A stretch of DNA of 64,000 nucleotides from positions 209,501-273,500 of the forward strand of contig NZ_JACVAK010000003.1 in the NCBI RefSeq assembly GCF_014851805.1, in the 5' to 3' direction. Numbering within the stretch: position 1 is the stretch's first letter; every line of letters begins with the position of its first letter. The DNA is from Pseudoxanthomonas sp. PXM02 (lineage in GTDB: Bacteria; Pseudomonadota; Gammaproteobacteria; Xanthomonadales; Xanthomonadaceae). This document shows, piece after piece, positions 1 to 64,000 of the stretch. The position numbers were made by a program, and so were the translations under genes. The notes under the pieces were generated by a model. The model searched no databases and was not told the origin of the DNA. It was given only the letters and a program-made list of their open reading frames with translations.

Positions 1-1654
1 TGATCAGCGCATCGGCTTCGCCGCGCGCGACCATGACCGAGGCGATCAGCGTCGGCCGCGAGCGCATCAGGTTCTTCGCCGCCGCCGGCGTCACGCCGCG
101 ACGCGAGGTCAGCGCGTGGTAGTGCTGCCAATACTCGTTGAAGCGCGGATCGTCGTCCTGGTTGGTGATTTCGAAGTCGACGCCGGCGCGCATGCGCAGA
201 CTCAGGCGCTGGATGCGCGACTCGATCACATCCGGGCGGCCGATCAGGATCGGGAACGCCAGGCCTTCGTCGATCACCGTCTGCACGGCGCGCAGCACGG
301 TCTCTTCCTCGCCTTCGGCGTACACCACGCGCTTCTTGTCGGCGCGCGCGCGGTCGTAGACCGGCTTCATCATCAGGCTGGTGCGGTAGACGAACTGGCC
401 CAGCTTCTCGCGATACGCCCACATGTCGGCGATCGGGCGCAGCGCCACGCCGGAATCCATCGCCGCCTGCGCGACCGCGGCCGCCACTTCGACGAGCAGG
501 CGCGGATCGAACGGACGCGGGATCAGGTACTCGGGACCGAAGCACGGTACGTCGTCGCCATACGCGCTGCCCAGGTCGGACGCTTCGCGCCGCGCCAGCT
601 TGGCGATGGCGTGCACGCAGGCGACCTTCATGTCCTCGTTGATGACCGTGGCGCCGACATCGAGCGCGCCGCGGAAGATGTACGGGAAGCAGAGCGCGTT
701 GTTGACCTGGTTCGGATAGTCGCTGCGACCGGTACCGATGATGACGTCCGGGCGCACGGCCTTCGCGTCGGCCGGCAGGATTTCGGGATTCGGATTGGCC
801 AGCGCCAGGATCACCGGCTTGTCCGCCATCGTGGCGACCATCTCCGGCTTCAGGATGCCGCCGGCCGACAGGCCGAGGAAGATGTCGGCACCGGCGACGA
901 TCTCGGCCAGCGAACGCTTGTCGGTGTCGCGTGCGTACCGTGCCTTGTCCGGGTCCAGGTTCGGGCGACCGGTATAGATCACCCCATCACGGTCGAACGC
1001 CAGAATGTTCTCCGGCTTCAGGCCCAGCGCGACGAGCATGTCGAGGCAGGCGATGCCGGCCGCGCCGGCGCCGCTGGTGGCCAGCTTCACGTCTTCGATC
1101 TTCTTGCCGATCACTTCCAGCGCGTTGACCACCGCCGCGCCGACGATGATCGCCGTGCCGTGCTGATCGTCGTGGAACACCGGGATCTTCATCCGCTCGC
1201 GCAGCTTGCGCTCGACGATGAAGCACTCCGGCGCCTTGATGTCTTCCAGGTTGATGCCGCCGAAGGTCGGCTCCAGCGAGGCGATGATGTCGACCAGCTT
1301 GTCGGGATCGGTCTCGTTGATCTCGATGTCGAACACGTCGATGCCGGCGAACTTCTGGAACAGCACGCCCTTGCCTTCCATCACCGGCTTGCCGGCCAGC
1401 GCGCCGATATTGCCCAGGCCCAGCACGGCCGTGCCGTTAGTGACCACCGCGACGAGATTGCCACGTGCGGTCAGCTCGCTGGCGGTGTTGGGATCTTCGA
1501 CGATGGCTTCGCAGGCATAGGCCACGCCCGGCGAATACGCCAGCGCGAGATCACGCTGGGTCAGCATCGGCTTGGTGGGGGCGACCTTGATCTTGCCCGG
1601 CGGAGACAGGCGGTGGTATTCCAGCGCGGCCTGCTTGAAATCGTCGTTCGTCAT
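1..1654 (-). CDS. maeB: NADP-dependent malic enzyme with C-terminal phosphotransacetylase-like domain (partial, 3' end outside window)
   Basis: Oxidative decarboxylation of malate to pyruvate in the cytoplasm, with a regulatory acetyl-phosphate-transferase-like tail. Translation from ATG 1654 starts [15 protein letters not shown] and gives 551 open codons to the window edge. The malic N-domain ([31 protein letters not shown]), the metal and substrate region ([15 protein letters not shown]) and the NADP-binding Rossmann region ([23 protein letters not shown]) are seen in order. From about residue 430 the sequence is the phosphotransacetylase-like part ([14 protein letters not shown]), so this is the long MaeB type of about 760 residues. 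It lies downstream of dctA on the same strand, fitting C4-dicarboxylate use. The very long plus-strand frame opposite it is a GC-driven shadow. Confidence 0.95.
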
Positions 1655-1769
1655 TGCGGAAACGGTGCCTGTGATGAAGGCGGGGGAGCGGCAATTCTAC
1701 CCGGTCCCCGCCATGGCCGGACTTGGCCGATTGCGGCGCTGCATCACGCCACGGTCATGCGGCGCGGGC

Positions 1770-3071
1770 TCAGGGCGCGATGAAGCGGCAGTCGTCGCGC
1801 CGGCGCGACACGTGGCCGCAGGTGTCCTGGAACGCAGCGGGCGCGGGGCGCTGGCCGGTGTCCAGCCACTGTTCGAGCACCCGCAGTGCGCTGACGTAGG
1901 TCGTGTCCCGCAGGCGGCTGTGGTCGCTTTCGTCGGTCAGCGCCTGCAGCAGCAGGTGTCCGCGCCCGGCGTGTTCGACCGTGGCCTTGTAGGCGGCTTC
2001 TGCTTCATACGACACGGTCGGATCGTGGCGCGCATGCACGGTGACGGTCGGCAGCACGATCAGGCCGGACAGGTCGGCGTCATAGGCGAGTGCGGCGACG
2101 GCGGCAGGATCGGCGCTGAAGCGTTCGACGCCGGCGTTGAGGGCGGTGTCGTCGCGTGAGCCGCGATACACCGTCTTGCTGTTGTCGAACGGATTGCGTC
2201 CCCCGAGCCGCTTCTGCACCACATCCTGGAAGTGGAACGTGCCCCAGGCCAGGTGCGCGACCAGTTGTTTTTCTGCCACACCGGTGACCGCGAGGATGTC
2301 GCGCAGCGTCGCCGCCTGCAGCGGCGTGCGCTTCGACGCCGGCTGGTCTACACCGGTGCATGCATCGACGCGCTTGCGCAGGTCGTCGCGGGTCATCTTC
2401 GCGCCGGCGGGCATGCCCTGCCACACCGGGTACTGCGTTTCGTTCGCCGCAGGATGGTTGCGGCAGTAGTACTGGTAGATCGTGCGCAGATCGGCGCGGA
2501 AGCCATACCCCTGCGTACCGCCGAACAGCAGGCCGTTGGTGGTCAATACGCCGTCGTAGTTCGGCCGTCCGTCGATATCGAGCGCGTACAGTTCCGCCGC
2601 CTTCGCCGCGACATTGCCGCCCCACGACTGGCCGTGCAGCAACGTGCGCTGCGGACGGCCCCAGCGCGCCCAGAACGCGCGGCGACTGACATCGACGTCG
2701 GCCGCCGCCATCCGCACGCCGTAGCCACCGCGACGGTAGGTCGTGCCGATCCACGCATAACCGTTGCGCACCATCACCGCGAAGCGGTCGAGGTCTTCGG
2801 CGGAATCGCCCGCTTCCGGCGCGCCGAGCCGCGGCCCGCCGTGCGCGTGCACGATGAGCCGGCGGTTCCAGGTGCGCGGCATCGCGACCATCATCCAGGC
2901 GCCGTTCGCGTCGCGGGCCTCGTAGCAGTCGATCTGCGTACTGGCGGACGCCGGGCACGCGATCGCTGCGAACGCCGGCTCGGCTTCCGTTCCGGCCGCG
3001 CTGGCGGGCAGCGCGGCCGTGCCCAGCACGGCCAAGGCAGTGACGATCCAGCGGCGGCTCATGCTTCGCAT
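1770..3071 (-). CDS. Secreted alpha/beta hydrolase
   Basis: 433-residue exported hydrolase of unknown substrate. A signal peptide (MRSMSRRWIVTALAVLGTAA, cleavage near PASAAG) is followed by an alpha/beta-hydrolase core: oxyanion region HAHGGP at about residue 75, nucleophile elbow GQSWGG with Ser149, an Asp in HARHDPT and a candidate catalytic His in ESDHSRL. Several cysteines suggest disulphides in the periplasm. I chose ATG 3071, 9 bases upstream of an alternative at 3062, because a GAGGAG precedes it. The ribosome site overlaps the stop of the TonB receptor, only 16 bp away, so the two are probably co-transcribed and the enzyme may process what the receptor imports. Esterase or peptidase activity cannot be separated by sequence. 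Confidence 0.8.
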   Translation of the reverse strand: MRSMSRRWIVTALAVLGTAALPASAAGTEAEPAFAAIACPASASTQIDCYEARDANGAWMMVAMPRTWNRRLIVHAHGGPRLGAPEAGDSAEDLDRFAVMVRNGYAWIGTTYRRGGYGVRMAAADVDVSRRAFWARWGRPQRTLLHGQSWGGNVAAKAAELYALDIDGRPNYDGVLTTNGLLFGGTQGYGFRADLRTIYQYYCRNHPAANETQYPVWQGMPAGAKMTRDDLRKRVDACTGVDQPASKRTPLQAATLRDILAVTGVAEKQLVAHLAWGTFHFQDVVQKRLGGRNPFDNSKTVYRGSRDDTALNAGVERFSADPAAVAALAYDADLSGLIVLPTVTVHARHDPTVSYEAEAAYKATVEHAGRGHLLLQALTDESDHSRLRDTTYVSALRVLEQWLDTGQRPAPAAFQDTCGHVSRRRDDCRFIAP

Positions 3072-3087
3072 CGCGGGTGCAGACTCC

Positions 3088-6000
3088 TCAGAACGAACGA
3101 GCGATGTTGACGTACCAGTAGCGGCCCCACGGATTGTGCAACGAACCGCGGTAACCGCCATCGGCCAGCGACGGGCCCTCGTCGGTCAGGTCGCGCACGC
3201 CCAGGCGCACGGCGGTGCCGTCGGGGAAGCGGTACTGGCCGTACAGGTTGTGGGTCAGGCGCTGGTCGACCACCCACGGGTCGCCCGACACGCCCAGCAA
3301 CTGCGGCTGTTCGAACGAGCTCATGTACTGCGCCGAGTAACCCACGCGCCACGCCGCTTTGTTCCAGGTCAGCGAGCCGCTGGCGCGCCATTCCGGACGG
3401 CCGTTCTGGCCGATCAGCTGACTCGGGTCCGGCAGCGGCGTCAGCGGATCGATGGTGCCCGCGGCGCGTGCGGCGTACAGCGCATTGACGATGTCGCCCG
3501 GATCGCGGGTGAATTCGAGCAGGCGCGTCGCGTTGAGGTTGACCGAGAACGAACCGAAGCGCGTGCGGCGCAGCGACCAGTCCATGCCGAAATCGAGGCC
3601 GCCCGCCGTCTGCGGTTGCAGGTTGATGAAGCGGTCGTTGATCGCGATGACCTGGCCGACCGGGTCGATGCCGGTGCCGGCGAAGAGGTCGATGTCCTCC
3701 TGCGTCGGCGCAGCGCGCACCACCAGCGGATTGCTGCCGCCGTCGACGCGGTTGAGGTAGTCCAGCGTCAGCGCGGTCTGTGCGCCGAGCAGGCCCACGA
3801 TCTGTTCCTGCTTGATCTTCCAGCGGTCGACGGTGAAGGTGAAACTGCCGAAGCGCTCGGGGATGAAGGTCGGCTGGAACACCACGCCGAACGAGGTGTT
3901 GGTGCTTTCTTCCGGCTCCAGATCCGGGTTGCCCGCGACCAGCAGCGACGCGCCGGCGGTGTTCTGTCCACACGCACTGAACGAGGCGATGCGGCCCGCG
4001 CGCAGGTCGGCTTCGCAGCGGACGTGGTCCATGCCGCTGGCCAGGCGCGAGTACTGCGTCGCGTTGGTCTGTTCCAGGTTCGGCGCGCGGAAACCTTCCG
4101 AGTACGAACCGCGCAGGCGCACGCCTTCCACCAGATCCCATGCCAGCGCCACCTTGGGCTTGGCGACGGAGCCGAAGTCGGAGTAGTGCTCGTAGCGGCC
4201 GGCCAGCTGCATGTCCAGGCGGTGCACTAGCGGGATACCCATGTCTTCCGACACCAGCGGCACGGCGAATTCGACGTAGGCCGAGCCGACATTGCGCGAA
4301 CCGCGCGTGTCGGGATTCGGGCTGACCGCCGCCACGTTGCTGGGGTTGGTCTCGCCGGTGACCATGTCAGTGAAGGTGTAGGTGCCGTCGAGGTTGGCGT
4401 CGCGGTCGTCGCGCTGGGTCTCGCGGCGCGCTTCCGCACCGAACGCCATGCCGACGTTGCCGGCCGGCAGCGCGAACAGGTCGCCGCGGCTCATCTTGAA
4501 GTCGGCCATCGTCAGCGTGGTGCGCGACTCGCGCACCAGGTCGAACACGATGCCGTCGATCGCCGCCTGCGAACTCGGCGAGCAGTCGCCGTAGGTCGGC
4601 GTGTCCACGCAGCCACCGCTGAACGGGTTGTACGCGTCAGGCGTGGCGAGGGCGAGCTGCTGCTGCAACTTCGTCATGTTGATGTTGGGCGAACGGTCCT
4701 CGGCCTCGGCTTCGGAGTACAGCAGCGCCGTCTCCCAGTTCCAGCCGTTCCACTCGCCACGCAGGCCGGCGAGGAAGCGCGCCTGGTAGTTCTCCACGCG
4801 CACGCGCTGGAAGCCGGTGTCGACATAACGGTAGTTGCTCATCTGCACCGGCAGACCCTCGTCGGGCACGTCGGTGAGACCGGGCAGGCGGTTCGGATTC
4901 GGCGTGCCATCGGGCAGCGTCGCGGCGCCGAAGGGATTCCAGTAGTTGCTGGCCGGGATCCACAGGCTGTTGAGATTCACCACCGGCGGCTGCGTCGCTT
5001 CGCTGACCGCGTGGTAGAAGCCGACCTCGCCGAAGGCCTCGACCGTATCGGTGAGGTCGTGGTGGGCGGTGACGAACAGGTTGATGCGCTCCACCGACGG
5101 CCGCACCGTGGTGCCGTGACGCGTGTCGTAGCGCATCTCACGGTTGGTGGTGTTGAAGTTGTGGTTGCCGCTGGCCAGACACAGGTCGTTGCCCAGGCTC
5201 ACGCCGCAGCCGAACTCGGACGGCTGGATGCGGAACGCACCCGCCGCATTGGTCACGGCCGTGCCGTTGGACCGGATCACCGCACGCGGACCCACGCTGA
5301 GACGCGCCCACGGCGTATGCGACGAACGGCCGTCCAGCGACGCCAGACCGGCGAAGTCCGGATAGTCGGCGAACAGCGCGCGCAGGTCGTCGGTGGCGGT
5401 GAAGTCCTGGTCCGACGCCATCAGCTCGGAGCGGTCGGTGTAGTTGATGAACGCTGACACGTTGCCGCGGTCGTAGTTGTGGCCGGCAAACAGGTTCACC
5501 TCGAACTCGTTCATGCCGGTGCCTTCGGCGCTGCCGTAGCGCGTGCTGGCGCTGACGCCGTCGAAGTCGGTCTGCAGCACGGTGTTGACCACGCCAGCCA
5601 CCGCGTCGGCGCCGTAGATCGCGGCCGCGCCGTCCAGCAGGATCTCCATGCGGTCCAGGCCAGAGACCGGGATCGCATTGGAATTGAAGCTCTGCACCGG
5701 CACCGTGCCGGTATCAGACGTGCCCTGGCTGGTCGGGTGCTGCACCAGCCGGCGGCCGTTGAGCAGCACCAGCGTATTGCCGACGCCCAGCGAGCGCAGG
5801 TTGACCGAGTTGACGTCGCCACGCGCCGCGTTGCTGGTCTGCGGGTTGTTCGACGCATCGAACAGCACGTCGCCCATCTGCGGAATGGTGCGCATCAGTT
5901 CGTCGCCGGAGATCGCGCCGGCGGCATCGATCTGTTCGGCGCCGACCACCATGACCGGCAAGGCGTCGGTGGTGGATGCGCCCTGGATGTGCGAACCCAC

Positions 6001-6153
6001 CACGACCACGCTGTCGAGCGTGGTGGCCTCTTCCTGCGGTGCCGGTTCGGCTGGCGGCGTGGTGTCCTGCGCCGCGGCGGCATGGATCACCGCAAGCAAG
6101 GCCAGGGTCAGACTGCTCCGCAACGGGGCGGAGCGTCGGTTGAACGTATGCAT
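3088..6153 (-). CDS. TonB-dependent outer-membrane receptor
   Basis: 1021-residue TonB-dependent transporter of the large xanthomonad type. There is a signal peptide (residues 1 to about 28, ending HAAAAQ), a low-complexity TonB-box region with the stretch TLDSVVVVGSHIQG, a plug domain (MRTIPQMGD, NLRSLGVGNTLVLLNGRRL, DRMEILLDGAAAIYGADAVAG), and a long beta-barrel ending YVNIARSF with the terminal Phe typical of outer-membrane barrels. GAGGGACTGAAAG precedes ATG 6153. It lies 38 bp after dctA and just before a secreted hydrolase on the same strand, suggesting nutrient uptake. The substrate is not predictable; there is no N-terminal signalling (FecA-type) extension. Confidence 0.93.
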   Translation of the reverse strand: MHTFNRRSAPLRSSLTLALLAVIHAAAAQDTTPPAEPAPQEEATTLDSVVVVGSHIQGASTTDALPVMVVGAEQIDAAGAISGDELMRTIPQMGDVLFDASNNPQTSNAARGDVNSVNLRSLGVGNTLVLLNGRRLVQHPTSQGTSDTGTVPVQSFNSNAIPVSGLDRMEILLDGAAAIYGADAVAGVVNTVLQTDFDGVSASTRYGSAEGTGMNEFEVNLFAGHNYDRGNVSAFINYTDRSELMASDQDFTATDDLRALFADYPDFAGLASLDGRSSHTPWARLSVGPRAVIRSNGTAVTNAAGAFRIQPSEFGCGVSLGNDLCLASGNHNFNTTNREMRYDTRHGTTVRPSVERINLFVTAHHDLTDTVEAFGEVGFYHAVSEATQPPVVNLNSLWIPASNYWNPFGAATLPDGTPNPNRLPGLTDVPDEGLPVQMSNYRYVDTGFQRVRVENYQARFLAGLRGEWNGWNWETALLYSEAEAEDRSPNINMTKLQQQLALATPDAYNPFSGGCVDTPTYGDCSPSSQAAIDGIVFDLVRESRTTLTMADFKMSRGDLFALPAGNVGMAFGAEARRETQRDDRDANLDGTYTFTDMVTGETNPSNVAAVSPNPDTRGSRNVGSAYVEFAVPLVSEDMGIPLVHRLDMQLAGRYEHYSDFGSVAKPKVALAWDLVEGVRLRGSYSEGFRAPNLEQTNATQYSRLASGMDHVRCEADLRAGRIASFSACGQNTAGASLLVAGNPDLEPEESTNTSFGVVFQPTFIPERFGSFTFTVDRWKIKQEQIVGLLGAQTALTLDYLNRVDGGSNPLVVRAAPTQEDIDLFAGTGIDPVGQVIAINDRFINLQPQTAGGLDFGMDWSLRRTRFGSFSVNLNATRLLEFTRDPGDIVNALYAARAAGTIDPLTPLPDPSQLIGQNGRPEWRASGSLTWNKAAWRVGYSAQYMSSFEQPQLLGVSGDPWVVDQRLTHNLYGQYRFPDGTAVRLGVRDLTDEGPSLADGGYRGSLHNPWGRYWYVNIARSF

Positions 6154-6191
6154 CTTTCAGTCCCTCCTCTGAAGACGTGGTGTGGCCGGCG

Positions 6192-7547
6192 TCAGTCGGC
6201 CGTGAGTCGTGTCGGGTCGCCCGGGCCTGCGGCCGGATCCGGCGCGGCGGCGATCGGGGCAGATGGTCCGCCCAGCGCGCGCGCCAGCGCGTCGCGGTCG
6301 AGCGCGTTCTCCCAGCGCGCGACCACCAGGGTGGCCACCGCGTTGCCGGTGAAATTGGTCAGCGAGCGGCACTCGCTCATGAAGCGGTCGATGCCGAGAA
6401 TCAGCGCCATGCCCGCGACGGGCACTTCCGGCACCACCGCCAGCGTGGCCGCCAGCGTGATGAAGCCGGCGCCGGTCACGCCGGCCGCGCCCTTCGAACT
6501 GAGCATCGCCACCAGCAGCAGCATGATCTGGTGGCCCAGGCTCAGTTCGGTATTGGTGGCCTGCGCGATGAACAGCGCGGCCAGCGTCATGTAGATGTTG
6601 GTGCCGTCCAGGTTGAAGGAGTAGCCGGTCGGCACGACCAGGCCGACGACCGACTTCGACGCGCCGGCACGCTCCATCTTCTCCATCAGCGACGGCAGCG
6701 CGGACTCGGACGACGACGTGCCCAGCACCAGCAGCAGTTCGGCCTTCAGATAGCGGATCAGGCGGAAAATCGAGAAGCCGCACCACCACGACACCAGGCC
6801 GAGGATGACGATCACGAACAGCAGCGAGGTGATGTAGAACGAACCCACCAGCCACGCCAGGTTGACCAGCATGCCGACGCCGTACTTGCCGATGGTGAAG
6901 GCGATCGCGCCGAACGCACCGATCGGCGCGGCGCGCATCAGGATGTGCACCAGCCGGAACACCGGCGCGGTCAGCGCCTCCAGCAGGTTCAGCACGGGGC
7001 GACCCTTCTCGCCGACCAGCGCCAGCGACAGGCCGAACAGCACCGCAACGAACAGCACCTGCAGGATGTTGTCGCCGACCAGCGGGCTGACCAGCGTCTT
7101 CGGGATGATGTCCATCAGGAAGCCGACCAGCGACAGTTCGTGCGACTTCTGCACGTAGTCGTCGACAGCGGACTGGTCCAGGTCGGCCGGATTGATGTTC
7201 ATGCCGGCGCCGGGCTGCACCACGTGCGCCACGATCATGCCGATGACCAGCGCCAGCGTGGAGAAGAACAGGAAGTACACCATCGCCTTGGCGAACACGC
7301 GGCCCACCGTGCGCAGATGGGTCATGCCGGCGATGCCGGTGACGATGGTCAGGAAGATCACCGGCGCGATGATCATCTTCACCAGCTTGATGAAGGCGTC
7401 GCCGAGCGGCTTCATCGATTCGGCCAGCGCCGGCTCGAAATGCCCCAACAGCGCGCCGAGCACGATCGCCACGATCACCTGGAAGTACAGCTGCTTGTAC
7501 AGCGGCTGCTTCGGCGGCGGCACGAAAGGGGTATCGGCCAGTTGCAT
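6192..7547 (-). CDS. dctA: C4-dicarboxylate/proton (or sodium) symporter
   Basis: 451-residue DctA/glutamate-transporter-fold permease that imports succinate, fumarate and malate across the inner membrane. Signature stretches of the family are present: [15 protein letters not shown] (the serine-rich re-entrant loop) and [19 protein letters not shown] with the substrate and cation-binding NLDGT. Length matches E. coli DctA (428). The ATG at 7547 follows a GGAG about 12 bases upstream. The gene is divergent from a hybrid sensor kinase whose input domain is of the DctB-like Cache type and is followed on the same strand by the TonB receptor, the hydrolase and maeB. A much longer frame extends upstream through the kinase gene, but that part is antisense shadow. 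Confidence 0.95.
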
Positions 7548-7632
7548 GGGGAAGACTCCGGAAAACGGCGGCGCCACCCGGATCGGCGGCCGGCATGTTG
7601 TAACCCCGCATCGCCGCAGCACCGATAACCTA

Positions 7633-7642
7633 TTGGTACTAG
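7633..7642. promoter_or_regulatory. TTGGTACTAG motif in the dctA/kinase intergenic region
   Basis: The decamer TTGGTACTAG lies in the 135-bp gap between divergent dctA and the hybrid kinase gene. Its exact reverse complement, CTAGTACCAA, occurs at 11950-11959 upstream of the LuxR-type response regulator and the deaminase operon. Two copies restricted to the promoters of one putative regulon suggest the binding site of the response regulator encoded between them. This is inference from co-occurrence. Confidence 0.4.
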
Positions 7643-7682
7643 CCCCCGCCCTTGCTGCAGCGCACCCGTACACTGGGCGCCC

Positions 7683-10328
7683 ATGCTGCGTGCCCGCCGC
7701 CACCGCCAGATCCTGATCGTCCTGCTGGCCGTGCTCGGCGGCGCCGCGCTGGTGATGACGCTGGCCTATCACTGGGCGGGCCGGCGCGCGCAGCAGGCGG
7801 AAACCACGCAGCTGGAGCGCCAGCTGGACCTGCACGCGCAGGCCTTGCAGCAGCGCATCGACCGCTACCGCACGCTGCCGCAGGTGCTGGCGCAGGACCC
7901 CGACCTGCGTGATGCATTGACCTCGCCGGTGGACGAAGCGCGCCGCAATGCGCTGAACCAGCGCCTGGAAGACGCCAACAGCGTCACCCGCTCCTCCACG
8001 CTGACGCTGATCGACCGCCACGGCATCGCGCTGGCCGCCAGCAACTGGCGCGAACCGACCAGCAACGTCGGCGAGGACTACAGCTTCCGCCCCTACGTGA
8101 AGCAGGCCCTGCGCGACGGGCAGGGTCAGTTCTACGGCATCGGCCTGACCACCGGCGAGCCAGGCTACTTCCTGTCGCAGGCGATCACCGGCGGCGACGG
8201 TACCGTCGTCGGACTGGTCGTCATCAAGATCGAACTGGATGCGCTGGAGCAGGAGTGGCTGCAGACACCGGACATCGTGCTGGTCAGTGATGCACACGGC
8301 GTGGTCTTCCTCGCCAGCCAGCATGCGTGGCGCTACCGCACGCTGCGTGCGCTGACCGAGGCGGACCGCCGCGAACTGGCCGCCACGCGCCAGTACGCGC
8401 GGCAGCGACTGATACCGCTGCAATGGCTGGATCTGTCGTCGCCGGGCGATGGCGCGCACCGTGTGCAGATGCGCGATCCGGCGCTGGCCGGCGCGGTGCT
8501 GTGGCAGTCGATGGCCCTGCCCGAGGAAGGCTGGCAGCTGCACCTGCTGCATGACGCCTCGGCCATCACTGCCGCGGGCCGCACCGCTGCACTCGCTGCC
8601 GGCGGCGTCTGGCTGGCCCTGTCGTTCCTGGCGCTGTTCATGCAGCAGCGGCGCCGCATCGCCCTGCTGCAAAGGCGCAGTCGCGACGAACTGGAAGCCG
8701 TGCTGCAGCAGCACGCGCAGGAATTGCGCACGGCCCAGGACGGCATCGTCGAAGCCGCGCGCTCGGCGGACGCCGGGCTCAGCCGCAGCCTGGAGCACCT
8801 GCCGCAGGGCGTGGTGATCATCGATGCCGACCTGCGGCTGGTCGCATGGAATTCGCGCTACATGGACCTGTTCCGCTTCCCGCCGGACTTGATCCACGTC
8901 GGCCGGCCGATCGAAGACGTGTTCCGCCACAACGCACGTCGCGGGCTGCTGGGCACAGGACCGGTGGAAGAAGCGATCCAGCGCCGGCTGGAGCACCTGC
9001 GCAGCGGCAAGCCGCACATGCGCGAGAGCGAGAAGGACGATGGCGTGGTGCTGGAGATCCGTGGCAACCCGTTGCCGGATGGCGGCTTCGTCACCAGCTA
9101 CGCCGACATCACCAGCTACAAGAACGCTGCGCGCGAGCTGCGTTCGCTGGCCGATGCACTGGAGCATCGCGTGGAAGAGCGCACGCGCGCGCTCGCCGAC
9201 GCCACCCAGGCGGCGGAGAACGCCAACCGCTACAAGACCCGCTTCGTCGCCTCCGCCGTGCACGACCTGCTGCAGCCGCTGAACGCCGCACGCATGTTCG
9301 TGTCGGCGCTGCGCGGCCGCCTGCACGAGGACGAGGCGCGCCGCATCGCCGACCACGTCGACAACGCACTGACCGCGCAGGACGCCATCCTCAACAGCCT
9401 GCTCGACATCGCCCGGCTGGAATCCGGCGCGCTGCCGACACGCGTGCGCGACTTCGCGCTGGCGCCGCTGCTGGAGGCGCTGGCGCGCGAGTTCGGCATG
9501 GTCGCGGCGGAACGTGGGCTGGTGCTGGACAGTGTGCGCACGCGCGCCGTCGTGCGCAGCGACGAAGCACTGCTGCGGCGCATCCTGCAGAACTTCCTGT
9601 CGAATGCGATCCGCTACACGCCGCGCGGCCGCGTGCTGCTCGGCGTGCGCCGCACCGGCGAAGGCGTGCGCATCGAAGTGCACGACCAGGGACCGGGCAT
9701 CCCCGAAGCGCTGCAAGCCGAGATCTTCGAAGAGTTCCGCCGCCTCAACGACGGCGTCGCCAACGACCGCGGCGCCGGCCTGGGGCTGGCCATCGTCGAA
9801 CGCATCGGCCGCCTGCTCGGCCACCGCATCGGCCTGCGCTCGCAACTCGGGCGCGGCAGCGTGTTCTGGGTCGAGTTGCCGTTCGGCGTTGCCGGCAGCG
9901 CGCTGTCGGAATCCCCGCCGGTCGCGGCCGATGTCGATGACGGTTCGCCACTGCGCGGACGCCGCGTGTGGTGCGTGGACGACGATCCGCGTGTCTGCGA
10001 AGCCACGCGCGCACTGCTGCAACGCTGGGAATGCGAGGTCGGCCTGGCGGCCGGCCCGGCCGACGCGCTGGCGGCGGCGACGCCGGGACAGGCGCCCGAC
10101 CTGCTGCTGCTCGACGTGCGGCTCGGCGACACCGACGGACCGACGCTCTACACGCGCCTGTGCGAACGCTGGAAAAGCGTCCCACCGGTGATCCTGGTGA
10201 CCGCCGAGCGCGACGACGCGCTGCGTGCGCTGGCGCTGCAGCACGGCTGGGGCTTCCTCGCCAAGCCGGTGAAACCTGCGGCGCTGCGCGCGCTGATGAC
10301 CCAACTCCACGTGCGCCGCGCGCGCTGA
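7683..10328 (+). CDS. Hybrid sensor histidine kinase/response regulator (Cache-PAS-HisKA-HATPase-REC)
   Basis: 881-residue membrane sensor. TM1 is near residues 10-28, a periplasmic DctB-like double Cache domain follows ([40 protein letters not shown]), then TM2 at about 300-320, a PAS domain ([20 protein letters not shown]), the phosphoacceptor His527 in [14 protein letters not shown], HATPase boxes ([33 protein letters not shown]) and a C-terminal receiver with phosphoacceptor Asp810. The [11 protein letters not shown]-box resembles that of NahK/ErcS'/CrbS-type hybrid kinases, which commonly signal to LuxR-type regulators such as the one at 11269-11910. Position opposite dctA suggests sensing of C4-dicarboxylates or related acids; the ligand is inferred. 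Confidence 0.92.
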
Positions 10329-10350
10329 GGACCGGACCGATGCCGTCGCG

Positions 10351-11265
10351 ATGCTGACCTATGTGCTTCCCGTCCTCGCCATCGTGCTGCTCGGCGCCGT
10401 GCTGCGACGGATGCGGCGCGTGCCCGACGGCCTGTTCCCGGCGATGGAGTGGTTTTCCTTCTACGTCGCCTTCCCCGCGCTGCTGTTCGTCGGCGCCGCA
10501 CGATTGAAGCTGTCCGCCACCGACGCACTCGACCTGTCGCTCGCCGCGCTGCTGCCCACCCTGCTGCTGACCGGCATCGTGCTGCTCGCGTTGCGGTTCG
10601 CGAAACGCCTGCCCGATCCCAGCCGCTCGTCGGTGGTGCAGGGCGCGGTGCGGCCGAGCAGCTACTTCGGGCTGGCGGTGGCGGCGCTGCTGTTCCCGCC
10701 CGAGACCACAGCGATGGTGATGCTGGCGCTGGCGATCTGCCTGCCGGTGGTCAACGTCATCGCGGTGGTCGCGCTAGCGGTCTGGGGCAGCGGGGATGCC
10801 AGCGCGCGCGGGATCGCGCGGGCGCTGGCACGCAATCCGATCATCCTGGCGACGCTGGCCGGCCTGCTGTTCAACCTCAGCGGCCTGCCGTTGCCGATAC
10901 CGCTGGCGGCTGCCCTCGACATCCTCGCCGACGCGGCGCTGGCGCTCGGCCTGCTGTGCGTCGGCGGCGGCCTGCAGTTCACCCGCGACCACGTGCGTCC
11001 GCTGCTGCTCGGTGCGACCTCCGCGCTGAAGCTGCTCGCGCTGCCGCTGCTCGCCGTGCTGGTCTGCCGCTGGCTGGACGCAAGCGCGCCGGTGACGGTG
11101 GCGGCCTGCTTCTACGCCGCGCTGCCGACCGCGTCGAACGCCTACATCATGGCGCGCCAGATGGGCGGCGATGCGCCGCTGATGGCCTCACTGGTGACGT
11201 GGCAGACGCTGTTCGCCGCCGCCACCGTGCCGCTGGCGATGCAGCTGCCGCGCTGGCTGGGCTGA
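10351..11265 (+). CDS. AEC-family permease (auxin efflux carrier/malate permease type)
   Basis: 304-residue integral membrane protein with about ten hydrophobic segments spanning almost its whole length ([20 protein letters not shown] at the start; [20 protein letters not shown] near the end). The C-terminal [16 protein letters not shown] stretch is typical of the AEC/MleP family, which moves malate, other organic acids or auxin-like acids. It starts 22 bp after the kinase gene, so the two are likely co-transcribed; the neighbourhood of dctA and maeB supports an organic-acid substrate. Direction of transport and exact substrate are not determinable. Confidence 0.88.
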
Positions 11266-11268
11266 CGC

Positions 11269-11910
11269 CTACTCCACCGGCGGACCTTCCGGCTCCAGCG
11301 ACTTCACCAGCACCGCCGCCTGCGTGCGGCTGTGGCATTCCAGCTTCTTCAGGATCGCGGTGACGTGCACCTTCACCGTGTTCTCGGCCAAGCCGAGTTC
11401 GTGCGCGATCTGCTTGTTGAGCAGGCCGTCGGCCAGGCACAGCAGCACGCGGAACTGCTGCGGCGTCAGTTGGGCGAGACGCGCGGCGAGCGCGGCATCC
11501 TGCTCGGAGCGCTCGGCGGTCAGCGGCGGGAACCACGCTCCGCCGTCGAGCACCGCGGCCACCGCCTCGCCGATGGTCTCGGCCGGCGACGACTTCGGAA
11601 TGAACCCGGCCGCGCCGAACTGCTGCGCACGGCGGATCACCCGCGGATGCTCGTTCGACGAAATCACCACCACCGGCACTTCGGGATGCTCGCCGCGCAC
11701 GTGCAGCAGCGCGGAGAAGCCGTGCGCGCCCGGCATGGTCAGGTCCAGCAGCACCAGGTCGGTGTCCGGCCGCGCGTCCAGCGCCTGGCCCAGGCTGGCG
11801 GCGCTGGCGGCCTCGGCGACGGTGGCGCCGGGCAGCGCCTCGCGCAGCGCGTGGATCACCGCCGTGCGGAACAGCGGATGGTCGTCGGCCACCAGGATCG
11901 TCGTGCTCAT
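11269..11910 (-). CDS. LuxR/NarL-family response regulator
   Basis: 213-residue two-component response regulator. The receiver domain is complete (acidic pocket VADDH at residues 7-11, phosphoacceptor Asp56 in LVLLDLTMPG, Lys in FIPKSSP), and is followed by a GerE/LuxR helix-turn-helix (LTPQQFRVLLCLADGLLNKQ to AENTVKVHVTAILKKL). It converges on the AEC permease gene with a 3-bp gap. The nearest partner kinase is the hybrid sensor at 7683-10328, of the class known to work with such regulators. Its upstream region carries CTAGTACCAA, also found upstream of dctA and the kinase, so autoregulation and control of dctA are plausible. Confidence 0.92.
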   Translation of the reverse strand: MSTTILVADDHPLFRTAVIHALREALPGATVAEAASAASLGQALDARPDTDLVLLDLTMPGAHGFSALLHVRGEHPEVPVVVISSNEHPRVIRRAQQFGAAGFIPKSSPAETIGEAVAAVLDGGAWFPPLTAERSEQDAALAARLAQLTPQQFRVLLCLADGLLNKQIAHELGLAENTVKVHVTAILKKLECHSRTQAAVLVKSLEPEGPPVE

Positions 11911-11949
11911 GCCGGGAGTCTCGCATGCACCCTGCGTCCCGCCCCGGGC

Positions 11950-11959
11950 CTAGTACCAA
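11950..11959. promoter_or_regulatory. CTAGTACCAA motif upstream of the response-regulator gene
   Basis: Second copy of the decamer found (inverted) at 7633-7642. It lies 40 bp upstream of the response-regulator start and 94 bp upstream of the divergent deaminase start, so it could serve either. Assignment to the response regulator is inference. Confidence 0.4.
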
Positions 11960-12052
11960 AGCATCAGCCGGTCGGACCGCCTGCAAATAATTTTCACCAC
12001 TTGCTCGCCACGTGCTACAAATCGGGCACTCGACCCCAACAGGCAGGCCACC

Positions 12053-13306
12053 ATGGCTGAAAATCTGTTTCATCCGGAACCCGCCGGCAAGGGGCTCGGC
12101 GCCGACGCGCGCACGGTGGAGGCCATCGCCGCGGCCGGCTGGTCGGTCCTGGAGGGCGACGTCAGCCTGCCCGTGGCGGTGCTGCGCGACAGCGCGCTGC
12201 GCCACAACCTGGACTGGATGGCGCGCTTCATCGCCGCCTACGGCGTGGACCTGGCCCCGCACGGCAAGACCACGATGAGCCCGGAACTGTTCGCGATGCA
12301 GCTCGACGCCGGCGCCTGGGGCATCACCCTGGCCACCGCGCCGCAGGTGCGCGATGCCTACCGCCATGGCGTGCGCCGGGTGCTGATGGCGAACCAGCTG
12401 GTCGACCGCGCCAACATGGCGATCATCGCCGACATTCAGCGCGATCCCGCGTTCGAGTTCTGCTGTCTGGTCGATTCGGCCGCGAACGTCGAAGCGCTGG
12501 GCGCGTTCTTCGCCAAGCAGGGCCAGCGCCTGCGGCTGCTGCTGGAAATCGGCGTCATGGGTGGGCGCACCGGCGTGCGCGACGACGCGCAGGTGGCCGC
12601 CGTCGTCGATGCGGTCCGCCGCTGGCCGCAATCGCTGACGCTGGTCGGCGTGGAAACCTACGAAGGCGTGCTGAAGGACGAAGCCGGCGTACGCACGCTG
12701 CTGCGCCGCACGGTCGACGTGCTGCAATCGCTGCGTGCGCAGGACGTGTTTTCCGAGCCGCGCATCCTGCTGTCCGGCGCCGGCTCGGCCTGGTACGACG
12801 TGGTCGCCGAGGAATTCGCCGACGCCGCGCGCGATTCCACCGTGCAGGTCCTGCTGCGCCCCGGCTGCTACCTGACCCACGATGTCGGTGCCTACCGCGA
12901 GGCCGCCACGCGCATCCATGCATCGAATCCGGTGGCGCGCGAGATGGCCGAAGGCCTGCAGCCGGCCTTGCAGCTGTGGGCCTGCGTGCAATCGCGACCG
13001 GAAGCCGCGCGCGCGATTGTCGGTCTGGGCAAGCGCGATGCCGCGTTCGACGCAGGCCTTCCGGCGCCTGCGCTGCGCTATCGCGCCGGCGATGCCGCCC
13101 CGACGGCGGTACCGGCGCACTGGCGGCTGGACGCGATCATGGACCAGCACGCCTTCCTGCAGGTGGAAGCCGACGACGACGTCCAGGTCGGCGACCTGCT
13201 GTGCTTCGACATCAGCCACCCCTGCCTGACCTTCGACAAGTGGCGGCACCTGCTGCGCGTGGACGACGACGTGCGCGTGACCGGCCTGGTGCACACGTAC
13301 TTCTGA
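12053..13306 (+). CDS. PLP-dependent D-amino-acid deaminase (DSD1/D-threonine aldolase-like fold)
   Basis: 417-residue cytoplasmic enzyme of the alanine-racemase-N-fold D-serine dehydratase/D-amino-acid deaminase family, which eliminates ammonia from D-amino acids to give 2-oxo acids through enamine and imine intermediates. The PLP lysine is Lys72 in LAPHGKTTMSPELF. The C-terminal metal-binding pair His389 and Cys391 (ISHPCLTFDKW) matches the zinc site of eukaryotic-type D-serine dehydratases. It is the first gene of a run of five on the same strand whose spacing is 7 to 25 bp. RidA at the end of the run would hydrolyse its reactive imine product. Exact D-amino-acid preference is not predictable. 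Confidence 0.88.
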   Translation: MAENLFHPEPAGKGLGADARTVEAIAAAGWSVLEGDVSLPVAVLRDSALRHNLDWMARFIAAYGVDLAPHGKTTMSPELFAMQLDAGAWGITLATAPQVRDAYRHGVRRVLMANQLVDRANMAIIADIQRDPAFEFCCLVDSAANVEALGAFFAKQGQRLRLLLEIGVMGGRTGVRDDAQVAAVVDAVRRWPQSLTLVGVETYEGVLKDEAGVRTLLRRTVDVLQSLRAQDVFSEPRILLSGAGSAWYDVVAEEFADAARDSTVQVLLRPGCYLTHDVGAYREAATRIHASNPVAREMAEGLQPALQLWACVQSRPEAARAIVGLGKRDAAFDAGLPAPALRYRAGDAAPTAVPAHWRLDAIMDQHAFLQVEADDDVQVGDLLCFDISHPCLTFDKWRHLLRVDDDVRVTGLVHTYF

Positions 13307-13328
13307 TCCCCTACGAACGGAACCGCGC

Positions 13329-14684
13329 ATGTCCCCGGGAAGCCTGCTGCTGGTCTACGCCGCCGTCGCGATCATCGCGCTGATCGTCCTGATCGCGCGC
13401 TACCGGCTCAATCCGTTCATCACACTGACGCTGGTGTCGCTGGGGCTGGCGCTGGTGGCCGGCATGCCGGCCACCGAGATCGTCAGCGCATACGAACAAG
13501 GCGTCGGCCGCACGCTGGGGCACATCGCGCTGATCGTCGCGCTGGGCACCATGCTCGGCAAGATGATGGCCGAGTCCGGCGGCGCCGAGCGCATCGCGCG
13601 CACGCTGATCGCACGCTTCGGCACGCGCCACGTTCACTGGGCGATGATGCTGGTGGCGTTCTGCATCGGCCTGCCGATCTTCTTCGAGGTCGGTTTCGTG
13701 CTGCTGGTGCCGATCGTGTTCAACGTCGCGCGCCGCACCGGCGTCCCGCTGCTGCTGGTCGGCCTGCCGATGGTCGCCGGCCTGTCGGTGGTGCACGGAC
13801 TGGTGCCGCCGCATCCGGCGGCGATGCTGGCGGTGAAAGCGTACGGCGCCGATGTCGGCCGCACCGTGTTCTTCGCGCTGCTGGTCGGCTTGCCGACGGC
13901 GGCGCTGGCCGGCCCGGTGTTCGCCAAGTTCATCGGGCCGCGTGTGCATGTGCCCGCGCACAATCCGATGGAACAGGCGCTGCTGGACGAAGGCCACGGC
14001 CAGGCACCGGACGACGCACTGCCGGGCTTCGGCATCACGGTCGCCACGCTGCTGCTGCCGGTGGCGCTGATGCTGCTCGGCGGCTGGGCCGACGTGCTGG
14101 CGACACCGGGTACGTCGCTCAACGGCTTCTTCCACTTCATCGGCAACTCGGTGGTGGCGCTGCTGCTGGCCACGCTGATGAGCTTCGTCACCCTGGGCCT
14201 GATGCGCGGCTTCACCCGCGAGCAGATCCTGAAGTTCTCGCAGGAATGCCTGGCACCCACCGCCGCGATCACCCTGCTGGTCGGTGCCGGCGGGGGCTTG
14301 AATGGCATCCTGGTGAAGACCGGCGTGGCGGCGGAGATCACCGCGCTGTCGCACCGTTTCGAGCTGTCGCCGCTGCTGATGGGCTGGTCGGTCGCGGCGC
14401 TGATGCGCATCGCGACGGGTTCGGCGACGGTGGCGATGAGCACCGCCGCCGGCATCGTCGCCCCGGTCGCGCTGGCCGCCGGCTATCCGCATCCGGAACT
14501 GCTGGTACTGGCCACCGGCGCCGGTGCGCTGATCCTGTCGCACGTCAACGACGGCGGCTTCTGGCTGGTGAAGGAGTACTTCAACATGACCGTGGCGCAG
14601 ACCTTCCGCACCTGGACGGTGCTCGAGACGATCATCTCGCTGGTCGCGCTGGCCCTGACGGCGACACTCGCCGCCCTGCTCTAA
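13329..14684 (+). CDS. GntP-family proton symporter
   Basis: 451-residue inner-membrane permease with about 12-14 hydrophobic segments and GntP-family stretches: VPPHPAAMLAVKAYGADVGR, GAGGGLNGILVKTGV, MRIATGSATVAMSTAAGIVA and LSHVNDGGFWLVKEYFNM near the C-terminus. GntP members carry gluconate, fructuronate or D-serine (DsdX). Being between a D-amino-acid deaminase and a D-aminoacylase, a D-amino-acid (DsdX-like) role fits better than gluconate; this is inference from context. It starts 22 bp after the deaminase stop. Confidence 0.88.
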   Translation: MSPGSLLLVYAAVAIIALIVLIARYRLNPFITLTLVSLGLALVAGMPATEIVSAYEQGVGRTLGHIALIVALGTMLGKMMAESGGAERIARTLIARFGTRHVHWAMMLVAFCIGLPIFFEVGFVLLVPIVFNVARRTGVPLLLVGLPMVAGLSVVHGLVPPHPAAMLAVKAYGADVGRTVFFALLVGLPTAALAGPVFAKFIGPRVHVPAHNPMEQALLDEGHGQAPDDALPGFGITVATLLLPVALMLLGGWADVLATPGTSLNGFFHFIGNSVVALLLATLMSFVTLGLMRGFTREQILKFSQECLAPTAAITLLVGAGGGLNGILVKTGVAAEITALSHRFELSPLLMGWSVAALMRIATGSATVAMSTAAGIVAPVALAAGYPHPELLVLATGAGALILSHVNDGGFWLVKEYFNMTVAQTFRTWTVLETIISLVALALTATLAALL

Positions 14685-14691
14685 GACCGCC

Positions 14692-15558
14692 ATGCACGAT
14701 CTCGTCTACCAGCTGCGCCAGCGCCGCGACCGCCTCAGCCCGGTCGAACAGCGCATCGCCGACGCCATCCTCGCCGACCTGCCGGCCGCCGCGCAGTCCG
14801 GCGTGAGCGAACTGGCCGCGCGCGCCGGCGTCAGCGTGGCGGCGGTATCGCGCTTCGCCAAGACGCTGGGCTGCGCGCATGTGCGCGAGCTGCGGGCGCG
14901 ACTGGCGGAAGCCGGCACGGTCGGCCGCCGTTTCCTCGACGATGCCGATGCGCCGCCACTGCCCGCGCTGCACGCGCAGATCGGCAGCGATGCCGAAGCC
15001 GCGCTGCGTCGCAATCTCGCCGGCCTGTCGGAAACCGTGGTGCAGGCGCTGGCCGATGCACTGGCGACGGCGCGACGCGTGCACGTGTTCGGCATGGGCG
15101 GCAGCTCGGCGGTGTTCGCGCAGGAACTGCAGCAGCGATTGACCCGACTGGGACTGCCCGTCGCGGCGTGCAGCGATGCGGTCGCGATGCGGATGCTGGC
15201 GGCGACGCTCGAGGACGGCGACCTGGTCGTCGCGCTGTCAGTCAGCGGACGCAACCGCGAACTGCTGGAGGCCTGCGAGATCGCGCTCGGCTACGGCGCA
15301 CGGTTGGCGGCGTTCACGCGCAGCGAGACACCGCTCGCCACACGCGCGACTTGGTTGCTGCCGCTGGTGCTGGACGAGACCGACTTCGTGTTCAAGCCGT
15401 CGGCCTCACGCTATGCACTGCTGCTGGCTATCGACGTGCTCGCCACCACGGTTGCACTGCGCGAACCCGCCGGCAACCGCGAGCGCCTGCGCCGCATCAA
15501 GCTGGCGCTGGACACCTGGCGCGGCGGCGGCGACGAACGCCTGCCGCTGGGAGACTGA
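14692..15558 (+). CDS. MurR/RpiR-family transcriptional regulator
   Basis: 288-residue regulator with an N-terminal RpiR helix-turn-helix (residues 1-75; VSELAARAGVSVAAVSRFAK) and a C-terminal SIS sugar-isomerase-like sensor domain (VHVFGMGGSSAVFAQELQQR; VVALSVSGRNRELLEACEIA). These proteins sense phosphosugars or related metabolites; MurR controls N-acetylmuramic acid use. It starts 7 bp after the GntP gene and ends 2 bp before the deacylase start, so it most likely controls this operon. A link to peptidoglycan-derived D-amino acids is attractive but inferred. Confidence 0.9.
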   Translation: MHDLVYQLRQRRDRLSPVEQRIADAILADLPAAAQSGVSELAARAGVSVAAVSRFAKTLGCAHVRELRARLAEAGTVGRRFLDDADAPPLPALHAQIGSDAEAALRRNLAGLSETVVQALADALATARRVHVFGMGGSSAVFAQELQQRLTRLGLPVAACSDAVAMRMLAATLEDGDLVVALSVSGRNRELLEACEIALGYGARLAAFTRSETPLATRATWLLPLVLDETDFVFKPSASRYALLLAIDVLATTVALREPAGNRERLRRIKLALDTWRGGGDERLPLGD

Positions 15559-15560
15559 GC

Positions 15561-17000
15561 ATGGCGACCGCACCGGACTACACGCTGCTGATCCGCGATG
15601 TGTGGATCCACGACGGCAACGACACGCCACCGGTCCATGGCGACGTCGCCGTACGCGACGGACGCGTGGTCGCGCTCGGCACCGTGCAAGGCGACGCGGC
15701 GCACGTGATCGAAGGCCACGGCTGCGCGCTGGCGCCCGGCTTCATCGACGTGCACACGCACGACGATCTGGAAGTAGTCCGCCAACCCGACATGCCGGCG
15801 AAGTTGAGCCAGGGCGTCACCACGGTGGTGGTCGGCAACTGCGGCATCAGCGCGAGTCCGGTGATGCCGGGCCGCACCGTGCCGGATCCGATGAATCTAC
15901 TCGGCGCCGACAGCGAGTTCCGCTATCCGCGCTTCGCCGACTACCGCGCCGCGGTGGAGAAAGCACAGCCGGCGGTGAACGTGGCCGCGCTGGTTGGCCA
16001 CACGGCCTTGCGGCAGAACCACCTGGACCGGCTGGACCGCGCCGCGAGCGCCGACGAGATCGCCGCGATGCGCGCGCAGCTGCGCGAGGCGCTGGACGCC
16101 GGCGCGCTCGGCCTGAGCACCGGCCTGGCCTATGCGTCCGCCTTCCACGCGCCGGACGACGAAGTGCGTGCGCTGTCCGAAGAACTCGATGGCCGTCGCC
16201 ACACCTACGCCAGTCACCTGCGCGACGAATTCGCCGGCATCGTGCCCGCGCTGGAGGAAGCCATCGGCATCGGACGCCACAGCGGTGCGCCGGTGCGCGT
16301 CTCGCACCTGAAGTGCGCCGGCGCGGACAACTGGGGCCGCAGCAGCGAGGTGCTCGCCGTGCTCGACCATGGCGCGCACGACCACGATGTCGCTTGCGAC
16401 TGCTATCCCTACGCGGCGAGCTCGTCGACGCTGGACCTCAAACAGGTCACCGACGCCTACGACATCCTGATCACCTGGTCCGACCCGCATCCGGACCAGG
16501 GCGGACGCCTGCTGGCGGCGATCGCGGCCGACTGGAACCTGTCGTTGCTGGACGCCGCGCGCCGGCTGCAACCGGCGGGCGCGGTCTACCTCGGCATGGA
16601 CGAGGCCGACGTGCGCCGCATCCTGGCGCATCCACGCACGATGGTCGGCTCCGATGGCTTGCCGCGCGACCCGCGCCCGCATCCGCGGCTGTGGGGCAGC
16701 TTCCCGCGCGTGCTCGGCCACTATGCGCGCGACGTCGGCCTGTTCCCGCTGCATACCGCCGTGCACAAGATGACCGGACTGCCGGCCGCGCGCTTCGGCC
16801 TGCGCGACCGCGGCGTGCTGCGCGTCGGTGCGCAGGCCGATCTGGTGCTGTTCGATCCGGCGACGGTGCGCGACGTCGCCGACTTCCACGACCCGATCCG
16901 GCCGGCCGCGGGCATCCACGCGGTGTGGGTAGCCGGCCGGCTGGCCTACGACGGCACGCAGGTGGTCGGCCGCCACGGCCGCTTCCTCGCGCCGACCTGA
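15561..17000 (+). CDS. N-acyl-D-amino-acid deacylase (amidohydrolase superfamily)
   Basis: 479-residue D-aminoacylase that releases free D-amino acids from N-acyl-D-amino acids. The metal-binding HTHDD follows GFIDV near residue 66, the family cysteine is in VVGNCGISASP, further histidines are in LVGHTALRQNH, YASHLRDE and VRVSHLKCAG, and the catalytic Asp is in MVGSDGLPRDPRPHP. A C-terminal composite beta-sandwich closes the protein (ADLVLFDPATV). The ATG at 15561 directly follows the RpiR stop (TGAGCATG); a longer frame starting inside rpiR is not needed. It supplies substrate to the deaminase at 12053-13306. Confidence 0.92.
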   Translation: MATAPDYTLLIRDVWIHDGNDTPPVHGDVAVRDGRVVALGTVQGDAAHVIEGHGCALAPGFIDVHTHDDLEVVRQPDMPAKLSQGVTTVVVGNCGISASPVMPGRTVPDPMNLLGADSEFRYPRFADYRAAVEKAQPAVNVAALVGHTALRQNHLDRLDRAASADEIAAMRAQLREALDAGALGLSTGLAYASAFHAPDDEVRALSEELDGRRHTYASHLRDEFAGIVPALEEAIGIGRHSGAPVRVSHLKCAGADNWGRSSEVLAVLDHGAHDHDVACDCYPYAASSSTLDLKQVTDAYDILITWSDPHPDQGGRLLAAIAADWNLSLLDAARRLQPAGAVYLGMDEADVRRILAHPRTMVGSDGLPRDPRPHPRLWGSFPRVLGHYARDVGLFPLHTAVHKMTGLPAARFGLRDRGVLRVGAQADLVLFDPATVRDVADFHDPIRPAAGIHAVWVAGRLAYDGTQVVGRHGRFLAPT

Positions 17001-17024
17001 TTTCTTCTCCATGGAGTACACGAC

Positions 17025-17420
17025 ATGAGCGACATCACGCGATACGGCGCCGAAGGCGGCGTCGGCCAGGGCAAGCAGCACATGCCGTTCTCGCGCGCGG
17101 TGCAGGCCGACGGCTGGCTGTACGTCTCCGGCCAGGTGCCGATGCGCGACGGCGAACTGGACGGCGGCACCGTCACCGAACAGGCGCACGTGGTGATCCA
17201 GAGCGTGCTCGCGATCATGGCCGAAGCCGGCTACGGCCCGGAGCACGTCGTCCGCTGCGGCGTGTGGCTCGACGACGCACGCGATTTCTACGCGTTCAAC
17301 ACCGTGTTCAAGCACTACTTCGGCGAGCACCCGCCGGCGCGCGCCTGCGTCGAATCGCGGATGGTGGTGGACTGCAAGGTCGAAGTGGACTGCATCGCCT
17401 ACAAGCGACCGGCCGCCTGA
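17025..17420 (+). CDS. RidA-family reactive intermediate deaminase
   Basis: 131-residue YjgF/YER057c/UK114 protein that hydrolyses 2-aminoacrylate-type enamines and imines to 2-oxo acids. The fold features YVSGQVPMRDGELDGGTVTE and the active-site Arg and Glu in PPARACVESRMV and CKVEVDCIA are present. It is the last gene of the D-amino-acid operon, 24 bp after the deacylase. A dedicated RidA beside a PLP deaminase makes biochemical sense because that reaction releases such intermediates. It converges on the next gene with only 13 bp between them. Confidence 0.92.
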   Translation: MSDITRYGAEGGVGQGKQHMPFSRAVQADGWLYVSGQVPMRDGELDGGTVTEQAHVVIQSVLAIMAEAGYGPEHVVRCGVWLDDARDFYAFNTVFKHYFGEHPPARACVESRMVVDCKVEVDCIAYKRPAA

Positions 17421-17433
17421 CGCGGCGCGCGCT

Positions 17434-18675
17434 TCACGTCGCTGCCGGATCCAGCTTGTCCAGGCGGATCCGGTTGGCGAACAGCGAAAACGCCAGCATC
17501 CCGGCCAGCCCGTTGGCGCGGCTGACCCAGCTTGGCAGCCAGCGCGGCGGCGCCAGCACGCCGGCCTCGAACATCGGCTCGAACATGCCGACATCCTCCA
17601 GCGTCATCTTGCCGGCGAACAGGCGCCGGCACAGCCGCAGCCGGTCCTGCTGCAGCGAGCGGCGGAAGAAGGTGTGCACGCCGATCAGTCCGCGCAGATA
17701 CACCGTGTCCTTGGTGAAGGCCGCGCCGCCATTGGTGGGCACGCCGCGAAACACGCGCTGCGCCGACGAGAAACTCTCGGCCGGGTTCTGCCCCGCGTCA
17801 GTGAAGTAGCGGAACACCTCGATGAAGTCGGCGCCGGCCAGCGCCATCGCCACCGCCTCGATGCGCAGGCTGATGCGCTTCATCCGCTCGATGTCGATGC
17901 TGCCGGTGATCTGTTCGGCGAACGTGGCCAGTCCTTCCTGCGTGGCGGTCACGCGCGGCGAGGCCAGCGCCAGGCTGGGCAGCACGGTCTGCTCACGCCC
18001 GTTCAACGCGGTCAGTGAATGCACCAGCGCCTCGTGCTGCAACAACTGGCGGCGGTCGTAATCGCTGAAGGCCGCGCCGTGACGCAGGCGGATGCGCGTC
18101 GCACCCGCGGCGGCTTTCGCAATCAGCTGCCGGTCCAGCTCCACCGTGATGACGCGGCCATCGAAGAAATCGTCCAGGTCCGCCTGCAATTGCAACTGTA
18201 GCGCGGTGGCCGATACCGGGATCTGTTCCTCCGGCGCCAGCAGTTCGTGGTCCAGGTCGTTGGCGATGGCGATGAAGTGCCCGGCCGCGTCGCGCGTGGT
18301 CGGGCCGTCGCCAGGCAGGCATTCCTCCGGCGTGCCGAACAGCGCGATCGAGTGCATCGTCACCGCCGGCGTTCCCAGCGATTCCAGCAGCTGCGCCGCG
18401 ATGTCCCAGCTGCGCACCGACTCGCGCAGGTAGCAGCCCAGCGGGTGCGCCTCGTCCGCCGCCGCGGCGATGGCGGCGAGTTCGCGGCGTGCGTCGCCGA
18501 AGTCCAGCCGCGGGTAGTCGATCACCGGCAGCTGCGGCTGGCCGCGTGCGACACCGTCGAGGAACGGCGCCTGCACGTCGGCCGGCCAGCTGGCCAGGCT
18601 CAGCAGCTTGATGCCGCGCACGGCCTTGACCAGGCGCGCATCGAGCGCGGCGTGATGGGCGATATCGGGCTGCAT
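17434..18675 (-). CDS. DUF1704/QEGLA-motif flavohemoglobin-associated protein
   Basis: 413-residue conserved protein of the flavohemoglobin expression-modulating QEGLA family. The diagnostic motif is in TATQEGLATFAEQI, and an upstream HEALVHSL (HExxxH) gives a putative metalloprotease-like metal site. No signal peptide or membrane segment is evident, so it is probably cytoplasmic. No flavohemoglobin gene lies nearby. ATG 18675 follows GGGAGGAGACC. Divergent from gltS. Biochemical function of the family is poorly known. Confidence 0.85.
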   Translation of the reverse strand: MQPDIAHHAALDARLVKAVRGIKLLSLASWPADVQAPFLDGVARGQPQLPVIDYPRLDFGDARRELAAIAAAADEAHPLGCYLRESVRSWDIAAQLLESLGTPAVTMHSIALFGTPEECLPGDGPTTRDAAGHFIAIANDLDHELLAPEEQIPVSATALQLQLQADLDDFFDGRVITVELDRQLIAKAAAGATRIRLRHGAAFSDYDRRQLLQHEALVHSLTALNGREQTVLPSLALASPRVTATQEGLATFAEQITGSIDIERMKRISLRIEAVAMALAGADFIEVFRYFTDAGQNPAESFSSAQRVFRGVPTNGGAAFTKDTVYLRGLIGVHTFFRRSLQQDRLRLCRRLFAGKMTLEDVGMFEPMFEAGVLAPPRWLPSWVSRANGLAGMLAFSLFANRIRLDKLDPAAT

Positions 18676-18769
18676 GGTCTCCTCCCTGCCGTCACTCTAA
18701 CGCGCCGGTCCGCACAAGCGGCAGAAGCTCGACTATGCTCGGGGCTCTTCCAACAGTTGCGGGGGCAGC

Positions 18770-19972
18770 ATGCTGGAGCTCGATGCCGTACAGACGCTGG
18801 CCTTCGCCGGCCTCGCCCTGTTCCTCGGCTATGCGCTCTGCCGCGTGGTCCCGCTGTTCTCGAAGTACAACCTGCCGGCGCCGGTGATCGGCGGCCTGGT
18901 GGTGGCGCTGGCGGTGCTGGTGGCGCGCCGTTACGAGGTGACGCTGTTCACCCTCGACACCAGCCTGCAGACGCCGCTGATGATCGCCTTCTTCACCACC
19001 ATCGGCGTCAACGCCAGCGTGGCGCTACTGAAGCTCAGCGGGCGCCAGGTGGTGATCTTCCTGCTGCTGGCCACCGTGTTCGCCGTCGCGCAGAACCTGC
19101 TCGGCATGGCGGTGGCGATGGGCTTCGGCCTGCATCCGCTGTTCGGCGTGCTGGCCGGCTCCACCACGCTGACCGGCGGACCCGCGACCGGATTGGCGTT
19201 CGCGCCGCTGTTCGAACAGGCCGGCGTCGAGGGCGCCGCCACGATCGCGGTGGCGGCCGCGATGGCCGGCATCCTGTGTGGCGGCCTGCTCGGCGGACCG
19301 GTGGCGACCGTGCTGATCCGTCGCCACAAGCTGTACGGCGGCGTGCGCCTGGGCGCGCCGGACGAATCGGCGGCCGAGCCGACCGGCGCGCGCGACACGC
19401 CCGATTTCGCTACCCGCGAGGCCAGCGCGCTGAAGAGCGTAGTGGTGATCCTGGTAGCGATGTGGCTGGGCGCAGGCGTCAGCCAGGGCTTGGCGGCGAT
19501 GGGCATGACGCTGCCGGCGACAGTGGGCGCGATGATGGTCGGCGCGCTGATCCGCTATCTCGACGACCGCACCGGGTGGATCGGCCTGCCGGTGGCGACC
19601 ACCGACCTGATCGGCAACATCTGCCTGGCGCTGTTCCTCGCGGTGGCGCTGATGAACCTCAAACTGTGGGAACTGGCGGGGCTGGCCGCGCCGTTGCTGG
19701 TCAACCTGGGCCTGCAGGTGGTGCTGGTGGCGCTGTTCTGCGGGGTGGTGTTCCGGGTGATGGGCCGCGACTACGACGCCGCGGTGATGGGCGGCGGCTT
19801 CATCGGCTTCATGTTGGGGACCACCGCGAACGCGATGGCGGTAATGCGCACGCTGGTCGAACGCTATGGCATGGCGCCACGCGCCTTCCTCGTCGCCCCG
19901 CTGGTGGGCGCGTTCTTCATCGACTTCACCAACGCCCTGATCATCACCGGGTTCATCAATCTCTGGGATTGA
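18770..19972 (+). CDS. gltS: Sodium/glutamate symporter
   Basis: 400-residue inner-membrane glutamate/sodium symporter, matching E. coli GltS (401). About ten membrane segments are visible and the family stretches are present: YNLPAPVIGGLVVA, STTLTGGPATGLAFAPLFE (re-entrant substrate loop) and GFIGFMLGTTANAMAVMRTL (its inverted-repeat counterpart). Divergent from the QEGLA gene with a 94-bp intergenic region. Immediately downstream the composition drops into the low-GC cassette-like insert. Confidence 0.93.
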   Translation: MLELDAVQTLAFAGLALFLGYALCRVVPLFSKYNLPAPVIGGLVVALAVLVARRYEVTLFTLDTSLQTPLMIAFFTTIGVNASVALLKLSGRQVVIFLLLATVFAVAQNLLGMAVAMGFGLHPLFGVLAGSTTLTGGPATGLAFAPLFEQAGVEGAATIAVAAAMAGILCGGLLGGPVATVLIRRHKLYGGVRLGAPDESAAEPTGARDTPDFATREASALKSVVVILVAMWLGAGVSQGLAAMGMTLPATVGAMMVGALIRYLDDRTGWIGLPVATTDLIGNICLALFLAVALMNLKLWELAGLAAPLLVNLGLQVVLVALFCGVVFRVMGRDYDAAVMGGGFIGFMLGTTANAMAVMRTLVERYGMAPRAFLVAPLVGAFFIDFTNALIITGFINLWD

Positions 19973-20009
19973 TCGACCGTCATCCCGACTATCTCCGGAG
20001 TTGGCCCCA

Positions 20010-20480
20010 ATGAAAGTTATCGTCCTTCTGATGCTTTTCTGGGCGCCTATCGCGCCCTTGGCTGCGAAGTGCGGCGATAGATTCCTTGTCTTTTCTGGAT
20101 CTGTCGCAGACAAGCAAGGCAATCCTGTAAAATCTGCGCTAGTGGGGGTTGCTTGGTCGGAGAACTCCAGGCCACGCGGTCCCGCCATGTCGCTCACGGA
20201 TTCAGCAGGTCGCTACTCCATTCCTATCAGCTTTAACGCGTACTCGGGCCATTCCGCTTTACGAGGCGACAGCTGCAAAGGTGTTCTTAAAATAGTGTCC
20301 GTATCTGCTTACACTGATTCGGAACGATCATGGCCCCTTATTCTGGATATCGATTCCAAGTCACAGGTTGATGTTCCTTTGCTGGAGATCGCCTTTCCAA
20401 TCCAGAGCGAGCCAACTTGGCCACATGAGGTCGGGGCTAACAATTCATTCAAGCCGAACCCACTTCACGGGTCGGCTTAG
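20010..20480 (+). CDS. Small exported hypothetical protein, integron-cassette-like
   Basis: 156-residue protein with a signal peptide (MKVIVLLMLFWAPIAPLAAK). The mature part begins CGDRFLVFSGSVADKQGN and contains SALVGVAW and DSAGRYSIPIS, which resembles a carboxypeptidase-regulatory-like beta-sandwich; the fold is a guess. Its last residues, NNSFKPNPLHGSA, are encoded by the left half of an attC site, a habit of xanthomonad integron cassettes. GC is clearly lower than the flanking gltS and rsgA genes, supporting transfer. I chose ATG 20010 because it directly precedes the hydrophobic leader; an upstream start at 20001 is possible. Confidence 0.7.
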   Translation: MKVIVLLMLFWAPIAPLAAKCGDRFLVFSGSVADKQGNPVKSALVGVAWSENSRPRGPAMSLTDSAGRYSIPISFNAYSGHSALRGDSCKGVLKIVSVSAYTDSERSWPLILDIDSKSQVDVPLLEIAFPIQSEPTWPHEVGANNSFKPNPLHGSA

Positions 20481-20497
20481 CCCAGGCGTTAGCGCCC
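20433..20497 (+). repeat. Integron attC recombination site (59-be)
   Basis: Inverted core sites GCTAAC (20436-20441) and GTTAGC (20488-20493) flank a second inverted pair: AAGCCGAACCC (20451-20461) against GGGTCGGCTT (20469-20478), which leaves one extrahelical base as bottom-strand attC hairpins do. Total length is about 60 bp. The next gene starts with ATG 6 bp after the right core site, as expected for a cassette. No integrase gene is in the window. Confidence 0.75.
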
Positions 20498-20498
20498 A

Positions 20499-20786
20499 AT
20501 GACACTTCCCCGCAAGATTGTCATTCATTCGCTCAACGGCTTGCGTCCGTCGCTGACAGGCATGGTCAGGGACTGGATCCGGGATGGCGTGCAGTACGTC
20601 GGTGTCGTTGGCCATGAAGCAGCAAGGATCGAGGACGCGATCGACGATCTATGCGTTGGTGATGGCGCAGACCCCTACTTCATGGTCACGGCCGCGCATG
20701 ACGGCACCGAAACATTGGAGGACGCCGTCTTTCTCGCCGAGCAGATCCTGACCATTCCGGGCCCGGTGGCCGTCGTCGAGCTCTAA
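20499..20786 (+). CDS. Small hypothetical protein, second cassette-like gene
   Basis: 95-residue soluble, acidic protein (MTLPRKIVIHSLNGLRPSLT; ends GPVAVVEL). It has the look of a DUF-type cassette protein: WIRDGVQYVGVVGHEAARIE, then a conserved-looking GDGADPYFMVTAAHDGTETL. I do not recognise the family with certainty. It begins immediately after the attC site and its TAA stop lies inside a decayed attC left half (TCTAAC at 20782), so it is best read as a gene cassette. It converges on rsgA with a 32-bp gap. Confidence 0.7.
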   Translation: MTLPRKIVIHSLNGLRPSLTGMVRDWIRDGVQYVGVVGHEAARIEDAIDDLCVGDGADPYFMVTAAHDGTETLEDAVFLAEQILTIPGPVAVVEL

Positions 20787-20818
20787 CGACTCATCAAGTC
20801 GAAACGGCAACGGGGCTG
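20781..20818 (+). repeat. Decayed attC left half
   Basis: CTCTAACGACTCATCAAGTCGA resembles the left R''-L'' half of an attC (compare GCTAACAATTCATTCAAGCC at 20436), but no matching right core GTTRRRY follows; instead the sequence runs into the rsgA stop. Interpreted as a truncated cassette end. Confidence 0.45.
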
Positions 20819-21952
20819 CTAGCGTTTGCCGTACTTGTCCGCCAGACGCTTGTTCAACGCCTTGTTCTGCACCTTCGCATTCGCCTTGTCGGCCAGGCGC
20901 GAGGCGAGCTTGTCGGCGGCGGCAGCGACTTCGTCGCGCAGCTTGAGGTAGTTGAGGAAGCGGCCTTCGTCCAGTTCCTCGCGCTCGATCGCGGCGCGCA
21001 CCGCGCAGCCGGGTTCACGGTCATGCGAGCAGTCGCGGAACTTGCACTGCTCGGCCAGTGCTTCGATGTCCGCGAAACCGCCGTCGGCGAGGTCTTCCTC
21101 GCCGGTCGGCTTCAGCTCGCGCATGCCGGGCGTGTCGATCAGGCAGGCGCCCGCCGGCAGCGGGATCAGCGCGCGGTAGGTGGTGGTGTGGCGGCCGCGC
21201 GAATCGCTCTCGCGCACTTCGCCGGTCTTCATGCGCTCGTCGCCGAGCAGCGTGTTGGTGATCGTCGACTTGCCCGCGCCTGACGAACCCACCAGCACGA
21301 CGGTGTGGCCGGGGTCCAGCCACGGCGCGAGTTGCGCCACGCTGTCCGGATCCTTCGCGTTGACGGTGAACACCGGCACGCCCTGCGCGGTGAGATCGGC
21401 CAGCACCTCGACCGCGTCGGCGGCGTATTCGGTGCGGTCGGCCTTGGTCAGCACCACCACCGGCTGCGCGCCGCCACCGCCGACCAGCAGCAGGTAGCGC
21501 TCGATGCGGCGTGGATTGAAGTCGGCATCCAGGCCGCAGACGATGAACACCGTATCGATGTTCGCCGCGATCACCTGCTGGTGGTAATGCTCGCCGGCGG
21601 CGCCGCGCTTGATGCCGGTGTGGCGCGGCAGCAGGGCGACGATGCGCGGTCGCTTGGAGGACGCGTCTTCCAGCAGCACCCAGTCGCCGACGGCAGGCCG
21701 TTCATGGGCGGGGAAGCGGGGACGCTGCCACTCCGGCAGCGATTCGGCCTTGACGCCGTCGCCGGGCGCATTGGCGACCACATAGCCGGAGCGGTGCTGC
21801 TCGATCACCCGCGCCGGGGTGGCCTGCGGGTGCGCGGCCATCGCCTCGCGCCACGCGCTGTCCTCCGGTTCCCCCGTATACGGCCAGCCAATGGACCGCA
21901 GAAGGGTGACGTCGGACACGCTGGGGACGGGGGTTTCAGGCATGGCGCGCAT
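20819..21952 (-). CDS. rsgA: Ribosome small subunit-dependent GTPase A
   Basis: 377-residue circularly permuted GTPase that checks late 30S ribosomal subunit maturation. An N-terminal OB-fold is followed by the permuted G motifs: G4 VVLTKADRTE, G1 VLVGSSGAGKSTITNTLLG, G3 LIDTPGMREL, then a C-terminal zinc knuckle CKFRDCSHDREPGC. A basic tail (KAKNVQ-type lysine-rich, ending LADKYGKR) is typical. The start could be 21952 or 21943 (MPETPV); neither has a clear ribosome site. Housekeeping gene flanking the cassette insert. Confidence 0.95.
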   Translation of the reverse strand: MRAMPETPVPSVSDVTLLRSIGWPYTGEPEDSAWREAMAAHPQATPARVIEQHRSGYVVANAPGDGVKAESLPEWQRPRFPAHERPAVGDWVLLEDASSKRPRIVALLPRHTGIKRGAAGEHYHQQVIAANIDTVFIVCGLDADFNPRRIERYLLLVGGGGAQPVVVLTKADRTEYAADAVEVLADLTAQGVPVFTVNAKDPDSVAQLAPWLDPGHTVVLVGSSGAGKSTITNTLLGDERMKTGEVRESDSRGRHTTTYRALIPLPAGACLIDTPGMRELKPTGEEDLADGGFADIEALAEQCKFRDCSHDREPGCAVRAAIEREELDEGRFLNYLKLRDEVAAAADKLASRLADKANAKVQNKALNKRLADKYGKR

Positions 21953-22045
21953 TCTAGACGGGCCCTGAAGGCGGCGGGGCCGGCAGGGCTAAATATCCGT
22001 TAAGCTGGCCCCCCTTCCCAATTCAGCCCCTGTGCGGTAGCCGCC

Positions 22046-23326
22046 ATGTCCACCCCGCCCGTCAAACCGCTCGCCACGCGCGAACGTCTGTCCGAAGTCC
22101 GCTACGAAATCCGGGGCGAACTGGCACGGCGAGCTAGGGAGCTGGAAGCGCAGGGGCAGAAGCTGATCAAGCTCAATATCGGCAACCCGGGCGCGTTCGG
22201 CTTCCGTGCGCCGGAACACCTGCAGCGCGCGATCGCCGACGACATGGGCCGCACCGATCCGTACACGCACCAGCAGGGCCTGCCCTCGGCGCGCGATGCG
22301 ATCGCCGCCGCGTACGCCAAGCGCGGCACGCCGGACGCGCATCCGGACCGCGTGTTCGTCGGCAATGGCGTCTCGGAACTGATCGACCTGTCGCTGCGTG
22401 CGCTGCTCAATCCCGGCGACGAAGTGCTGGTGCCTTCGCCCGACTATCCGCTGTGGTCGGCGGCGACGATCCTCAACGACGGTCGCCCGGTGTATTACCG
22501 CTGCGATCCCGACAACGATTTCCTGCCCGATCCGAACGAGATCGAGCAGCTGGTCAGCTCGCGCACCCGCGCCATCGTGCTGATCAATCCGAACAATCCC
22601 ACCGGCGCGACCTATCCGCGCGAGCTGCTGGAGCGCATCGTCGCCATCGCGGCCAAGCACCGCCTGCTGCTGATGGTCGACGAGATCTACGACCAGGTGC
22701 TGTACGACGGCGCCACCTTCGTGCCGGTCGCGCCGCTCGCCGGCGACGTGCCGTGCATCACCTTCAGCGGCCTGAGCAAGGTGCACCGCGCCTGCGGCTG
22801 GCGCGTGGGCTGGGGCGTGGTATCCGGCCACGGCGACGTGGTGCGCGACTTCCTGCACGCGATGGACCTGCTCAGTGCGCTGCGCCTGTGCGCGAACGTG
22901 CCGGGCCAGTACGCGATCGACGCGGCGGTCAACGGTCCGGACACCATCAGTGCGTTGTGCGCACCGGGTGGGCGCCTGTACGAAACCCGCCGCGCGGTGA
23001 TCGAAGCCTGCGAGGCCAGCCCGCACCTGGAGCTGGTGAATCCGGCCGGCGCGCTGTACGCGTTCCCGGCGGTCGTCGGCGATGCAGCGAAGAACTTCGA
23101 CGACCATACGTTCGCACTGGAACTGATGGAAACCGAAGGCGTGCTGGTCGTGCCGGGCTCCAGCTTCAACGTGCCCTACCGCCACCACTTCCGCGTTACC
23201 CTGCTGCCCGAAGCGGCAACGATGCGCGAAGTCTTCGCCCGCATCGACCGCGCCCTCTCGCGCCGCGCGGAAGCGGCCACCAAGGTCGTGCCGATCAAGG
23301 GCAAGCCGCGGCCGGCAGCGGCGTAA
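22046..23326 (+). CDS. alaA: PLP-dependent aminotransferase, AlaA type
   Basis: 426-residue class I/II aminotransferase most like glutamate-pyruvate transaminase AlaA. Seen in order: KLNIGNPGAFGF substrate loop, VFVGNGVSELIDLSLRALL PLP-phosphate region, INPNNPTGATY, DEIYDQVLYDG and the PLP Lys in FSGLSKVHRACGWRVGW. The AlaA-like NPGAFGF and the Y-D-Q-V-LYD stretch favour alanine synthesis from pyruvate and glutamate. Cytoplasmic. Followed by a pair of dispersed intergenic palindromes rather than by a co-transcribed gene. Confidence 0.88.
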   Translation: MSTPPVKPLATRERLSEVRYEIRGELARRARELEAQGQKLIKLNIGNPGAFGFRAPEHLQRAIADDMGRTDPYTHQQGLPSARDAIAAAYAKRGTPDAHPDRVFVGNGVSELIDLSLRALLNPGDEVLVPSPDYPLWSAATILNDGRPVYYRCDPDNDFLPDPNEIEQLVSSRTRAIVLINPNNPTGATYPRELLERIVAIAAKHRLLLMVDEIYDQVLYDGATFVPVAPLAGDVPCITFSGLSKVHRACGWRVGWGVVSGHGDVVRDFLHAMDLLSALRLCANVPGQYAIDAAVNGPDTISALCAPGGRLYETRRAVIEACEASPHLELVNPAGALYAFPAVVGDAAKNFDDHTFALELMETEGVLVVPGSSFNVPYRHHFRVTLLPEAATMREVFARIDRALSRRAEAATKVVPIKGKPRPAAA

Positions 23327-23333
23327 GTTCCTG

Positions 23334-23379
23334 CCCCCTCTCCACCGCCTGCGGGGGAGAGGGTCGGGGTGAGGGGGCA
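23334..23379. repeat. Dispersed GC-rich palindrome (CCCTCTCC/GGAGAGGG type), copy 1
   Basis: Intergenic palindrome with arms CCCCCTCTCC and GGGGAGAGGG, followed by TCGGGGTGAGGGGGC. A similar inverted copy lies at 23475-23527 and related ones at 37289-37309 and 37409-37443. This type of REP-like sequence is common between genes in xanthomonads and may end transcription. Confidence 0.6.
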
Positions 23380-23474
23380 AGACGTAGCAGCCCCTATCTC
23401 CTGAAAACCAACGTCATGCAGCGGCCGCACGAACGCGGCCCGCATCCGTGCACCCATACGCCACCGGCTTCGTT

Positions 23475-23527
23475 CCCCCCTCACCTGCCTTCGGCATCCT
23501 CTCCCCCGCACGCGGGGGAGAAGAGGG
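23475..23527. repeat. Dispersed GC-rich palindrome, copy 2 (inverted relative to copy 1)
   Basis: CCCCCCTCACC, then CTCTCCCCCGC and GCGGGGGAGAAGAGGG. Together with copy 1 it forms a head-to-head pair around about 95 bp of non-coding sequence between the aminotransferase and esterase genes. Confidence 0.6.
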
Positions 23528-23573
23528 CATCGCGGCCGTTCGCTGCTGACCGGTTTCGGCGCATCATGCGCCC

Positions 23574-24227
23574 ATGACCACCATCGCCGCCCCGCATACC
23601 ACCGCCCTCACCACCGAGCTGCGTTACCTCGCGCTCGGCGATTCCTACACCATCGGCGAAGCGGTGGACGAAGCGGGTCGCTGGCCGATGCAGCTGGCGC
23701 TGTTGATGCGCCGGGAAGGCGTACTGCTCGGCGATCCCCGCATCATCGCCGCCACCGGCTGGACCACCGACGAACTGGATGCTGCGATCACAGCCGCCGA
23801 GCCGCTGGGCGAGCACGATTTCGTCACGCTGCTGATCGGCGTGAACAACCAGTACCGCGGTCGCGACGTCGAAGAATACCGCACGCAGTTCGCCGCGCTG
23901 CTGTGGCGCGCCATCGGCTTCGCGCGCAACCGGCCCGACCGCGTGCTGGTGCTGTCGATCCCCGACTGGGGCGTCACCCCATTCGCCGCGCAGTCCGGCC
24001 GCGACATCGCACAGATCGCACGCGAACTGGATGCCTACAACCTCGCCGCACGCGAAGTCTGTGCGCAACGCGGCGTCGCCTTCGTCGACATCACCCCGAT
24101 CAGCCGCGCGCGCGGTGGCGAGGCGGCGATGCTCGCCGATGACGGCCTGCATCCGTCCGCCGCGATGTATACCGAGTGGACGCGGCTCGCGTTCCCTGTC
24201 GCGCATCATCTGCTGGCGGCGGGCTGA
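23574..24227 (+). CDS. SGNH/GDSL-family hydrolase
   Basis: 217-residue cytoplasmic esterase-like protein. The four SGNH blocks are visible: ALGDSYT with nucleophile Ser24, a Gly in block II, GVNNQYRG with the block III Asn, and DDGLHPS with the catalytic Asp and His. There is no signal peptide. It overlaps the next gene by one base (TGATG), indicating translational coupling. Substrate unknown. Confidence 0.85.
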   Translation: MTTIAAPHTTALTTELRYLALGDSYTIGEAVDEAGRWPMQLALLMRREGVLLGDPRIIAATGWTTDELDAAITAAEPLGEHDFVTLLIGVNNQYRGRDVEEYRTQFAALLWRAIGFARNRPDRVLVLSIPDWGVTPFAAQSGRDIAQIARELDAYNLAAREVCAQRGVAFVDITPISRARGGEAAMLADDGLHPSAAMYTEWTRLAFPVAHHLLAAG

Positions 24228-24682
24228 TGGCGGACTCGAAGGTGCTTTTCAGGGTCGTCGGCGAAGACGGCGACGTCCATGTCGAAACCTTGTGGGCGAC
24301 CGCACTGGGCGAAGATCGTTATCGCCTGGACAACCTGCCTTTCCATGCCTACGGCGTGTCCTGGGACGACATCGTCCTGGCGCCGTTCGACGCGACGGAA
24401 GACATGGCGACCTTCCAGCATGTCGTGACCAAGACCGGCAATCGCACCGTGCGTCTGTTGCTGGATCCCCCGGTGTCCCCGGGAAACGCATCGGACGATG
24501 TCCTGCAGGAACTGGTCGCGCTGGGCTGCGACTACGAGGGCTCGAATCGCGTCCGCATCGCCGTGAACATCCCAGCGGACGTATCGCTCGACAGCATCCG
24601 CGAGTACCTGATCGCACGTGAGCTGGTCTGGGAGCACGCCGATCCCACCTACGAAACGCTGTTTCCGGACAATCCCTGCTGA
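24227..24682 (+). CDS. DUF4265 domain-containing protein
   Basis: 151-residue cytoplasmic protein of the DUF4265 family, recognised by SLWA-like VETLWATALGEDRYRLDN followed by LPFHAYGVSWDDIV and a TGNRTVRLLLD stretch. Function unknown. The start ATG shares a base with the stop of the esterase gene, so it is almost certainly translated with it. Converges on the deacetylase gene. Confidence 0.8.
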   Translation: MADSKVLFRVVGEDGDVHVETLWATALGEDRYRLDNLPFHAYGVSWDDIVLAPFDATEDMATFQHVVTKTGNRTVRLLLDPPVSPGNASDDVLQELVALGCDYEGSNRVRIAVNIPADVSLDSIREYLIARELVWEHADPTYETLFPDNPC

Positions 24683-24686
24683 CGCG

Positions 24687-25499
24687 TTAGACCGCGGCGA
24701 CCAACGCCGGCTGCGCCGCATCCGATTCAGGCAACACTGTCCGATACCCCTGCGCGTCCAGCCACGCCAGCAGCTGCGCCAGGATCGCAACGTTGTGGCC
24801 ATGCGCAGCGCCCTCATGCAGCAGCACGATGGCGCCCGGGGCGATGTCGCGGGTGATGCGCGCCAGCACCTTGTCCGGCTGGCAGTCGACACCGTCGAAG
24901 CCGCGCGCGCTCCACGCTACCCGGGTCAGGCCGTGCCGCTTCAGCGACAGGCCGACGAAGGGATTGGTCATGCCCACCACGCTGCGGTACCAGCGCGGCG
25001 TTTCGCCGGTGATGGCGGTGAGCATCGACTGGCTGCGGCCGATCTCGTCCTCCATCGCGCCCGGCCCCAGGCGCCAGAAGCGCGTGTCCGGGTGCGTGGC
25101 GCTGTGGTTGCCGATGCCGTGGCCGCGGTCGCGGATGGCGTGGACGACATCGGGCTGCGCCGCGGCGCGCTCGCCGACCAGGAAGAAGGTCGCCTTCGCC
25201 CCGTGGCGGTCCAGCAGGTCGAGCATCGCGGCGGTCTCGTCCGAGGGGCCGTCGTCGATGGTCAGCCACACCACGCGCTCATCGGTGGGCAGCCGCGACA
25301 GCGCGGGACAGAGCAGGGTGGCGCGCGGGTACAGCGTGGCCCAGACCACTGGCAGGTGGGTGGCCAGCATCGCCGGCAGGCCGATCTGCCAGCCGTACTG
25401 CCACCACAGCCACGCCACGGCCACTTGCGACAGCGCCAGCAGGCCCAATATCAGTCCGGGACGACGCGGCGGACGATGCAGTGTTCCTGTCGTGCTCAT
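24687..25499 (-). CDS. Polysaccharide deacetylase (NodB) family protein, membrane-anchored
   Basis: 270-residue protein with one or two N-terminal membrane segments (residues 14-60; GLILGLLALSQVAVAWLWWQ) and a NodB homology domain facing the periplasm. NodB motif 1 is TIDDGPSD with the catalytic Asp pair, motif 2 is HGIGNHSATH with the metal His ligands, motif 3 region RWYRSVVGMT. Likely deacetylates an N-acetylated glycan or lipid-linked sugar. I chose ATG 25499 (MSTTGTLHR) over 25547 because the leader then starts close to the membrane segment and avoids overlap with the divergent glutaredoxin promoter. Confidence 0.85.
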   Translation of the reverse strand: MSTTGTLHRPPRRPGLILGLLALSQVAVAWLWWQYGWQIGLPAMLATHLPVVWATLYPRATLLCPALSRLPTDERVVWLTIDDGPSDETAAMLDLLDRHGAKATFFLVGERAAAQPDVVHAIRDRGHGIGNHSATHPDTRFWRLGPGAMEDEIGRSQSMLTAITGETPRWYRSVVGMTNPFVGLSLKRHGLTRVAWSARGFDGVDCQPDKVLARITRDIAPGAIVLLHEGAAHGHNVAILAQLLAWLDAQGYRTVLPESDAAQPALVAAV

Positions 25500-25564
25500 G
25501 CCCCATGATGCCACGGGGCGTAAAATCCCCTTCCCCACGCCCTTCACGCTTTCCGGTACCCGTC

Positions 25565-26494
25565 ATGTCCCTTGATCCCGCCCTGCGCTCGCGCATCGAA
25601 TCCCTCCTGCAGTCCAACCGCGTGGTGCTCTTCATGAAGGGCCAGCCGACCATGCCGCAGTGCGGCTTCTCGGCCAAGGCGGTGGGCGCCCTGTCGGCGC
25701 TGGGCGTGGACTACGCGCACGTCAACGTGCTGGCCGACCAGGAGATCCGCGAGGGCATCAAGGTCTACGGCGACTGGCCGACCATCCCGCAGCTGTACAT
25801 CGACGGCGAACTCGTCGGCGGCAGCGACATCATCGAGCAGATGACCAACTCCGGCGAACTGGCCACCGTGCTGGGCTTGGCCGCGCCCGACCGCACGCCG
25901 CCGGCGATCACCATCACGCCCGCCGCCGCCGAGATGCTGCAGAACGCCGTGGCCGACGCCGGTCCGGGCGCCGCGCTGGCGCTGTCGATCAACGCGCAGT
26001 TCCAGCCCAACTTCCAGCTGGCGCAGTTCGACGCCAACGCCATCGCCACCGAATCCAATGGCGTGCGCGTGCAGTTCGACATCGCCAGCGCGCGTCGCGC
26101 CGACGGCATCACCATCGACTGGGTGGACGACATCCGCGGCAAGGGCCTGGCCATCGACAACCCCAACGCCCCCAAGCCGGTGCAGGCACTGTCGCCGATG
26201 GACGCCGACGCCAAGGTCCGCGCCAGCGAAGTGCTGCTGGTCGATGTGCGCCCGGCCGACGAGCGTTCGCTCGCATCGGTGAAGCTGCCCTTCAAGACCT
26301 TCGACGGCGCCGGCCGTGCCGAGCTGGAAGCGCTGCCGAAGGACACCGCCCTGGCGTTCCTGTGCCACCACGGCGGCCGCAGCCAGCAGGCTGCGGAAGA
26401 GTTCCGCGCGCTGGGCTTCTCCAACGTCTACAACGTCACCGGCGGCATCCATGCATGGGCCGACGACGTGGACGGCACGATCAGCAAGTACTGA
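25565..26494 (+). CDS. Monothiol glutaredoxin (CGFS)-IscA-like-rhodanese fusion
   Basis: 309-residue three-domain protein. Residues 1-105 are a Grx4/GrxD-type monothiol glutaredoxin with PQCGFSAKAV (Cys33), WPTIPQLYIDGELVGG and GGSDI glutathione contacts, which binds and passes on 2Fe-2S clusters. Residues about 108-200 resemble an A-type Fe-S carrier (ITITPAAAEMLQNAV; GKGLAIDNPNAP) but lack all three IscA cysteines. Residues about 205-309 are a rhodanese domain with Cys267 in AFLCHHGGRSQQAA and GGIHAW. ATG 25565 is the first in a sensible place. A strong terminator follows. The middle domain is probably structural; this is inference. Confidence 0.9.
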   Translation: MSLDPALRSRIESLLQSNRVVLFMKGQPTMPQCGFSAKAVGALSALGVDYAHVNVLADQEIREGIKVYGDWPTIPQLYIDGELVGGSDIIEQMTNSGELATVLGLAAPDRTPPAITITPAAAEMLQNAVADAGPGAALALSINAQFQPNFQLAQFDANAIATESNGVRVQFDIASARRADGITIDWVDDIRGKGLAIDNPNAPKPVQALSPMDADAKVRASEVLLVDVRPADERSLASVKLPFKTFDGAGRAELEALPKDTALAFLCHHGGRSQQAAEEFRALGFSNVYNVTGGIHAWADDVDGTISKY

Positions 26495-26520
26495 TCCGCC
26501 ACACCACGGGCGACACACGG

Positions 26521-26549
26521 GAAAGCGGGCTTCGGCCCGCTTTCTTTTT
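26521..26549 (+). terminator. Rho-independent terminator after the glutaredoxin fusion gene
   Basis: Perfect 10-bp stem GAAAGCGGGC / GCCCGCTTTC with a TTCG tetraloop and a following TTTTT, 27 bp after the stop codon. Confidence 0.9.
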
Positions 26550-26574
26550 GCGTGGCGGACAAGGTGTGCGCTGC

Positions 26575-26687
26575 GTAGGGTGGGCCTTGGCCCACCGTCG
26601 CGGACCTTGATTGCGCCGGGACTTCCTGGTTTCCGCCAACGATCGCGGCTACGACACATGGCGATGGCGGGCCGAGGCCCACCCTAC
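26575..26687. repeat. Inverted pair of REP/SMAG-like palindromes
   Basis: GTAGGGTGGGCC-TT-GGCCCACC at 26575-26596 and its mirror GGCGGGCC-GA-GGCCCACCCTAC at 26666-26687 form a head-to-head pair around 69 bp. The outer GTAGGG/CCCTAC arms match exactly. Such GTAG-headed palindromes are dispersed in Stenotrophomonas and Xanthomonas genomes. Confidence 0.7.
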
Positions 26688-26688
26688 G

Positions 26689-27228
26689 TCAGCCCTTGAA
26701 ACCGCCCGCCGCCAGGTAGTCGCGCTCTTCCTGCGTGGAGGTGCGGCCCATCGCCTCGTTGCGATGCGGGAAGCGGCCGAAGCGCGCGATCAGGTCGTAG
26801 TGCAGCTGCGCGTACTTGAGGTATTCGTCGTTGCCGGTCGCGCGGAACAGGTCGAGCGAGCGCTGCTGGTCTTCGAGCGCCTCGGAGTGTTCGTACGGCA
26901 TGTAGAAGAAGATCTTCAGTTCCGGGTCGACCTGCGCGTCGAAGCCGGCCTCGATGGCCCGCGCGGTGTAGTGCCGGGCGAGTCCGTCGGTGGCGTAGGA
27001 ATGCGCGCTCTGCCGGAAGCAGTTGCGCGGGAACTGGTCCAGCAGCAGGATCAGTGCCAACGCACCCTCGGCATCGCCCATCCAACCTTCCAACTCACGC
27101 CGTGCCGCACGGAAGTGCAGCCCGCGGAAGCGCTGGTCGAACTCGGCATCGAACGCATCGTCGTTCGAGAACCACTTGTCGTAGCCGGCGTTCTTCCAGA
27201 AGGTGATGACGTCGTTGGATTCGTTCAT
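26689..27228 (-). CDS. DUF924 family protein
   Basis: 179-residue cytoplasmic all-helical protein of the DUF924 family (tetratricopeptide-like fold). Characteristic stretches are ITFWKNAGYDKWFSNDDAFD at the start, LALILLLDQFPRNCFR, FFYMPYEHSEALEDQQRSL and RFGRFPHRNEAMGR. Function not established. It lies between the palindrome pair and a VOC-family gene on the same strand. Confidence 0.88.
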   Translation of the reverse strand: MNESNDVITFWKNAGYDKWFSNDDAFDAEFDQRFRGLHFRAARRELEGWMGDAEGALALILLLDQFPRNCFRQSAHSYATDGLARHYTARAIEAGFDAQVDPELKIFFYMPYEHSEALEDQQRSLDLFRATGNDEYLKYAQLHYDLIARFGRFPHRNEAMGRTSTQEERDYLAAGGFKG

Positions 27229-27294
27229 GCGTTGCCTCGTGGTCGGATCACGGCGATCGGTAAAGTGGACTCGGTCCGGAGGTAGTATCGCGCA

Positions 27295-27663
27295 TCAGCC
27301 CGCGATGACATGCCCGATGCGCCATAGCACGCCGGTCGGGTCGATGAGGGTGAAGTCGCGGAGGCCCCAGGGTCGGTCGTCCGGTGGGCTGAGGCGGACG
27401 GAGAACTTCTCGACGACACCCGACGCCTCGACGTTCCGGTGCCAGTCGTCCGCATTGGCGACCAGCAAGTGCATGACGAAGTTCTCCGCATGTTCGCGCA
27501 GGTAGAACTGCGACAGCAGGAAGGCCGTGCTGCCATGGCGGAGATAGGCCAGGTCGTCCGACTCCCTGATCGCCTCGAAGCCCAGCGCTTCGTAGAAGGC
27601 GATCGACTCCACGAGCTCCTTCGCGGGGACGAAGGCTTTCATTTCGATCGTGTCGAGGTTCAT
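27295..27663 (-). CDS. VOC (glyoxalase/bleomycin-resistance) family protein
   Basis: 122-residue single VOC-fold protein (FVPAKELVESIAFYEALGFE; GLRDFTLIDPTGVLWRIGH). A metal site is only partly visible, so whether it is an enzyme or binding protein is open. Followed by the DUF924 gene 66 bp downstream on the same strand. Confidence 0.8.
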   Translation of the reverse strand: MNLDTIEMKAFVPAKELVESIAFYEALGFEAIRESDDLAYLRHGSTAFLLSQFYLREHAENFVMHLLVANADDWHRNVEASGVVEKFSVRLSPPDDRPWGLRDFTLIDPTGVLWRIGHVIAG

Positions 27664-27714
27664 CCGGTCTGCCCCGCTGTCTGGTTCACGGATAATGCAC
27701 GACGTTCGACCGGA

Positions 27715-28383
27715 TCAATGGGCCTTCGGAATCCCGGCGAGGATGGCCGCGATCTCCGACCATTCCGGATCGTGCTCGGCGGAGATATCCATGAAGTCGT
27801 TCTCCGGCACCAGCGCTTCCATCGCAGCGACATCCGAGGCGTACAGAATCCAGCGTCGTTCTCCCAGCCCGGTACTTCGCGCCGCATTGAGGAACACGCG
27901 CCGGTCCGGATCCCATTCACGGATGTCGTCCTCCAGTCCGTTCAGCGCCTCCAGATCGTCGGCGTAGAGGGGCAAGCCCTTCTCATCCTCTTCGTAGGTG
28001 ACCACGATCGTGATGCGATGCGGGAAAGCGGCCCGCACGTCGGCCGGTGGAAGCGCGGGCATGACGCCCACGAAATGGGGGCGGTTCTCCGTCAGCGAGC
28101 GGAGCAGAAGCCACTGCTGATTGTCGCCGCTCCCGGCTTCGGCTTGCGTAGAGGCGTTCACCTGTCTTTGCTCCTTGCCCGGTTCCCGGTACTTGGCTGG
28201 GGTCGCCAAAGCCGCTGGCTCACTCATCGTTGCGGACCCGTCGACAGGGGTGCGGGATTCCATGCCCGTGGTGCTGCCCGCTTTCAACGGAAGCACCCCG
28301 CACAGAAGCAATCCCGCCATGACGGCACGCCTGCAAAGGAACATCCCGCTGACATCGTCATTCTTCACCACCCTGTTCCTCAT
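27715..28383 (-). CDS. Exported DUF695-like protein
   Basis: 222-residue protein whose hydrophobic leader (residues about 17-36, RRAVMAGLLLCGVLPLKAGS) suggests export, possibly from an internal start near residue 14. After a low-complexity linker, the stretch FPHRITIVVTYEEDEKGLP, ADDLEALNGLEDDIREW and GERRWILYASDV resembles the DUF695 pattern of an acidic ED pair and a W-I-xY motif. Function unknown. Family assignment is moderate. Confidence 0.6.
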   Translation of the reverse strand: MRNRVVKNDDVSGMFLCRRAVMAGLLLCGVLPLKAGSTTGMESRTPVDGSATMSEPAALATPAKYREPGKEQRQVNASTQAEAGSGDNQQWLLLRSLTENRPHFVGVMPALPPADVRAAFPHRITIVVTYEEDEKGLPLYADDLEALNGLEDDIREWDPDRRVFLNAARSTGLGERRWILYASDVAAMEALVPENDFMDISAEHDPEWSEIAAILAGIPKAH

Positions 28384-28424
28384 TCGCCTATGCGACCTCG
28401 TGTCATTGGCGGTGTTCGAAGCTA

Positions 28425-29201
28425 CTACTCATCAAACCGCAGATGCCGCACCGACTTGCCGTTGCGGCGGATCAGTTTCAGCGCTTCGATGCCGACGGTG
28501 ATGTGGTTCTCGACGAACGATGAGCTGACCTTGGCGTCGCTGGCCTCGGTCTTCACGCCTTCCGGGATCATCGGCTGGTCGCTGACCAGCAGCAGCGCGC
28601 CGCACGGAATGCGGTTGGCGAAGCCGGCGGCGAACACGGTGGCGGTTTCCATGTCGATGGCCATACAACGCATTGCGCGCAAGCGTTCCTTGAAGGCCAG
28701 GTCGTGTTCCCACACGCGGCGGTTGGTCGTGTACACCGTGCCGGTCCAGTAGTCGTGGCCCAGGTCGCGGATCATCGTGGAGACCGCGCGTTGCAACGCG
28801 AACGCCGGCAGCGCCGGCACTTCCGGCAGCAGGTAGTCGTTGCTGGTGCCTTCGCCGCGGATCGCCGCGATCGGCAGCACGAGGTCGCCCAGTTCGTTCT
28901 TGCGCTTCAGGCCCCCGCACTTGCCGAGGAACAGCACCGCCTTGGGCATGATGGCCGACAGCAGGTCCATCATCGTCGCCGCGTTGGGGCTGCCCATGCC
29001 GAAGTTGATCATGGTGATGCCGTCGGCGGTGGCGCTGGCCATCGGCCGGTCGAGCCCGACGATGGGCGCACCGGTCAGCTGCGAGAACACGTTGAGGTAG
29101 CCGCCGAAATTGGTCAGCAGGATGTGTTCGCCGAACTGGTCCAGGGGCACGCCGGTGTAGCGCGGCAGCCAGTTGTCGACGATTTCGTTCTTGTCCTTCA
29201 T
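28425..29201 (-). CDS. amn: AMP nucleosidase
   Basis: 258-residue short-form AMP nucleosidase that hydrolyses AMP to adenine and ribose 5-phosphate. It corresponds to the C-terminal phosphorylase-fold domain of Amn (GAPIVGLDRPMASATADGIT; INFGMGSPNAATMMDLLSAI; CMAIDMETATVFAAGF; LLVSDQPM). The DMETA stretch carries the catalytic and ribose-binding residues. ATG 29201 has AAAAAGAGGCTTCC upstream; the longer frame from 29255 adds non-conserved residues. Confidence 0.9.
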   Translation of the reverse strand: MKDKNEIVDNWLPRYTGVPLDQFGEHILLTNFGGYLNVFSQLTGAPIVGLDRPMASATADGITMINFGMGSPNAATMMDLLSAIMPKAVLFLGKCGGLKRKNELGDLVLPIAAIRGEGTSNDYLLPEVPALPAFALQRAVSTMIRDLGHDYWTGTVYTTNRRVWEHDLAFKERLRAMRCMAIDMETATVFAAGFANRIPCGALLLVSDQPMIPEGVKTEASDAKVSSSFVENHITVGIEALKLIRRNGKSVRHLRFDE

Positions 29202-29314
29202 GGAAGCCTCTTTTTCTTGTTGTTGTCCGTCAATTCTGGCACGACTGCGACGCACGCACTTGGCAAGCGGCGGCCTCGCCGGTTAGGTTCCGGGTCTCTT
29301 CCAGGGGATACACG

Positions 29315-30736
29315 ATGCGAATGACCTTGTTGGCCGGGCTGGTCCTGGCTTCACTGGGCGGCAGCGCGCTGGCTGCGGCGCCCACCTCCCGTTTCACCCA
29401 GGATCCGTACCCGAGCACCTACAAGGCGCTGGCCTCCGGTCCCGTGCTGCTGACCAACGCCACCGTGCTGACCGGCACCGGCGAACGCCTCGACGGCGCC
29501 GACGTGCTGTTCGCGGACGGCAAGGTGGTGGCGGTGGGCCGCGGCCTGTCCGCCCCCGAGGGCGCCACGCGCATCGACGCGACCGGCAAGTGGGTGACGC
29601 CGGGCCTGATCGACGTGCACTCGCACCTGGGCGTGTATCCCAGCCCCGGTGTGAAAGCGCACAGCGACGGCAACGAGGCCACCGCGCCGGTGACGGCGAA
29701 CGTGTGGGCCGAGCATTCGATCTGGGCGCAGGACCCCGGCTTCCACACCGCACTGGCCGGCGGCATCACCTCGCTGCAGATCCTGCCGGGCTCGGCGAAC
29801 CTGGTCGGTGGCCGCGGCGTGACGCTGAAGAACGTGCCGTCCACCAGCTACCAGGGCATGAAATTCCCCGGTGCGCCGTGGGGCCTGAAGATGGCCTGCG
29901 GCGAGAACCCCAAGCGTGTGTATGGCGGCAAGGCCGGTCCAGCGACGCGCATGGGCAACGTGGCCGGCTACCGCGCCGCCTTCATCGATGCCAGCGAGTA
30001 CCTGAAGAAGAACGCGCCCAAGCCGCAGGAGCCGAAGAAGAAGCGCTGGTGGGAACGCGCCAGCGGCGACGACAAGGCGGACAGCGGCGGCGACAGCGGC
30101 GGCAAGCGCGACCTGAAACTGGACACGCTGGCCGGCGCGATCAACGGCGAGATCCTGGTGCACATCCACTGCTACCGAGCCGATGAAATGACCACGATGC
30201 TCGACCTGGCGAAGGAGTTCGGCTTCAAGGTCGCGGCGTTCCACCACGGCGTGGAGGCGTACAAGCTGGCCGACCGGCTGGCGCAGGACGGCGTGTGCGG
30301 TGCGCTGTGGGCCGACTGGTGGGGCTTCAAAATGGAAGCCTTCGATGGCATCCAGGAGAACATCGCGCTGGTCGACCGCCCGGCGAACAGCTGCGCGATC
30401 GTGCATTCGGATTCGGATGAAGGCATCCAGCGTCTGAACCAGGAAGCGGCGAAGGTGATGGCGAATGCGCGTCGCGCCGGCATGGGCGAGATCGCCCCCG
30501 AGCGCGCGATCCGCTGGGTGACCAGCAATGCGGCGAAGTCGCTGGGCATCGCCGAGCGCACCGGCACGCTGGAAGCCGGCAAGATGGCCGACGTGGTGGT
30601 GTGGAACCAGAACCCCTTCAGCGTGTACGCCAAGGCTGAGCAGGTCTACATCGACGGCGCACGCATCTACGACCGCAACGACCGCAGCAGGCAACCGGTC
30701 TCCGACTTCATGCTGGGCCAGGAGGTGACGCCATGA
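29315..30736 (+). CDS. Exported amidohydrolase, imidazolonepropionase-like
   Basis: 473-residue periplasmic amidohydrolase with a signal peptide (MRMTLLAGLVLASLGGSALA). The metal HxH is intact (His102, His104 in GLIDVHSHLGVYP), as are later ligand candidates HIHCYRADEM, AAFHHGVEAYK and the catalytic-Asp region VHSDSDEGIQRL. A Lys/Trp-rich charged insertion lies at about residues 230-265 (EPKKKRWWERASGDDK). It overlaps the next gene by four bases (ATGA), so the pair is translationally coupled. Likely hydrolyses dipeptides or cyclic amides; substrate not known. Confidence 0.85.
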   Translation: MRMTLLAGLVLASLGGSALAAAPTSRFTQDPYPSTYKALASGPVLLTNATVLTGTGERLDGADVLFADGKVVAVGRGLSAPEGATRIDATGKWVTPGLIDVHSHLGVYPSPGVKAHSDGNEATAPVTANVWAEHSIWAQDPGFHTALAGGITSLQILPGSANLVGGRGVTLKNVPSTSYQGMKFPGAPWGLKMACGENPKRVYGGKAGPATRMGNVAGYRAAFIDASEYLKKNAPKPQEPKKKRWWERASGDDKADSGGDSGGKRDLKLDTLAGAINGEILVHIHCYRADEMTTMLDLAKEFGFKVAAFHHGVEAYKLADRLAQDGVCGALWADWWGFKMEAFDGIQENIALVDRPANSCAIVHSDSDEGIQRLNQEAAKVMANARRAGMGEIAPERAIRWVTSNAAKSLGIAERTGTLEAGKMADVVVWNQNPFSVYAKAEQVYIDGARIYDRNDRSRQPVSDFMLGQEVTP

Positions 30737-32112
30737 AGCGCGCGCTGAGTGTCTCCCTGCCGTCATCCCAGCGCACGCTGGGATCCACCTTGCTTTCGCT
30801 TTCAAGGTGGGACGCAACAGGAGCAAGAGCCACATGGGTCCCAGCGTTCGCTGGGACGACGATGAGGGCGTTGGCGGTAGCGGTCGCCCTGGCGTCGACC
30901 TCCTTCGCCGCATTCGCTCAAGACGTCTTGATCCGCAACGCCACCGTGCACACCGCCGGGGCGCAGGGCACGCTGAAGAACGCCGACGTGCTGGTGCGCA
31001 ACGGGGTGGTGCAGTCGGTCGGCAGCGGCCTGGCCGCGCCGGGTGCGACGGTGGTCGAGGCCAATGGTCGCCCGCTGACGCCGGCGTTCTTCGGCGGCAT
31101 CACCGAGATCGGCGTGGAGGAAGTGTCGGGCGAATCGGCGACCGCGGATTCGGCGGTGACGCTGGAAGACCAGCCGATGCGTCCGGAGTTCGACGTGACG
31201 CTGGCGTACAACCCGGCCTCGGTGGTGATCCCGGTGGCGCGCGTGGAAGGCATCGGCTTCACCCTGCTGGGTGCATCGACCGGCGGCTCCTTCATCGCCG
31301 GCCAGGGCGGCGTGATGCGGCTGGACGGCAGTGCCGATCCGGTCGGCCCGCGTGCGTTGTTCGTGCGACTGGGCGGCGGCGGTGCAGCCGATCTGGCCGG
31401 CAAGTCGCGTGCGGCGCAGTGGATGCTGCTGGACCAGATGGTGGCTGAAGCGCGCGGTCGCGTGGCGGTGGATTCGCCGCATGCGCTGCTGACCCCCGCC
31501 GGTCGCGCGACGCTGGCGCGTTATCTCGCCGGGAACGGCCGCATCGTGGTGCAGGTGAACCGCGCCGCCGATATCCGCCAGCTGTTGCGCTGGGCGCAGC
31601 GCGAGAACGTGCGCATCGCCATCGCCGGCGGTGCCGAAGCGTGGAAGCTCGCACCGCAGCTCGCGCAGGCGAAGGTGCCGGTGTTCGTGGATGCGCTGGC
31701 GGACCTGCCGGCGGACTTCGACCAGATCGGTGCCACGCTGGAGAACGCGGCACGGCTGGACAGCGCGGGCGTGCCGGTCGGGTTCTCGCAGGTCGGCGAA
31801 TCGCACAACGCGCGCAAGAACCGGCAGCTGGCCGGCAACGCGGTGGCCAACGGCCTGCCGTGGGAAGACGGCCTGGCCGGCCTGACCCGCGTGCCGGCGG
31901 AGGCGTTCGGCGTGGGCGATCGCATCGGCACCATCGCGCCGGGCAAGCTGGCCGACCTGGTGCTGTGGACGGCCGATCCGCTGGATGTGTCCAGCACCGC
32001 CGAACAGGTATGGCTGGGCGGACGTGCGATGCCGATGCGTTCGCGCCAGACGGAGTTGCGTGATCGCTACCTGCAGCAGGCCGGTCCGCTGCCGCGCGCG
32101 TACTCGAAGTAA
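30733..32112 (+). CDS. Second exported amidohydrolase-like protein, apparent metal-site loss
   Basis: 459-residue partner of the preceding amidohydrolase. The coupled ATG 30733 overlaps its stop, but residues 1-43 are encoded by a REP-type repeat pair (SSQRTLGS...WVPAFAGTT). A usual signal peptide begins only at Met44 (30862; MRALAVAVALASTSFAAFAQ), which is the likely functional start. Where the first enzyme has GLIDVHSH this one has PAFFGGITEIGVEE, so HxH is missing, although the C-terminal GKLADLVLWTADPLD is retained. It may be a non-catalytic partner. The whole frame remains open, so it is not an obvious pseudogene. Confidence 0.8.
   Translation: MKRALSVSLPSSQRTLGSTLLSLSRWDATGARATWVPAFAGTTMRALAVAVALASTSFAAFAQDVLIRNATVHTAGAQGTLKNADVLVRNGVVQSVGSGLAAPGATVVEANGRPLTPAFFGGITEIGVEEVSGESATADSAVTLEDQPMRPEFDVTLAYNPASVVIPVARVEGIGFTLLGASTGGSFIAGQGGVMRLDGSADPVGPRALFVRLGGGGAADLAGKSRAAQWMLLDQMVAEARGRVAVDSPHALLTPAGRATLARYLAGNGRIVVQVNRAADIRQLLRWAQRENVRIAIAGGAEAWKLAPQLAQAKVPVFVDALADLPADFDQIGATLENAARLDSAGVPVGFSQVGESHNARKNRQLAGNAVANGLPWEDGLAGLTRVPAEAFGVGDRIGTIAPGKLADLVLWTADPLDVSSTAEQVWLGGRAMPMRSRQTELRDRYLQQAGPLPRAYSK
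30761..30861. repeat. REP-type inverted repeat pair inserted in the 5' end of the second amidohydrolase gene
   Basis: CGTCATCCCAGCGCACGCTGGG (30761-30782) and the mirror-image CCCAGCGTTCGCTGGGACGACG (30840-30861) are near-perfect inverses, each itself a CCCAGCG-N-CGCTGGG hairpin, around a 57-bp spacer. In translation they give the SSQRTLG / WVPAFAG peptides often seen in spurious xanthomonad frames. Confidence 0.75.
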
Positions 32113-32122
32113 GCGCGTGGTG

Positions 32123-33802
32123 TCAGTCCACGGAGGCGCCTGCGGGCGCCTTCGTGCTGTGTGGCGGGACAACGGCCGCGTTCTCGTCCATCACGCGATC
32201 GCCGCCCGCGCGCTTGGCGGCGTACATGGCGTGATCGGCGCGCGCGATCAGCGAGGCCACCGTATCGCCATCGCGCGCCTGGGCGACACCGAGGCTGGCG
32301 GTCAGCGCCACGTCGATGCCTTCGACCGTGGCGCAATCGTGGCGGATGCGCGCGACGACCTGGTCGCCGATGCGCGTGGCCGACGACAGACCCGCACCGG
32401 ACAGCACCAGCACGAATTCCTCGCCACCGAGGCGGCCAAGCTGATCGCCGTACTGGAACTGTTCGCTGACCGCACGCGCCACCGCACGCAGGCAGGCGTC
32501 GCCGACGGCATGCCCGTAACGGTCGTTGACCTGCTTGAAGGCATCGAGATCGATGAACAGCAGCGAGACCGGGATGTGTTCGCGCTGCCGTTCGATCAGC
32601 GCCCAGTCCAGGCGATGCTCGATGCCGCCGCGGTTGAGCACGCCGGTCAGGCCATCGCGTTCGGCATGCGCCTTGGCGCTGTCGCGTTCGCGGCGGAAGG
32701 TCAACATGCGATCGGCCAGACCCAGCGCGAGCACCACGGCGGTGAACGCGAGTACCCACGGCACGCCGTACTCCAGCCAGGGCTCGGCACGCTCGCCGCT
32801 GCTGAAACGCAGCGCGCGCCACATGGTGAAGACCAGCGTCGGCACCCACGCAATCAGCACGTAGGCCGCATGCGTCTGTCCACGCCGCCACGCCACCACC
32901 AGCGTGACCAGCGCGATGGCGTTGGTCAGCAGGAACAGCGCGTTGGCGACGTCCGGGAACCAGGCCTTGTCGGCCGGCCACGGCGACAGCAGCAGGAGCA
33001 GGCTCAGCCCGCAGCCGTACGCGCCCACCAGCCGCATCAGCAGCGCCAGTCGCGGCGTGACCTGACGCAGGCCGGCGTAGTCCAGCCACAGGTAGACCAG
33101 CATCACCGTGGCCAGCGAGCCGCAGAACCAGATGCCCGGCGGGCCGAACTGGGCCAGCCACGACAGACCCGGCCAGGCATACGCCTCGCCGTACGAGCAC
33201 AGCGCGTACAACAGCTGGAACAGCATCGCGCCGGCATAGAGCAGGTAGACGCGGTCGCGCAGCATGGCCCAGAACAGCAGTACCGCCATCGACACGCCCA
33301 GCACCATGCCGATGGCCGGCAGCACCAGCCGCACATGCCACAGGTCGGCGGCGGCATACGCCGGCGCGGATTCCACCGCGATCCGCAGGGGATAGCGCGC
33401 GCCTTCGACCTTCACCTCGATAGGCCCGTCATCCGACAGCGGGAACACCAGCGCGCGCCGGCTGTATTGCGGGTCGAGGTCGGGACTGAAGATGTCCTGC
33501 TGCCGCACCACGCCATCGGCCTGGCTGCGCACGGTCACACGGGCGGTGTAGGGGTGGTAGAACACCAGCAGCGGCTCGGACACGCCCGGCTTCGGCTGCA
33601 CCCGCCATTCGCCGTTGCCGATCACGCGCACGCCACCGGCGCCGCCCTCGAAGCGACGTTCCGAAAACAGTCCTGCGCGCTGTCCGGCCTGCTGTTCCAG
33701 CGCGACTGGCTGGAGGCGGTCGATCCGCGCGATGTTTTCCCCTTGCGCGCCTACCGGCAGCAGGGCCAACAGCAGCAGTAGCAACCCCCACTGCTGAATC
33801 AT
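32123..33802 (-). CDS. Diguanylate cyclase with 7TMR-DISM sensor
   Basis: 559-residue membrane protein that should make cyclic di-GMP. A signal peptide (residues 1-22) leads to a periplasmic 7TMR-DISM extracellular domain (residues about 30-165), seven membrane segments (about 170-385) and a GGDEF domain with DGLTGVLNRGG, FIDLDAFKQVNDRYGH and active-site GGEEF at about residues 459-463. No RxxD inhibitory site precedes GGEEF. AAGGGAAGGGG sits upstream of ATG 33802, which is preferred to 33853. A CRP/Clp-like site lies in the upstream divergent region. Confidence 0.92.
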   Translation of the reverse strand: MIQQWGLLLLLLALLPVGAQGENIARIDRLQPVALEQQAGQRAGLFSERRFEGGAGGVRVIGNGEWRVQPKPGVSEPLLVFYHPYTARVTVRSQADGVVRQQDIFSPDLDPQYSRRALVFPLSDDGPIEVKVEGARYPLRIAVESAPAYAAADLWHVRLVLPAIGMVLGVSMAVLLFWAMLRDRVYLLYAGAMLFQLLYALCSYGEAYAWPGLSWLAQFGPPGIWFCGSLATVMLVYLWLDYAGLRQVTPRLALLMRLVGAYGCGLSLLLLLSPWPADKAWFPDVANALFLLTNAIALVTLVVAWRRGQTHAAYVLIAWVPTLVFTMWRALRFSSGERAEPWLEYGVPWVLAFTAVVLALGLADRMLTFRRERDSAKAHAERDGLTGVLNRGGIEHRLDWALIERQREHIPVSLLFIDLDAFKQVNDRYGHAVGDACLRAVARAVSEQFQYGDQLGRLGGEEFVLVLSGAGLSSATRIGDQVVARIRHDCATVEGIDVALTASLGVAQARDGDTVASLIARADHAMYAAKRAGGDRVMDENAAVVPPHSTKAPAGASVD

Positions 33803-33871
33803 GGTGCCCCTTCCCTTGGTGGCGAGTGTCGGCCCCGGCCCGGCGGCGGACAAGACCGGATCGCGCCGTTA

Positions 33872-33887
33872 TGTGACCTGATTCACG
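33872..33887. promoter_or_regulatory. CRP/Clp-like site between diguanylate cyclase and degV genes
   Basis: TGTGACCTGATTCACG matches the CRP-family consensus TGTGA-N6-TCACA except for the last base. In Xanthomonadaceae the CRP homologue Clp is inhibited by cyclic di-GMP, and this site lies 70 bp upstream of a diguanylate cyclase gene. Occupancy is inference. Confidence 0.45.
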
Positions 33888-34066
33888 TAATTTATGGGGT
33901 GCAGTCGCCGTCCCCAGCCTGACCGGGGCCCCGTTTTCCTTCCCGGCTCAACTCACAAAAAGGTGACGCAACTCACACTTCATGCGTTTATCCAGCGACT
34001 TGTCTGCCGTTCTCCGCTAGTTTTCCGGAGATAGACACAAATGCGACGAATGCCGGGAGGGGCTAG

Positions 34067-35014
34067 ATGCGCATTGGGATAGTTGTCGATTCGGCGTGCG
34101 ACCTGCCGCTGGAGTACCTGGAAAAGCACAACATCGTGATCCTGCCGATCACGGTGCGGATCGGCGAGGCCGTGCTGGCCGACCATCGCGACGAACAGGC
34201 CACGCTGAGCTTCCTGCACGCGCACGTGGCCGAACGCGGCCATGAAGCCGAGACCACGCCGTTCACCGTCAACCAGATCCGCGACCTGTTCCTGGGCCGG
34301 CTGGTGATCGACTACGACCACGTCTTCTGCATGACGATCACCAAGACGCGTTCGCCGATCCACGAGAACGCGATGCAGGCCAGCTTCGCCATCCTCAACG
34401 ACTACAAGCCGGTGCGCCAGGCCGCTGGCCATAACTCGCCGTTCGCGCTGCGGGTGATCGACACGCAGAACCTGTTCGCCGCGCAGGGCATCACCGCGGT
34501 GGAAGCGGTGCGCATGCGCGATGCCGGCGCCAGCGTGCAGCAGATCCGCGTGCGCCTGGAGGAACTGGCACAGAACACGCACGGCTACATGATCCCGCGC
34601 GACCTGTACTACCTGCGCAACCGCGCGCGCACCAAGGGCGACCGCAGCGTCGGCCTGCTCAGCGCCGCGCTGGGCAGCGCGCTGGACATCAAGCCGGTGC
34701 TGTACGGCCACGCCGGCAACACCGAGCCGGTGGCGAAGATCAAAGGCTTCGAGAACGCCGTGGAACAGATGTTCAAGTTCACCGGCAACCGCGTGATGGC
34801 CGGCCTGATGACGCCCACCGTCTGCCTGAGCTACGGCGGCGAGCTGTCGGAACTGCGCGCCCTGCCCGGCTACCAGCGCCTGCGCGACATCTGCGAGAAC
34901 AACAAGGTTGAAGTGTTCGAGAGCGTCATGAGCCTGACCGGCATGGTCAACGTGGGCAAGGGCGCCGTGGTCGCGGCCTTCGCCGCGCCGCCGGCCCCGT
35001 TCAAGGCGGCATAA
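34067..35014 (+). CDS. DegV family fatty-acid-binding protein
   Basis: 315-residue cytoplasmic DegV protein (MRIGIVVDSACDLPLEYLEK at the start; ITKTRSPIHENA; GYMIPRDLYYLRNRARTKGD; ALGSALDIKPVLYGHAG). DegV proteins bind a fatty acid, often as FakB partners of a fatty-acid kinase, but no fakA is nearby. GGGAGGGG lies just upstream of ATG 34067. The 264-bp upstream region carries the CRP/Clp-like site and a repeated CAACTCACA (33948 and 33968 area). Confidence 0.88.
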   Translation: MRIGIVVDSACDLPLEYLEKHNIVILPITVRIGEAVLADHRDEQATLSFLHAHVAERGHEAETTPFTVNQIRDLFLGRLVIDYDHVFCMTITKTRSPIHENAMQASFAILNDYKPVRQAAGHNSPFALRVIDTQNLFAAQGITAVEAVRMRDAGASVQQIRVRLEELAQNTHGYMIPRDLYYLRNRARTKGDRSVGLLSAALGSALDIKPVLYGHAGNTEPVAKIKGFENAVEQMFKFTGNRVMAGLMTPTVCLSYGGELSELRALPGYQRLRDICENNKVEVFESVMSLTGMVNVGKGAVVAAFAAPPAPFKAA

Positions 35015-35070
35015 CGGCCGGCTAACGCGCCGTGGCCGACGCTATGCCCCAGGTTTCCACCGGGGGTGCC

Positions 35071-35418
35071 ATGGCCGTCCGTTACTACATCAGCCTGCCG
35101 GATCCCGGCCGCGCACGCGGCGGCGATCCGGCTTTCAGTTTCGATGCGCACGGCGCGGACGAGTTCGCCGCCCAATTGCAGCATGCGCTGCGCACCAGCA
35201 GCCTGTTCGATCGCTGGCGCGCCCGCCAGGAAGAACCCGATGAAGTCGATCCCGGCCTCGGCGTCATCGACGACGGCGCGACCGTCCGCGGCCAGCAGGA
35301 CGATCTCAGCATCCTGCTGGTGGCCACCTCTTCCATCCCGGGCCAGGTCCTCAAGCACCGCCTGCGCCTGCTGGCAGGACATGCCTGGGAGTTACGCGAC
35401 GTCTCCGCCGCCCGATGA
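35071..35418 (+). CDS. Small hypothetical protein upstream of Dph6-like gene
   Basis: 115-residue cytoplasmic protein (MAVRYYISLPDPGRARGGDP; ends LRDVSAAR) with a run of acidic residues in the middle (RQEEPDEVDPGLGVIDDGAT). I do not recognise the family. ATG 35071 has CGGGGGTGCC upstream; the alternative 35032 lacks a site. Its stop overlaps the start of the next gene (ATGA), so the two are coupled. High GC and codon use are as in the core genome. Confidence 0.75.
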   Translation: MAVRYYISLPDPGRARGGDPAFSFDAHGADEFAAQLQHALRTSSLFDRWRARQEEPDEVDPGLGVIDDGATVRGQQDDLSILLVATSSIPGQVLKHRLRLLAGHAWELRDVSAAR

Positions 35419-36098
35419 CGGAGCGGCGTCCGGTCCTGCTCGCCTGGAGCGGCGGCAAGGATGCTGCGTGGACGCTGCATGCCCTGCGCCAGCGCGATGA
35501 CGTCGAGGTCGTCGGCCTGCTGACCACGGTGACCGAAGACTACGATCGCGTGTCGATGCAGGGCATCCGTCGGACCGTACTGCATGCGCAGGCGCGCGCC
35601 GCCGGCCTGCCGCTGATCGAAGCGATGATTCCCGCACGCTGCGTCAACGACGACTATGAGCGGGCGATGGCCGACGCTCTGGCGGAAGCCGCGCGACGAT
35701 GGCCGAGGCTGCGCACGGTCGCATTCGGCGATCTGTTCCTGGAAGACATTCGCGCGTACCGCGTACAGAACCTGGCGAAGATCGGCTGGGAGGTGCTGAC
35801 GCCGCTGTTCGGCGCGGACACGACGACGTTGGCGCGCGAGATGATCGACGGCGGCCTGCGCGCGCACCTGTGCTGCGTGGATACGCAGCAGCTCGACGCA
35901 CGCTTCGGCGGTCGCGCATTCGACGAAGCACTGCTGCGCGACCTTCCTGCGGACATCGATCCGTGCGGCGAGAACGGCGAGTTCCACACCTGCGTGTCGG
36001 CAGGCCCGATGTTCAACGCGCCGCTTGCGCTGGTGCAGGGTGACACCGAACTGCGTGACGACCGCTTCGCCTTTACCGACTACGTATTGTCGGCATGA
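35415..36098 (+). CDS. Dph6-like ATP-pyrophosphatase (diphthine-ammonia ligase family)
   Basis: 227-residue PP-loop protein: LLAWSGGKDAAWTLH carries SGGKD at about residues 11-15, with TVTEDYDRVSMQGIR and C-terminal DPCGENGEFHTCVS typical of the bacterial Dph6-like family. Bacteria lack diphthamide, so the substrate is unknown; an amidation of another small molecule is likely. Coupled to the preceding small gene and convergent with the formaldehyde module. Confidence 0.85.
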   Translation: MTERRPVLLAWSGGKDAAWTLHALRQRDDVEVVGLLTTVTEDYDRVSMQGIRRTVLHAQARAAGLPLIEAMIPARCVNDDYERAMADALAEAARRWPRLRTVAFGDLFLEDIRAYRVQNLAKIGWEVLTPLFGADTTTLAREMIDGGLRAHLCCVDTQQLDARFGGRAFDEALLRDLPADIDPCGENGEFHTCVSAGPMFNAPLALVQGDTELRDDRFAFTDYVLSA

Positions 36099-36439
36099 TC
36101 CGTCGCCGGCCAATGGGCCAACGGCACCAGCACCTGCGGTTCGCGCGGTCCGTCCAGCAAGTCGGGCAACCGTGATTCGTAGTCGCGCCGGTAGGGCTTG
36201 TCCTGTCGCTCGAGGAAGGTCGCCACGTCGGGCTCGGCCCAGCGCTCGTACAGCGTGAACAGGGTCGGATCGTTCGCGTCGCGATGCAGGTCGCACGACA
36301 GGAAGGTGTCCTCCTTCGACATCGCGTCGACGATGTCGTGCACGGCCCGCAGCCATTCGTCGATCTGCTCGGGCTTCACCCGCAGGCGGACGTAGAAGAC
36401 GAGCGGCACGGGCGCGGCAGTGGCGTGATCGGACGTCAT
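36080..36439 (-). CDS. Putative quinol monooxygenase (ABM domain)
   Basis: 119-residue antibiotic-biosynthesis-monooxygenase-fold protein ([54 protein letters not shown]). Its start overlaps the stop of fghA, so it belongs to the formaldehyde operon. Members act on quinols or related compounds without cofactors, but many have no known substrate. Its 3' end overlaps the tail of the convergent Dph6-like gene by 19 bp. Confidence 0.82.
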
Positions 36440-37272
36440 CGGTACAGGGCCCTCGCGTGATGCGCTATGTGCTCGCCGATGAAGCTGGCGATGAAGTAGT
36501 AGCTGTGGTCGTAGCCGGGTTGCAGGCGCAGCGTCAGCGGATGGCCGGTGGCCTCGGCCGCGGCTAGCAGCAGTTCGGGCTTCAACTGTGTTTGCAGGAA
36601 TTCGTCCGCATCGCCCTGGTCCACCAGCAGCGGCAAGCGCTCCTGCGCATCCGCGATCAACGCAACGGTGTCGTAAGCCTTCCACGCCACGCGGTCTTCG
36701 CCGAGGTACGCACCGAACGCCTTCTCGCCCCACGGCACCTGCGACGGCGCGACGATCGGCGAGAACGCCGACACGCTGCGGTAGCGGCCGGGATTCTTCA
36801 ACGCGATGGTCAGCGCGCCGTGCCCACCCATTGAATGACCGCTGATCGCACGCGCATCGGTGACCGGGAAGTTCGCTTCGACCAAGGCAGGCAGTTCGTC
36901 GACGATGTAGTCGTACATACGATAGTGCGTCGCCCACGGCGCCTGCGTGGCGTTGACGTAGAAGCCCGCGCCCTTGCCCAGGTCGTAGCCATCGGCGTCG
37001 GCGACATCGTCGCCGCGCGGACTGGTATCCGGCGCGACGATGATTACGCCATGCTCGGCCGCATAGCGTTGCGCGCCGGACTTGGTGGTGAAGTTCTGCT
37101 CGGTGCAGGTCAGGCCGGACAGCCAGTACAGGACCGGCAGCTTTTCCTTCCCGGCCTGCGGCGGCAGGTAGACGGCGACGTTCATGTCGCAGCCGAGGAC
37201 ATCCGAGCGATGACGGTAGACGTCCTGCCAGCCGCCATGTAGGGCGCGGTGTTCGATGCGCTCGAGGGTCAT
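36436..37272 (-). CDS. fghA: S-formylglutathione hydrolase
   Basis: 278-residue esterase D-type serine hydrolase that turns S-formylglutathione into formate and glutathione. Motifs: [17 protein letters not shown], nucleophile elbow [13 protein letters not shown], and the catalytic His in [16 protein letters not shown] 37272 ([20 protein letters not shown]) is the conserved start. It is downstream of adhC, separated by a dispersed palindrome. Confidence 0.95.
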
Positions 37273-37288
37273 GGTGATTTCCGTGTTT

Positions 37289-37309
37289 CCTTCTCCCACT
37301 GGGAGAAGG
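37289..37309. repeat. Dispersed palindrome between fghA and adhC, copy A
   Basis: CCTTCTCCC-ACT-GGGAGAAGG, a perfect 9-bp-arm hairpin followed by TGGCGCGAAGCGCCGGATGAGG. Related to the 23334 and 37409 copies. Confidence 0.6.
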
Positions 37310-37408
37310 TGGCGCGAAGCGCCGGATGAGGATCTGACTAAGCGAGGAGGAGTACCGGATGCGGACGCTGCAAGAACCGCGGCATTCGATCATCCGGATG
37401 TCGCCGTA

Positions 37409-37443
37409 CCCTCTCCCCAACCCCTCTCCCGGAGGGAGAGGGG
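37409..37443. repeat. Dispersed palindrome between fghA and adhC, copy B
   Basis: CCCTCTCCCC followed by CCCCTCTCCC-GG-AGGGAGAGGGG; forms a strong hairpin 7 bp after the adhC stop and could attenuate transcription into fghA. Confidence 0.6.
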
Positions 37444-37450
37444 CTCGCGA

Positions 37451-38593
<1,143 letters not shown>

Positions 38594-38869
38594 TTACTTG
38601 AGGTACGAGCGGACCAGCGCGACGGCGGCATCGATGCCGGCCTCGCGCTGTTCGGGGGTGGAGGCCGGATGCGCGAACTCCTCGCGCAGATGGCTTTCCA
38701 GGATCTCCGACATCAGCCCGTTGACCGCGCCGCGCACGGCCGCGAGCTGCTGCAGCACGGGGGCGCAGTCGGCGCCTTCTTCCAGCGCACGCTCCAACGC
38801 ATCCAGCTGGCCGCGGATGCGCTTCACGCGCGTCAGCGCTTTCTTCTTGTCGGCGGGCGAGTGCGGCAT
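38594..38869 (-). CDS. frmR: Formaldehyde-responsive repressor of the CsoR/RcnR family
   Basis: 91-residue four-helix repressor. The mature N-terminal Pro2 and Cys35 (EEGADCAPVLQQLAAVRGAV), the two residues that formaldehyde cross-links in E. coli FrmR, are both present, as is a His at about 60. Located directly upstream of adhC. A G-tract operator (38884-38900) lies in its own promoter, so autoregulation and control of adhC-fghA are expected. Confidence 0.93.
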   Translation of the reverse strand: MPHSPADKKKALTRVKRIRGQLDALERALEEGADCAPVLQQLAAVRGAVNGLMSEILESHLREEFAHPASTPEQREAGIDAAVALVRSYLK

Positions 38870-38883
38870 GAGACTGATCCCGG

Positions 38884-38900
38884 ATAGTGGGGGGGAGTAT
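38884..38900. promoter_or_regulatory. FrmR-type G-tract operator
   Basis: ATAGT-GGGGGGG-AGTAT, a G-tract flanked by AT-rich arms 15 bp upstream of frmR, as in CsoR/RcnR/FrmR operators. Confidence 0.7.
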
Positions 38901-38948
38901 ATGGCGATCCGCCCGTCGGGGCAAAGACAGCCGACGGCCTGAGCGGAA

Positions 38949-39008
38949 GACCATAGTTGTGACCCAACGGCCCAACTATGGTCATTTCAGGTGGCTCGAA
39001 CTATGGTC
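38949..39008. repeat. Triplicate AACTATGGTC motif at the island edge
   Basis: Three exact 10-bp copies: inverted GACCATAGTT at 38949-38958, then direct AACTATGGTC at 38974-38983 and 38999-39008 (25-bp period). A TGT that could be a Tn7-type terminus begins at 38958. The spacing is like the TnsB-binding sites of Tn7-like ends, but no matching opposite end was found in the window. An operator for a lost gene is the alternative. Confidence 0.5.
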
Positions 39009-39150
39009 AAACACTGTAGAACGCCCGCGCTAAGCTCAGCCTTTCTACCTTTGGGGCAATCACGACCGAATGTGGAGGCCGCTTGGTATGCCATCTCGCG
39101 GCGAAGCGTGGGCGATGGGCCCCTCCCAAGCACCCTCCGGAGCTGTCAGG

Positions 39151-39186
39151 GTAGCGACCGGGGTCCGAATTCCCTTGGGGACGCCA
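39151..39186 (+). tRNA. Degenerate 3' remnant of tRNA-Glu (attachment-site scar)
   Basis: GTAGCGACCGGGGTCCGAAT followed by TCCCTTGGGGACGCCA resembles the 3' part of tRNA-Glu (T arm, acceptor TGGGGAC, discriminator G, CCA). The T-stem has mismatches and no 5' half or anticodon arm precedes it, so it is not functional. Such 3' tRNA fragments are left when an integrative element recombines into a tRNA gene. Confidence 0.55.
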
Positions 39187-39569
39187 AACAATAGAGAGAT
39201 AAAGCCCTGATTCCTCGTGGCTTTTTTCATTCTTCCAATCGACACTAGCGAAGGGATCGCCGGAGCTCCTTCTGCATCCGAATGACTCGAAGCTTCTACT
39301 GGCGGTCATCGCAAGACGACGGCGCGTCTAACTGAGTTCGCATCGTCCCCCGACGCTAGCTAAAGTCCCTCTGAAGTGTTCCCAAGTCGCGGCCAGAGTA
39401 GGGATCGCGCGCCAACTGTACGTGACCGCAACGCGTCAATTCCAAGGATCGTACATGGCTGCCGAAGCCGCACACACACCGGAGTGCAGAGCATCTCTCG
39501 CTCGCCATCAGTTGACGGCGAACGGCACCCCGCCGAACATCAGAGCACAGGGGCCAACGGATTCGGCAT
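39187..39569. other. Intergenic region between tRNA-Glu scar and SIR2 gene
   Basis: 383 bp without a convincing gene. Small frames exist but lack ribosome sites and codon bias. GC is near 53 percent, well below the core. The SIR2 promoter should be here, but no strong -35/-10 pair could be assigned. Confidence 0.5.
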
Positions 39570-40901
39570 ATGAACTGCGATTGCGAGTTCTGCAAGTTTG
39601 ACTTCCCAGTTTCCCTTCCAGAGCACTTGATTGAATCTCTGCTCGCGGGAGAGTTGGTGATTTTTGCCGGGGCCGGCATTAGCACTGAGTCGAGCCGGGT
39701 ACTGAAGTACACCTTCTACGACGAAATCGAAGGCTTGGTTCCAGGGGCAGGTAGGTCGCTGAGCTTTCCGGAGCTCATGCAACGATTTGTAGATCTTCCC
39801 GACGGCAGATTGAAGCTACTCCAGCTAATTCGGAGGCGCTTCGAGCATATCGATTCATTTCCCGAGCTCAACATGTCGGCGAGTCGGTTCCATCGGGAGC
39901 TAGGAACGCTCTTTCTGGTGAATGAGATCGTAACCACCAATTGGGACACGTATTTCGAGACTCACTGCCACGCCACTTCGTTCGTAACTGACCCCGATAT
40001 CGCTCTTTGGAATGCAGTACGACGGAAGGTCTTGAAGATTCACGGTTCTATCCAGAATCTTGGATCCATTGTCGCAACTACTAGCGATTACGTTGCGTGC
40101 CTGACACGACTAAGTACTGAGCTGATTGGAAGCCAGCTAAAGAATATCCTTGCGACGAGGACGGTCGTCTTCATCGGCTATTCGCTCCGCGATTCGGATT
40201 TTCTCCAGCTGTATGGATTCGTAAAGCAGCAGCTGGATTCTTTGCACAGAAAGGCCTACGTTGTAACGCCTTTCGCCGAGGAAGCGACACGCCTAGAGCA
40301 GGAAGGCTTGATTGCGATTCGCACCGACGGAACCTTCTTCATTCGGCAGCTCAAGACTCACTTGGTTGCTATGGGGGCGATGATTCGGGACGACGTGTTT
40401 GACGCAGCAAGTAGACTCCTGGCTTTGGTCCGGGCGGAGCACACGAGGCTCCACGAAAGGGTAAAAATGGACCGTTTGCCAGAGCTTATCTACGCGGCCT
40501 CATATCAGGATGGACTCATGCACGCGCTCGATCGGGCGCTGCAGATGCAAGGCTCTGGGGAGTACTCGCATCCCTGCTACATCGGCGGAAAGGTTCGTGC
40601 GTACGAGACTTTGAAGAAGGAAAAGCGTTCCGCCAAGCGCTATGAAGATGTGGCGTACATCGAGGGCTATACAAACGGAATGGTGTTCTTGGCCGTCGCC
40701 AATACTGAAGACCGGCCTGTGAGGCCTCCGTTGTACTTCACCTTTGGGCAGAAATCCGATCTCTACAGCCTCACAAGCTTTCTACGCCTGTTCTCGAGGG
40801 GCTCTGTTCCGCACGAGGCGGCGCGCAAGCGTGCGCAAAGGCTTATCAGCAAGTTTGAGGATCCGCGCAGCGTTGAATTTCACCATCCGCCTTGGCTGTA
40901 G
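39570..40901 (+). CDS. SIR2-domain protein, probable NAD-consuming defence effector
   Basis: 443-residue protein with an N-terminal SIR2-like (SIR2_2) domain: NAD-binding LVIFAGAGISTES (residues 29-41), active-site VTTNWDTYFE with Asn124 and Asp126, catalytic His158 in LKIHGS, and VVFIGYSLRDSDFLQLYGF. It lacks the zinc cysteines of deacetylase sirtuins, so NAD hydrolysis is likelier. Residues about 265-443 match no domain I know. Stand-alone SIR2_2 proteins in genomic islands often stop phages by depleting NAD. GC is about 52 percent. It stands alone next to the tRNA-Glu scar. Function is inferred. Confidence 0.8.
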   Translation: MNCDCEFCKFDFPVSLPEHLIESLLAGELVIFAGAGISTESSRVLKYTFYDEIEGLVPGAGRSLSFPELMQRFVDLPDGRLKLLQLIRRRFEHIDSFPELNMSASRFHRELGTLFLVNEIVTTNWDTYFETHCHATSFVTDPDIALWNAVRRKVLKIHGSIQNLGSIVATTSDYVACLTRLSTELIGSQLKNILATRTVVFIGYSLRDSDFLQLYGFVKQQLDSLHRKAYVVTPFAEEATRLEQEGLIAIRTDGTFFIRQLKTHLVAMGAMIRDDVFDAASRLLALVRAEHTRLHERVKMDRLPELIYAASYQDGLMHALDRALQMQGSGEYSHPCYIGGKVRAYETLKKEKRSAKRYEDVAYIEGYTNGMVFLAVANTEDRPVRPPLYFTFGQKSDLYSLTSFLRLFSRGSVPHEAARKRAQRLISKFEDPRSVEFHHPPWL

Positions 40902-41067
40902 CTAGCGCTCCTCGGGACCAGTTCGCTGCCCTGTCCTTAGATTGCGCCAGACGCGTTTCGAGCGGCCCTTTCCCCTAGAGCAACACACGACCTTGATCTA
41001 GAACGTAATTATACGCCGGCGTTAACGAGGTACCCGTGTGGGAACGCCAATCTGTTCAAGCATCTAG

Positions 41068-41095
41068 GGCCGGGCTAACCCCCGGGCCTTCTCTT
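41068..41095 (+). terminator. Possible terminator downstream of the SIR2 gene
   Basis: GGCCGGG-loop-CCCGGGCC with one bulged G, followed by TTCTCTT. It lies 167 bp after the stop, rather far, so confidence is low. Confidence 0.3.
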
Positions 41096-41117
41096 ATGGA
41101 GCGCATGGGGAAATTCC

Positions 41118-41831
41118 TCACCCTCGCCTCCGGATCTCTCGATAGTAGGTGTTCGGTTCATCGCTCGGTTCGTTGCCCGGCCGATGGCGATGCGGCATGA
41201 TCGATGCTTCTGGCCAAAATCGCGGAGTAAGGCGCTCGTACGTGGCGGTGACCGACCAAGGCAACAAATCAGCAACCTGACCATCGATCTTCCACACAGT
41301 GGAACACACTTCAAAGTAGCCAGCCGTGCGCGACACGGGGCACGAGAATGACTGCAGTAGAGTCCCTAGTGAATCCGCCGGTCGCCTCTTCGTCGCCTTT
41401 AGCGGCGAGGTGACCGCTGGGTGTGCGGCAACCTTGTTGCGCCACCTGTAGACCGCTGGCACGACGTCCTCGACATACAGCCTGCAGAACTCCTCGACCT
41501 CATCGCTATTGGTCACCAAGTCATGGATGCCCCATCGACGCTGCTGGACCAGATCAACAAGGGCGACCAAACGAAGGTAGGAAGTCAGAGAGATCGCGAA
41601 CCAGTTGAAGATACAGTAGGTAACCGGCTCGTAGTATGCGAAATCAGGAATCGTGTCACGACCTACGGACGGATGCTCAGTCCCGTCTATGTAGGCCTGC
41701 TCATGGCCGCGCATTTGGTCCGCTAGATGCTTCAACCCATGCCGGTGGGCGTCGATAGTGTGGGCGTGCATCAGAGGAGGCATATCGGTCGGGTAACGAA
41801 TGCCCTTCTCGTAATCTAGGATCGTTTCCAT
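41118..41831 (-). CDS. Hypothetical protein with HEPN-type RNxxxxH motif
   Basis: 237-residue soluble protein. I do not recognise the family as a whole. Helical stretches lead to VYRWRNKVAAHPAV, where Arg131-Asn132-x4-His137 matches the catalytic RNxxxxH motif of HEPN ribonucleases; the preceding YCIFNWFAISLTSYLRLVAL helix also looks HEPN-like. Its ATG shares a base with the stop of the upstream gene (TAATG), so both proteins are made together. Between a Tn7-like module and a SIR2 gene, a defence or toxin role is likely but unproven. Confidence 0.6.
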   Translation of the reverse strand: METILDYEKGIRYPTDMPPLMHAHTIDAHRHGLKHLADQMRGHEQAYIDGTEHPSVGRDTIPDFAYYEPVTYCIFNWFAISLTSYLRLVALVDLVQQRRWGIHDLVTNSDEVEEFCRLYVEDVVPAVYRWRNKVAAHPAVTSPLKATKRRPADSLGTLLQSFSCPVSRTAGYFEVCSTVWKIDGQVADLLPWSVTATYERLTPRFWPEASIMPHRHRPGNEPSDEPNTYYREIRRRG

Positions 41832-42418
41832 TACCGGACGCGCCGAATGTTCTTCGTGGAACCTGGAACAGTAGTTTCCATGGCATGCATGGCATTGGCA
41901 CGCGCAGCCTCCACCTCTGCTAAGAGCTTTGCCAGCAGGTCGGTCTTGGCGAAGATGTGGTTCTCGGGCGCATCCATGTGCACTTCGGATCCCAATTCGA
42001 TAACCTGATTGAAGGATCTTACTGCTATACCCAAGTTGTTAAATGCCAGTGATATCTGGTCAAACTCTTTGATCGGATCGAATGTGGGAATAGTGGCACG
42101 CAAGCGAAGGACATCGCTCACGTAGCTAGGACCGACCTCCGTAAGCATCTGCACCATGTGTGGCAGGAATTTTAGATGCGACTCGATCTGACCGCCTAGG
42201 TCAAAGGCGTCATAGGCAAACTTCCGTACAGCGGCATGTCCTTTTCGAACCTTCTCCTTTCGCTGATCTCGCCGATCCCGCTCGTGCTGCATTGCCGGAA
42301 CCAGTACGGCGAGGAACGTGATCAGCGCGCCCCATGCAGTCCAGTCAGGATGACAATCCGGACCAGGCACGCAAAAGTCGGTCGCACTGACGAATAGGTT
42401 CTGCAGAAAGTCCCTCAT
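41831..42418 (-). CDS. Membrane-anchored helical protein, partner of the HEPN-like gene
   Basis: 195-residue protein with one membrane segment (about residues 28-44, TAWGALITFLAVLVP) followed by a basic, charged region (QHERDRRDQRKEKVRKG) and a long helical cytoplasmic part. No family recognised. ATG 42418 has GAGGGGTGAGCC upstream. It is translationally coupled to the HEPN-like gene, suggesting a membrane tether, sensor or inhibitor for it. Confidence 0.6.
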   Translation of the reverse strand: MRDFLQNLFVSATDFCVPGPDCHPDWTAWGALITFLAVLVPAMQHERDRRDQRKEKVRKGHAAVRKFAYDAFDLGGQIESHLKFLPHMVQMLTEVGPSYVSDVLRLRATIPTFDPIKEFDQISLAFNNLGIAVRSFNQVIELGSEVHMDAPENHIFAKTDLLAKLLAEVEAARANAMHAMETTVPGSTKNIRRVR

Positions 42419-42589
42419 TGGCTCACCCCTCACAGTCGTCGATGGCGGGAGCATACCGGCCGTCGAGGGAGACCAGCAGGCAGTCTGATAATCGACTTGT
42501 GCTGGACCCGAAAGTCGCATGCTCCTTCCAAGCACCACCAGAAGCGCCAGCGCCGCGACCTAGTCCGGCACAAAGCGGGCGCTGTCTGC

Positions 42590-43921
42590 TCAGTTGCGCC
42601 GAACTAGGCTTCCCGGGGCAGTAATAGTTCCCGCCTCCAGCATCGCATGGCATCGTTCCCTAATCTCCCAGAAGGAGTCCACGATCGCGAGCTTCAGTTC
42701 CCGACCGAGCGCCCTATCCTGAATCGCTTGGCGTGCAAACCTTCGACGCGTCAGCGAGTCAGCCGTCAGCCTTCCTTCCATACCAGCCAACCTTGAGAGC
42801 TTTGCAAAAGCCGCATCGACACGCTGCTGCAACTCCTTCTTTCCAGACCTCGCAAGGCAGGAGACCCCGTATCGCCGCCAGTTCGCCGTTCGATAGCGAG
42901 CCTCAGTATGTTCGCTTAGACCAAGCTCCTGAGCTAGAAGCCATAGGGAGGGCAACGGCCGACTCTTAGGGGACTCTATTAGTTCACTGAGGAGAGTCTC
43001 GAACACTTGCGAGCGAAGCTTCATGCCATCGATTCTTAGATCAATAGGCTGGAAGGTCTCCCACATCGACAGGAAAGGCTTGGACGAGCCCCCTAGCGGG
43101 TCATGGAGAGCATCACACAGCCGGACACCCTGCAGCGCGCACATGTTAAGTAGGAGCTCGAAGTCGAGCGAAGGCGCATTTGTTGCAGACCCCACCCTGG
43201 CAACTACTTGCCTGGCGTTCTCAGATGCATCATCAGCCAACAGAATTCCCGTCAGGACTGACGATGCAAGCATCGTGAATGCAGAACCGTCCAATCTCTC
43301 TGAGGTCGGATTGCCACAGAACTCCACAATGTCGAGCATCTGCGTATGCGCCCAAGCATGCTCAGGCGACATCCTCGACCATTCTCCTTTCCCTCCCAGC
43401 GAAGCTCCGCAGTGAGTGCAGTCTCGCCTTGTGGTGTACGAAGACCTCCTACCTTGCCGGTGGCCGCACCTCTGGCATCTCCCAACAAGAACGCACTCAT
43501 GTAGCGGGCATCGCACCACAAGATGAAAGTGCCATGCCAACAGTTCATAGGAGGTGTCGTGATCCCAATCCTTCAAGCACACTGGGCACCAGCGCCACTC
43601 CCTTTGCACCAAGCCTCTTAGGCCGCGCTCAGTGATTCCGCCAAGGTTGTAGACAGTGCCACAGTGCAGACTATCGACGCCTGTCGCTCTCTTAAGGTCG
43701 GTGATGGACGATAGATACACATACCCTGGACCACAGATCGCCGAGACAGGAGGAGTTCCGCTTAGCTGGTAACCAGCTAAGACATCGCGCACCCGAATGC
43801 CGGCAACCCACGTAAGCCTCGCCAAGTAGTGATCGAGTGACTCAACTGCACTCGTGCCAAGGCCTCGCAACTCAAGGGGGGGTAGTGGCGTCCAAGAGTG
43901 TCCAGGCCCTGGGCTCTTCAC
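42590..43921 (-). CDS. tniQ: TniQ/TnsD-family target-selection protein
   Basis: 443-residue TniQ-domain protein. The N-terminal TniQ region has RTW-like RLTWVAGIRV and the zinc-binding cluster: Cys112 and Cys115 (WRWCPVCLKDWD), Cys138 and His141 (VRCPLHECVL), Cys149/152 (GRCQRCGHRQ) and Cys168/171 (DCTHCGASL). The C-terminal half is helical with a helix-turn-helix-like tail and is long enough to bind a fixed chromosomal target, as TnsD does. Its ATG overlaps the tnsC stop (ATGA). Confidence 0.88.
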   Translation of the reverse strand: MKSPGPGHSWTPLPPLELRGLGTSAVESLDHYLARLTWVAGIRVRDVLAGYQLSGTPPVSAICGPGYVYLSSITDLKRATGVDSLHCGTVYNLGGITERGLRGLVQREWRWCPVCLKDWDHDTSYELLAWHFHLVVRCPLHECVLVGRCQRCGHRQGRRSSYTTRRDCTHCGASLGGKGEWSRMSPEHAWAHTQMLDIVEFCGNPTSERLDGSAFTMLASSVLTGILLADDASENARQVVARVGSATNAPSLDFELLLNMCALQGVRLCDALHDPLGGSSKPFLSMWETFQPIDLRIDGMKLRSQVFETLLSELIESPKSRPLPSLWLLAQELGLSEHTEARYRTANWRRYGVSCLARSGKKELQQRVDAAFAKLSRLAGMEGRLTADSLTRRRFARQAIQDRALGRELKLAIVDSFWEIRERCHAMLEAGTITAPGSLVRRN

Positions 43922-44904
43922 TCCCAGAATTCCTTGATCTGAGATGACCGGGCAGAAACCGAACCAGCGGCCATAGCCTCCTCAAACATGTGGATGTCGT
44001 TCCACATGGTTTCGAGGTCGCTCTGGGCGTAGATAGAGCGCTCTACATGGGACCAGCTTATTCCTCCGCCACCTTCTTCCAAAGCGAGTGTCGACGCACG
44101 CTCAAGAAGCTTGTCCAGCTCTCCGATAACGCCCCCGGTGGCGGCAAGAACTTCCGCGTCGTAGCGCAGCAGCGCTCGAACATCACAGTTCGTGTAGTGC
44201 GAGGCACGTGAGCGGATCAGTGTCGCGAACGCCTGTCTATCCTCTGGCCGTCTCTCACTGTAGGGCGGCACCCAGATGACATCTACGCGACGCCTTAGCT
44301 CAGAGTGGATCGACCACATCCTCACTACTTCTGGAACGCCTGTCATGATGAAGCTTATGTTGGCCTCCTCAGCAAATGCCATCAGATGTAGCGTGTGATC
44401 GGTCGGCCGTTTATTTGCCCGATTCTTCAGAAACGAGTTCGCCTGATCGATTGATATCACGCTGCATGCTCTTGCTCGGAGCATCTGTTCGACACAGTCC
44501 CATGTGTCCGACTCAGTAAGCCTTCGCCCCTCTCTGGCGCCCCACCAGTCGCCCGCCGCTTCAAGTCCCTTCAGAACATCTGCCGGAAGCGTCGACTTTC
44601 CGTTGTCTTCAAACCAACGCAGGGTCGGCACACGCAACTGCTTGAGTAAGGACTTCGCCAGAGAGAAAGAGCTGAAGTACGACTCTGAAGGAAGTCGTGC
44701 GCTGCATTCAATGGCGGGGATCTTGCCCTTCGGCCAATGCTTTGGATGTCCATATACTTCCCGCATGACAGAGCGGCGAAGCGTGGTCTTTCCGACACCG
44801 GTGGGGCCGATTATGAATATCATTCGGCCCGGCATTAGATTGTCCAACGCAGCACCAAACCGCTTCCGTGGGCGGCTGTAGTGCGGATGAAGGGTAAGCG
44901 CCAT
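43918..44904 (-). CDS. tnsC: TnsC/TniB-family AAA ATPase
   Basis: 328-residue ATPase that relays target information to the transposase. Walker A is IIGPTGVGKTTLRR (residues 31-44), Walker B is CSVISIDQANSF with Asp153 followed by Gln instead of Glu, and arginine-finger candidates lie in SELRRRVDVIWVPP. It starts 3 bp after tnsAB and overlaps tniQ. The Asp-Gln Walker B variant may slow ATP hydrolysis. Confidence 0.9.
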   Translation of the reverse strand: MALTLHPHYSRPRKRFGAALDNLMPGRMIFIIGPTGVGKTTLRRSVMREVYGHPKHWPKGKIPAIECSARLPSESYFSSFSLAKSLLKQLRVPTLRWFEDNGKSTLPADVLKGLEAAGDWWGAREGRRLTESDTWDCVEQMLRARACSVISIDQANSFLKNRANKRPTDHTLHLMAFAEEANISFIMTGVPEVVRMWSIHSELRRRVDVIWVPPYSERRPEDRQAFATLIRSRASHYTNCDVRALLRYDAEVLAATGGVIGELDKLLERASTLALEEGGGGISWSHVERSIYAQSDLETMWNDIHMFEEAMAAGSVSARSSQIKEFWE

Positions 44905-44907
44905 GGC

Positions 44908-47370
44908 TCAGCCCTCACTGTCAAAGAGGGGACCATCTAGATCTGGCTTACGCGTCTTTTCCTTTCCTTTCCCTGGTGTATTCTTCGAACAAATCGCATC
45001 GTCGACCTTCGCCAGGCTATTCGTTCTAGCTTGCTCAATTCTGTCGTGGAGCTGCTTCCGAAGTAGCCTCTTAACCTCTCTACTCAGCTTGCGCGCAGTG
45101 GGTGCGTAGCACATATCAAAGATCCTCTCTAAGCGATCCTCGCTCGCCACACTCTGTACACGTCGATGGAAAGCTTTTAGCCAGCGGCCACCGATCCTGG
45201 TGTATAGGATTGCCGGATCCTCACAGTCGATTCGCGCTTCTTCAACTTTTCGGCGCCCCTTAATCTCGGCTTGGAGCTCCATGCTGGTATAGACCCCCTC
45301 CTCGATCCTGATCGATCCTCGTGCAGTCAGCTTGATAGCCCCTCCTAAGGGTATAGCCGTAGAAAGAAGGAAAGCGTCATTGATCTCTCGCTTTGCGCCC
45401 ATGCAGCCAAATTGATCCAAGCTTGCTTGACGCCGCTCAATGGGTGAAAGGTTGTCACCACCCGGTGAGTGAGGCATATCGCCATAGACGTACTTCTCGA
45501 TGAGCTCGTTCACCTCAAGAAAGCTCATTCTCGCCGTCTTGAGACTCTTGTACTTTCCGTCAACTGATCTCCCCTTGCTGTCCGGAAGGGTGCTTCCAAA
45601 TAGGCGGTGCGACACCTGAGTGTTTGCATACTTGTTTGCTGACTCGGCAAGTTGATTCCATGCACTCCCAGCGGTTGGCGAGTAGCGCACGGATATCGTT
45701 CCCTCACAGAACTTCTCCATCCACTTCGACGTGTTCTCCGGCCCTCGGTCGACGTGAATGGTTCTTGGAAGGAAGCCGTGACGGCGTACGATCTGGCGCA
45801 TCAAAATCGCCAAGCCCTCGGTTCTAGAAGGGCCGAAGATCAAGACGAATGCGAGTGGATAGCCAGAAGAGCCATCGATCGCAATGTAGAAAGTTGCACT
45901 GAGATGCAGTATTTCGCCGGTGGATCCGTCGACCATTCTCATATCGATCGGCGTTGAATCGATATGGGCAATCTCACCATAGCCAAGTGGTGCTGCGGAC
46001 GTGTACCTCGGGTCCGCGTTCCTTCGGACACGCTGGAACGACCGCATGCCCCCAGACGCGAGTGCATGCCGGTCGGGGTTCTGCTCCCTTATTGCTTTCA
46101 TAAGCGCCGTGAGGCCGGCAACTGGAATGCCCAGTCGCTCACACTCGCTGGAGTAGATGTGACATGCGTCTCTTTGGCAACTTACCCGCCCTCTGTTCCA
46201 GTACTCATCGACAACTCTCCTTCTAAGAGCGACGTACTGGTCGGACAACCTCGGAATCTTGTTGCCAGAGGCGTGGTACCGAGTCAGACATGCGGCAAGG
46301 GCTGACTTACCCTCACTCCTCGCCTGCTGAACGATCTTCGCGAGCCGCTTAACGCTCTTGGTCGGCGCAAGATCCAGCCCACCGAGATACCGATCAACCC
46401 TCTCCAGGCGCAGTCTTGCCTTCTCTAGATCTGTCCCTGTTGCGGTCAGTGTTTCATCGCCGAGTTCCTCAAGCGATCTGAGCCGGTCCGACACTTCGGC
46501 CGCCACAGCGTTTGCATACACCTCAGCTTGGGTTAGCGTCGGAAAGAGATAGAACTTCGATTGCTGGCTGATGGACACTGACTTGCAAGGTCCGAATGCG
46601 TAAGCCTGCGCCAGCATCAAGAGTGCGACTCTACTGGTGAAGCCAGCCGATTTGTTTTGAAGCTCAGCAATACTCTGAGGCCTCTTCTCAATGAGACGGC
46701 TTGCCGTCTCACAGGCTCGCACCTCGTAGTCGGTGGGTTCTAGGCGTTTTGCATCGTAGATTGCGGTCAGATTCTGCAGATAGATGGCCGGGTGTCTTGG
46801 CCCTACCCAAACTTTGAACTGGATTCCTCGTGCTTTCGCCCACTCCTCGTAGGGCCTGCACGTCCATCCTCCCTGTACTTGAGACCAGTCGGGATGATCC
46901 TCGCCGATCGCCTTGTGGAGCCACTCTTCCTGCTTGCACTCAACGAGCTCGATTGCGCACTTTCTGATTACGAGAAAGTCGATGTGAGCAGAGCTTACGT
47001 GTGTTCGTCCATTCGGTCTTACCCTGGTTATCCCTACGCACGGCACCTGTGTGTAGTAGCCCAAGACATCGGGGTCTTGCTCAAGTTCGTAGGCATGAAT
47101 GAGCTCACACGTGTGGCTCTCGACCGTTCTATGACGCCGGTTCTTTACGGAGTCGAACCTGGTTACCACGTTGGTCAGCGCGCCAGCGCCTACACGCTTT
47201 TGGCACGATCCATTGATTGCTTCCTCCACCCTTCGGACATTCTCGTGCGAAAGCCCCGCTGCGGCGTAGATGCCACGGCGGGTCTGCTCATCTGGTCCAC
47301 CAATCTCCATCTTGTCCACAACGACCTCCCACCGGCCTAGCCGGCTTAGGGCATAGGGAGCCCGTGCCAA
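44908..47370 (-). CDS. tnsAB: TnsA-TnsB fusion transposase
   Basis: 820-residue fused transposase. Residues about 78-190 are a TnsA-like restriction-type nuclease: Glu95 (AYELEQDPDVLGYYTQ), Asp131 (SSAHIDFLVI) and Glu144-x-Lys146 (ELVECKQEEW). Helix-turn-helix segments follow at about 245-440, then the DDE integrase core with Asp471 (IAHIDSTPID), Asp541 (TIHVDRGPENTS) and Glu576 (WNQLAESANK), and a basic tail. In Tn7 these are two proteins that cut opposite strands. The start may instead be Met21 (47310). The gene has low GC and unlike-core codon use. Confidence 0.88.
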   Translation of the reverse strand: MARAPYALSRLGRWEVVVDKMEIGGPDEQTRRGIYAAAGLSHENVRRVEEAINGSCQKRVGAGALTNVVTRFDSVKNRRHRTVESHTCELIHAYELEQDPDVLGYYTQVPCVGITRVRPNGRTHVSSAHIDFLVIRKCAIELVECKQEEWLHKAIGEDHPDWSQVQGGWTCRPYEEWAKARGIQFKVWVGPRHPAIYLQNLTAIYDAKRLEPTDYEVRACETASRLIEKRPQSIAELQNKSAGFTSRVALLMLAQAYAFGPCKSVSISQQSKFYLFPTLTQAEVYANAVAAEVSDRLRSLEELGDETLTATGTDLEKARLRLERVDRYLGGLDLAPTKSVKRLAKIVQQARSEGKSALAACLTRYHASGNKIPRLSDQYVALRRRVVDEYWNRGRVSCQRDACHIYSSECERLGIPVAGLTALMKAIREQNPDRHALASGGMRSFQRVRRNADPRYTSAAPLGYGEIAHIDSTPIDMRMVDGSTGEILHLSATFYIAIDGSSGYPLAFVLIFGPSRTEGLAILMRQIVRRHGFLPRTIHVDRGPENTSKWMEKFCEGTISVRYSPTAGSAWNQLAESANKYANTQVSHRLFGSTLPDSKGRSVDGKYKSLKTARMSFLEVNELIEKYVYGDMPHSPGGDNLSPIERRQASLDQFGCMGAKREINDAFLLSTAIPLGGAIKLTARGSIRIEEGVYTSMELQAEIKGRRKVEEARIDCEDPAILYTRIGGRWLKAFHRRVQSVASEDRLERIFDMCYAPTARKLSREVKRLLRKQLHDRIEQARTNSLAKVDDAICSKNTPGKGKEKTRKPDLDGPLFDSEG

Positions 47371-47708
47371 GCGCCGGAAGCGCTTGACAGGGCGTTCAAT
47401 AAGGGGGAGATTTCGGACTTAGCGATAGTGTGCGAAATCGGAGAGCCCGCTCGGTGCCAGCCTTGCGGGCTTTCTTTTTCCCCGCCGACGGAGTACCTCA
47501 GCTCGTATCCACCCTATCCTCCTGTTTTTCCTAAGCTTTTCCCAGCGCCAGTTGGCTCGACAACGACCATTGGACGGCGCGGCCCGATGCCAAGAGAGCA
47601 GCCGCGAGCAGCAGGCATTTCGTGTTGCCTGCAGTCGAACCCAGCCTAGTTGCAAAGCTTCAGCTTCCGCACCCAGAATTAATTCGCCCTTTTTGGTGCA
47701 TTTATTCG
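47371..47708. other. Intergenic region between divergent tnsAB and an unknown gene, with hairpins
   Basis: 338 bp. It holds AAGCGC-CGGAA-GCGCTT at 47378-47394 beside TTGACA, a stem GATTTCG (47409-47415)/CGAAATC (47433-47439), and a plus-strand terminator at 47444-47479. This might be a small structured RNA or the tns-proximal transposon end; no coding region is convincing. Confidence 0.4.
47444..47479 (+). terminator. Rho-independent terminator upstream of tnsAB
   Basis: AGCCCGC / GCGGGCT stem (7 bp, 14-base loop) followed by TTCTTTTT. It points away from tnsAB and no plus-strand gene ends just before it, so it may close a short RNA or block readthrough from flanking DNA. Confidence 0.6.
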
Positions 47709-48476
47709 ATGAATACGGTGCATTCGGAGCTCGGTGATTTGGCCCCTGGTCGACGGGGGCGCCCACCCAGGTCAAAGGTCGATTTGTTTAGGGAGCGCGT
47801 ACTCATGACGGTGCTCGCACAGTTGCCTAGTGATGCACCGCAGTGCCAATCCGACCGAAGCGCTGCGCTTTGCGGGGCCCCCCTGACTCGAAAGCGCGAG
47901 GTCCGCATCGCTGATCACTTTCCAGTCTTTGCAGAAGTGTGTCGATGGCCGCTCCACTTGCTGGAGACGAGAAGCTTGAAGCCATCGAGGCTACGCGGGC
48001 TCATCGAGACCTACGAGTGCGAACCCTCTTACCTGCTATCGCACCGGCGTATCGAACTGCCCGCCTCTAGCGACGGACAAGTAGTCTTCTTTCCGGCAAG
48101 AGATCCTGCATCACTTCTTTGGAGGGGTGATTTGTACGGATACTTAGCGCTTCTAACGCAGTTTCGGTTGTCGGAGTTGAACGGCGACGTGGCAACGCAG
48201 TGGACGACGGCGAGGTATCTGGCTCGCTCCCTTCCCGGCGCGTGTCAGCATCCCGCCATTGCTCGGAACGCGCGGACGCTGATTTCTCTAACTATGCGAT
48301 TGCTTAGACTCCTTCCTCATCCGTGCATCCCCGTAAGGATTGATCGTCATCAAACGCTCGCACTCGTACGCAGCGGATTGAGCTACAGAGCCGGCTCTAC
48401 TCCTGACCCTCTTGTTCACTACACCATGCGTACGTGCACGTCCGGCGAAGCGACGCTTCTGATTCCCCACTGTTGA
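47709..48476 (+). CDS. Hypothetical protein with AT-hook-like N-terminus, divergent from tnsAB
   Basis: 255-residue protein, family not recognised. Near its start GRRGRPPRSKVD resembles an AT-hook (RGRP core), suggesting DNA binding. The middle has LLWRGDLYGYLALLTQFRLS and the end is Cys-terminated (LLIPHC). No ribosome site precedes ATG 47709 clearly; the start may be upstream (TTG 47622). The promoter has TATTC-GAT-GAATA over the start, a possible self-control site. Low GC ties it to the Tn7-like block. Confidence 0.5.
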   Translation: MNTVHSELGDLAPGRRGRPPRSKVDLFRERVLMTVLAQLPSDAPQCQSDRSAALCGAPLTRKREVRIADHFPVFAEVCRWPLHLLETRSLKPSRLRGLIETYECEPSYLLSHRRIELPASSDGQVVFFPARDPASLLWRGDLYGYLALLTQFRLSELNGDVATQWTTARYLARSLPGACQHPAIARNARTLISLTMRLLRLLPHPCIPVRIDRHQTLALVRSGLSYRAGSTPDPLVHYTMRTCTSGEATLLIPHC

Positions 48477-48925
48477 AAGATAGTGAGTGCATATCGCTTC
48501 GTAAAAGCTGAGAGCACCAAAGACCTTCTCAGATCCACGCAACGCCCTTGACGAACTCTAGACGCGTGACTTTTAAACCACCCTGCACCTGTCGACGACC
48601 CTGAATCTCAGGCATCCGATCGCGTTCCATTCGCTGGCGTCCGGCGGCGTCTCGCCGTTGGCCATGACCAGCGCGCCATCCACCTGCTTGATTGCAACGT
48701 CTTCAGCTGGATCGGCCCCAGGCCTCCCGCCGGAGCGATGTCCACTCCTGGCTGCTAGCTGAAGCGGGAGCGGCATGTCCGCTTTCGGCCAGAAGCGGAC
48801 ATTTGACAGCGCAGAGATCCGGCCAGCCCCAAATACGGTTGCTACGCACAACTAGTTGCCGGAAATGGCTCGTTGGCGGACGCCGTCCACAGCGAGCCGT
48901 CAGACTGGTTTCAGACCACAGGGCT
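48477..48925. other. Non-coding stretch with palindromic repeat
   Basis: 449 bp with no credible intact gene. A minus-strand open frame (48573-48851) includes the NVRFWPKAD peptide produced by the palindrome at 48775 and then PAEDVAIKQVDGALVMANGE, perhaps a gene remnant. This is the right boundary region of the Tn7-like block. Confidence 0.5.
48775..48802. repeat. ATGTCCGC palindrome, copy 1
   Basis: 28-bp palindrome with arms ATGTCCGCTT and AAGCGGACAT around TCGGCCAG. Same family as 51148, 56484 and the IS30-interrupted copy at 58705/59956. Confidence 0.75.
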
Positions 48926-49126
48926 CTAACGCGGCTTTCTGAAGTAGGGCAGGAAGAACATATAGAGGCCTGTCGGAATCAGGAGTAGAAGCGGAGCGAG
49001 CGGCAGCATGTAGAGCCACTCGACTGACTTCCCGGAAGCGACAAGAATGATGTTCACGACAACCGTCACGGTGAAGGCAATCGATACCCAGCGATGCGCT
49101 TGTCTGACGAACTTGCTCAAGTTCAT
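48926..49126 (-). CDS. Small two-helix membrane protein
   Basis: 66-residue protein with two membrane segments (SIAFTVTVVVNIILVA and LYMLPLAPLLLLIPTGLYMF) and a basic end. GAGAGAAATGA-type ribosome site upstream. Function unknown. It follows the alpha/beta hydrolase gene by 13 bp on the same strand, so it is probably co-transcribed. Confidence 0.75.
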   Translation of the reverse strand: MNLSKFVRQAHRWVSIAFTVTVVVNIILVASGKSVEWLYMLPLAPLLLLIPTGLYMFFLPYFRKPR

Positions 49127-49139
49127 TTCTCTCTCCTGT

Positions 49140-50456
49140 TCAATTGCTTTCGAGACCGTCAGAACGGCCAGACTTGATGAATTCGACCATCATCTGCAGA
49201 TATCCCTCGGGCTGACGCGTGGACATCCGCTCGCCCCCTGCGTCGATCTCAAACTCGTACATGCCATGGTCTGCGTGTGGGAACACCACCGTGGCAATCG
49301 GACGACCCTCGCGCTTCAGTTCGCCTAGGCGCCGCAGCGTCTCGAAAGGGGGAGCATCGCGATCCTGTCCACCGAGGAGCCACAGCTGCGGTACATCAAG
49401 ATGGCGCAGCACGGGCATCGGATCGTAGTGCGCCGGTACTCCCTCGAGCAGTGCGGGGAAGTCGCTCCGCACGACGGCCTCCGGAGTAGAAATCAGATAT
49501 GAGGTGAAGTTGCCTCGGACGAAAGGGAACCAGGGCTCTTTCTCATACTTTTCCTTCAGGGCATCAAGTCTGCCGAACCCTTCCGTGAAGTTGCTCTCGA
49601 TAATCGCGGCTGTCGCGGCAGCGATCTCGTCCGCCTTCTGTTGTTCATCATGGCCAAAGCCGGCGCGCGCCATGTCGAACGCGATTGCTTCCCGGTCTTC
49701 GTCAAGCGGCGATACGGCGAGACCGAAACTGACGATGACGAAATCCACCGACTCGATTCTTGCTGCCAGCGGCGCCACCCATCCACCTTGACTGCCTCCC
49801 TGGTATCCGATGCGCCCCGTTCGCTTACCGGCAAGGCGCTTCGCCTCATGCATGGCATGAATGGCGTCGATGGCAAGCGTGAGATAGTCCTGCGTATAGC
49901 GGCCTTGTGAGCGGCCCGTGCCCCGCTTGTCGTATGCGAAGACGCCGATGCCTTGACTGGCCAGTTCGCGCTGAAGCGAGTACGTGTCTATCGCCGAAGT
50001 GCGCTCGGCGCCGTGGACAAGGACCACGAGAGGAACCGTTCCATCGCCAGGCGGGAGGGTCAATCGTCCACTCAACGCGACACCGCTTCCTTGGAAACGA
50101 GTGTCGATCTGAACGAGTGGCTCGCGCTGACCAGCAACGCGATCGAAAAGTATCTGGCCTTGATTGCAGTTCGATACGGTCAGTCGGTGGCCATCTGGGC
50201 GCTCTGTCCATCCGAGCGTGCTGATCCATTCGCCATCGCTTTGCTGCACCAATGCTCCGGTTTGACCATCCGGACGCCGCCATCGGTATGCACCGGACCC
50301 TGACGCACCGATATCGAGGGTGCTGCCATCTGCCATCCGATAGCTGCCGGTAAGACAGGAGAAAGCTTGTGGAGCGGGCACTTCTAGGTCGCCTGCCATA
50401 GTGGTGGCAGGGACCGTGGCGAGGACGAGGGCCGCACCGAATAAGAGCTTGCGCAT
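49140..50456 (-). CDS. Exported alpha/beta hydrolase, dienelactone-hydrolase-like
   Basis: 438-residue periplasmic hydrolase. A signal peptide (MRKLLFGAALVLATVPATTM) is followed by a beta-rich N-domain and a serine hydrolase domain: VVLVHGAERTS oxyanion loop, GYQGGSQGGW nucleophile elbow, an Asp in GGQDRDAPP and the catalytic His in FPHADHGMYE. ATG 50456 has GGAGTGGAC upstream. Divergent from a MarR gene with a shared AT-rich control region. Substrate unknown; such pairs often detoxify or modify small lactone or ester compounds. Confidence 0.85.
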   Translation of the reverse strand: MRKLLFGAALVLATVPATTMAGDLEVPAPQAFSCLTGSYRMADGSTLDIGASGSGAYRWRRPDGQTGALVQQSDGEWISTLGWTERPDGHRLTVSNCNQGQILFDRVAGQREPLVQIDTRFQGSGVALSGRLTLPPGDGTVPLVVLVHGAERTSAIDTYSLQRELASQGIGVFAYDKRGTGRSQGRYTQDYLTLAIDAIHAMHEAKRLAGKRTGRIGYQGGSQGGWVAPLAARIESVDFVIVSFGLAVSPLDEDREAIAFDMARAGFGHDEQQKADEIAAATAAIIESNFTEGFGRLDALKEKYEKEPWFPFVRGNFTSYLISTPEAVVRSDFPALLEGVPAHYDPMPVLRHLDVPQLWLLGGQDRDAPPFETLRRLGELKREGRPIATVVFPHADHGMYEFEIDAGGERMSTRQPEGYLQMMVEFIKSGRSDGLESN

Positions 50457-50479
50457 GTCCACTCCAATTAGGTTATGAT

Positions 50480-50500
50480 TTACGTAAATATTGACGTTAA
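50480..50500. promoter_or_regulatory. Candidate MarR operator in the hydrolase/marR intergenic region
   Basis: TTACGT-AAATATTG-ACGTTAA, an imperfect palindrome in the AT-rich 79-bp gap between divergent starts. Location between the regulator and its probable target supports a MarR site; sequence evidence alone is modest. Confidence 0.45.
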
Positions 50501-50535
50501 TTGTCACAGGCGTCAACCCGCTGGAGGAGCAAGAC

Positions 50536-51015
50536 ATGACTGACTTCATTCAGCAGCAGGGGCCAGCATTCCTGGCGCACCTGCTGCGCCGCCTAGCCGA
50601 CGAGCTCGTGCAGGGTGCGGCCGATTGGTATCCGACGGTAGGCGTTACCGCGCCGCCGCGTACCATATCCACGCTCTTGGCACTGGATGAGCATGGCCCG
50701 CTGGGAGTGACAGAACTCGCAGGGCTGCTGCGGCAGTCGCACCCGCTCGTGATTGTCTGGATCAAGGAACTAACCCGTCTGTCACTGGTGAAGTCCCGTG
50801 ACGATCCCGCCGATCGGCGTAGGACTTTGATCGCTCTGACGACAAAGGGAAAAAGTGAATTGGTCCGTATTCGGGAAGCGCTCGTCGTTATGGAGCAGGC
50901 TTCCGCAGAATTGCTGGAACAGGCAGGAGCAGATTCGCTCCAGATGTTGTGGGCACTAGAACGAAACTGCCGCGAACTCCCTTTCCTCCAGCGACTACAG
51001 AGAAAGTCGGGCTAG
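50536..51015 (+). CDS. MarR-family transcriptional regulator
   Basis: 159-residue regulator with a winged helix (LGVTELAGLLRQSHPLVIVW; wing DDPADRRRTLIALTTKGKSE, where the D-x-R-D/R signature is clear). ATG 50536 follows CTGGAGGAGCAAGAC. Divergent from the exported hydrolase gene and the small membrane protein, which are its probable targets. Confidence 0.9.
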   Translation: MTDFIQQQGPAFLAHLLRRLADELVQGAADWYPTVGVTAPPRTISTLLALDEHGPLGVTELAGLLRQSHPLVIVWIKELTRLSLVKSRDDPADRRRTLIALTTKGKSELVRIREALVVMEQASAELLEQAGADSLQMLWALERNCRELPFLQRLQRKSG

Positions 51016-51147
51016 AGCTGAGCGCGGCCACACCGAGACGACACCCCGTGGAGAGAGATGCTCTCGATGTCTGCTACGAATGAACCAGGTTTGCGGTGCG
51101 CGATTGACCAATTGCAGTTTTAACTCGGCTCTTACACATGAAGGCGC

Positions 51148-51191
51148 GACGTCCGTTTTGGGTCGAAAGCGGCCGTTCTAAAGCCGCTTTC
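51148..51191. repeat. ATGTCCGC palindrome, copy 2 (degenerate), plus adjacent hairpin
   Basis: ACGTCCGTTTTGGGTCGAAA then GCGGCCGT is a decayed member of the family, directly followed by an overlapping hairpin AAAGCGGC-CGTTCTAAA-GCCGCTTT. It ends 10 bp before the recombinase stop. Confidence 0.55.
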
Positions 51192-51200
51192 GGAGGAACG

Positions 51201-51827
51201 CTATGCCTCGGTCTGCTCTGCCAGCGCAAGGGCATCATCCACTTCGACCCCCAGGTAGCGGACGGTACTCTCGATCTTGCTGTGCCCAAGCAGCAGCTGG
51301 ACGGCGCGCAGGTTCTTGGTACGTTGATAGATGAGCGATGCCTTGGTGCGACGCATGGAATGCGTACCGTAGCCCACTGGATCCAGACCGATACTGCGCA
51401 CCCAGGCCTTCACCAAGCGGGCGTACTGGCGCGTGGAGAGGTGGGTTGAGCCTCGCTGCCTGCCGGGGAAGAGGTAATCGTCGAGGCCAAGCTTCTGACT
51501 ATCGATCCAAGCGACCAATGCCTCTCTAGTCTGCGGCGTTATCTCAAACTGGACAGGACGCTTTGTTTTGCGCTGGATGACGCATGCTCTTGAGCCAATG
51601 TGCATGCCATGTGCGACGTCACGGACCCGCAGCCCAACCAGATCACACGCGCGAAGCTTGCTGTCGATGGCGAGATCAAAGAGCGCCAACTGCCGACTAT
51701 CGCCCTTGAGCTGAAGCCTGACTCGAATCGACCAGATCTCCTTGAGCTTTAGGGGCGCCTTCTGTCCCACAAGCTTGCCTAGATTCCAAGCAGGACGTGC
51801 CGCTGAGCGGCCTGAACTTCGCTTCAT
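51201..51827 (-). CDS. Tyrosine recombinase, catalytic domain only
   Basis: 208-residue integrase-type recombinase. Catalytic residues visible: Arg in DSKLRACDLVGLRVRD, Lys in QRKTKRPVQF, His-x-x-Arg in THSMRRTKAS, His in LLGHSKIEST, and Tyr in VRYLGVEVDDAL. The N-terminal DNA-binding domains of phage integrases are absent. ATG 51827 follows GGAGAAAGCC. Short recombinases like this occur in xanthomonad islands; whether it moves any neighbouring DNA is unknown. Confidence 0.85.
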   Translation of the reverse strand: MKRSSGRSAARPAWNLGKLVGQKAPLKLKEIWSIRVRLQLKGDSRQLALFDLAIDSKLRACDLVGLRVRDVAHGMHIGSRACVIQRKTKRPVQFEITPQTREALVAWIDSQKLGLDDYLFPGRQRGSTHLSTRQYARLVKAWVRSIGLDPVGYGTHSMRRTKASLIYQRTKNLRAVQLLLGHSKIESTVRYLGVEVDDALALAEQTEA

Positions 51828-51948
51828 GGCTTTCTCCAATCCCGAGGTGGGATGGAGAGGCTCTAACTGCCTCTGTGTCGCCTCAGTTAAGAGGTGCTAG
51901 GGAGCTCAGCTAGGTCACTTTCGACTCAAAGGCACATCGCACGATGTA

Positions 51949-52548
51949 CTACTCGATTTTCAGTCGATCTGTAGACAGCTTCGCGATCTGCCAGAACAAC
52001 AATGCGTTGCCAGTAGCTCGAGCAGAGAGCATCGCCCCGTGGATCGAGGCCATGAACATCGCGGCTTCTCCAGCAGGCGGCTCAACTAAGCGCATCACGC
52101 CCTTCGTCTCGCCCTCCGTCATGGTCTTTTCGAGCCAAGTCTGTAGATCGTTGAAGTGGCCCGTGACCTCCTCGGCTACTTCTGCAGGGATACTGGGTAA
52201 TTCAGCCGCAAGCAGTGCGCAGATGCAGATGGGAGGATTCGACTCCTGAATGCAGTCCGCCCAATAGCGGCTATAGGCGACCAGTCGCGCGTACGGATCA
52301 GGGATCGATTCATTGAGTGACTGCAGTCCTCGCCGCATCGCCTGCCGGTGCTGAACGACGGTCGCCTTAACCAAGTCCACCTTGGCCGGGAAGTGGTGAT
52401 GGATGCTGGCCTTCCTGACATCCACCAGTTCGGCAATGTCAGCATAGCTGAAGCCGTTATACCCACCCGAAGCCAGCAGCTCGTTGGCCCGCTGGATGAT
52501 CTCTTGGGCCTTGGGTGAATACTGAGGCTGGGCTTCTGCGGACGACAT
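51949..52548 (-). CDS. TetR-family transcriptional regulator
   Basis: 199-residue repressor with a TetR helix-turn-helix (GGYNGFSYADIAELVDVRKA, then SIHHHFPAKVDLVKA) and a C-terminal ligand domain containing PICICALLAAELPS. ATG 52548 overlaps the stop of the membrane-protein gene upstream (ATGA). The near-perfect palindrome at 53071-53090 upstream of that gene is its probable operator. Confidence 0.9.
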   Translation of the reverse strand: MSSAEAQPQYSPKAQEIIQRANELLASGGYNGFSYADIAELVDVRKASIHHHFPAKVDLVKATVVQHRQAMRRGLQSLNESIPDPYARLVAYSRYWADCIQESNPPICICALLAAELPSIPAEVAEEVTGHFNDLQTWLEKTMTEGETKGVMRLVEPPAGEAAMFMASIHGAMLSARATGNALLFWQIAKLSTDRLKIE

Positions 52549-53042
52549 CAACGGGTTACCTGGTCTCGATAGGGACGCTGCTTATAAAGCGCTCGCATTT
52601 GCAGTGGAATTCCCACGATGAGCGCCAGGAAGAGCGCGCCCTGGACACCCAGCAGCAGCGGATCCTTTAAGTCTGTCACCACCGGATCGCCGACAGGAAG
52701 CCTGCGCAGGCTTTCGCTCACCGTGGGGACCATCAGCAGGAACACCGTTACGCTCAGCGACATCGTCTGGACATACGCCCACAGTCGCTTCGCCGGCCGC
52801 CACAGCGCGATGCCGTATCCGACCAGCAGAAACACCAGGGTGATCGTCGCGATGATCGAGCTCACCGGCTGGTGCGCGATGGGATAGACCGTGAGGATGC
52901 CCAGCAGCATGAACCAGAAGTAGGCGCGGCCGGCAGCAGTCTCAGGAGCGATCCGCCCGTGCCTGACCAGCATGTAGACCGCCAGCGGGATCGCGGGGAG
53001 GCTGCCCAGCGTGTGGAGCCAACCGATTGGAGATATGCCCAT
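52548..53042 (-). CDS. Multi-pass membrane protein co-transcribed with TetR
   Basis: 164-residue protein with four or five membrane segments (LGSLPAIPLAVYMLVRHGR; FWFMLLGILTVYPIAH; ATITLVFLLVGYGIALW; LLGVQGALFLALIVGIPL), similar in layout to DUF2306-type proteins. Function unknown. Translationally coupled to tetR and preceded by a palindromic operator. Confidence 0.7.
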   Translation of the reverse strand: MGISPIGWLHTLGSLPAIPLAVYMLVRHGRIAPETAAGRAYFWFMLLGILTVYPIAHQPVSSIIATITLVFLLVGYGIALWRPAKRLWAYVQTMSLSVTVFLLMVPTVSESLRRLPVGDPVVTDLKDPLLLGVQGALFLALIVGIPLQMRALYKQRPYRDQVTR

Positions 53043-53070
53043 GAGGAGTTCCTTGCTGAAGTTGGGTGAG

Positions 53071-53090
53071 TCTACCTATTAGTAGGTAGA
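53071..53090. promoter_or_regulatory. Palindromic TetR operator
   Basis: TCTACCTATTAGTAGGTAGA: 8-bp arms perfectly inverted around TTAG, 28 bp upstream of the membrane-protein start and 32 bp from the end of the MFS gene. Confidence 0.75.
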
Positions 53091-53122
53091 TAACGCAATG
53101 GAGTGGCATCGGATGGACGGGT

Positions 53123-54649
53123 TCATGCCGACCGATGGGTGGTTTGCACCGGGAGCGTCCGGTTTGCGGGCGGCGTCGTTGTCTGGGGTCGCTGCGCCAC
53201 GGGCGACTCGTTTGCTGAGCCCGGCGTCCGCCTCATGGTGGTCACCGCCAGCCTCCTGCTGAGAACGGCGGCGATGGCCATGGCGCTGGCGATCATGAGA
53301 CAGGCGGCCGCGAAGCCGGATGCCACGTCTTCGACGCCTGCTCCATCCGGCGCGAGCGAGAAGAAGACACCGCCCACCAAGGCGACGGAGAGCGCAGCGC
53401 CCAGCTGCATCGCGGCGCTGACCATGCCGGCCGCCAAGCCTGCCCAGCGTGGCTCCACGAGATCGACGTTCAGTCGCACCAGCGCCGGCAGCGCGATGCC
53501 CTGTCCGATCCCCACCACCAGCAGCGGTACCCAAAGCCACGACGGCCGGTCGATCGCCGCCGCCCCAGCCGCCAGGACCAGACCGAGGGCTTCCAGGCTC
53601 ATGCCGAAGGTCGCTGCGCGCGAACCCAACCAACGCGAGAGGCGGAGGCCACACGTCGGCCCCAACAGCTGTCCGATACCGAGTGGAAGAATCGCCAAGC
53701 CCGCTGCGAGCGCACCGCGACCCAGCCCGGCTTGTTGGTACACCGCGAACGTCAGGAAGAACGCCGCCAAGGCATACAGCAGGACCGCCGCCAGCAGACC
53801 AAGAGCCAATCCACGGGTTGCCGAGATGACCGAGGGCGGAACCAGCGTCGACGCAGCCAAGCGCTCCCGATTCTTCTCATAGCGCCAGAAGAGGGCCAAG
53901 AGTGCTGGGCTCAATGCCAGCACGCCCAGGCTCCACAACGGCCACCCGTGTTCGCGACCCTCTATCAGCGGAACCACCAGCGCCAGCACGCCCAGAGCCA
54001 GAAGGATCGCACCGCCGAAATCCATGCGGCCCGCTTCCTTTCCTCGGGTTTCACGCACCGAGATCAACGCAGCGGGAATGGCCAAGGCGATGACAGGAAG
54101 GTTGATCAGGAACACGCTGCGCCAGCCCATATTCCACAGATCAGCGGAAACCAGCAGCCCACCCAAAAGCTGTCCGCCGACGGAGGCCAATCCAAATGTC
54201 GCCCCGTACAGACCAAGCGCGCGACCTTTCTCGCTCATCGAAAACATGGCGTGGATGGACGCCAAGGACTGCGGTGCCATGACCGCGGCCGAGATGCCTT
54301 GTAGAAATCTGCCGAAGATGAGCACACTCGGCGACGTTGCGAATCCACATAGAGCCGACGCCAGCCCAAACCCGAACATGCCGGCCACGAAGGTACGCCG
54401 GCGTCCATAGAGATCGCCCAGGCGACCGCCCAGGATGAGGGTGACGGCGTAGGCCATCGCATAGACCGACACGACCAGCTGCGCGACGTCGGCCGATGCC
54501 TGCAGATCGGCGCGGATGCTCGGCAACGTGACGTTGACGATGAAAAAATCAAGCGGAGGCAGCAGCGTGCCGGACAGGAGCACGGCCAAGGCGGGCCAGC
54601 GGCGCGGGTCCGTTGTGTTCGGATTCGGATCGATGCTCAAGAGGTTCAT
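53123..54649 (-). CDS. MFS transporter, DHA2 (EmrB/QacA) type
   Basis: 508-residue efflux pump with 14 predicted membrane segments. Motif A GGRLGDLYGRRRTFVAG, the LDFFIVNVTLPSI motif D1-like start, and motif C region LYGATFGLASVGGQLLGG are seen. A hydrophilic Pro/Thr-rich tail is unusual. It lies 18 bp downstream of the SDR gene on the same strand, so both may be controlled by the LysR regulator at 55636. Confidence 0.9.
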   Translation of the reverse strand: MNLLSIDPNPNTTDPRRWPALAVLLSGTLLPPLDFFIVNVTLPSIRADLQASADVAQLVVSVYAMAYAVTLILGGRLGDLYGRRRTFVAGMFGFGLASALCGFATSPSVLIFGRFLQGISAAVMAPQSLASIHAMFSMSEKGRALGLYGATFGLASVGGQLLGGLLVSADLWNMGWRSVFLINLPVIALAIPAALISVRETRGKEAGRMDFGGAILLALGVLALVVPLIEGREHGWPLWSLGVLALSPALLALFWRYEKNRERLAASTLVPPSVISATRGLALGLLAAVLLYALAAFFLTFAVYQQAGLGRGALAAGLAILPLGIGQLLGPTCGLRLSRWLGSRAATFGMSLEALGLVLAAGAAAIDRPSWLWVPLLVVGIGQGIALPALVRLNVDLVEPRWAGLAAGMVSAAMQLGAALSVALVGGVFFSLAPDGAGVEDVASGFAAACLMIASAMAIAAVLSRRLAVTTMRRTPGSANESPVAQRPQTTTPPANRTLPVQTTHRSA

Positions 54650-54666
54650 CCTCGGAACGCCGCGGA

Positions 54667-55413
54667 TCAGCGCATGCCGCCCGAGCCGATGATGTGTTCG
54701 CCCGTGACCCAGCCCGCGTCGTCCGACGCAAGAAAGGAGACGATCGACGCGATGTCCGTCACCTGCCCGATCCGGCCGAGCGGCGTCTGCTGCTCGTTCC
54801 AGGCCTGGAACTCCGAGCCCATCACGCCGTTGGCGTGCGTACCGTCTGTCTCGATCAGTCCGGGGTTCACCGCGTTGACACGGATTCCCCGTGGACCCAG
54901 TTCCCGCGAGAGAACGCCGGTGATGGCGTCGATAGCGCCTTTCGTTCCACTGTAGATCGCGCTTTGGGTGGGCAGGATCCGCGTGACGAAGGAACCGACG
55001 TTGATGATGCTGCCGCCTTCGCGCAACAAGGGTACCGCGGCTGCCGTGACGAGCAACGATCCGAGTACATTGAGGTCGAACTGCTGGCGATACCGATCCT
55101 CGGTGGTGTCCTCGATCTTTGCGAACTGGTACATGCCCGCGTTGTTGACCAAGATATCCAGCGGCCCGAAATGGTCGACGGCCGTCCGGACGAGCGCATC
55201 CACTTCCGTTTTACTGCGCACATCGGCGCGCACGGCGACGGCGGTTCCGCCGGCGCCTTCGATCCCGGCAACCACCTTCTCTGCCTCGGATGCGCTTGAG
55301 GCGTAATTGACGACCACCTTGGCGCCATCACTCGCCAGCCGACGGGCGATGCCGGCACCAATACCTTTAGATGCGCCCGTAACCAGGGCGACTTTCCCGT
55401 TCAACTTGCTCAT
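54667..55413 (-). CDS. Short-chain dehydrogenase/reductase, FabG-like
   Basis: 248-residue classical SDR. Cofactor motif VTGASKGIGAGIARR, NNAG, active-site Ser (VGSF), YxxxK in SAIYSGTKGAIDA, and GLIETDGT. The Asn-Tyr-Ala after the second strand suggests NADP. GGAG precedes ATG 55413; the long upstream extension in this frame is spurious. Divergent from a LysR gene. Confidence 0.92.
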   Translation of the reverse strand: MSKLNGKVALVTGASKGIGAGIARRLASDGAKVVVNYASSASEAEKVVAGIEGAGGTAVAVRADVRSKTEVDALVRTAVDHFGPLDILVNNAGMYQFAKIEDTTEDRYRQQFDLNVLGSLLVTAAAVPLLREGGSIINVGSFVTRILPTQSAIYSGTKGAIDAITGVLSRELGPRGIRVNAVNPGLIETDGTHANGVMGSEFQAWNEQQTPLGRIGQVTDIASIVSFLASDDAGWVTGEHIIGSGGMR

Positions 55414-55635
55414 GTCGTTCAACTCCAGATGAGGCTGACCCGGTATGGGCCAACCTGCCAGGGATGGCGTGTACCCGCCCACCGAGATCTCCCGAAGTAC
55501 GCCGGGGTCGCCTGCGGGTCGGACCGCAGACGCCAGACCATCAGTGCTGGGGTGAGCAGGGTGAAGTCGACAGGATTGTTTGTGGACTGCCATTCCTGCA
55601 TATTCCGCGTACATTTTTGAACGGGTAATCGCGGG

Positions 55636-56484
55636 ATGGAATGGAGTGATATCCGGATATTCCTCGCGGTCGTCCGCGGCAGATCGCTCGGCGAGGCGGC
55701 TCGCAGCCTGGGCGTGAGCCACCCCACCATCGGGCGTCGGATAAAGGCGCTCGAAGATGAGGCCGAGCAACCGCTCTTCCGCAGGACGAAAGACGGCTTG
55801 GTGCTCACGGATGCCGGAGACGCGGTGCTGTCGCTCGCTGAATCCATGGAAGCATCGGCGCTGTCCATGGAAAGGCGCCTGGCGGGCAACCATGAGCGGC
55901 TCGAAGGCCTCCTGCGGATATCCTCGGCGGACTGGTTCGCTGCCTATGTCCTGGCGCCCGTTTTTGTCGAACTGGGGCGCCTTCACCCCGCCGTCGTACC
56001 CGAGGTCATCGCGAGCTACCGCCTGCTCGACCTATCCCGTCGCGAAGCCGATGTGGCCTTCCGCATCGTCCCGTTCAGTGAGCCGGATATCGTCCAGCGC
56101 AGATTGATGACCATGCCTTACGGGCTCTACGGATCGGCGTCGACGGTGCACGCGGTGACCAACGACCCGGGGTCTGTGAGCTTGATTCTCATGAACTCGG
56201 CCCAAGCTCACTTCCCGGATGTCGCTTGGCTGCTGGATCGATTCCCGCACTCTCGACGTGCTTTCGCCAGCACCAGCCGAAGCGTCCAGGCCCAGATGTG
56301 CCGTCGAGGACTAGGCGTTGCGGTATTGCCAAGGCCCCTGGGTGACGGCGTGGACGGGCTTCATCGCATCGATCTGTTCGGCGACCCTCCGAGCAGAGAC
56401 GTCTGGGTGGGTTACCACCAAGATCTGCGCCACATGGATCGGCTAAGAGCTCTGCTCGATATCGCCGAAACGATGCTTACTTGA
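55636..56484 (+). CDS. LysR-family transcriptional regulator
   Basis: 282-residue regulator with an N-terminal winged HTH (EWSDIRIFLAVVRGRSLGEA; SHPTIGRRIKALEDE) and a periplasmic-binding-like effector domain. Divergent from the SDR-MFS pair across a 222-bp region, the standard arrangement for control of that pair. Its stop codon overlaps the left edge of palindrome copy 3. Confidence 0.9.
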   Translation: MEWSDIRIFLAVVRGRSLGEAARSLGVSHPTIGRRIKALEDEAEQPLFRRTKDGLVLTDAGDAVLSLAESMEASALSMERRLAGNHERLEGLLRISSADWFAAYVLAPVFVELGRLHPAVVPEVIASYRLLDLSRREADVAFRIVPFSEPDIVQRRLMTMPYGLYGSASTVHAVTNDPGSVSLILMNSAQAHFPDVAWLLDRFPHSRRAFASTSRSVQAQMCRRGLGVAVLPRPLGDGVDGLHRIDLFGDPPSRDVWVGYHQDLRHMDRLRALLDIAETMLT

Positions 56485-56511
56485 TGTCTGCAATCGGCCA
56501 GAAGCGGACAT
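56484..56511. repeat. ATGTCCGC palindrome, copy 3
   Basis: ATGTCTGCAATCGGCCAGAA followed by GCGGACAT; one-base change in the left arm. It marks the border between the LysR module and the AbiTii module. Confidence 0.7.
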
Positions 56512-56568
56512 TGAAGGCTTGGATCAAGCTGTGCCGCGAAGCGGCGTCGCCTAAGTGAATTGTAGAAA

Positions 56569-57489
56569 CTATTTTAGGCCGTAGTACCTCAAGAGCGCTT
56601 CCTTGATTACGTCCGTGGCGACGGACAAGCCGATCTTCCAGGTGCCACCAGCAGCCTTCTTGAGATTATTGAGAAGCCAATCTTTGACCTTGGGTCCCAT
56701 CGGCTCGGCCACACTCTCAGGTTTCTCAGAAGAGGCCAAATCTGCGAGAGCACCTGCATCATCTGCAGGAATGCCGGCCTGAACTAGATACTGAGACAGT
56801 GCTTGTTTGTTGCCCGTGTCGATCGAGATAGAAACGACGGCGCCGCTTTGGGCCGACACAGAGGTGTAGTTGCCGTAAATGATCTGTTGCGCGATCTGAG
56901 TGGTAACCCCTGCTGCACTCCCGGATAGATCGCCGGGGTTTGCTAGTGAAACGTTTGCCGCCTCTGGAACAGACTTTTCAATCTCAAGTGTCAACTCAAG
57001 AATTCGATTCAGAACAGCGTGCCTAATGGCGGCCAAGGATGCGCGCGAGATCGTACCGGTGACTGAGTTGCAGGCGTAGTCCTCATAGACCTTTCCCTGC
57101 AAGAGAAGAATGAGATTCGAAGCTTCAATCTGCAACGAGCCACCTTTCTCCGAGGTGGACAGCAGCTCATCTACCGCAGCGATGCTTTGCCGCATTTCAT
57201 AGCGAGTCCACTGTCTGCCAGCGTACTTTTCGATCAGATAGGGTGAAATCGGCGCATTGTTGATTCCTGAGCCGAACGGGCCAGAGAAGGTGGCTCTGTA
57301 GCTAACCCCTAGGATGCGGTAGTCGGGAACCTCAACTTCTTGTGGGTACCCCTCCGACTCATGCTTTACCCATTCTGCAAGCGACTCACTACCGAGTCGC
57401 GCAGCTAGCATTCTTAGCTTGAGTAAAATTGGTGCGATGTCCGACTGCTCCTGAAGAACAGCGCCTTGAATGTCTGCAAGAAGTCCCAC
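56569..57489 (-). CDS. AbiTii-domain protein, putative abortive-infection effector
   Basis: 306-residue protein. Its N-terminus (LLADIQGAVLQEQSDIAPIL; LRMLAARLGSESLAEWVKHE; SEGYPQEVEVPDYRILGVSY) matches the AbiTii domain found in phage-defence islands. Residues about 160-220 are rich in small polar residues (AANVSLANPGDLSGSAAGVT), and the C-terminus ends in an amphipathic helix (WKIGLSVATDVIKEALLRYY) that could contact membranes. Low GC. It lies 78 bp downstream of a membrane-protein gene on the same strand. Activity of AbiTii proteins is not well established. Confidence 0.7.
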   Translation of the reverse strand: MGLLADIQGAVLQEQSDIAPILLKLRMLAARLGSESLAEWVKHESEGYPQEVEVPDYRILGVSYRATFSGPFGSGINNAPISPYLIEKYAGRQWTRYEMRQSIAAVDELLSTSEKGGSLQIEASNLILLLQGKVYEDYACNSVTGTISRASLAAIRHAVLNRILELTLEIEKSVPEAANVSLANPGDLSGSAAGVTTQIAQQIIYGNYTSVSAQSGAVVSISIDTGNKQALSQYLVQAGIPADDAGALADLASSEKPESVAEPMGPKVKDWLLNNLKKAAGGTWKIGLSVATDVIKEALLRYYGLK

Positions 57490-57567
57490 GGAATCTCCCC
57501 AATGACGTCCAACACTTAAGTTAAGCCGCGCCGCGAAGCAACCCCGGCTCGAACGAATTGTTTGGCA

Positions 57568-58509
57568 TCAGTCGAATTGAATGATGTAGGAGATGTACAT
57601 GGAACTCCCCGTGAGGTTCTCCACAGCCACCCGGTTCAGGACAAACTTTGTCTGAAGCTCCTCGGGGAGGTAAGCCTTCTGCTCGACCGTTCGGCTTTCG
57701 CCTGGCCCTAGAGCGACGTTCTCGAAACGACGATCATAGAAATCAACTGGCCCGTCCTTTCCGGCAGAGGTCTTGAGAGAGCCCTCCACCATAAACGGCT
57801 CTTTCATGTTGTTCTTGATGCGGGTCTTGATTGTGAGGATGTCGCCATGCCGAAGAACCTCCGTTGCCTCAATCGCAATGTTGCCCTTTTTTACTGCCCC
57901 AATGAGCGACTCATCCGCTGTGGACTCCTGAACGGTGACCTTGTATCCCGCAAGCTGTTTTCGCTCGCGGAACACATCAAGCTTTGCATCCACGTAATCG
58001 ATGGCTGATGTCTCCTCTTCAGCACCCACGACTGTGCCGAAAAGGAAGGGCACGACTAGGACGGCGAGGACTATCGGTATCGCCACAAAGTTCTGCCATA
58101 TAGCGGTTGCTTTCTCCTTGCTTTCAACGACCTTGCCTTTCGCAGATTTAGACTCAATGCTTTCAATGTCGACTGGATCAAACGATTTGCCCTCAATCAA
58201 CAGAACAACTGTGATTGACTCGAGCCTCGAAAGCTTAGGTATAGAGAGCGTGTTGCCAACCACGGTGAGTGTACTTTTCGAGGTGCCGATAAGCTCGAAT
58301 TTACACGCCTTTCTAAACGTGACCGCGATGTCCTCTTCGTGGGTTAGGCCAGCGTTGTAGACCTGTACTGAGATGATCTGACCATCGCTGATCGGTGTGT
58401 TTAGGTAGAGCTTTGGGGCGACGACGTACAGCCAACGGCTTTTTACGGCCGCCAGAATCGCCGCGATCAGCAGAGCCCCAATGACTGTTGTAGCAATTGC
58501 TGTGAACAT
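57568..58509 (-). CDS. Two-TM membrane protein upstream of AbiTii gene
   Basis: 313-residue protein with membrane segments at about residues 4-22 and 139-162. Both flanking parts look like beta-sandwich domains (VQVYNAGLTHEEDIAVTFRK; ILTIKTRIKNNMKEPFMVEG). No family recognised. ATG 58509 follows CAGGGGGGAG, a strong site, so the frame's longer start is not needed. Co-directional with the AbiTii gene and of equally low GC; together they may form a two-component defence operon. Confidence 0.6.
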   Translation of the reverse strand: MFTAIATTVIGALLIAAILAAVKSRWLYVVAPKLYLNTPISDGQIISVQVYNAGLTHEEDIAVTFRKACKFELIGTSKSTLTVVGNTLSIPKLSRLESITVVLLIEGKSFDPVDIESIESKSAKGKVVESKEKATAIWQNFVAIPIVLAVLVVPFLFGTVVGAEEETSAIDYVDAKLDVFRERKQLAGYKVTVQESTADESLIGAVKKGNIAIEATEVLRHGDILTIKTRIKNNMKEPFMVEGSLKTSAGKDGPVDFYDRRFENVALGPGESRTVEQKAYLPEELQTKFVLNRVAVENLTGSSMYISYIIQFD

Positions 58510-58704
58510 GCTCCCCCCTGAAACCTGGGCCTGATGCATAACTACCTAATAGCCGGATCCCTGGCTCCGGTTATACGGCTTCTCCACAGCGCACCATATG
58601 GCGCGCTATCCCCTTGATATGGCTCGATCTTAGGGCGACTGGGTCCGGCTAACAAGCCGATGTATAACCGGACCCAGCAGGACGCAGAGCGTGCGCTTAG
58701 GCGA

Positions 58705-58712
58705 ATGTCCGC
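58705..58712. repeat. ATGTCCGC palindrome, copy 4, left half (interrupted by IS30 element)
   Basis: ATGTCCGC here and GCGGACAT at 59956-59963 are the two arms of one palindrome. Removing the insertion and one GGTCG rejoins them around TTCGGGTCGATT. Confidence 0.7.
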
Positions 58713-58721
58713 TTCGGGTCG

Positions 58722-59947
58722 CGGATTCATATGATCGATGCAACACACGGATAGCTGCACAAGCAGCGGGAGTGTTGCAGATGAAGCGCAGGAAGAGGAT
58801 CTACTACACCGACACCCAGAAGGCACTGATGTGGGATCGCTGGCAGCAGGGCGAGTCGCTGCACCAGATCGCATCCTTGTTCGATCGGCACCATAGTTCG
58901 GTGCGGAACATCCTGGCCGAGCATGGCGGGATTCGTCCGCCGGTGCGGCGACGATCTCCGAGGGTGCTGAGCCTGGTCGAGCGCGAGGAAATCTCCCGCG
59001 GCCTGGCGGCGGGACGGTCGATCCGCACGATCGCTTTGTTGCTGGGTCGGGCGCCATCCACGGTCAGCCGCGAGATCGGGCGCAACGAAGGCGCTGAAGG
59101 CTACCGCGCCAACCAAGCCGACCTGGCTGCCTGGGACCGAGCGCGGCGCCCCAAGACCTGTAAGCTGGCGCTGCATCGAGCCTTGGCTGCTCGCGTGGCA
59201 GAGAAGATCCAGCGGCAGTGGTCGCCTGAGCAGGTGGCCGGCTGGCTCAAACGCACCTATCCCGATGATGCGAGCCGTCAGGTGTCCCACGAGACCATCT
59301 ATCGCACGCTCTATATCCAGTCGCGCGGGGCGCTGAAGCAGGAACTGCTCGCCCATCTGAGGCGCACGCGGGCGATGCGTCGCTCACGACATCACACCCA
59401 GAAGACAGAGAACCACGGCCGGATTGCTGACACCGCCTCGATCAGCGAGCGGCCGGCCAGTGCCGAAGATCGGGCCGTGCCAGGGCATTGGGAAGGCGAC
59501 CTGCTGTTCGGTGACCGGAACAGTCAGATCGCTACGCTGGTGGAGCGGCAGACCCGCTACCTGATGCTGGTGAAGGTGGCAGGCAAGGACACCGAGACCG
59601 TGGTCAACGCGCTGATCAAGAACGCACGTCGCCTGCCGAAGCAGCTGTACCGGTCGCTGACCTGGGATCGGGGCAAGGAGATGGCGGCACACCGCCGCTT
59701 CACCTTGGCCACGGACATCCAGGTCTACTTCTGCGACCCGCATCATCCTTGGCAACGCGGTACCAACGAGAACACCAACGGCCTACTACGGCAGTACTTT
59801 CCGAAGGGGATCAATCTGGCCGATGTCACGCAGGCCAAGCTGGACGCCGTTGCACGCCAGCTCAACGAACGACCACGCAAGACGCTCGGCTACGAGACAC
59901 CGGCAGAACGATATCGACAAACTGTTGCGTCGATCGGTTGAATCCAA
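58722..59947 (+). mobile_element. IS30-family insertion sequence
   Basis: 1226-bp complete element. Imperfect terminal inverted repeats run from GGATTCATATGATCGATGCAACA at the left to its counterpart at the right (read inward GGATTCAACCGATCGACGCAACA). A 5-bp target duplication GGTCG flanks it (58717-58721 and 59948-59952). It carries one transposase gene and has landed in the loop of a palindromic repeat. Confidence 0.85.
58781..59941 (+). CDS. IS30-family transposase
   Basis: 386-residue DDE transposase. N-terminal helix-turn-helix motifs (LHQIASLFDRHHSSVRNILA; ISRGLAAGRSIRTIALLLGR) are followed by the catalytic acids: Asp in VPGHWEGDLLFG, Asp in LTWDRGKEMAAH and Glu in GTNENTNGLLRQYFP. The stop codon TGA lies inside the right inverted repeat. 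Intact reading frame, so probably active. Confidence 0.93.
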   Translation: MKRRKRIYYTDTQKALMWDRWQQGESLHQIASLFDRHHSSVRNILAEHGGIRPPVRRRSPRVLSLVEREEISRGLAAGRSIRTIALLLGRAPSTVSREIGRNEGAEGYRANQADLAAWDRARRPKTCKLALHRALAARVAEKIQRQWSPEQVAGWLKRTYPDDASRQVSHETIYRTLYIQSRGALKQELLAHLRRTRAMRRSRHHTQKTENHGRIADTASISERPASAEDRAVPGHWEGDLLFGDRNSQIATLVERQTRYLMLVKVAGKDTETVVNALIKNARRLPKQLYRSLTWDRGKEMAAHRRFTLATDIQVYFCDPHHPWQRGTNENTNGLLRQYFPKGINLADVTQAKLDAVARQLNERPRKTLGYETPAERYRQTVASIG

Positions 59948-59955
59948 GGTCGATT

Positions 59956-59963
59956 GCGGACAT
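59956..59963. repeat. ATGTCCGC palindrome, copy 4, right half
   Basis: GCGGACAT, the right arm matching ATGTCCGC at 58705-58712 on the other side of the IS30-family element. Confidence 0.7.
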
Positions 59964-60128
59964 AGATATGCCCCCAACACTCCGAGATAGCTACTGGTGC
60001 CAAGGCAGCGACCGCTGTTTCGGCCCCCGCAGATCGTCGGACGTATTTCGTAGATTTGCTAGACCTTGAAGCGTATAAATCTCAGGCATCAGGCTTCAAC
60101 CATCTCAAGTTGAGGAAGGATCGCTGTG

Positions 60129-60320
60129 ATGCCGAGGAATATTTCTATTGAGGCAGTGTACGAAGCCAACCGTCGACTAATGGCTCGCTCGCGAGACCAC
60201 GCGTGCCCTCAATGTGGGCTCACGCCCAGAATCGCAAACAGCCCGCTCCGACTGAGACCTACTTTTGAAGTGATCAGACTAGCTGGCGAGACTGCAATGC
60301 TTCGATACCTGAAGCGATAG
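60129..60320 (+). CDS. Small hypothetical protein with one CxxC
   Basis: 63-residue basic protein (MPRNISIEAVYEANRRLMAR; HACPQCGLTPRIA). One CPQC pair could be half of a zinc ribbon. GAGGAAGG lies 10-15 bp upstream. Low GC like the island. Could be a gene fragment; no family recognised. Confidence 0.5.
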   Translation: MPRNISIEAVYEANRRLMARSRDHACPQCGLTPRIANSPLRLRPTFEVIRLAGETAMLRYLKR

Positions 60321-60362
60321 CTTTCCCGATTCTAGCTCCGGCGACAATCACTACACGGCGGA

Positions 60363-60656
60363 CTACTTGTCTTTCGCGCTATAAAGCTCGTCAACAGCAG
60401 CGATTGCTTGCTCTGCCCCGCTAGGAGACTTCGCGTATCTGCGGATGCAGGCCTCTAAGGAGGCTCGATCAGAGGAAGATAGTGAGTCACGCTCAATGAA
60501 CAAGCGGGTGCTTTGCGCCTGGATGGCGCCACACAAAGCGTCGTCCCGATTTGGCTTGTCACGTTCTTGCCAAAGCTGGCTCGATAAAAGCGCCATATGC
60601 CCTGAAATGAGATCACGGGCCAGTTCGTAGAGCACCCTGTTTGATTCGCGCACCAT
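60363..60656 (-). CDS. Small helical hypothetical protein
   Basis: 97-residue helical protein (MVRESNRVLYELARDLISGH; ends ELYSAKDK). ATG 60656 has a near-ideal AAAGGAGATCGCG ribosome site, so I reject the longer start at 60746. Function unknown. Last gene of the low-GC zone. Confidence 0.65.
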   Translation of the reverse strand: MVRESNRVLYELARDLISGHMALLSSQLWQERDKPNRDDALCGAIQAQSTRLFIERDSLSSSDRASLEACIRRYAKSPSGAEQAIAAVDELYSAKDK

Positions 60657-60924
60657 CGCGATCTCCTTTCTAGAACCTCGTAGCCTCATTCTACGTGGTT
60701 CCCGCCGCCCCCCATGGCGGGCCAGAAAGCCCCCCGGACTCAACAATGATCCGGCCCGTGGCCAAAGTTGGATCCGTCAGAGCCGTTCAGGGCAAGACTT
60801 TGCCTTTACAGCGGGTCCCAACATTGCCCCTCCGATCAGGCCGATCCGGACCCGCCGGCGCGTGTCCGCTGTGGGTGCCTTCCTTCGCATACCACCCCAT
60901 CGCCTTCCTCAGGAGCTCCATGCC

Positions 60925-62178
60925 ATGCGCCGCACGCCGCTGACACTCGCCCTCGCCACCGTACTGGTCACCGCCCTGCCTGCCAGCAGCGCACCCCCTG
61001 CAGGACCCGAAACGCAGGTCTGGATCGACGTCGCCACCCATTCGATGGCCGGCATGCCCGACATGGGCATGCTGGGCGGCCTGGCGGGCCGGATGATGGG
61101 TGGCGAGAAGGGACCGCAGGGCTATCCGCAGTCGCGCCACATTCCCGCCACCCAGGGCCGGCTGCTCGACATCGCCCTGCACAACCGCCTCAAGCCGGGC
61201 GTGCCAGCGGAACAGGCGGTGCCGGCGGGGCTGGCGGTGGGCAAATCGCTCTCGCTGCTGCCCCCGCCTCCCGGCAAGAACGTGGAGGAACCCAGGGAGC
61301 ACGAGATCCGCGATATCGAGGTGACCATCCGCCAGTACTGGGGCTGCGGTGCCACCGTGCGCCCCGGCCAGCCGAAGGTGATGACGCTGAAGATCAAGAA
61401 CGGGCAGTTCCAGCAGAACGGGGCGCTGGCGCCCGGCCTGTTCGTCCCCGACCGCGACATCGACGTCAATCCCAGCTACGCGCTGTGGCCCAACCTGAAG
61501 AACAACAAGCGCGTCGGCGAACGTTCGTCGATGGTGGGCCAGCACCGCATCACCGGTGACGGCATACCGGCGTCGCTGCAGTTCGACCTTGGCCAGAACG
61601 CGGACTTCATGCCGAAGATCGCGCTGCAGACGCGCGGCGAACTGACCGACAGCATCGGTTTGAGCTGGCAGCCGGTGGATCGCGCGAAGGCCTACTTCCT
61701 CAATGCGATCGCCATGCAGGACGAACGCAACTTCACCATGTGGAGCAGCGCCGAAGTGCCCGGTGCCGGCCATGAGCTGGTCAACTACCTGACGGGCTCG
61801 TACATCGACAAATGGCTGAAGCAGAAGGTGCTGCTCGCACCGTCCACCACCAGTTGCGCGATTCCGCAGGGCATCTTCAAGGGCACCGCCAAGCCCGGAC
61901 AACAGGGCGGCTTCGCCTCGCTCAACATGATCGCCTACGGCCCCGAAACCAACATCACCTGGCCGCCCAAGCCCACCGACCCGAAGCAGCCGTGGGATCC
62001 GGAGTGGAACGTGCGCGTGCGTACCAAGGCCACCACGGTGGCGATGCTGGGCATGGACTTCGGCGACATGGGGGGCATGCCCGCCGACGAAGGCGATGGC
62101 GACGGCAAGCAGGATCCCGAGAAGAAGGAAGAAGGCGGAGCCAAGAAACTGCTGCGCGGCCTGATGCGCAACTTCTGA
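60925..62178 (+). CDS. Large exported hypothetical protein
   Basis: 417-residue periplasmic or surface protein with a signal peptide (MRRTPLTLALATVLVTALPA). Near the start MAGMPDMGMLGGLAGRMMGG is Met/Gly-rich, and the end is a charged tail (DEGDGDGKQDPEKKEEGGAK). The centre has a YWGCGATVRPGQPKVM motif. I do not recognise a family with function. AGGAG precedes ATG 60925. First of three co-directional exported genes. Confidence 0.75.
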   Translation: MRRTPLTLALATVLVTALPASSAPPAGPETQVWIDVATHSMAGMPDMGMLGGLAGRMMGGEKGPQGYPQSRHIPATQGRLLDIALHNRLKPGVPAEQAVPAGLAVGKSLSLLPPPPGKNVEEPREHEIRDIEVTIRQYWGCGATVRPGQPKVMTLKIKNGQFQQNGALAPGLFVPDRDIDVNPSYALWPNLKNNKRVGERSSMVGQHRITGDGIPASLQFDLGQNADFMPKIALQTRGELTDSIGLSWQPVDRAKAYFLNAIAMQDERNFTMWSSAEVPGAGHELVNYLTGSYIDKWLKQKVLLAPSTTSCAIPQGIFKGTAKPGQQGGFASLNMIAYGPETNITWPPKPTDPKQPWDPEWNVRVRTKATTVAMLGMDFGDMGGMPADEGDGDGKQDPEKKEEGGAKKLLRGLMRNF

Positions 62179-62233
62179 CCGCTGACGCGGGCGGGCTGCG
62201 TGCCTGCCCGCTCCCGCCATGGATGACGCCCCC

Positions 62234-63082
62234 ATGAAACCCACCCTGCTGCTGTTGTTCGCCCTCGCCGCTCTGCTGTGCGCCTTGCCGGCCCATGCGA
62301 CCGATCCATGCCCGCAATTGCGCACGCGGCTGGCATCGACCGATGTCGCCACGCGCATCGCCGCCATCGCCTGCCAGGAGAACCATGCGTGGTTCCGTTC
62401 GTTCATCGATGCGGATGGGCGCGCCGGGGGGCAGGCGGTGTACGAAGCCGAGAACGATGCCCTCGCCGACGGCGCGCAGGCGTGGCGCAAGGTCGCCATG
62501 TACTGGAACGGCAGCGGCCTGGGCAGTGGGTGCGGGACGGCCGGCGTGGCGTGCCGCAGCTTCGTGGTGGACACGCCGTGGTCGGCAGCGTTCGTGTCGT
62601 GGGTCATGCGGCAGGCACGCGTGCCGGGATTCACCGTCTCGTCCCGCCACGTGGACTACGTGCGTGCCGCGGCGCGATCGGGTTCCGGTCCGTACCGGCT
62701 GGTCGCACCGCAGGCCGCGGCACCCGCGCCCGGCGACATGCTGTGTTACGTGCGCGGGCAATCGCGGGCATTGGGCCACGCAGGCCTGTTGAACGTACTG
62801 GACGCAGGGGGCGCGGGCCTGCCGATGCATTGCGACATCGTGGTCGCCGCACAGGCCGGCATCGCCTGGCTGGTCGGCGGCAACGTGCAGCAGACCGTCG
62901 CGCTGCGGATGCTGCGGCTGGATGAAGCGGGCCGCTTCGCCGACCTGCCCACGCGCAACACCGGCGACGCACCCTGCAGTCCCGATGTGCCTGCGCACTG
63001 CAATCTCAACCGGCAGGACTGGGCGGCGTTGCTGAAGCTCACCGCGGATGCGCCGGCATCGCTGCTGGCCGCGAGTCCCTGA
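62234..63082 (+). CDS. Exported DUF2272-type protein
   Basis: 282-residue protein with a signal peptide (MKPTLLLLFALAALLCALPA) and a DUF2272-like domain: DTPWSAAFVSWVMRQARVP, HVDYVRAA, APGDMLCYVRG, and HCDIVVAAQAG. The Cys and His residues suit an NlpC/P60-like amidase fold, so cell-wall hydrolysis is possible. Start could also be 62219. 55 bp after the preceding gene. Confidence 0.75.
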   Translation: MKPTLLLLFALAALLCALPAHATDPCPQLRTRLASTDVATRIAAIACQENHAWFRSFIDADGRAGGQAVYEAENDALADGAQAWRKVAMYWNGSGLGSGCGTAGVACRSFVVDTPWSAAFVSWVMRQARVPGFTVSSRHVDYVRAAARSGSGPYRLVAPQAAAPAPGDMLCYVRGQSRALGHAGLLNVLDAGGAGLPMHCDIVVAAQAGIAWLVGGNVQQTVALRMLRLDEAGRFADLPTRNTGDAPCSPDVPAHCNLNRQDWAALLKLTADAPASLLAASP

Positions 63083-63128
63083 TCGCCTCGAATGCCACCC
63101 GCACACTGACATCACGGGAGAACCGCAA

Positions 63129-64000
63129 GTGACGCCATCGAAGTATGTTCGCGTTTCCGGGCTTTCCGCGCTCGTCGTGTTTGCCCTGTCGCTGGCGTCA
63201 TGCACGCAAGGCAACGAAGACCTGACGGCGGCCCCCCCCACGGATTCGCGGATACCGACGCAGGCGCAGCTGGACGCGTTCGTGGCTGAAGGCCCGGAGC
63301 CTTCGCTGCAGGCGCTGCGCCCGCTCGACTACTGGCTGCACTACCGCCTGATGCAGGCCACTGGTGTCGAGGAAGCCCTCGGTGGCGAAGCACAGGCCGT
63401 GGCCGCGCTCAAGGCGCTGGCGGAAGACTACGAACGCCAGGCCCGCGGCACACAGGCGCAGGTGCCGAAAATGATTCCCGCTGCCTTCACTGGCGAAGGG
63501 ATGTCCAGTGGCTTCCTGGGCCTGGGCATGGGCACCTTCGGCGGGCTCATGACCGGCGGCCTGCTGTCCGGCATGGTCGCCGACGCATCCGACGACAAGC
63601 TGGCCGAACTGGCGAAGGAAGGGCCCATCAAGTTCGGCGGCAAGGAGGGCGGTGCGCAGGTCACCATCGGCTCGGACGGCAGCATCAGCCAGGAGTACAC
63701 GTACGAAGGCAAGATCGCTGACGGCCTGACCGGCAAGATCAAGATGAAGATGAGAATGGACGCCTGCCCGGATGCACAGGGCAAGGTCACCGTGGTATCG
63801 GACGTCGACTCATCCGTACGCGTCACCAGCAAGGAGGGCACCGGTGGCTATGCCCGCTCGCACTTCGTCTACGAACGCTGGCTGGACGATGATGCACAGC
63901 TGATGCAGGGGCCCGACGGATCGTCGTCGAAGATGGACCTGAGGATGGGCGGTTACGAAAACTATGCCTCGCAGCACGTCGACATCAGTGCCGGCTGGTC
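63129..64000 (+). CDS. Lipoprotein of unknown function (3' end outside window)
   Basis: Partial gene, at least 290 residues. A GTG start at 63129 with GGGAG 8 bp upstream opens MTPSKYVRVSGLSALVVFAL, ending in lipobox LASC, so the mature protein is lipid-anchored. A Gly/Met-rich segment (GEGMSSGFLGLGMGTFGGLM) recalls the first exported protein of this cluster. No family recognised. Confidence 0.7.
   Translation, partial: MTPSKYVRVSGLSALVVFALSLASCTQGNEDLTAAPPTDSRIPTQAQLDAFVAEGPEPSLQALRPLDYWLHYRLMQATGVEEALGGEAQAVAALKALAEDYERQARGTQAQVPKMIPAAFTGEGMSSGFLGLGMGTFGGLMTGGLLSGMVADASDDKLAELAKEGPIKFGGKEGGAQVTIGSDGSISQEYTYEGKIADGLTGKIKMKMRMDACPDAQGKVTVVSDVDSSVRVTSKEGTGGYARSHFVYERWLDDDAQLMQGPDGSSSKMDLRMGGYENYASQHVDISAGW

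Follow-up and report, generated by a model that had tools for sequence, protein, structure and literature searches.

A Tn7-like transposon with a fused TnsAB that probably homes on the operator region of frmR and duplicates four target bases

According to the part of a 2024 review consulted here, a 5-bp target-site duplication is characteristic of Tn7 and all its relatives, and Tn7 itself inserts at the 3' end of glmS (attTn7) with its right end facing the target (PMC11406308). PmcCAST is a type I-B2 CRISPR-associated transposon, a class with Cascade cas genes and a tRNA-homing TnsD. The Tn6022/TnsF elements, as portrayed in excerpts of PMC10293859, insert in comM, have TnsF as selector and are listed with TnsA and TnsB as separate proteins. 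The element described here, found in a 64-kb window (the whole 64,000-nucleotide stretch analysed), shares with Tn7 the Tns logic, fixed-distance homing and sparing of the target gene, but it sits on the 5' side at an operator, faces the target with its left end and carries a 4-bp duplication. It resembles PmcCAST in TnsC (8fcu), in the TniQ/TnsD fold (8v32, 8fcu) and in its TnsAB fusion, most of which aligns colinearly with 9bw1. Unlike PmcCAST, it has no Cas protein among the scanned ORFs, uses an operator region rather than a tRNA as attachment site, carries DQ instead of DE in the TnsC Walker B motif and again differs in its 4-bp duplication; Cascade cas genes are not seen in the scanned ORFs, nor does the window contain a tRNA gene for a TnsD to home on. 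Like the Tn6022 group it is Tn7-like, with TniQ as hub and with a protein derived from a tyrosine recombinase, although a selector role like that of TnsF would be speculative for the recombinase of the window. Searches of mostly open-access texts, a weak basis for absence, returned no Tn7-like element associated with frmR, and TnsAB relatives at over 30% identity occurred in only one bacterial order among the sequences searched.

The whole element spans positions 38940-60838 (21,899 bp, no strand assigned) between TG..CA termini, and the segment 42590-47370, which the original prediction had singled out, is the core of this far larger unit. Comparison with an empty site had been suggested, and the frmR site is free of the element in two congeners (G284 and G301). 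Copies of GGCC at 38936-38939 and 60839-60842 (likewise unstranded) flank it as the target-site duplication. The left end (38940-39010, plus strand) holds three GACCATAGTT repeats (38949 on the plus strand, 38974 and 38999 on the minus strand), presumed TnsB sites, and the right end (60720-60838, minus strand) contains degenerate repeats of the same kind; binding of TnsB to these arrays, which accompany the TG/CA termini at both ends, is predicted. The GACCATAGTT repeats were also considered as recombinase sites, an idea dropped because in G206, G117 and G271 they pair up as element ends flanked by a duplication. A single-sequence scan of the genome contigs yielded zero relatives, and an alignment-based scan 10 loci, including two partial ones that are only distantly related. 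Judged by its sequence, this is a complete and probably functional Tn7-like cut-and-paste transposon.

All components of the predicted Tn7-like module (a TnsAB fusion, TnsC and a TnsD-type TniQ) were matched by Pfam and PDB comparison. The fusion transposase gene (44908-47370, minus strand) encodes 820 aa from a TTG codon, and the aligned starts of relatives favor the ATG at residue 21 as the likely start. Neither of its Pfam matches, to a TnsA-like N-terminal domain (5.5e-4) and to rve (8e-6), reached its cut-off. The fusion of TnsA and TnsB was settled by profile comparison with PmcCAST TnsAB 9bw1, which matches colinearly in two stretches (E 3.3e-60); this match and the invariant catalytic residues bear out the two cores anticipated in this single chain. 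Indeed, Asp131, Glu144, Lys146, Asp471, Asp541 and Glu576, all proposed beforehand, are invariant in nine aligned sequences (the window's among them) and are also kept in an alignment with two cyanobacterial TnsABs. Glu95, proposed along with them, is probably not catalytic: the residue is indeed Glu and does not change in the four-sequence alignment with the cyanobacterial TnsABs, but it varies among the nine, and the first acidic nuclease residue is likelier Glu89 (or Glu84), invariant in both alignments. Where the window's protein has Glu89 and Asp471, 9bw1 carries Ala in both places and the cyanobacterial relatives carry Glu and Asp, a pattern that would fit 9bw1 being a catalytically dead construct.

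The adjacent AAA+ ATPase gene (43918-44904, minus strand; Walker A GPTGVGKT, Walker B SIDQ) was confirmed as tnsC by Pfam (TniB, 1.1e-6; AAA_22, 5.5e-10) and by a colinear match to 8fcu. The Asp-Gln noted earlier in place of Asp-Glu in Walker B is real and common to near relatives; the glutamate is absent from TnsC in 20 of 30 proteins, a count that includes the window's protein and near-duplicates. The TniQ/TnsD assignment (42590-43921, minus strand; 443 aa, a TnsD-like size) likewise stood, through a Pfam TniQ match just over its cut-off (3.5e-6) and matches to 8v32 and 8fcu, both of the TniQ/TnsD fold; residues 298-432 gave no clear match to solved structures and may still adopt a known fold. 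In keeping with the original prediction, no Cas protein turned up in the 20 larger ORFs and proteins scanned, namely 10 proteins (Pfam, NCBIfam and PADLOC) and 10 further ORFs (Pfam), one of the latter outside the element. With no Cas protein among them, TniQ is therefore the likely target selector, which is our best inference.

The duplication had been expected to be 5 bp and instead is 4 bp, both here and in all ten end pairs compared; 5 bp occurred in none of the ten at these termini and in no more than two however the termini were moved within 3 bases. The pairs were chosen by reading junctions (window, G206 and G271), first via a 4-bp filter and then as repeat clusters without it (G319, G296 and G057), or with the help of equal flanks (G322, G627, G481 and G523). 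Because this choice was partly circular, we ran a leave-one-out matrix blind to the flanks, which returned the same two ends in 9/10 pairs, the longest equal flank being exactly 4 in 9/9. The right end of G322 was missed (rank 11), the top end there giving 2 equal bases, and this pair thus rests on its equal flanks. Among 17 contigs searched with duplication lengths from 3 to 6, five (G627, G481, G523, G319 and G322) had a pair scoring above 30, and in each of these the best pair was of length 4; one pair of length 3, in G627, scored 30.7, and the sole length-5 pair, in G324, 13.6. Left out of the ten were G117 (both ends present, no TnsAB at E 1e-3, duplication copies TCGG and CCGG that differ at one of four bases), G321 (which shares its site with G319), G637 and G659 (4-bp GGAA and CTTT, read by eye) and the unpaired or weakly paired G324, G528, G582, G047, G220 and G180. 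De novo end finding without the motif missed the known ends in two of four positive controls (window and G057) and revealed no outstanding pair in seven distant elements. Since the machinery is homologous and the stagger different, we filed the element as a divergent Tn7-like variant. A search of mostly open-access texts, weak evidence of absence, brought up no paper on a 4-bp target or on TnsB and a target site duplication of 4 bp.

Next to the left end lies frmR (38594-38869, minus strand), the gene of a formaldehyde-responsive repressor (NCBIfam NF008464, 141.4 bits against a cut-off of 133) and the host gene of the attachment site; no tRNA gene is present in the 64-kb window. The FrmR-type operator/promoter palindrome TATACTCCCCCCCACTAT (gene strand; 38884-38901, minus strand), which we take to be the FrmR operator, is 38 bp from the insertion point, and the corresponding distances are 38 bp in G206, 37 bp in G117 and 35 bp in G271. 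The insertion thus keeps a fixed distance from its attachment site, as in Tn7-like elements. Targeting of a 3' end in the manner of glmS was dropped on reading the flanks. A rescan of 29 genus loci detected a true left end in three, two more matches without TG being discarded.

An operator-like box was evident 35-42 bp from the insertion in 16 of 18 flanks of the element and its relatives, with insertions 5' of genes; these boxes, chosen by eye once the insertions were known, belong to the FrmR operator, the NtrC box of ntrB and OmpO, PadR and GntR promoters, and the flanks at lysM and mfp have none. For the NtrC site alone a fixed consensus was scanned: its best match lies 39-42 bp away in 7/7 ntrB insertions (six independent), scoring 10-12 of 12, whereas none of 10 flanks at other targets scores above 8. 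G057 matched a simple pattern at 32 and the full NtrC-type site at 41. Six of 30 Stenotrophomonas loci are occupied, 39-40 bp from the box, four of them outside the seven ntrB insertions; local sequence is unrelated in the occupied locus G638, and L204 provides an empty ntrB site. The PadR box is at 39 and 39 bp. In the frmR group as in the ntrB group, it is the left end, the one on the tniQ side, that faces the shared target, the reverse of Tn7.

We consider it very probable that this is a cut-and-paste element whose TniQ homes on the frmR operator region and whose relatives apply the same ruler to other boxes. The TnsB part of the fusion would bind the repeats at both ends, cut and join the 3' ends with a 4-bp stagger, and the fused TnsA nuclease would cut the 5' ends, yielding a simple insertion. 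TnsC would bridge to TniQ/TnsD, which would pick the site by homing on regulatory (operator/promoter) DNA before frmR and not on a coding 3' end. The left end would thereby be placed ~38 bp beyond the operator and 70 bp from the start codon, leaving gene and operator intact, and relatives would use the NtrC box of ntrB or the PadR, GntR and OmpO promoters alike. The sequences themselves establish the ends, the duplication, the empty site, the fixed distances and the conservation of the catalytic residues; activity, the order of steps and the reading of operator DNA by TniQ itself are what we infer.

TniQ could instead read 5' coding DNA or another promoter element, the operator merely being conserved nearby, which we regard as unlikely. 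The frmR ATG is 70 (window), 70, 69 and 69 bp from the insertion in the four genomes, across unlike intervening sequence, and is as constant as the operator. At ntrB, however, the start codon is 48-58 bp away in five of seven insertions and 74 bp in G324 and G528 (the choice of start being uncertain), against 39-42 bp for the NtrC-like box, and at ompO the ORF start shifts by 63 bp (235 and 172 bp) with almost no movement of the box (40 and 41 bp); both targets thus combine a constant box distance with a variable start-codon distance.

That the selector sees a host regulator (FrmR, NtrC, PadR or GntR) on its operator and not naked DNA seems quite improbable to us. It would accommodate a single target being common to different TniQ lineages: TniQ phylogeny only partly tracks the target, the best tree needing two changes for frmR and four for ntrB, with one and three forced on well-supported branches alone. 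This imperfect fit also counts against our main reading, as does the present TniQ of G271, which at only 313 aa is perhaps not the copy responsible for choosing frmR. The C-terminal part of TniQ without a clear solved match also favors a bound regulator, as does the identity of the targets, frmR, padR and gntR being regulator genes and ntrB encoding a regulatory kinase. Yet ompO does not encode a regulator, each target would require TniQ to make contact with a different one, and Tn7 TnsD binds DNA directly according to the portion of PMC2918618 consulted. Direct homing of TniQ on the operator region remains our preferred reading.

Cargo includes a defence-like SIR2-domain protein (39570-40901, plus strand; Pfam SIR2_2, 4.3e-19) with partial PADLOC matches to PDC-S25/ThsA/Dsr1, and an AbiTii defence protein (56569-57489, minus strand; Pfam AbiTii, 3.5e-41). 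A conserved gene divergent from tnsAB (47622-48476, plus strand; function unassigned) has its family beside tnsAB in the nearest members; its product gave no significant match in Pfam, PHROG or PDB, nor a structural match below E 0.001 with a low-confidence model (mean pLDDT 59.6). There is also a tyrosine recombinase catalytic domain (51201-51839, minus strand), with relatives in the G057 and G180 stretches at 73% (over just 95 aa) and 69% identity. That this recombinase, present here and with relatives near two other elements, built an island carrying the tns genes as passengers is scarcely credible, as G206, G271 and G296 share the ends, the repeats, the fixed distance and the 4-bp duplication, yet the stretches of them that were searched have no homologue of it (E 1e-5).

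We are evenly divided on whether these elements form a separate Tn7-like branch defined by operator homing, a 4-bp stagger, the left end toward the target and many TnsCs without the Walker B glutamate; the boldest form of this proposal would have TniQ recognize or mimic the regulator bound at the operator. In this clade the duplication, whose 5-bp length has been described as universal among Tn7 relatives, seems to measure 4 bp, so that strand-transfer geometry becomes testable by comparing natural TnsAB fusions. A TnsC naturally devoid of the catalytic glutamate bears on the need for ATP hydrolysis in target choice. Operator homing, if true, would represent a novel type of attachment site and a source of new site specificities, and would let defence cargo sit beside regulated genes without breaking them.

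The three genes of the transposition module lie on the reverse strand where the original prediction had placed them (tniQ, 42590-43921; tnsC, 43918-44904; tnsAB, 44908-47370). Pfam named TniQ and TniB/AAA among the window proteins, with TnsA-N and rve falling below cut-off on TnsAB. The proposed TnsA-TnsB fusion was settled by sensitive profile comparison, because a profile of nine TnsAB sequences, window included, matched TnsAB of the type I-B2 CRISPR-associated transposon PmcCAST (9bw1) with E 3.3e-60, the match running colinearly through two stretches. Similarly, window TnsC matches PmcCAST TnsC, and TniQ matches both PmcCAST TnsD and PmcCAST TniQ. Among the proposed catalytic residues, Asp131, Glu144, Lys146, Asp471, Asp541 and Glu576 are invariant in nine aligned TnsABs (window included); Glu95 varies and is probably not one of them. 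Glu84 and Glu89 are invariant in this set, and all eight conserved residues are kept in an alignment with two cyanobacterial TnsABs. At the Walker B glutamate position, 30 TnsC proteins, near-duplicates counted, carry Gln (16), His (4) or Glu (10); the Gln/His set contains the closest relatives of the window protein, and the Glu set the elements at ompO and padR. According to a review (PMC11406308), this glutamate is lost in some type V-K elements, and its mutation has opposite effects in different systems. Three Stenotrophomonas elements (VV52, L092 12406-14667; G637; G659) have two tandem TnsC genes each, both with Asp-Gln Walker B.

The host genome (4.34 Mb) carries one TnsAB of this type. 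As had been proposed, comparison with empty-site relatives gave the element ends: in congeners G284 and G301, frmR is joined directly to sequence beginning at ~60833-60855 in the window, and reading of both junctions placed the termini at 38940 (TGAGCGG..) and 60838 (..CCGATCA), with GGCC on either side. Three repeats at the left end and degenerate repeats at the right end are presumed TnsB sites. TnsAB of congener G206 is 93% identical to that of the window, and the DNA of both is alike only in the core up to 39008 and at 42574-48502; therefore, the cargo differs. In the window it includes defence-like genes (SIR2, AbiTii), an MFS transporter close to regulators, a tyrosine recombinase, and a transposase with HTH_38 and rve domains (58691-59941), which we take to be IS30-like. 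Relatives of the recombinase (51201-51839, 212 aa) occur near two related elements (G057 and G180 stretches; 73% identity over 95 aa and 69%). A small gene adjoining the right end is apparently common to the window (60363-60746, by eye) and, by blast, to the G206 (L070 1295-1616) and G117 (L065 10709-11024) elements.

All 10 of 10 independent end pairs have the same four bases just beyond both termini. The flanks had guided the finding of some pairs, so a second choice of ends ignored them and used a matrix trained without the tested element and, for window/G206 and G481/G523, without the close partner. The same two ends were the top matches in nine of the ten elements (the G322 right end ranked 11th), and the longest equal flank was exactly 4 in all nine recovered blind. 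AAAG is single-copy at an ntrB site devoid of insertion (L204). A 2024 review treats a 5-bp duplication as a hallmark of Tn7 and of every relative. The expected 5-bp duplication appeared in none of the ten pairs at these termini, and in at most two with either terminus shifted up to 3 bases. The module is real and homologous to Tn7, lacking this one textbook feature.

Insertion next to frmR, confirmed by its protein-family model, recurs at a fixed spacing. From left terminus to frmR start codon the distance is 70 bp in the window and G206, and 69 bp in G117 and in G271, of another genus (TnsAB 38% identical to that of the window), and the sequence between terminus and frmR operator is unlike in all four. 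All 38 genomes searched in the genus matched a frmA-frmR DNA query, in some cases across frmA alone; of the 29 frmR-containing loci that were scanned, 3 have a true left end. The G117 element (~9.9 kb, L065 1162-11022) occupies the same site with both ends, and a search for a TnsAB match within it returned none; it is either a remnant or was mobilised in trans.

The targets of 18 left flanks were frmR (4), ntrB (7), ompO (2), padR (2), gntR, lysM and MFP (1 each), every one with its 5' end facing the element. Models named FrmR, OmpO/Ax21 (G627) and PadR (G481); ntrB follows from NR(II), the best model match, below its cut-off; the G220 and G523 partners, GntR, LysM and MFP were named by eye. 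The box before frmR is presumably the FrmR operator. Scanning with a fixed consensus that we take to be that of NtrC (TGCACY-N5-GGTGCA) placed the best site at 39-42 bp in all seven ntrB insertions (10-12 of 12 letters), two of which, G319 and G321, share one site; ten other flanks scored at most 8. G324 and G528 also contain a weaker site (9 of 12) nearer the start, at 57, their best sites staying at 40 and 39. Six of 30 Stenotrophomonas loci, read by eye, are occupied, 39-40 bp from the box (G321, G319, G659, G637, G634, G638). Several ntrB insertions (L203, L205, L207, L210) lie inside a palindrome that recurs many times in Stenotrophomonas genomes. G637 is inserted elsewhere within this palindrome with the same box distance to within one base, and G638 in unrelated local sequence, still at 39-40 bp. 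For OmpO, the box is at 40 and 41 bp although the start codons are 63 bp apart. We did not find this attachment mode described in the literature searched.

The end upstream of the tns genes is by convention the right one, and it is this end that faces the target in Tn7 (PMC11406308), whereas frmR (window, G206, G271) and ntrB (paired elements) lie outside the opposite, tniQ-side end. The right flanks of these elements differ from one another, except that those of G319 and G321 begin alike because of their shared site. This comparison of right flanks is confined to the frmR and ntrB elements; for single targets the side is assumed.

Counting the window's own genome each time, TnsAB has matches in 20/297 genomes of the family, 30/398 of the order and 3/369 of a class-wide draw, the two others there being distant (22-27%); with TnsAB of the G321 element (Stenotrophomonas maltophilia) as query, 15/91 Stenotrophomonas genomes match. 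Named near members belong to Stenotrophomonas, Lysobacter, Tahibacter and Dyella, alongside a Lysobacteraceae bacterium and a gammaproteobacterial MAG. The matches in two other MAGs, one from Chloroflexi and one from Opitutia, are distant and partial. In the nearest members, relatives of the gene at 47622 lie next to TnsAB (10 strong matches, 1 weak); a search for a known family returned none for it, and our guess is that it acts in regulation or as a targeting accessory. Two elements (L098, 7695-9035 and 13446-14855; G582) have TnsABC flanked by two TniQ genes, possibly two targeting routes. In a tree of 23 TniQ proteins, window and G206 are grouped (100/100) and G271 falls elsewhere; the well-supported branches are compatible with what may be a single origin of frmR homing. 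For ntrB homing they force at least three changes, pointing either to an old ntrB homing from which others switched or to repeated gain of recognition.
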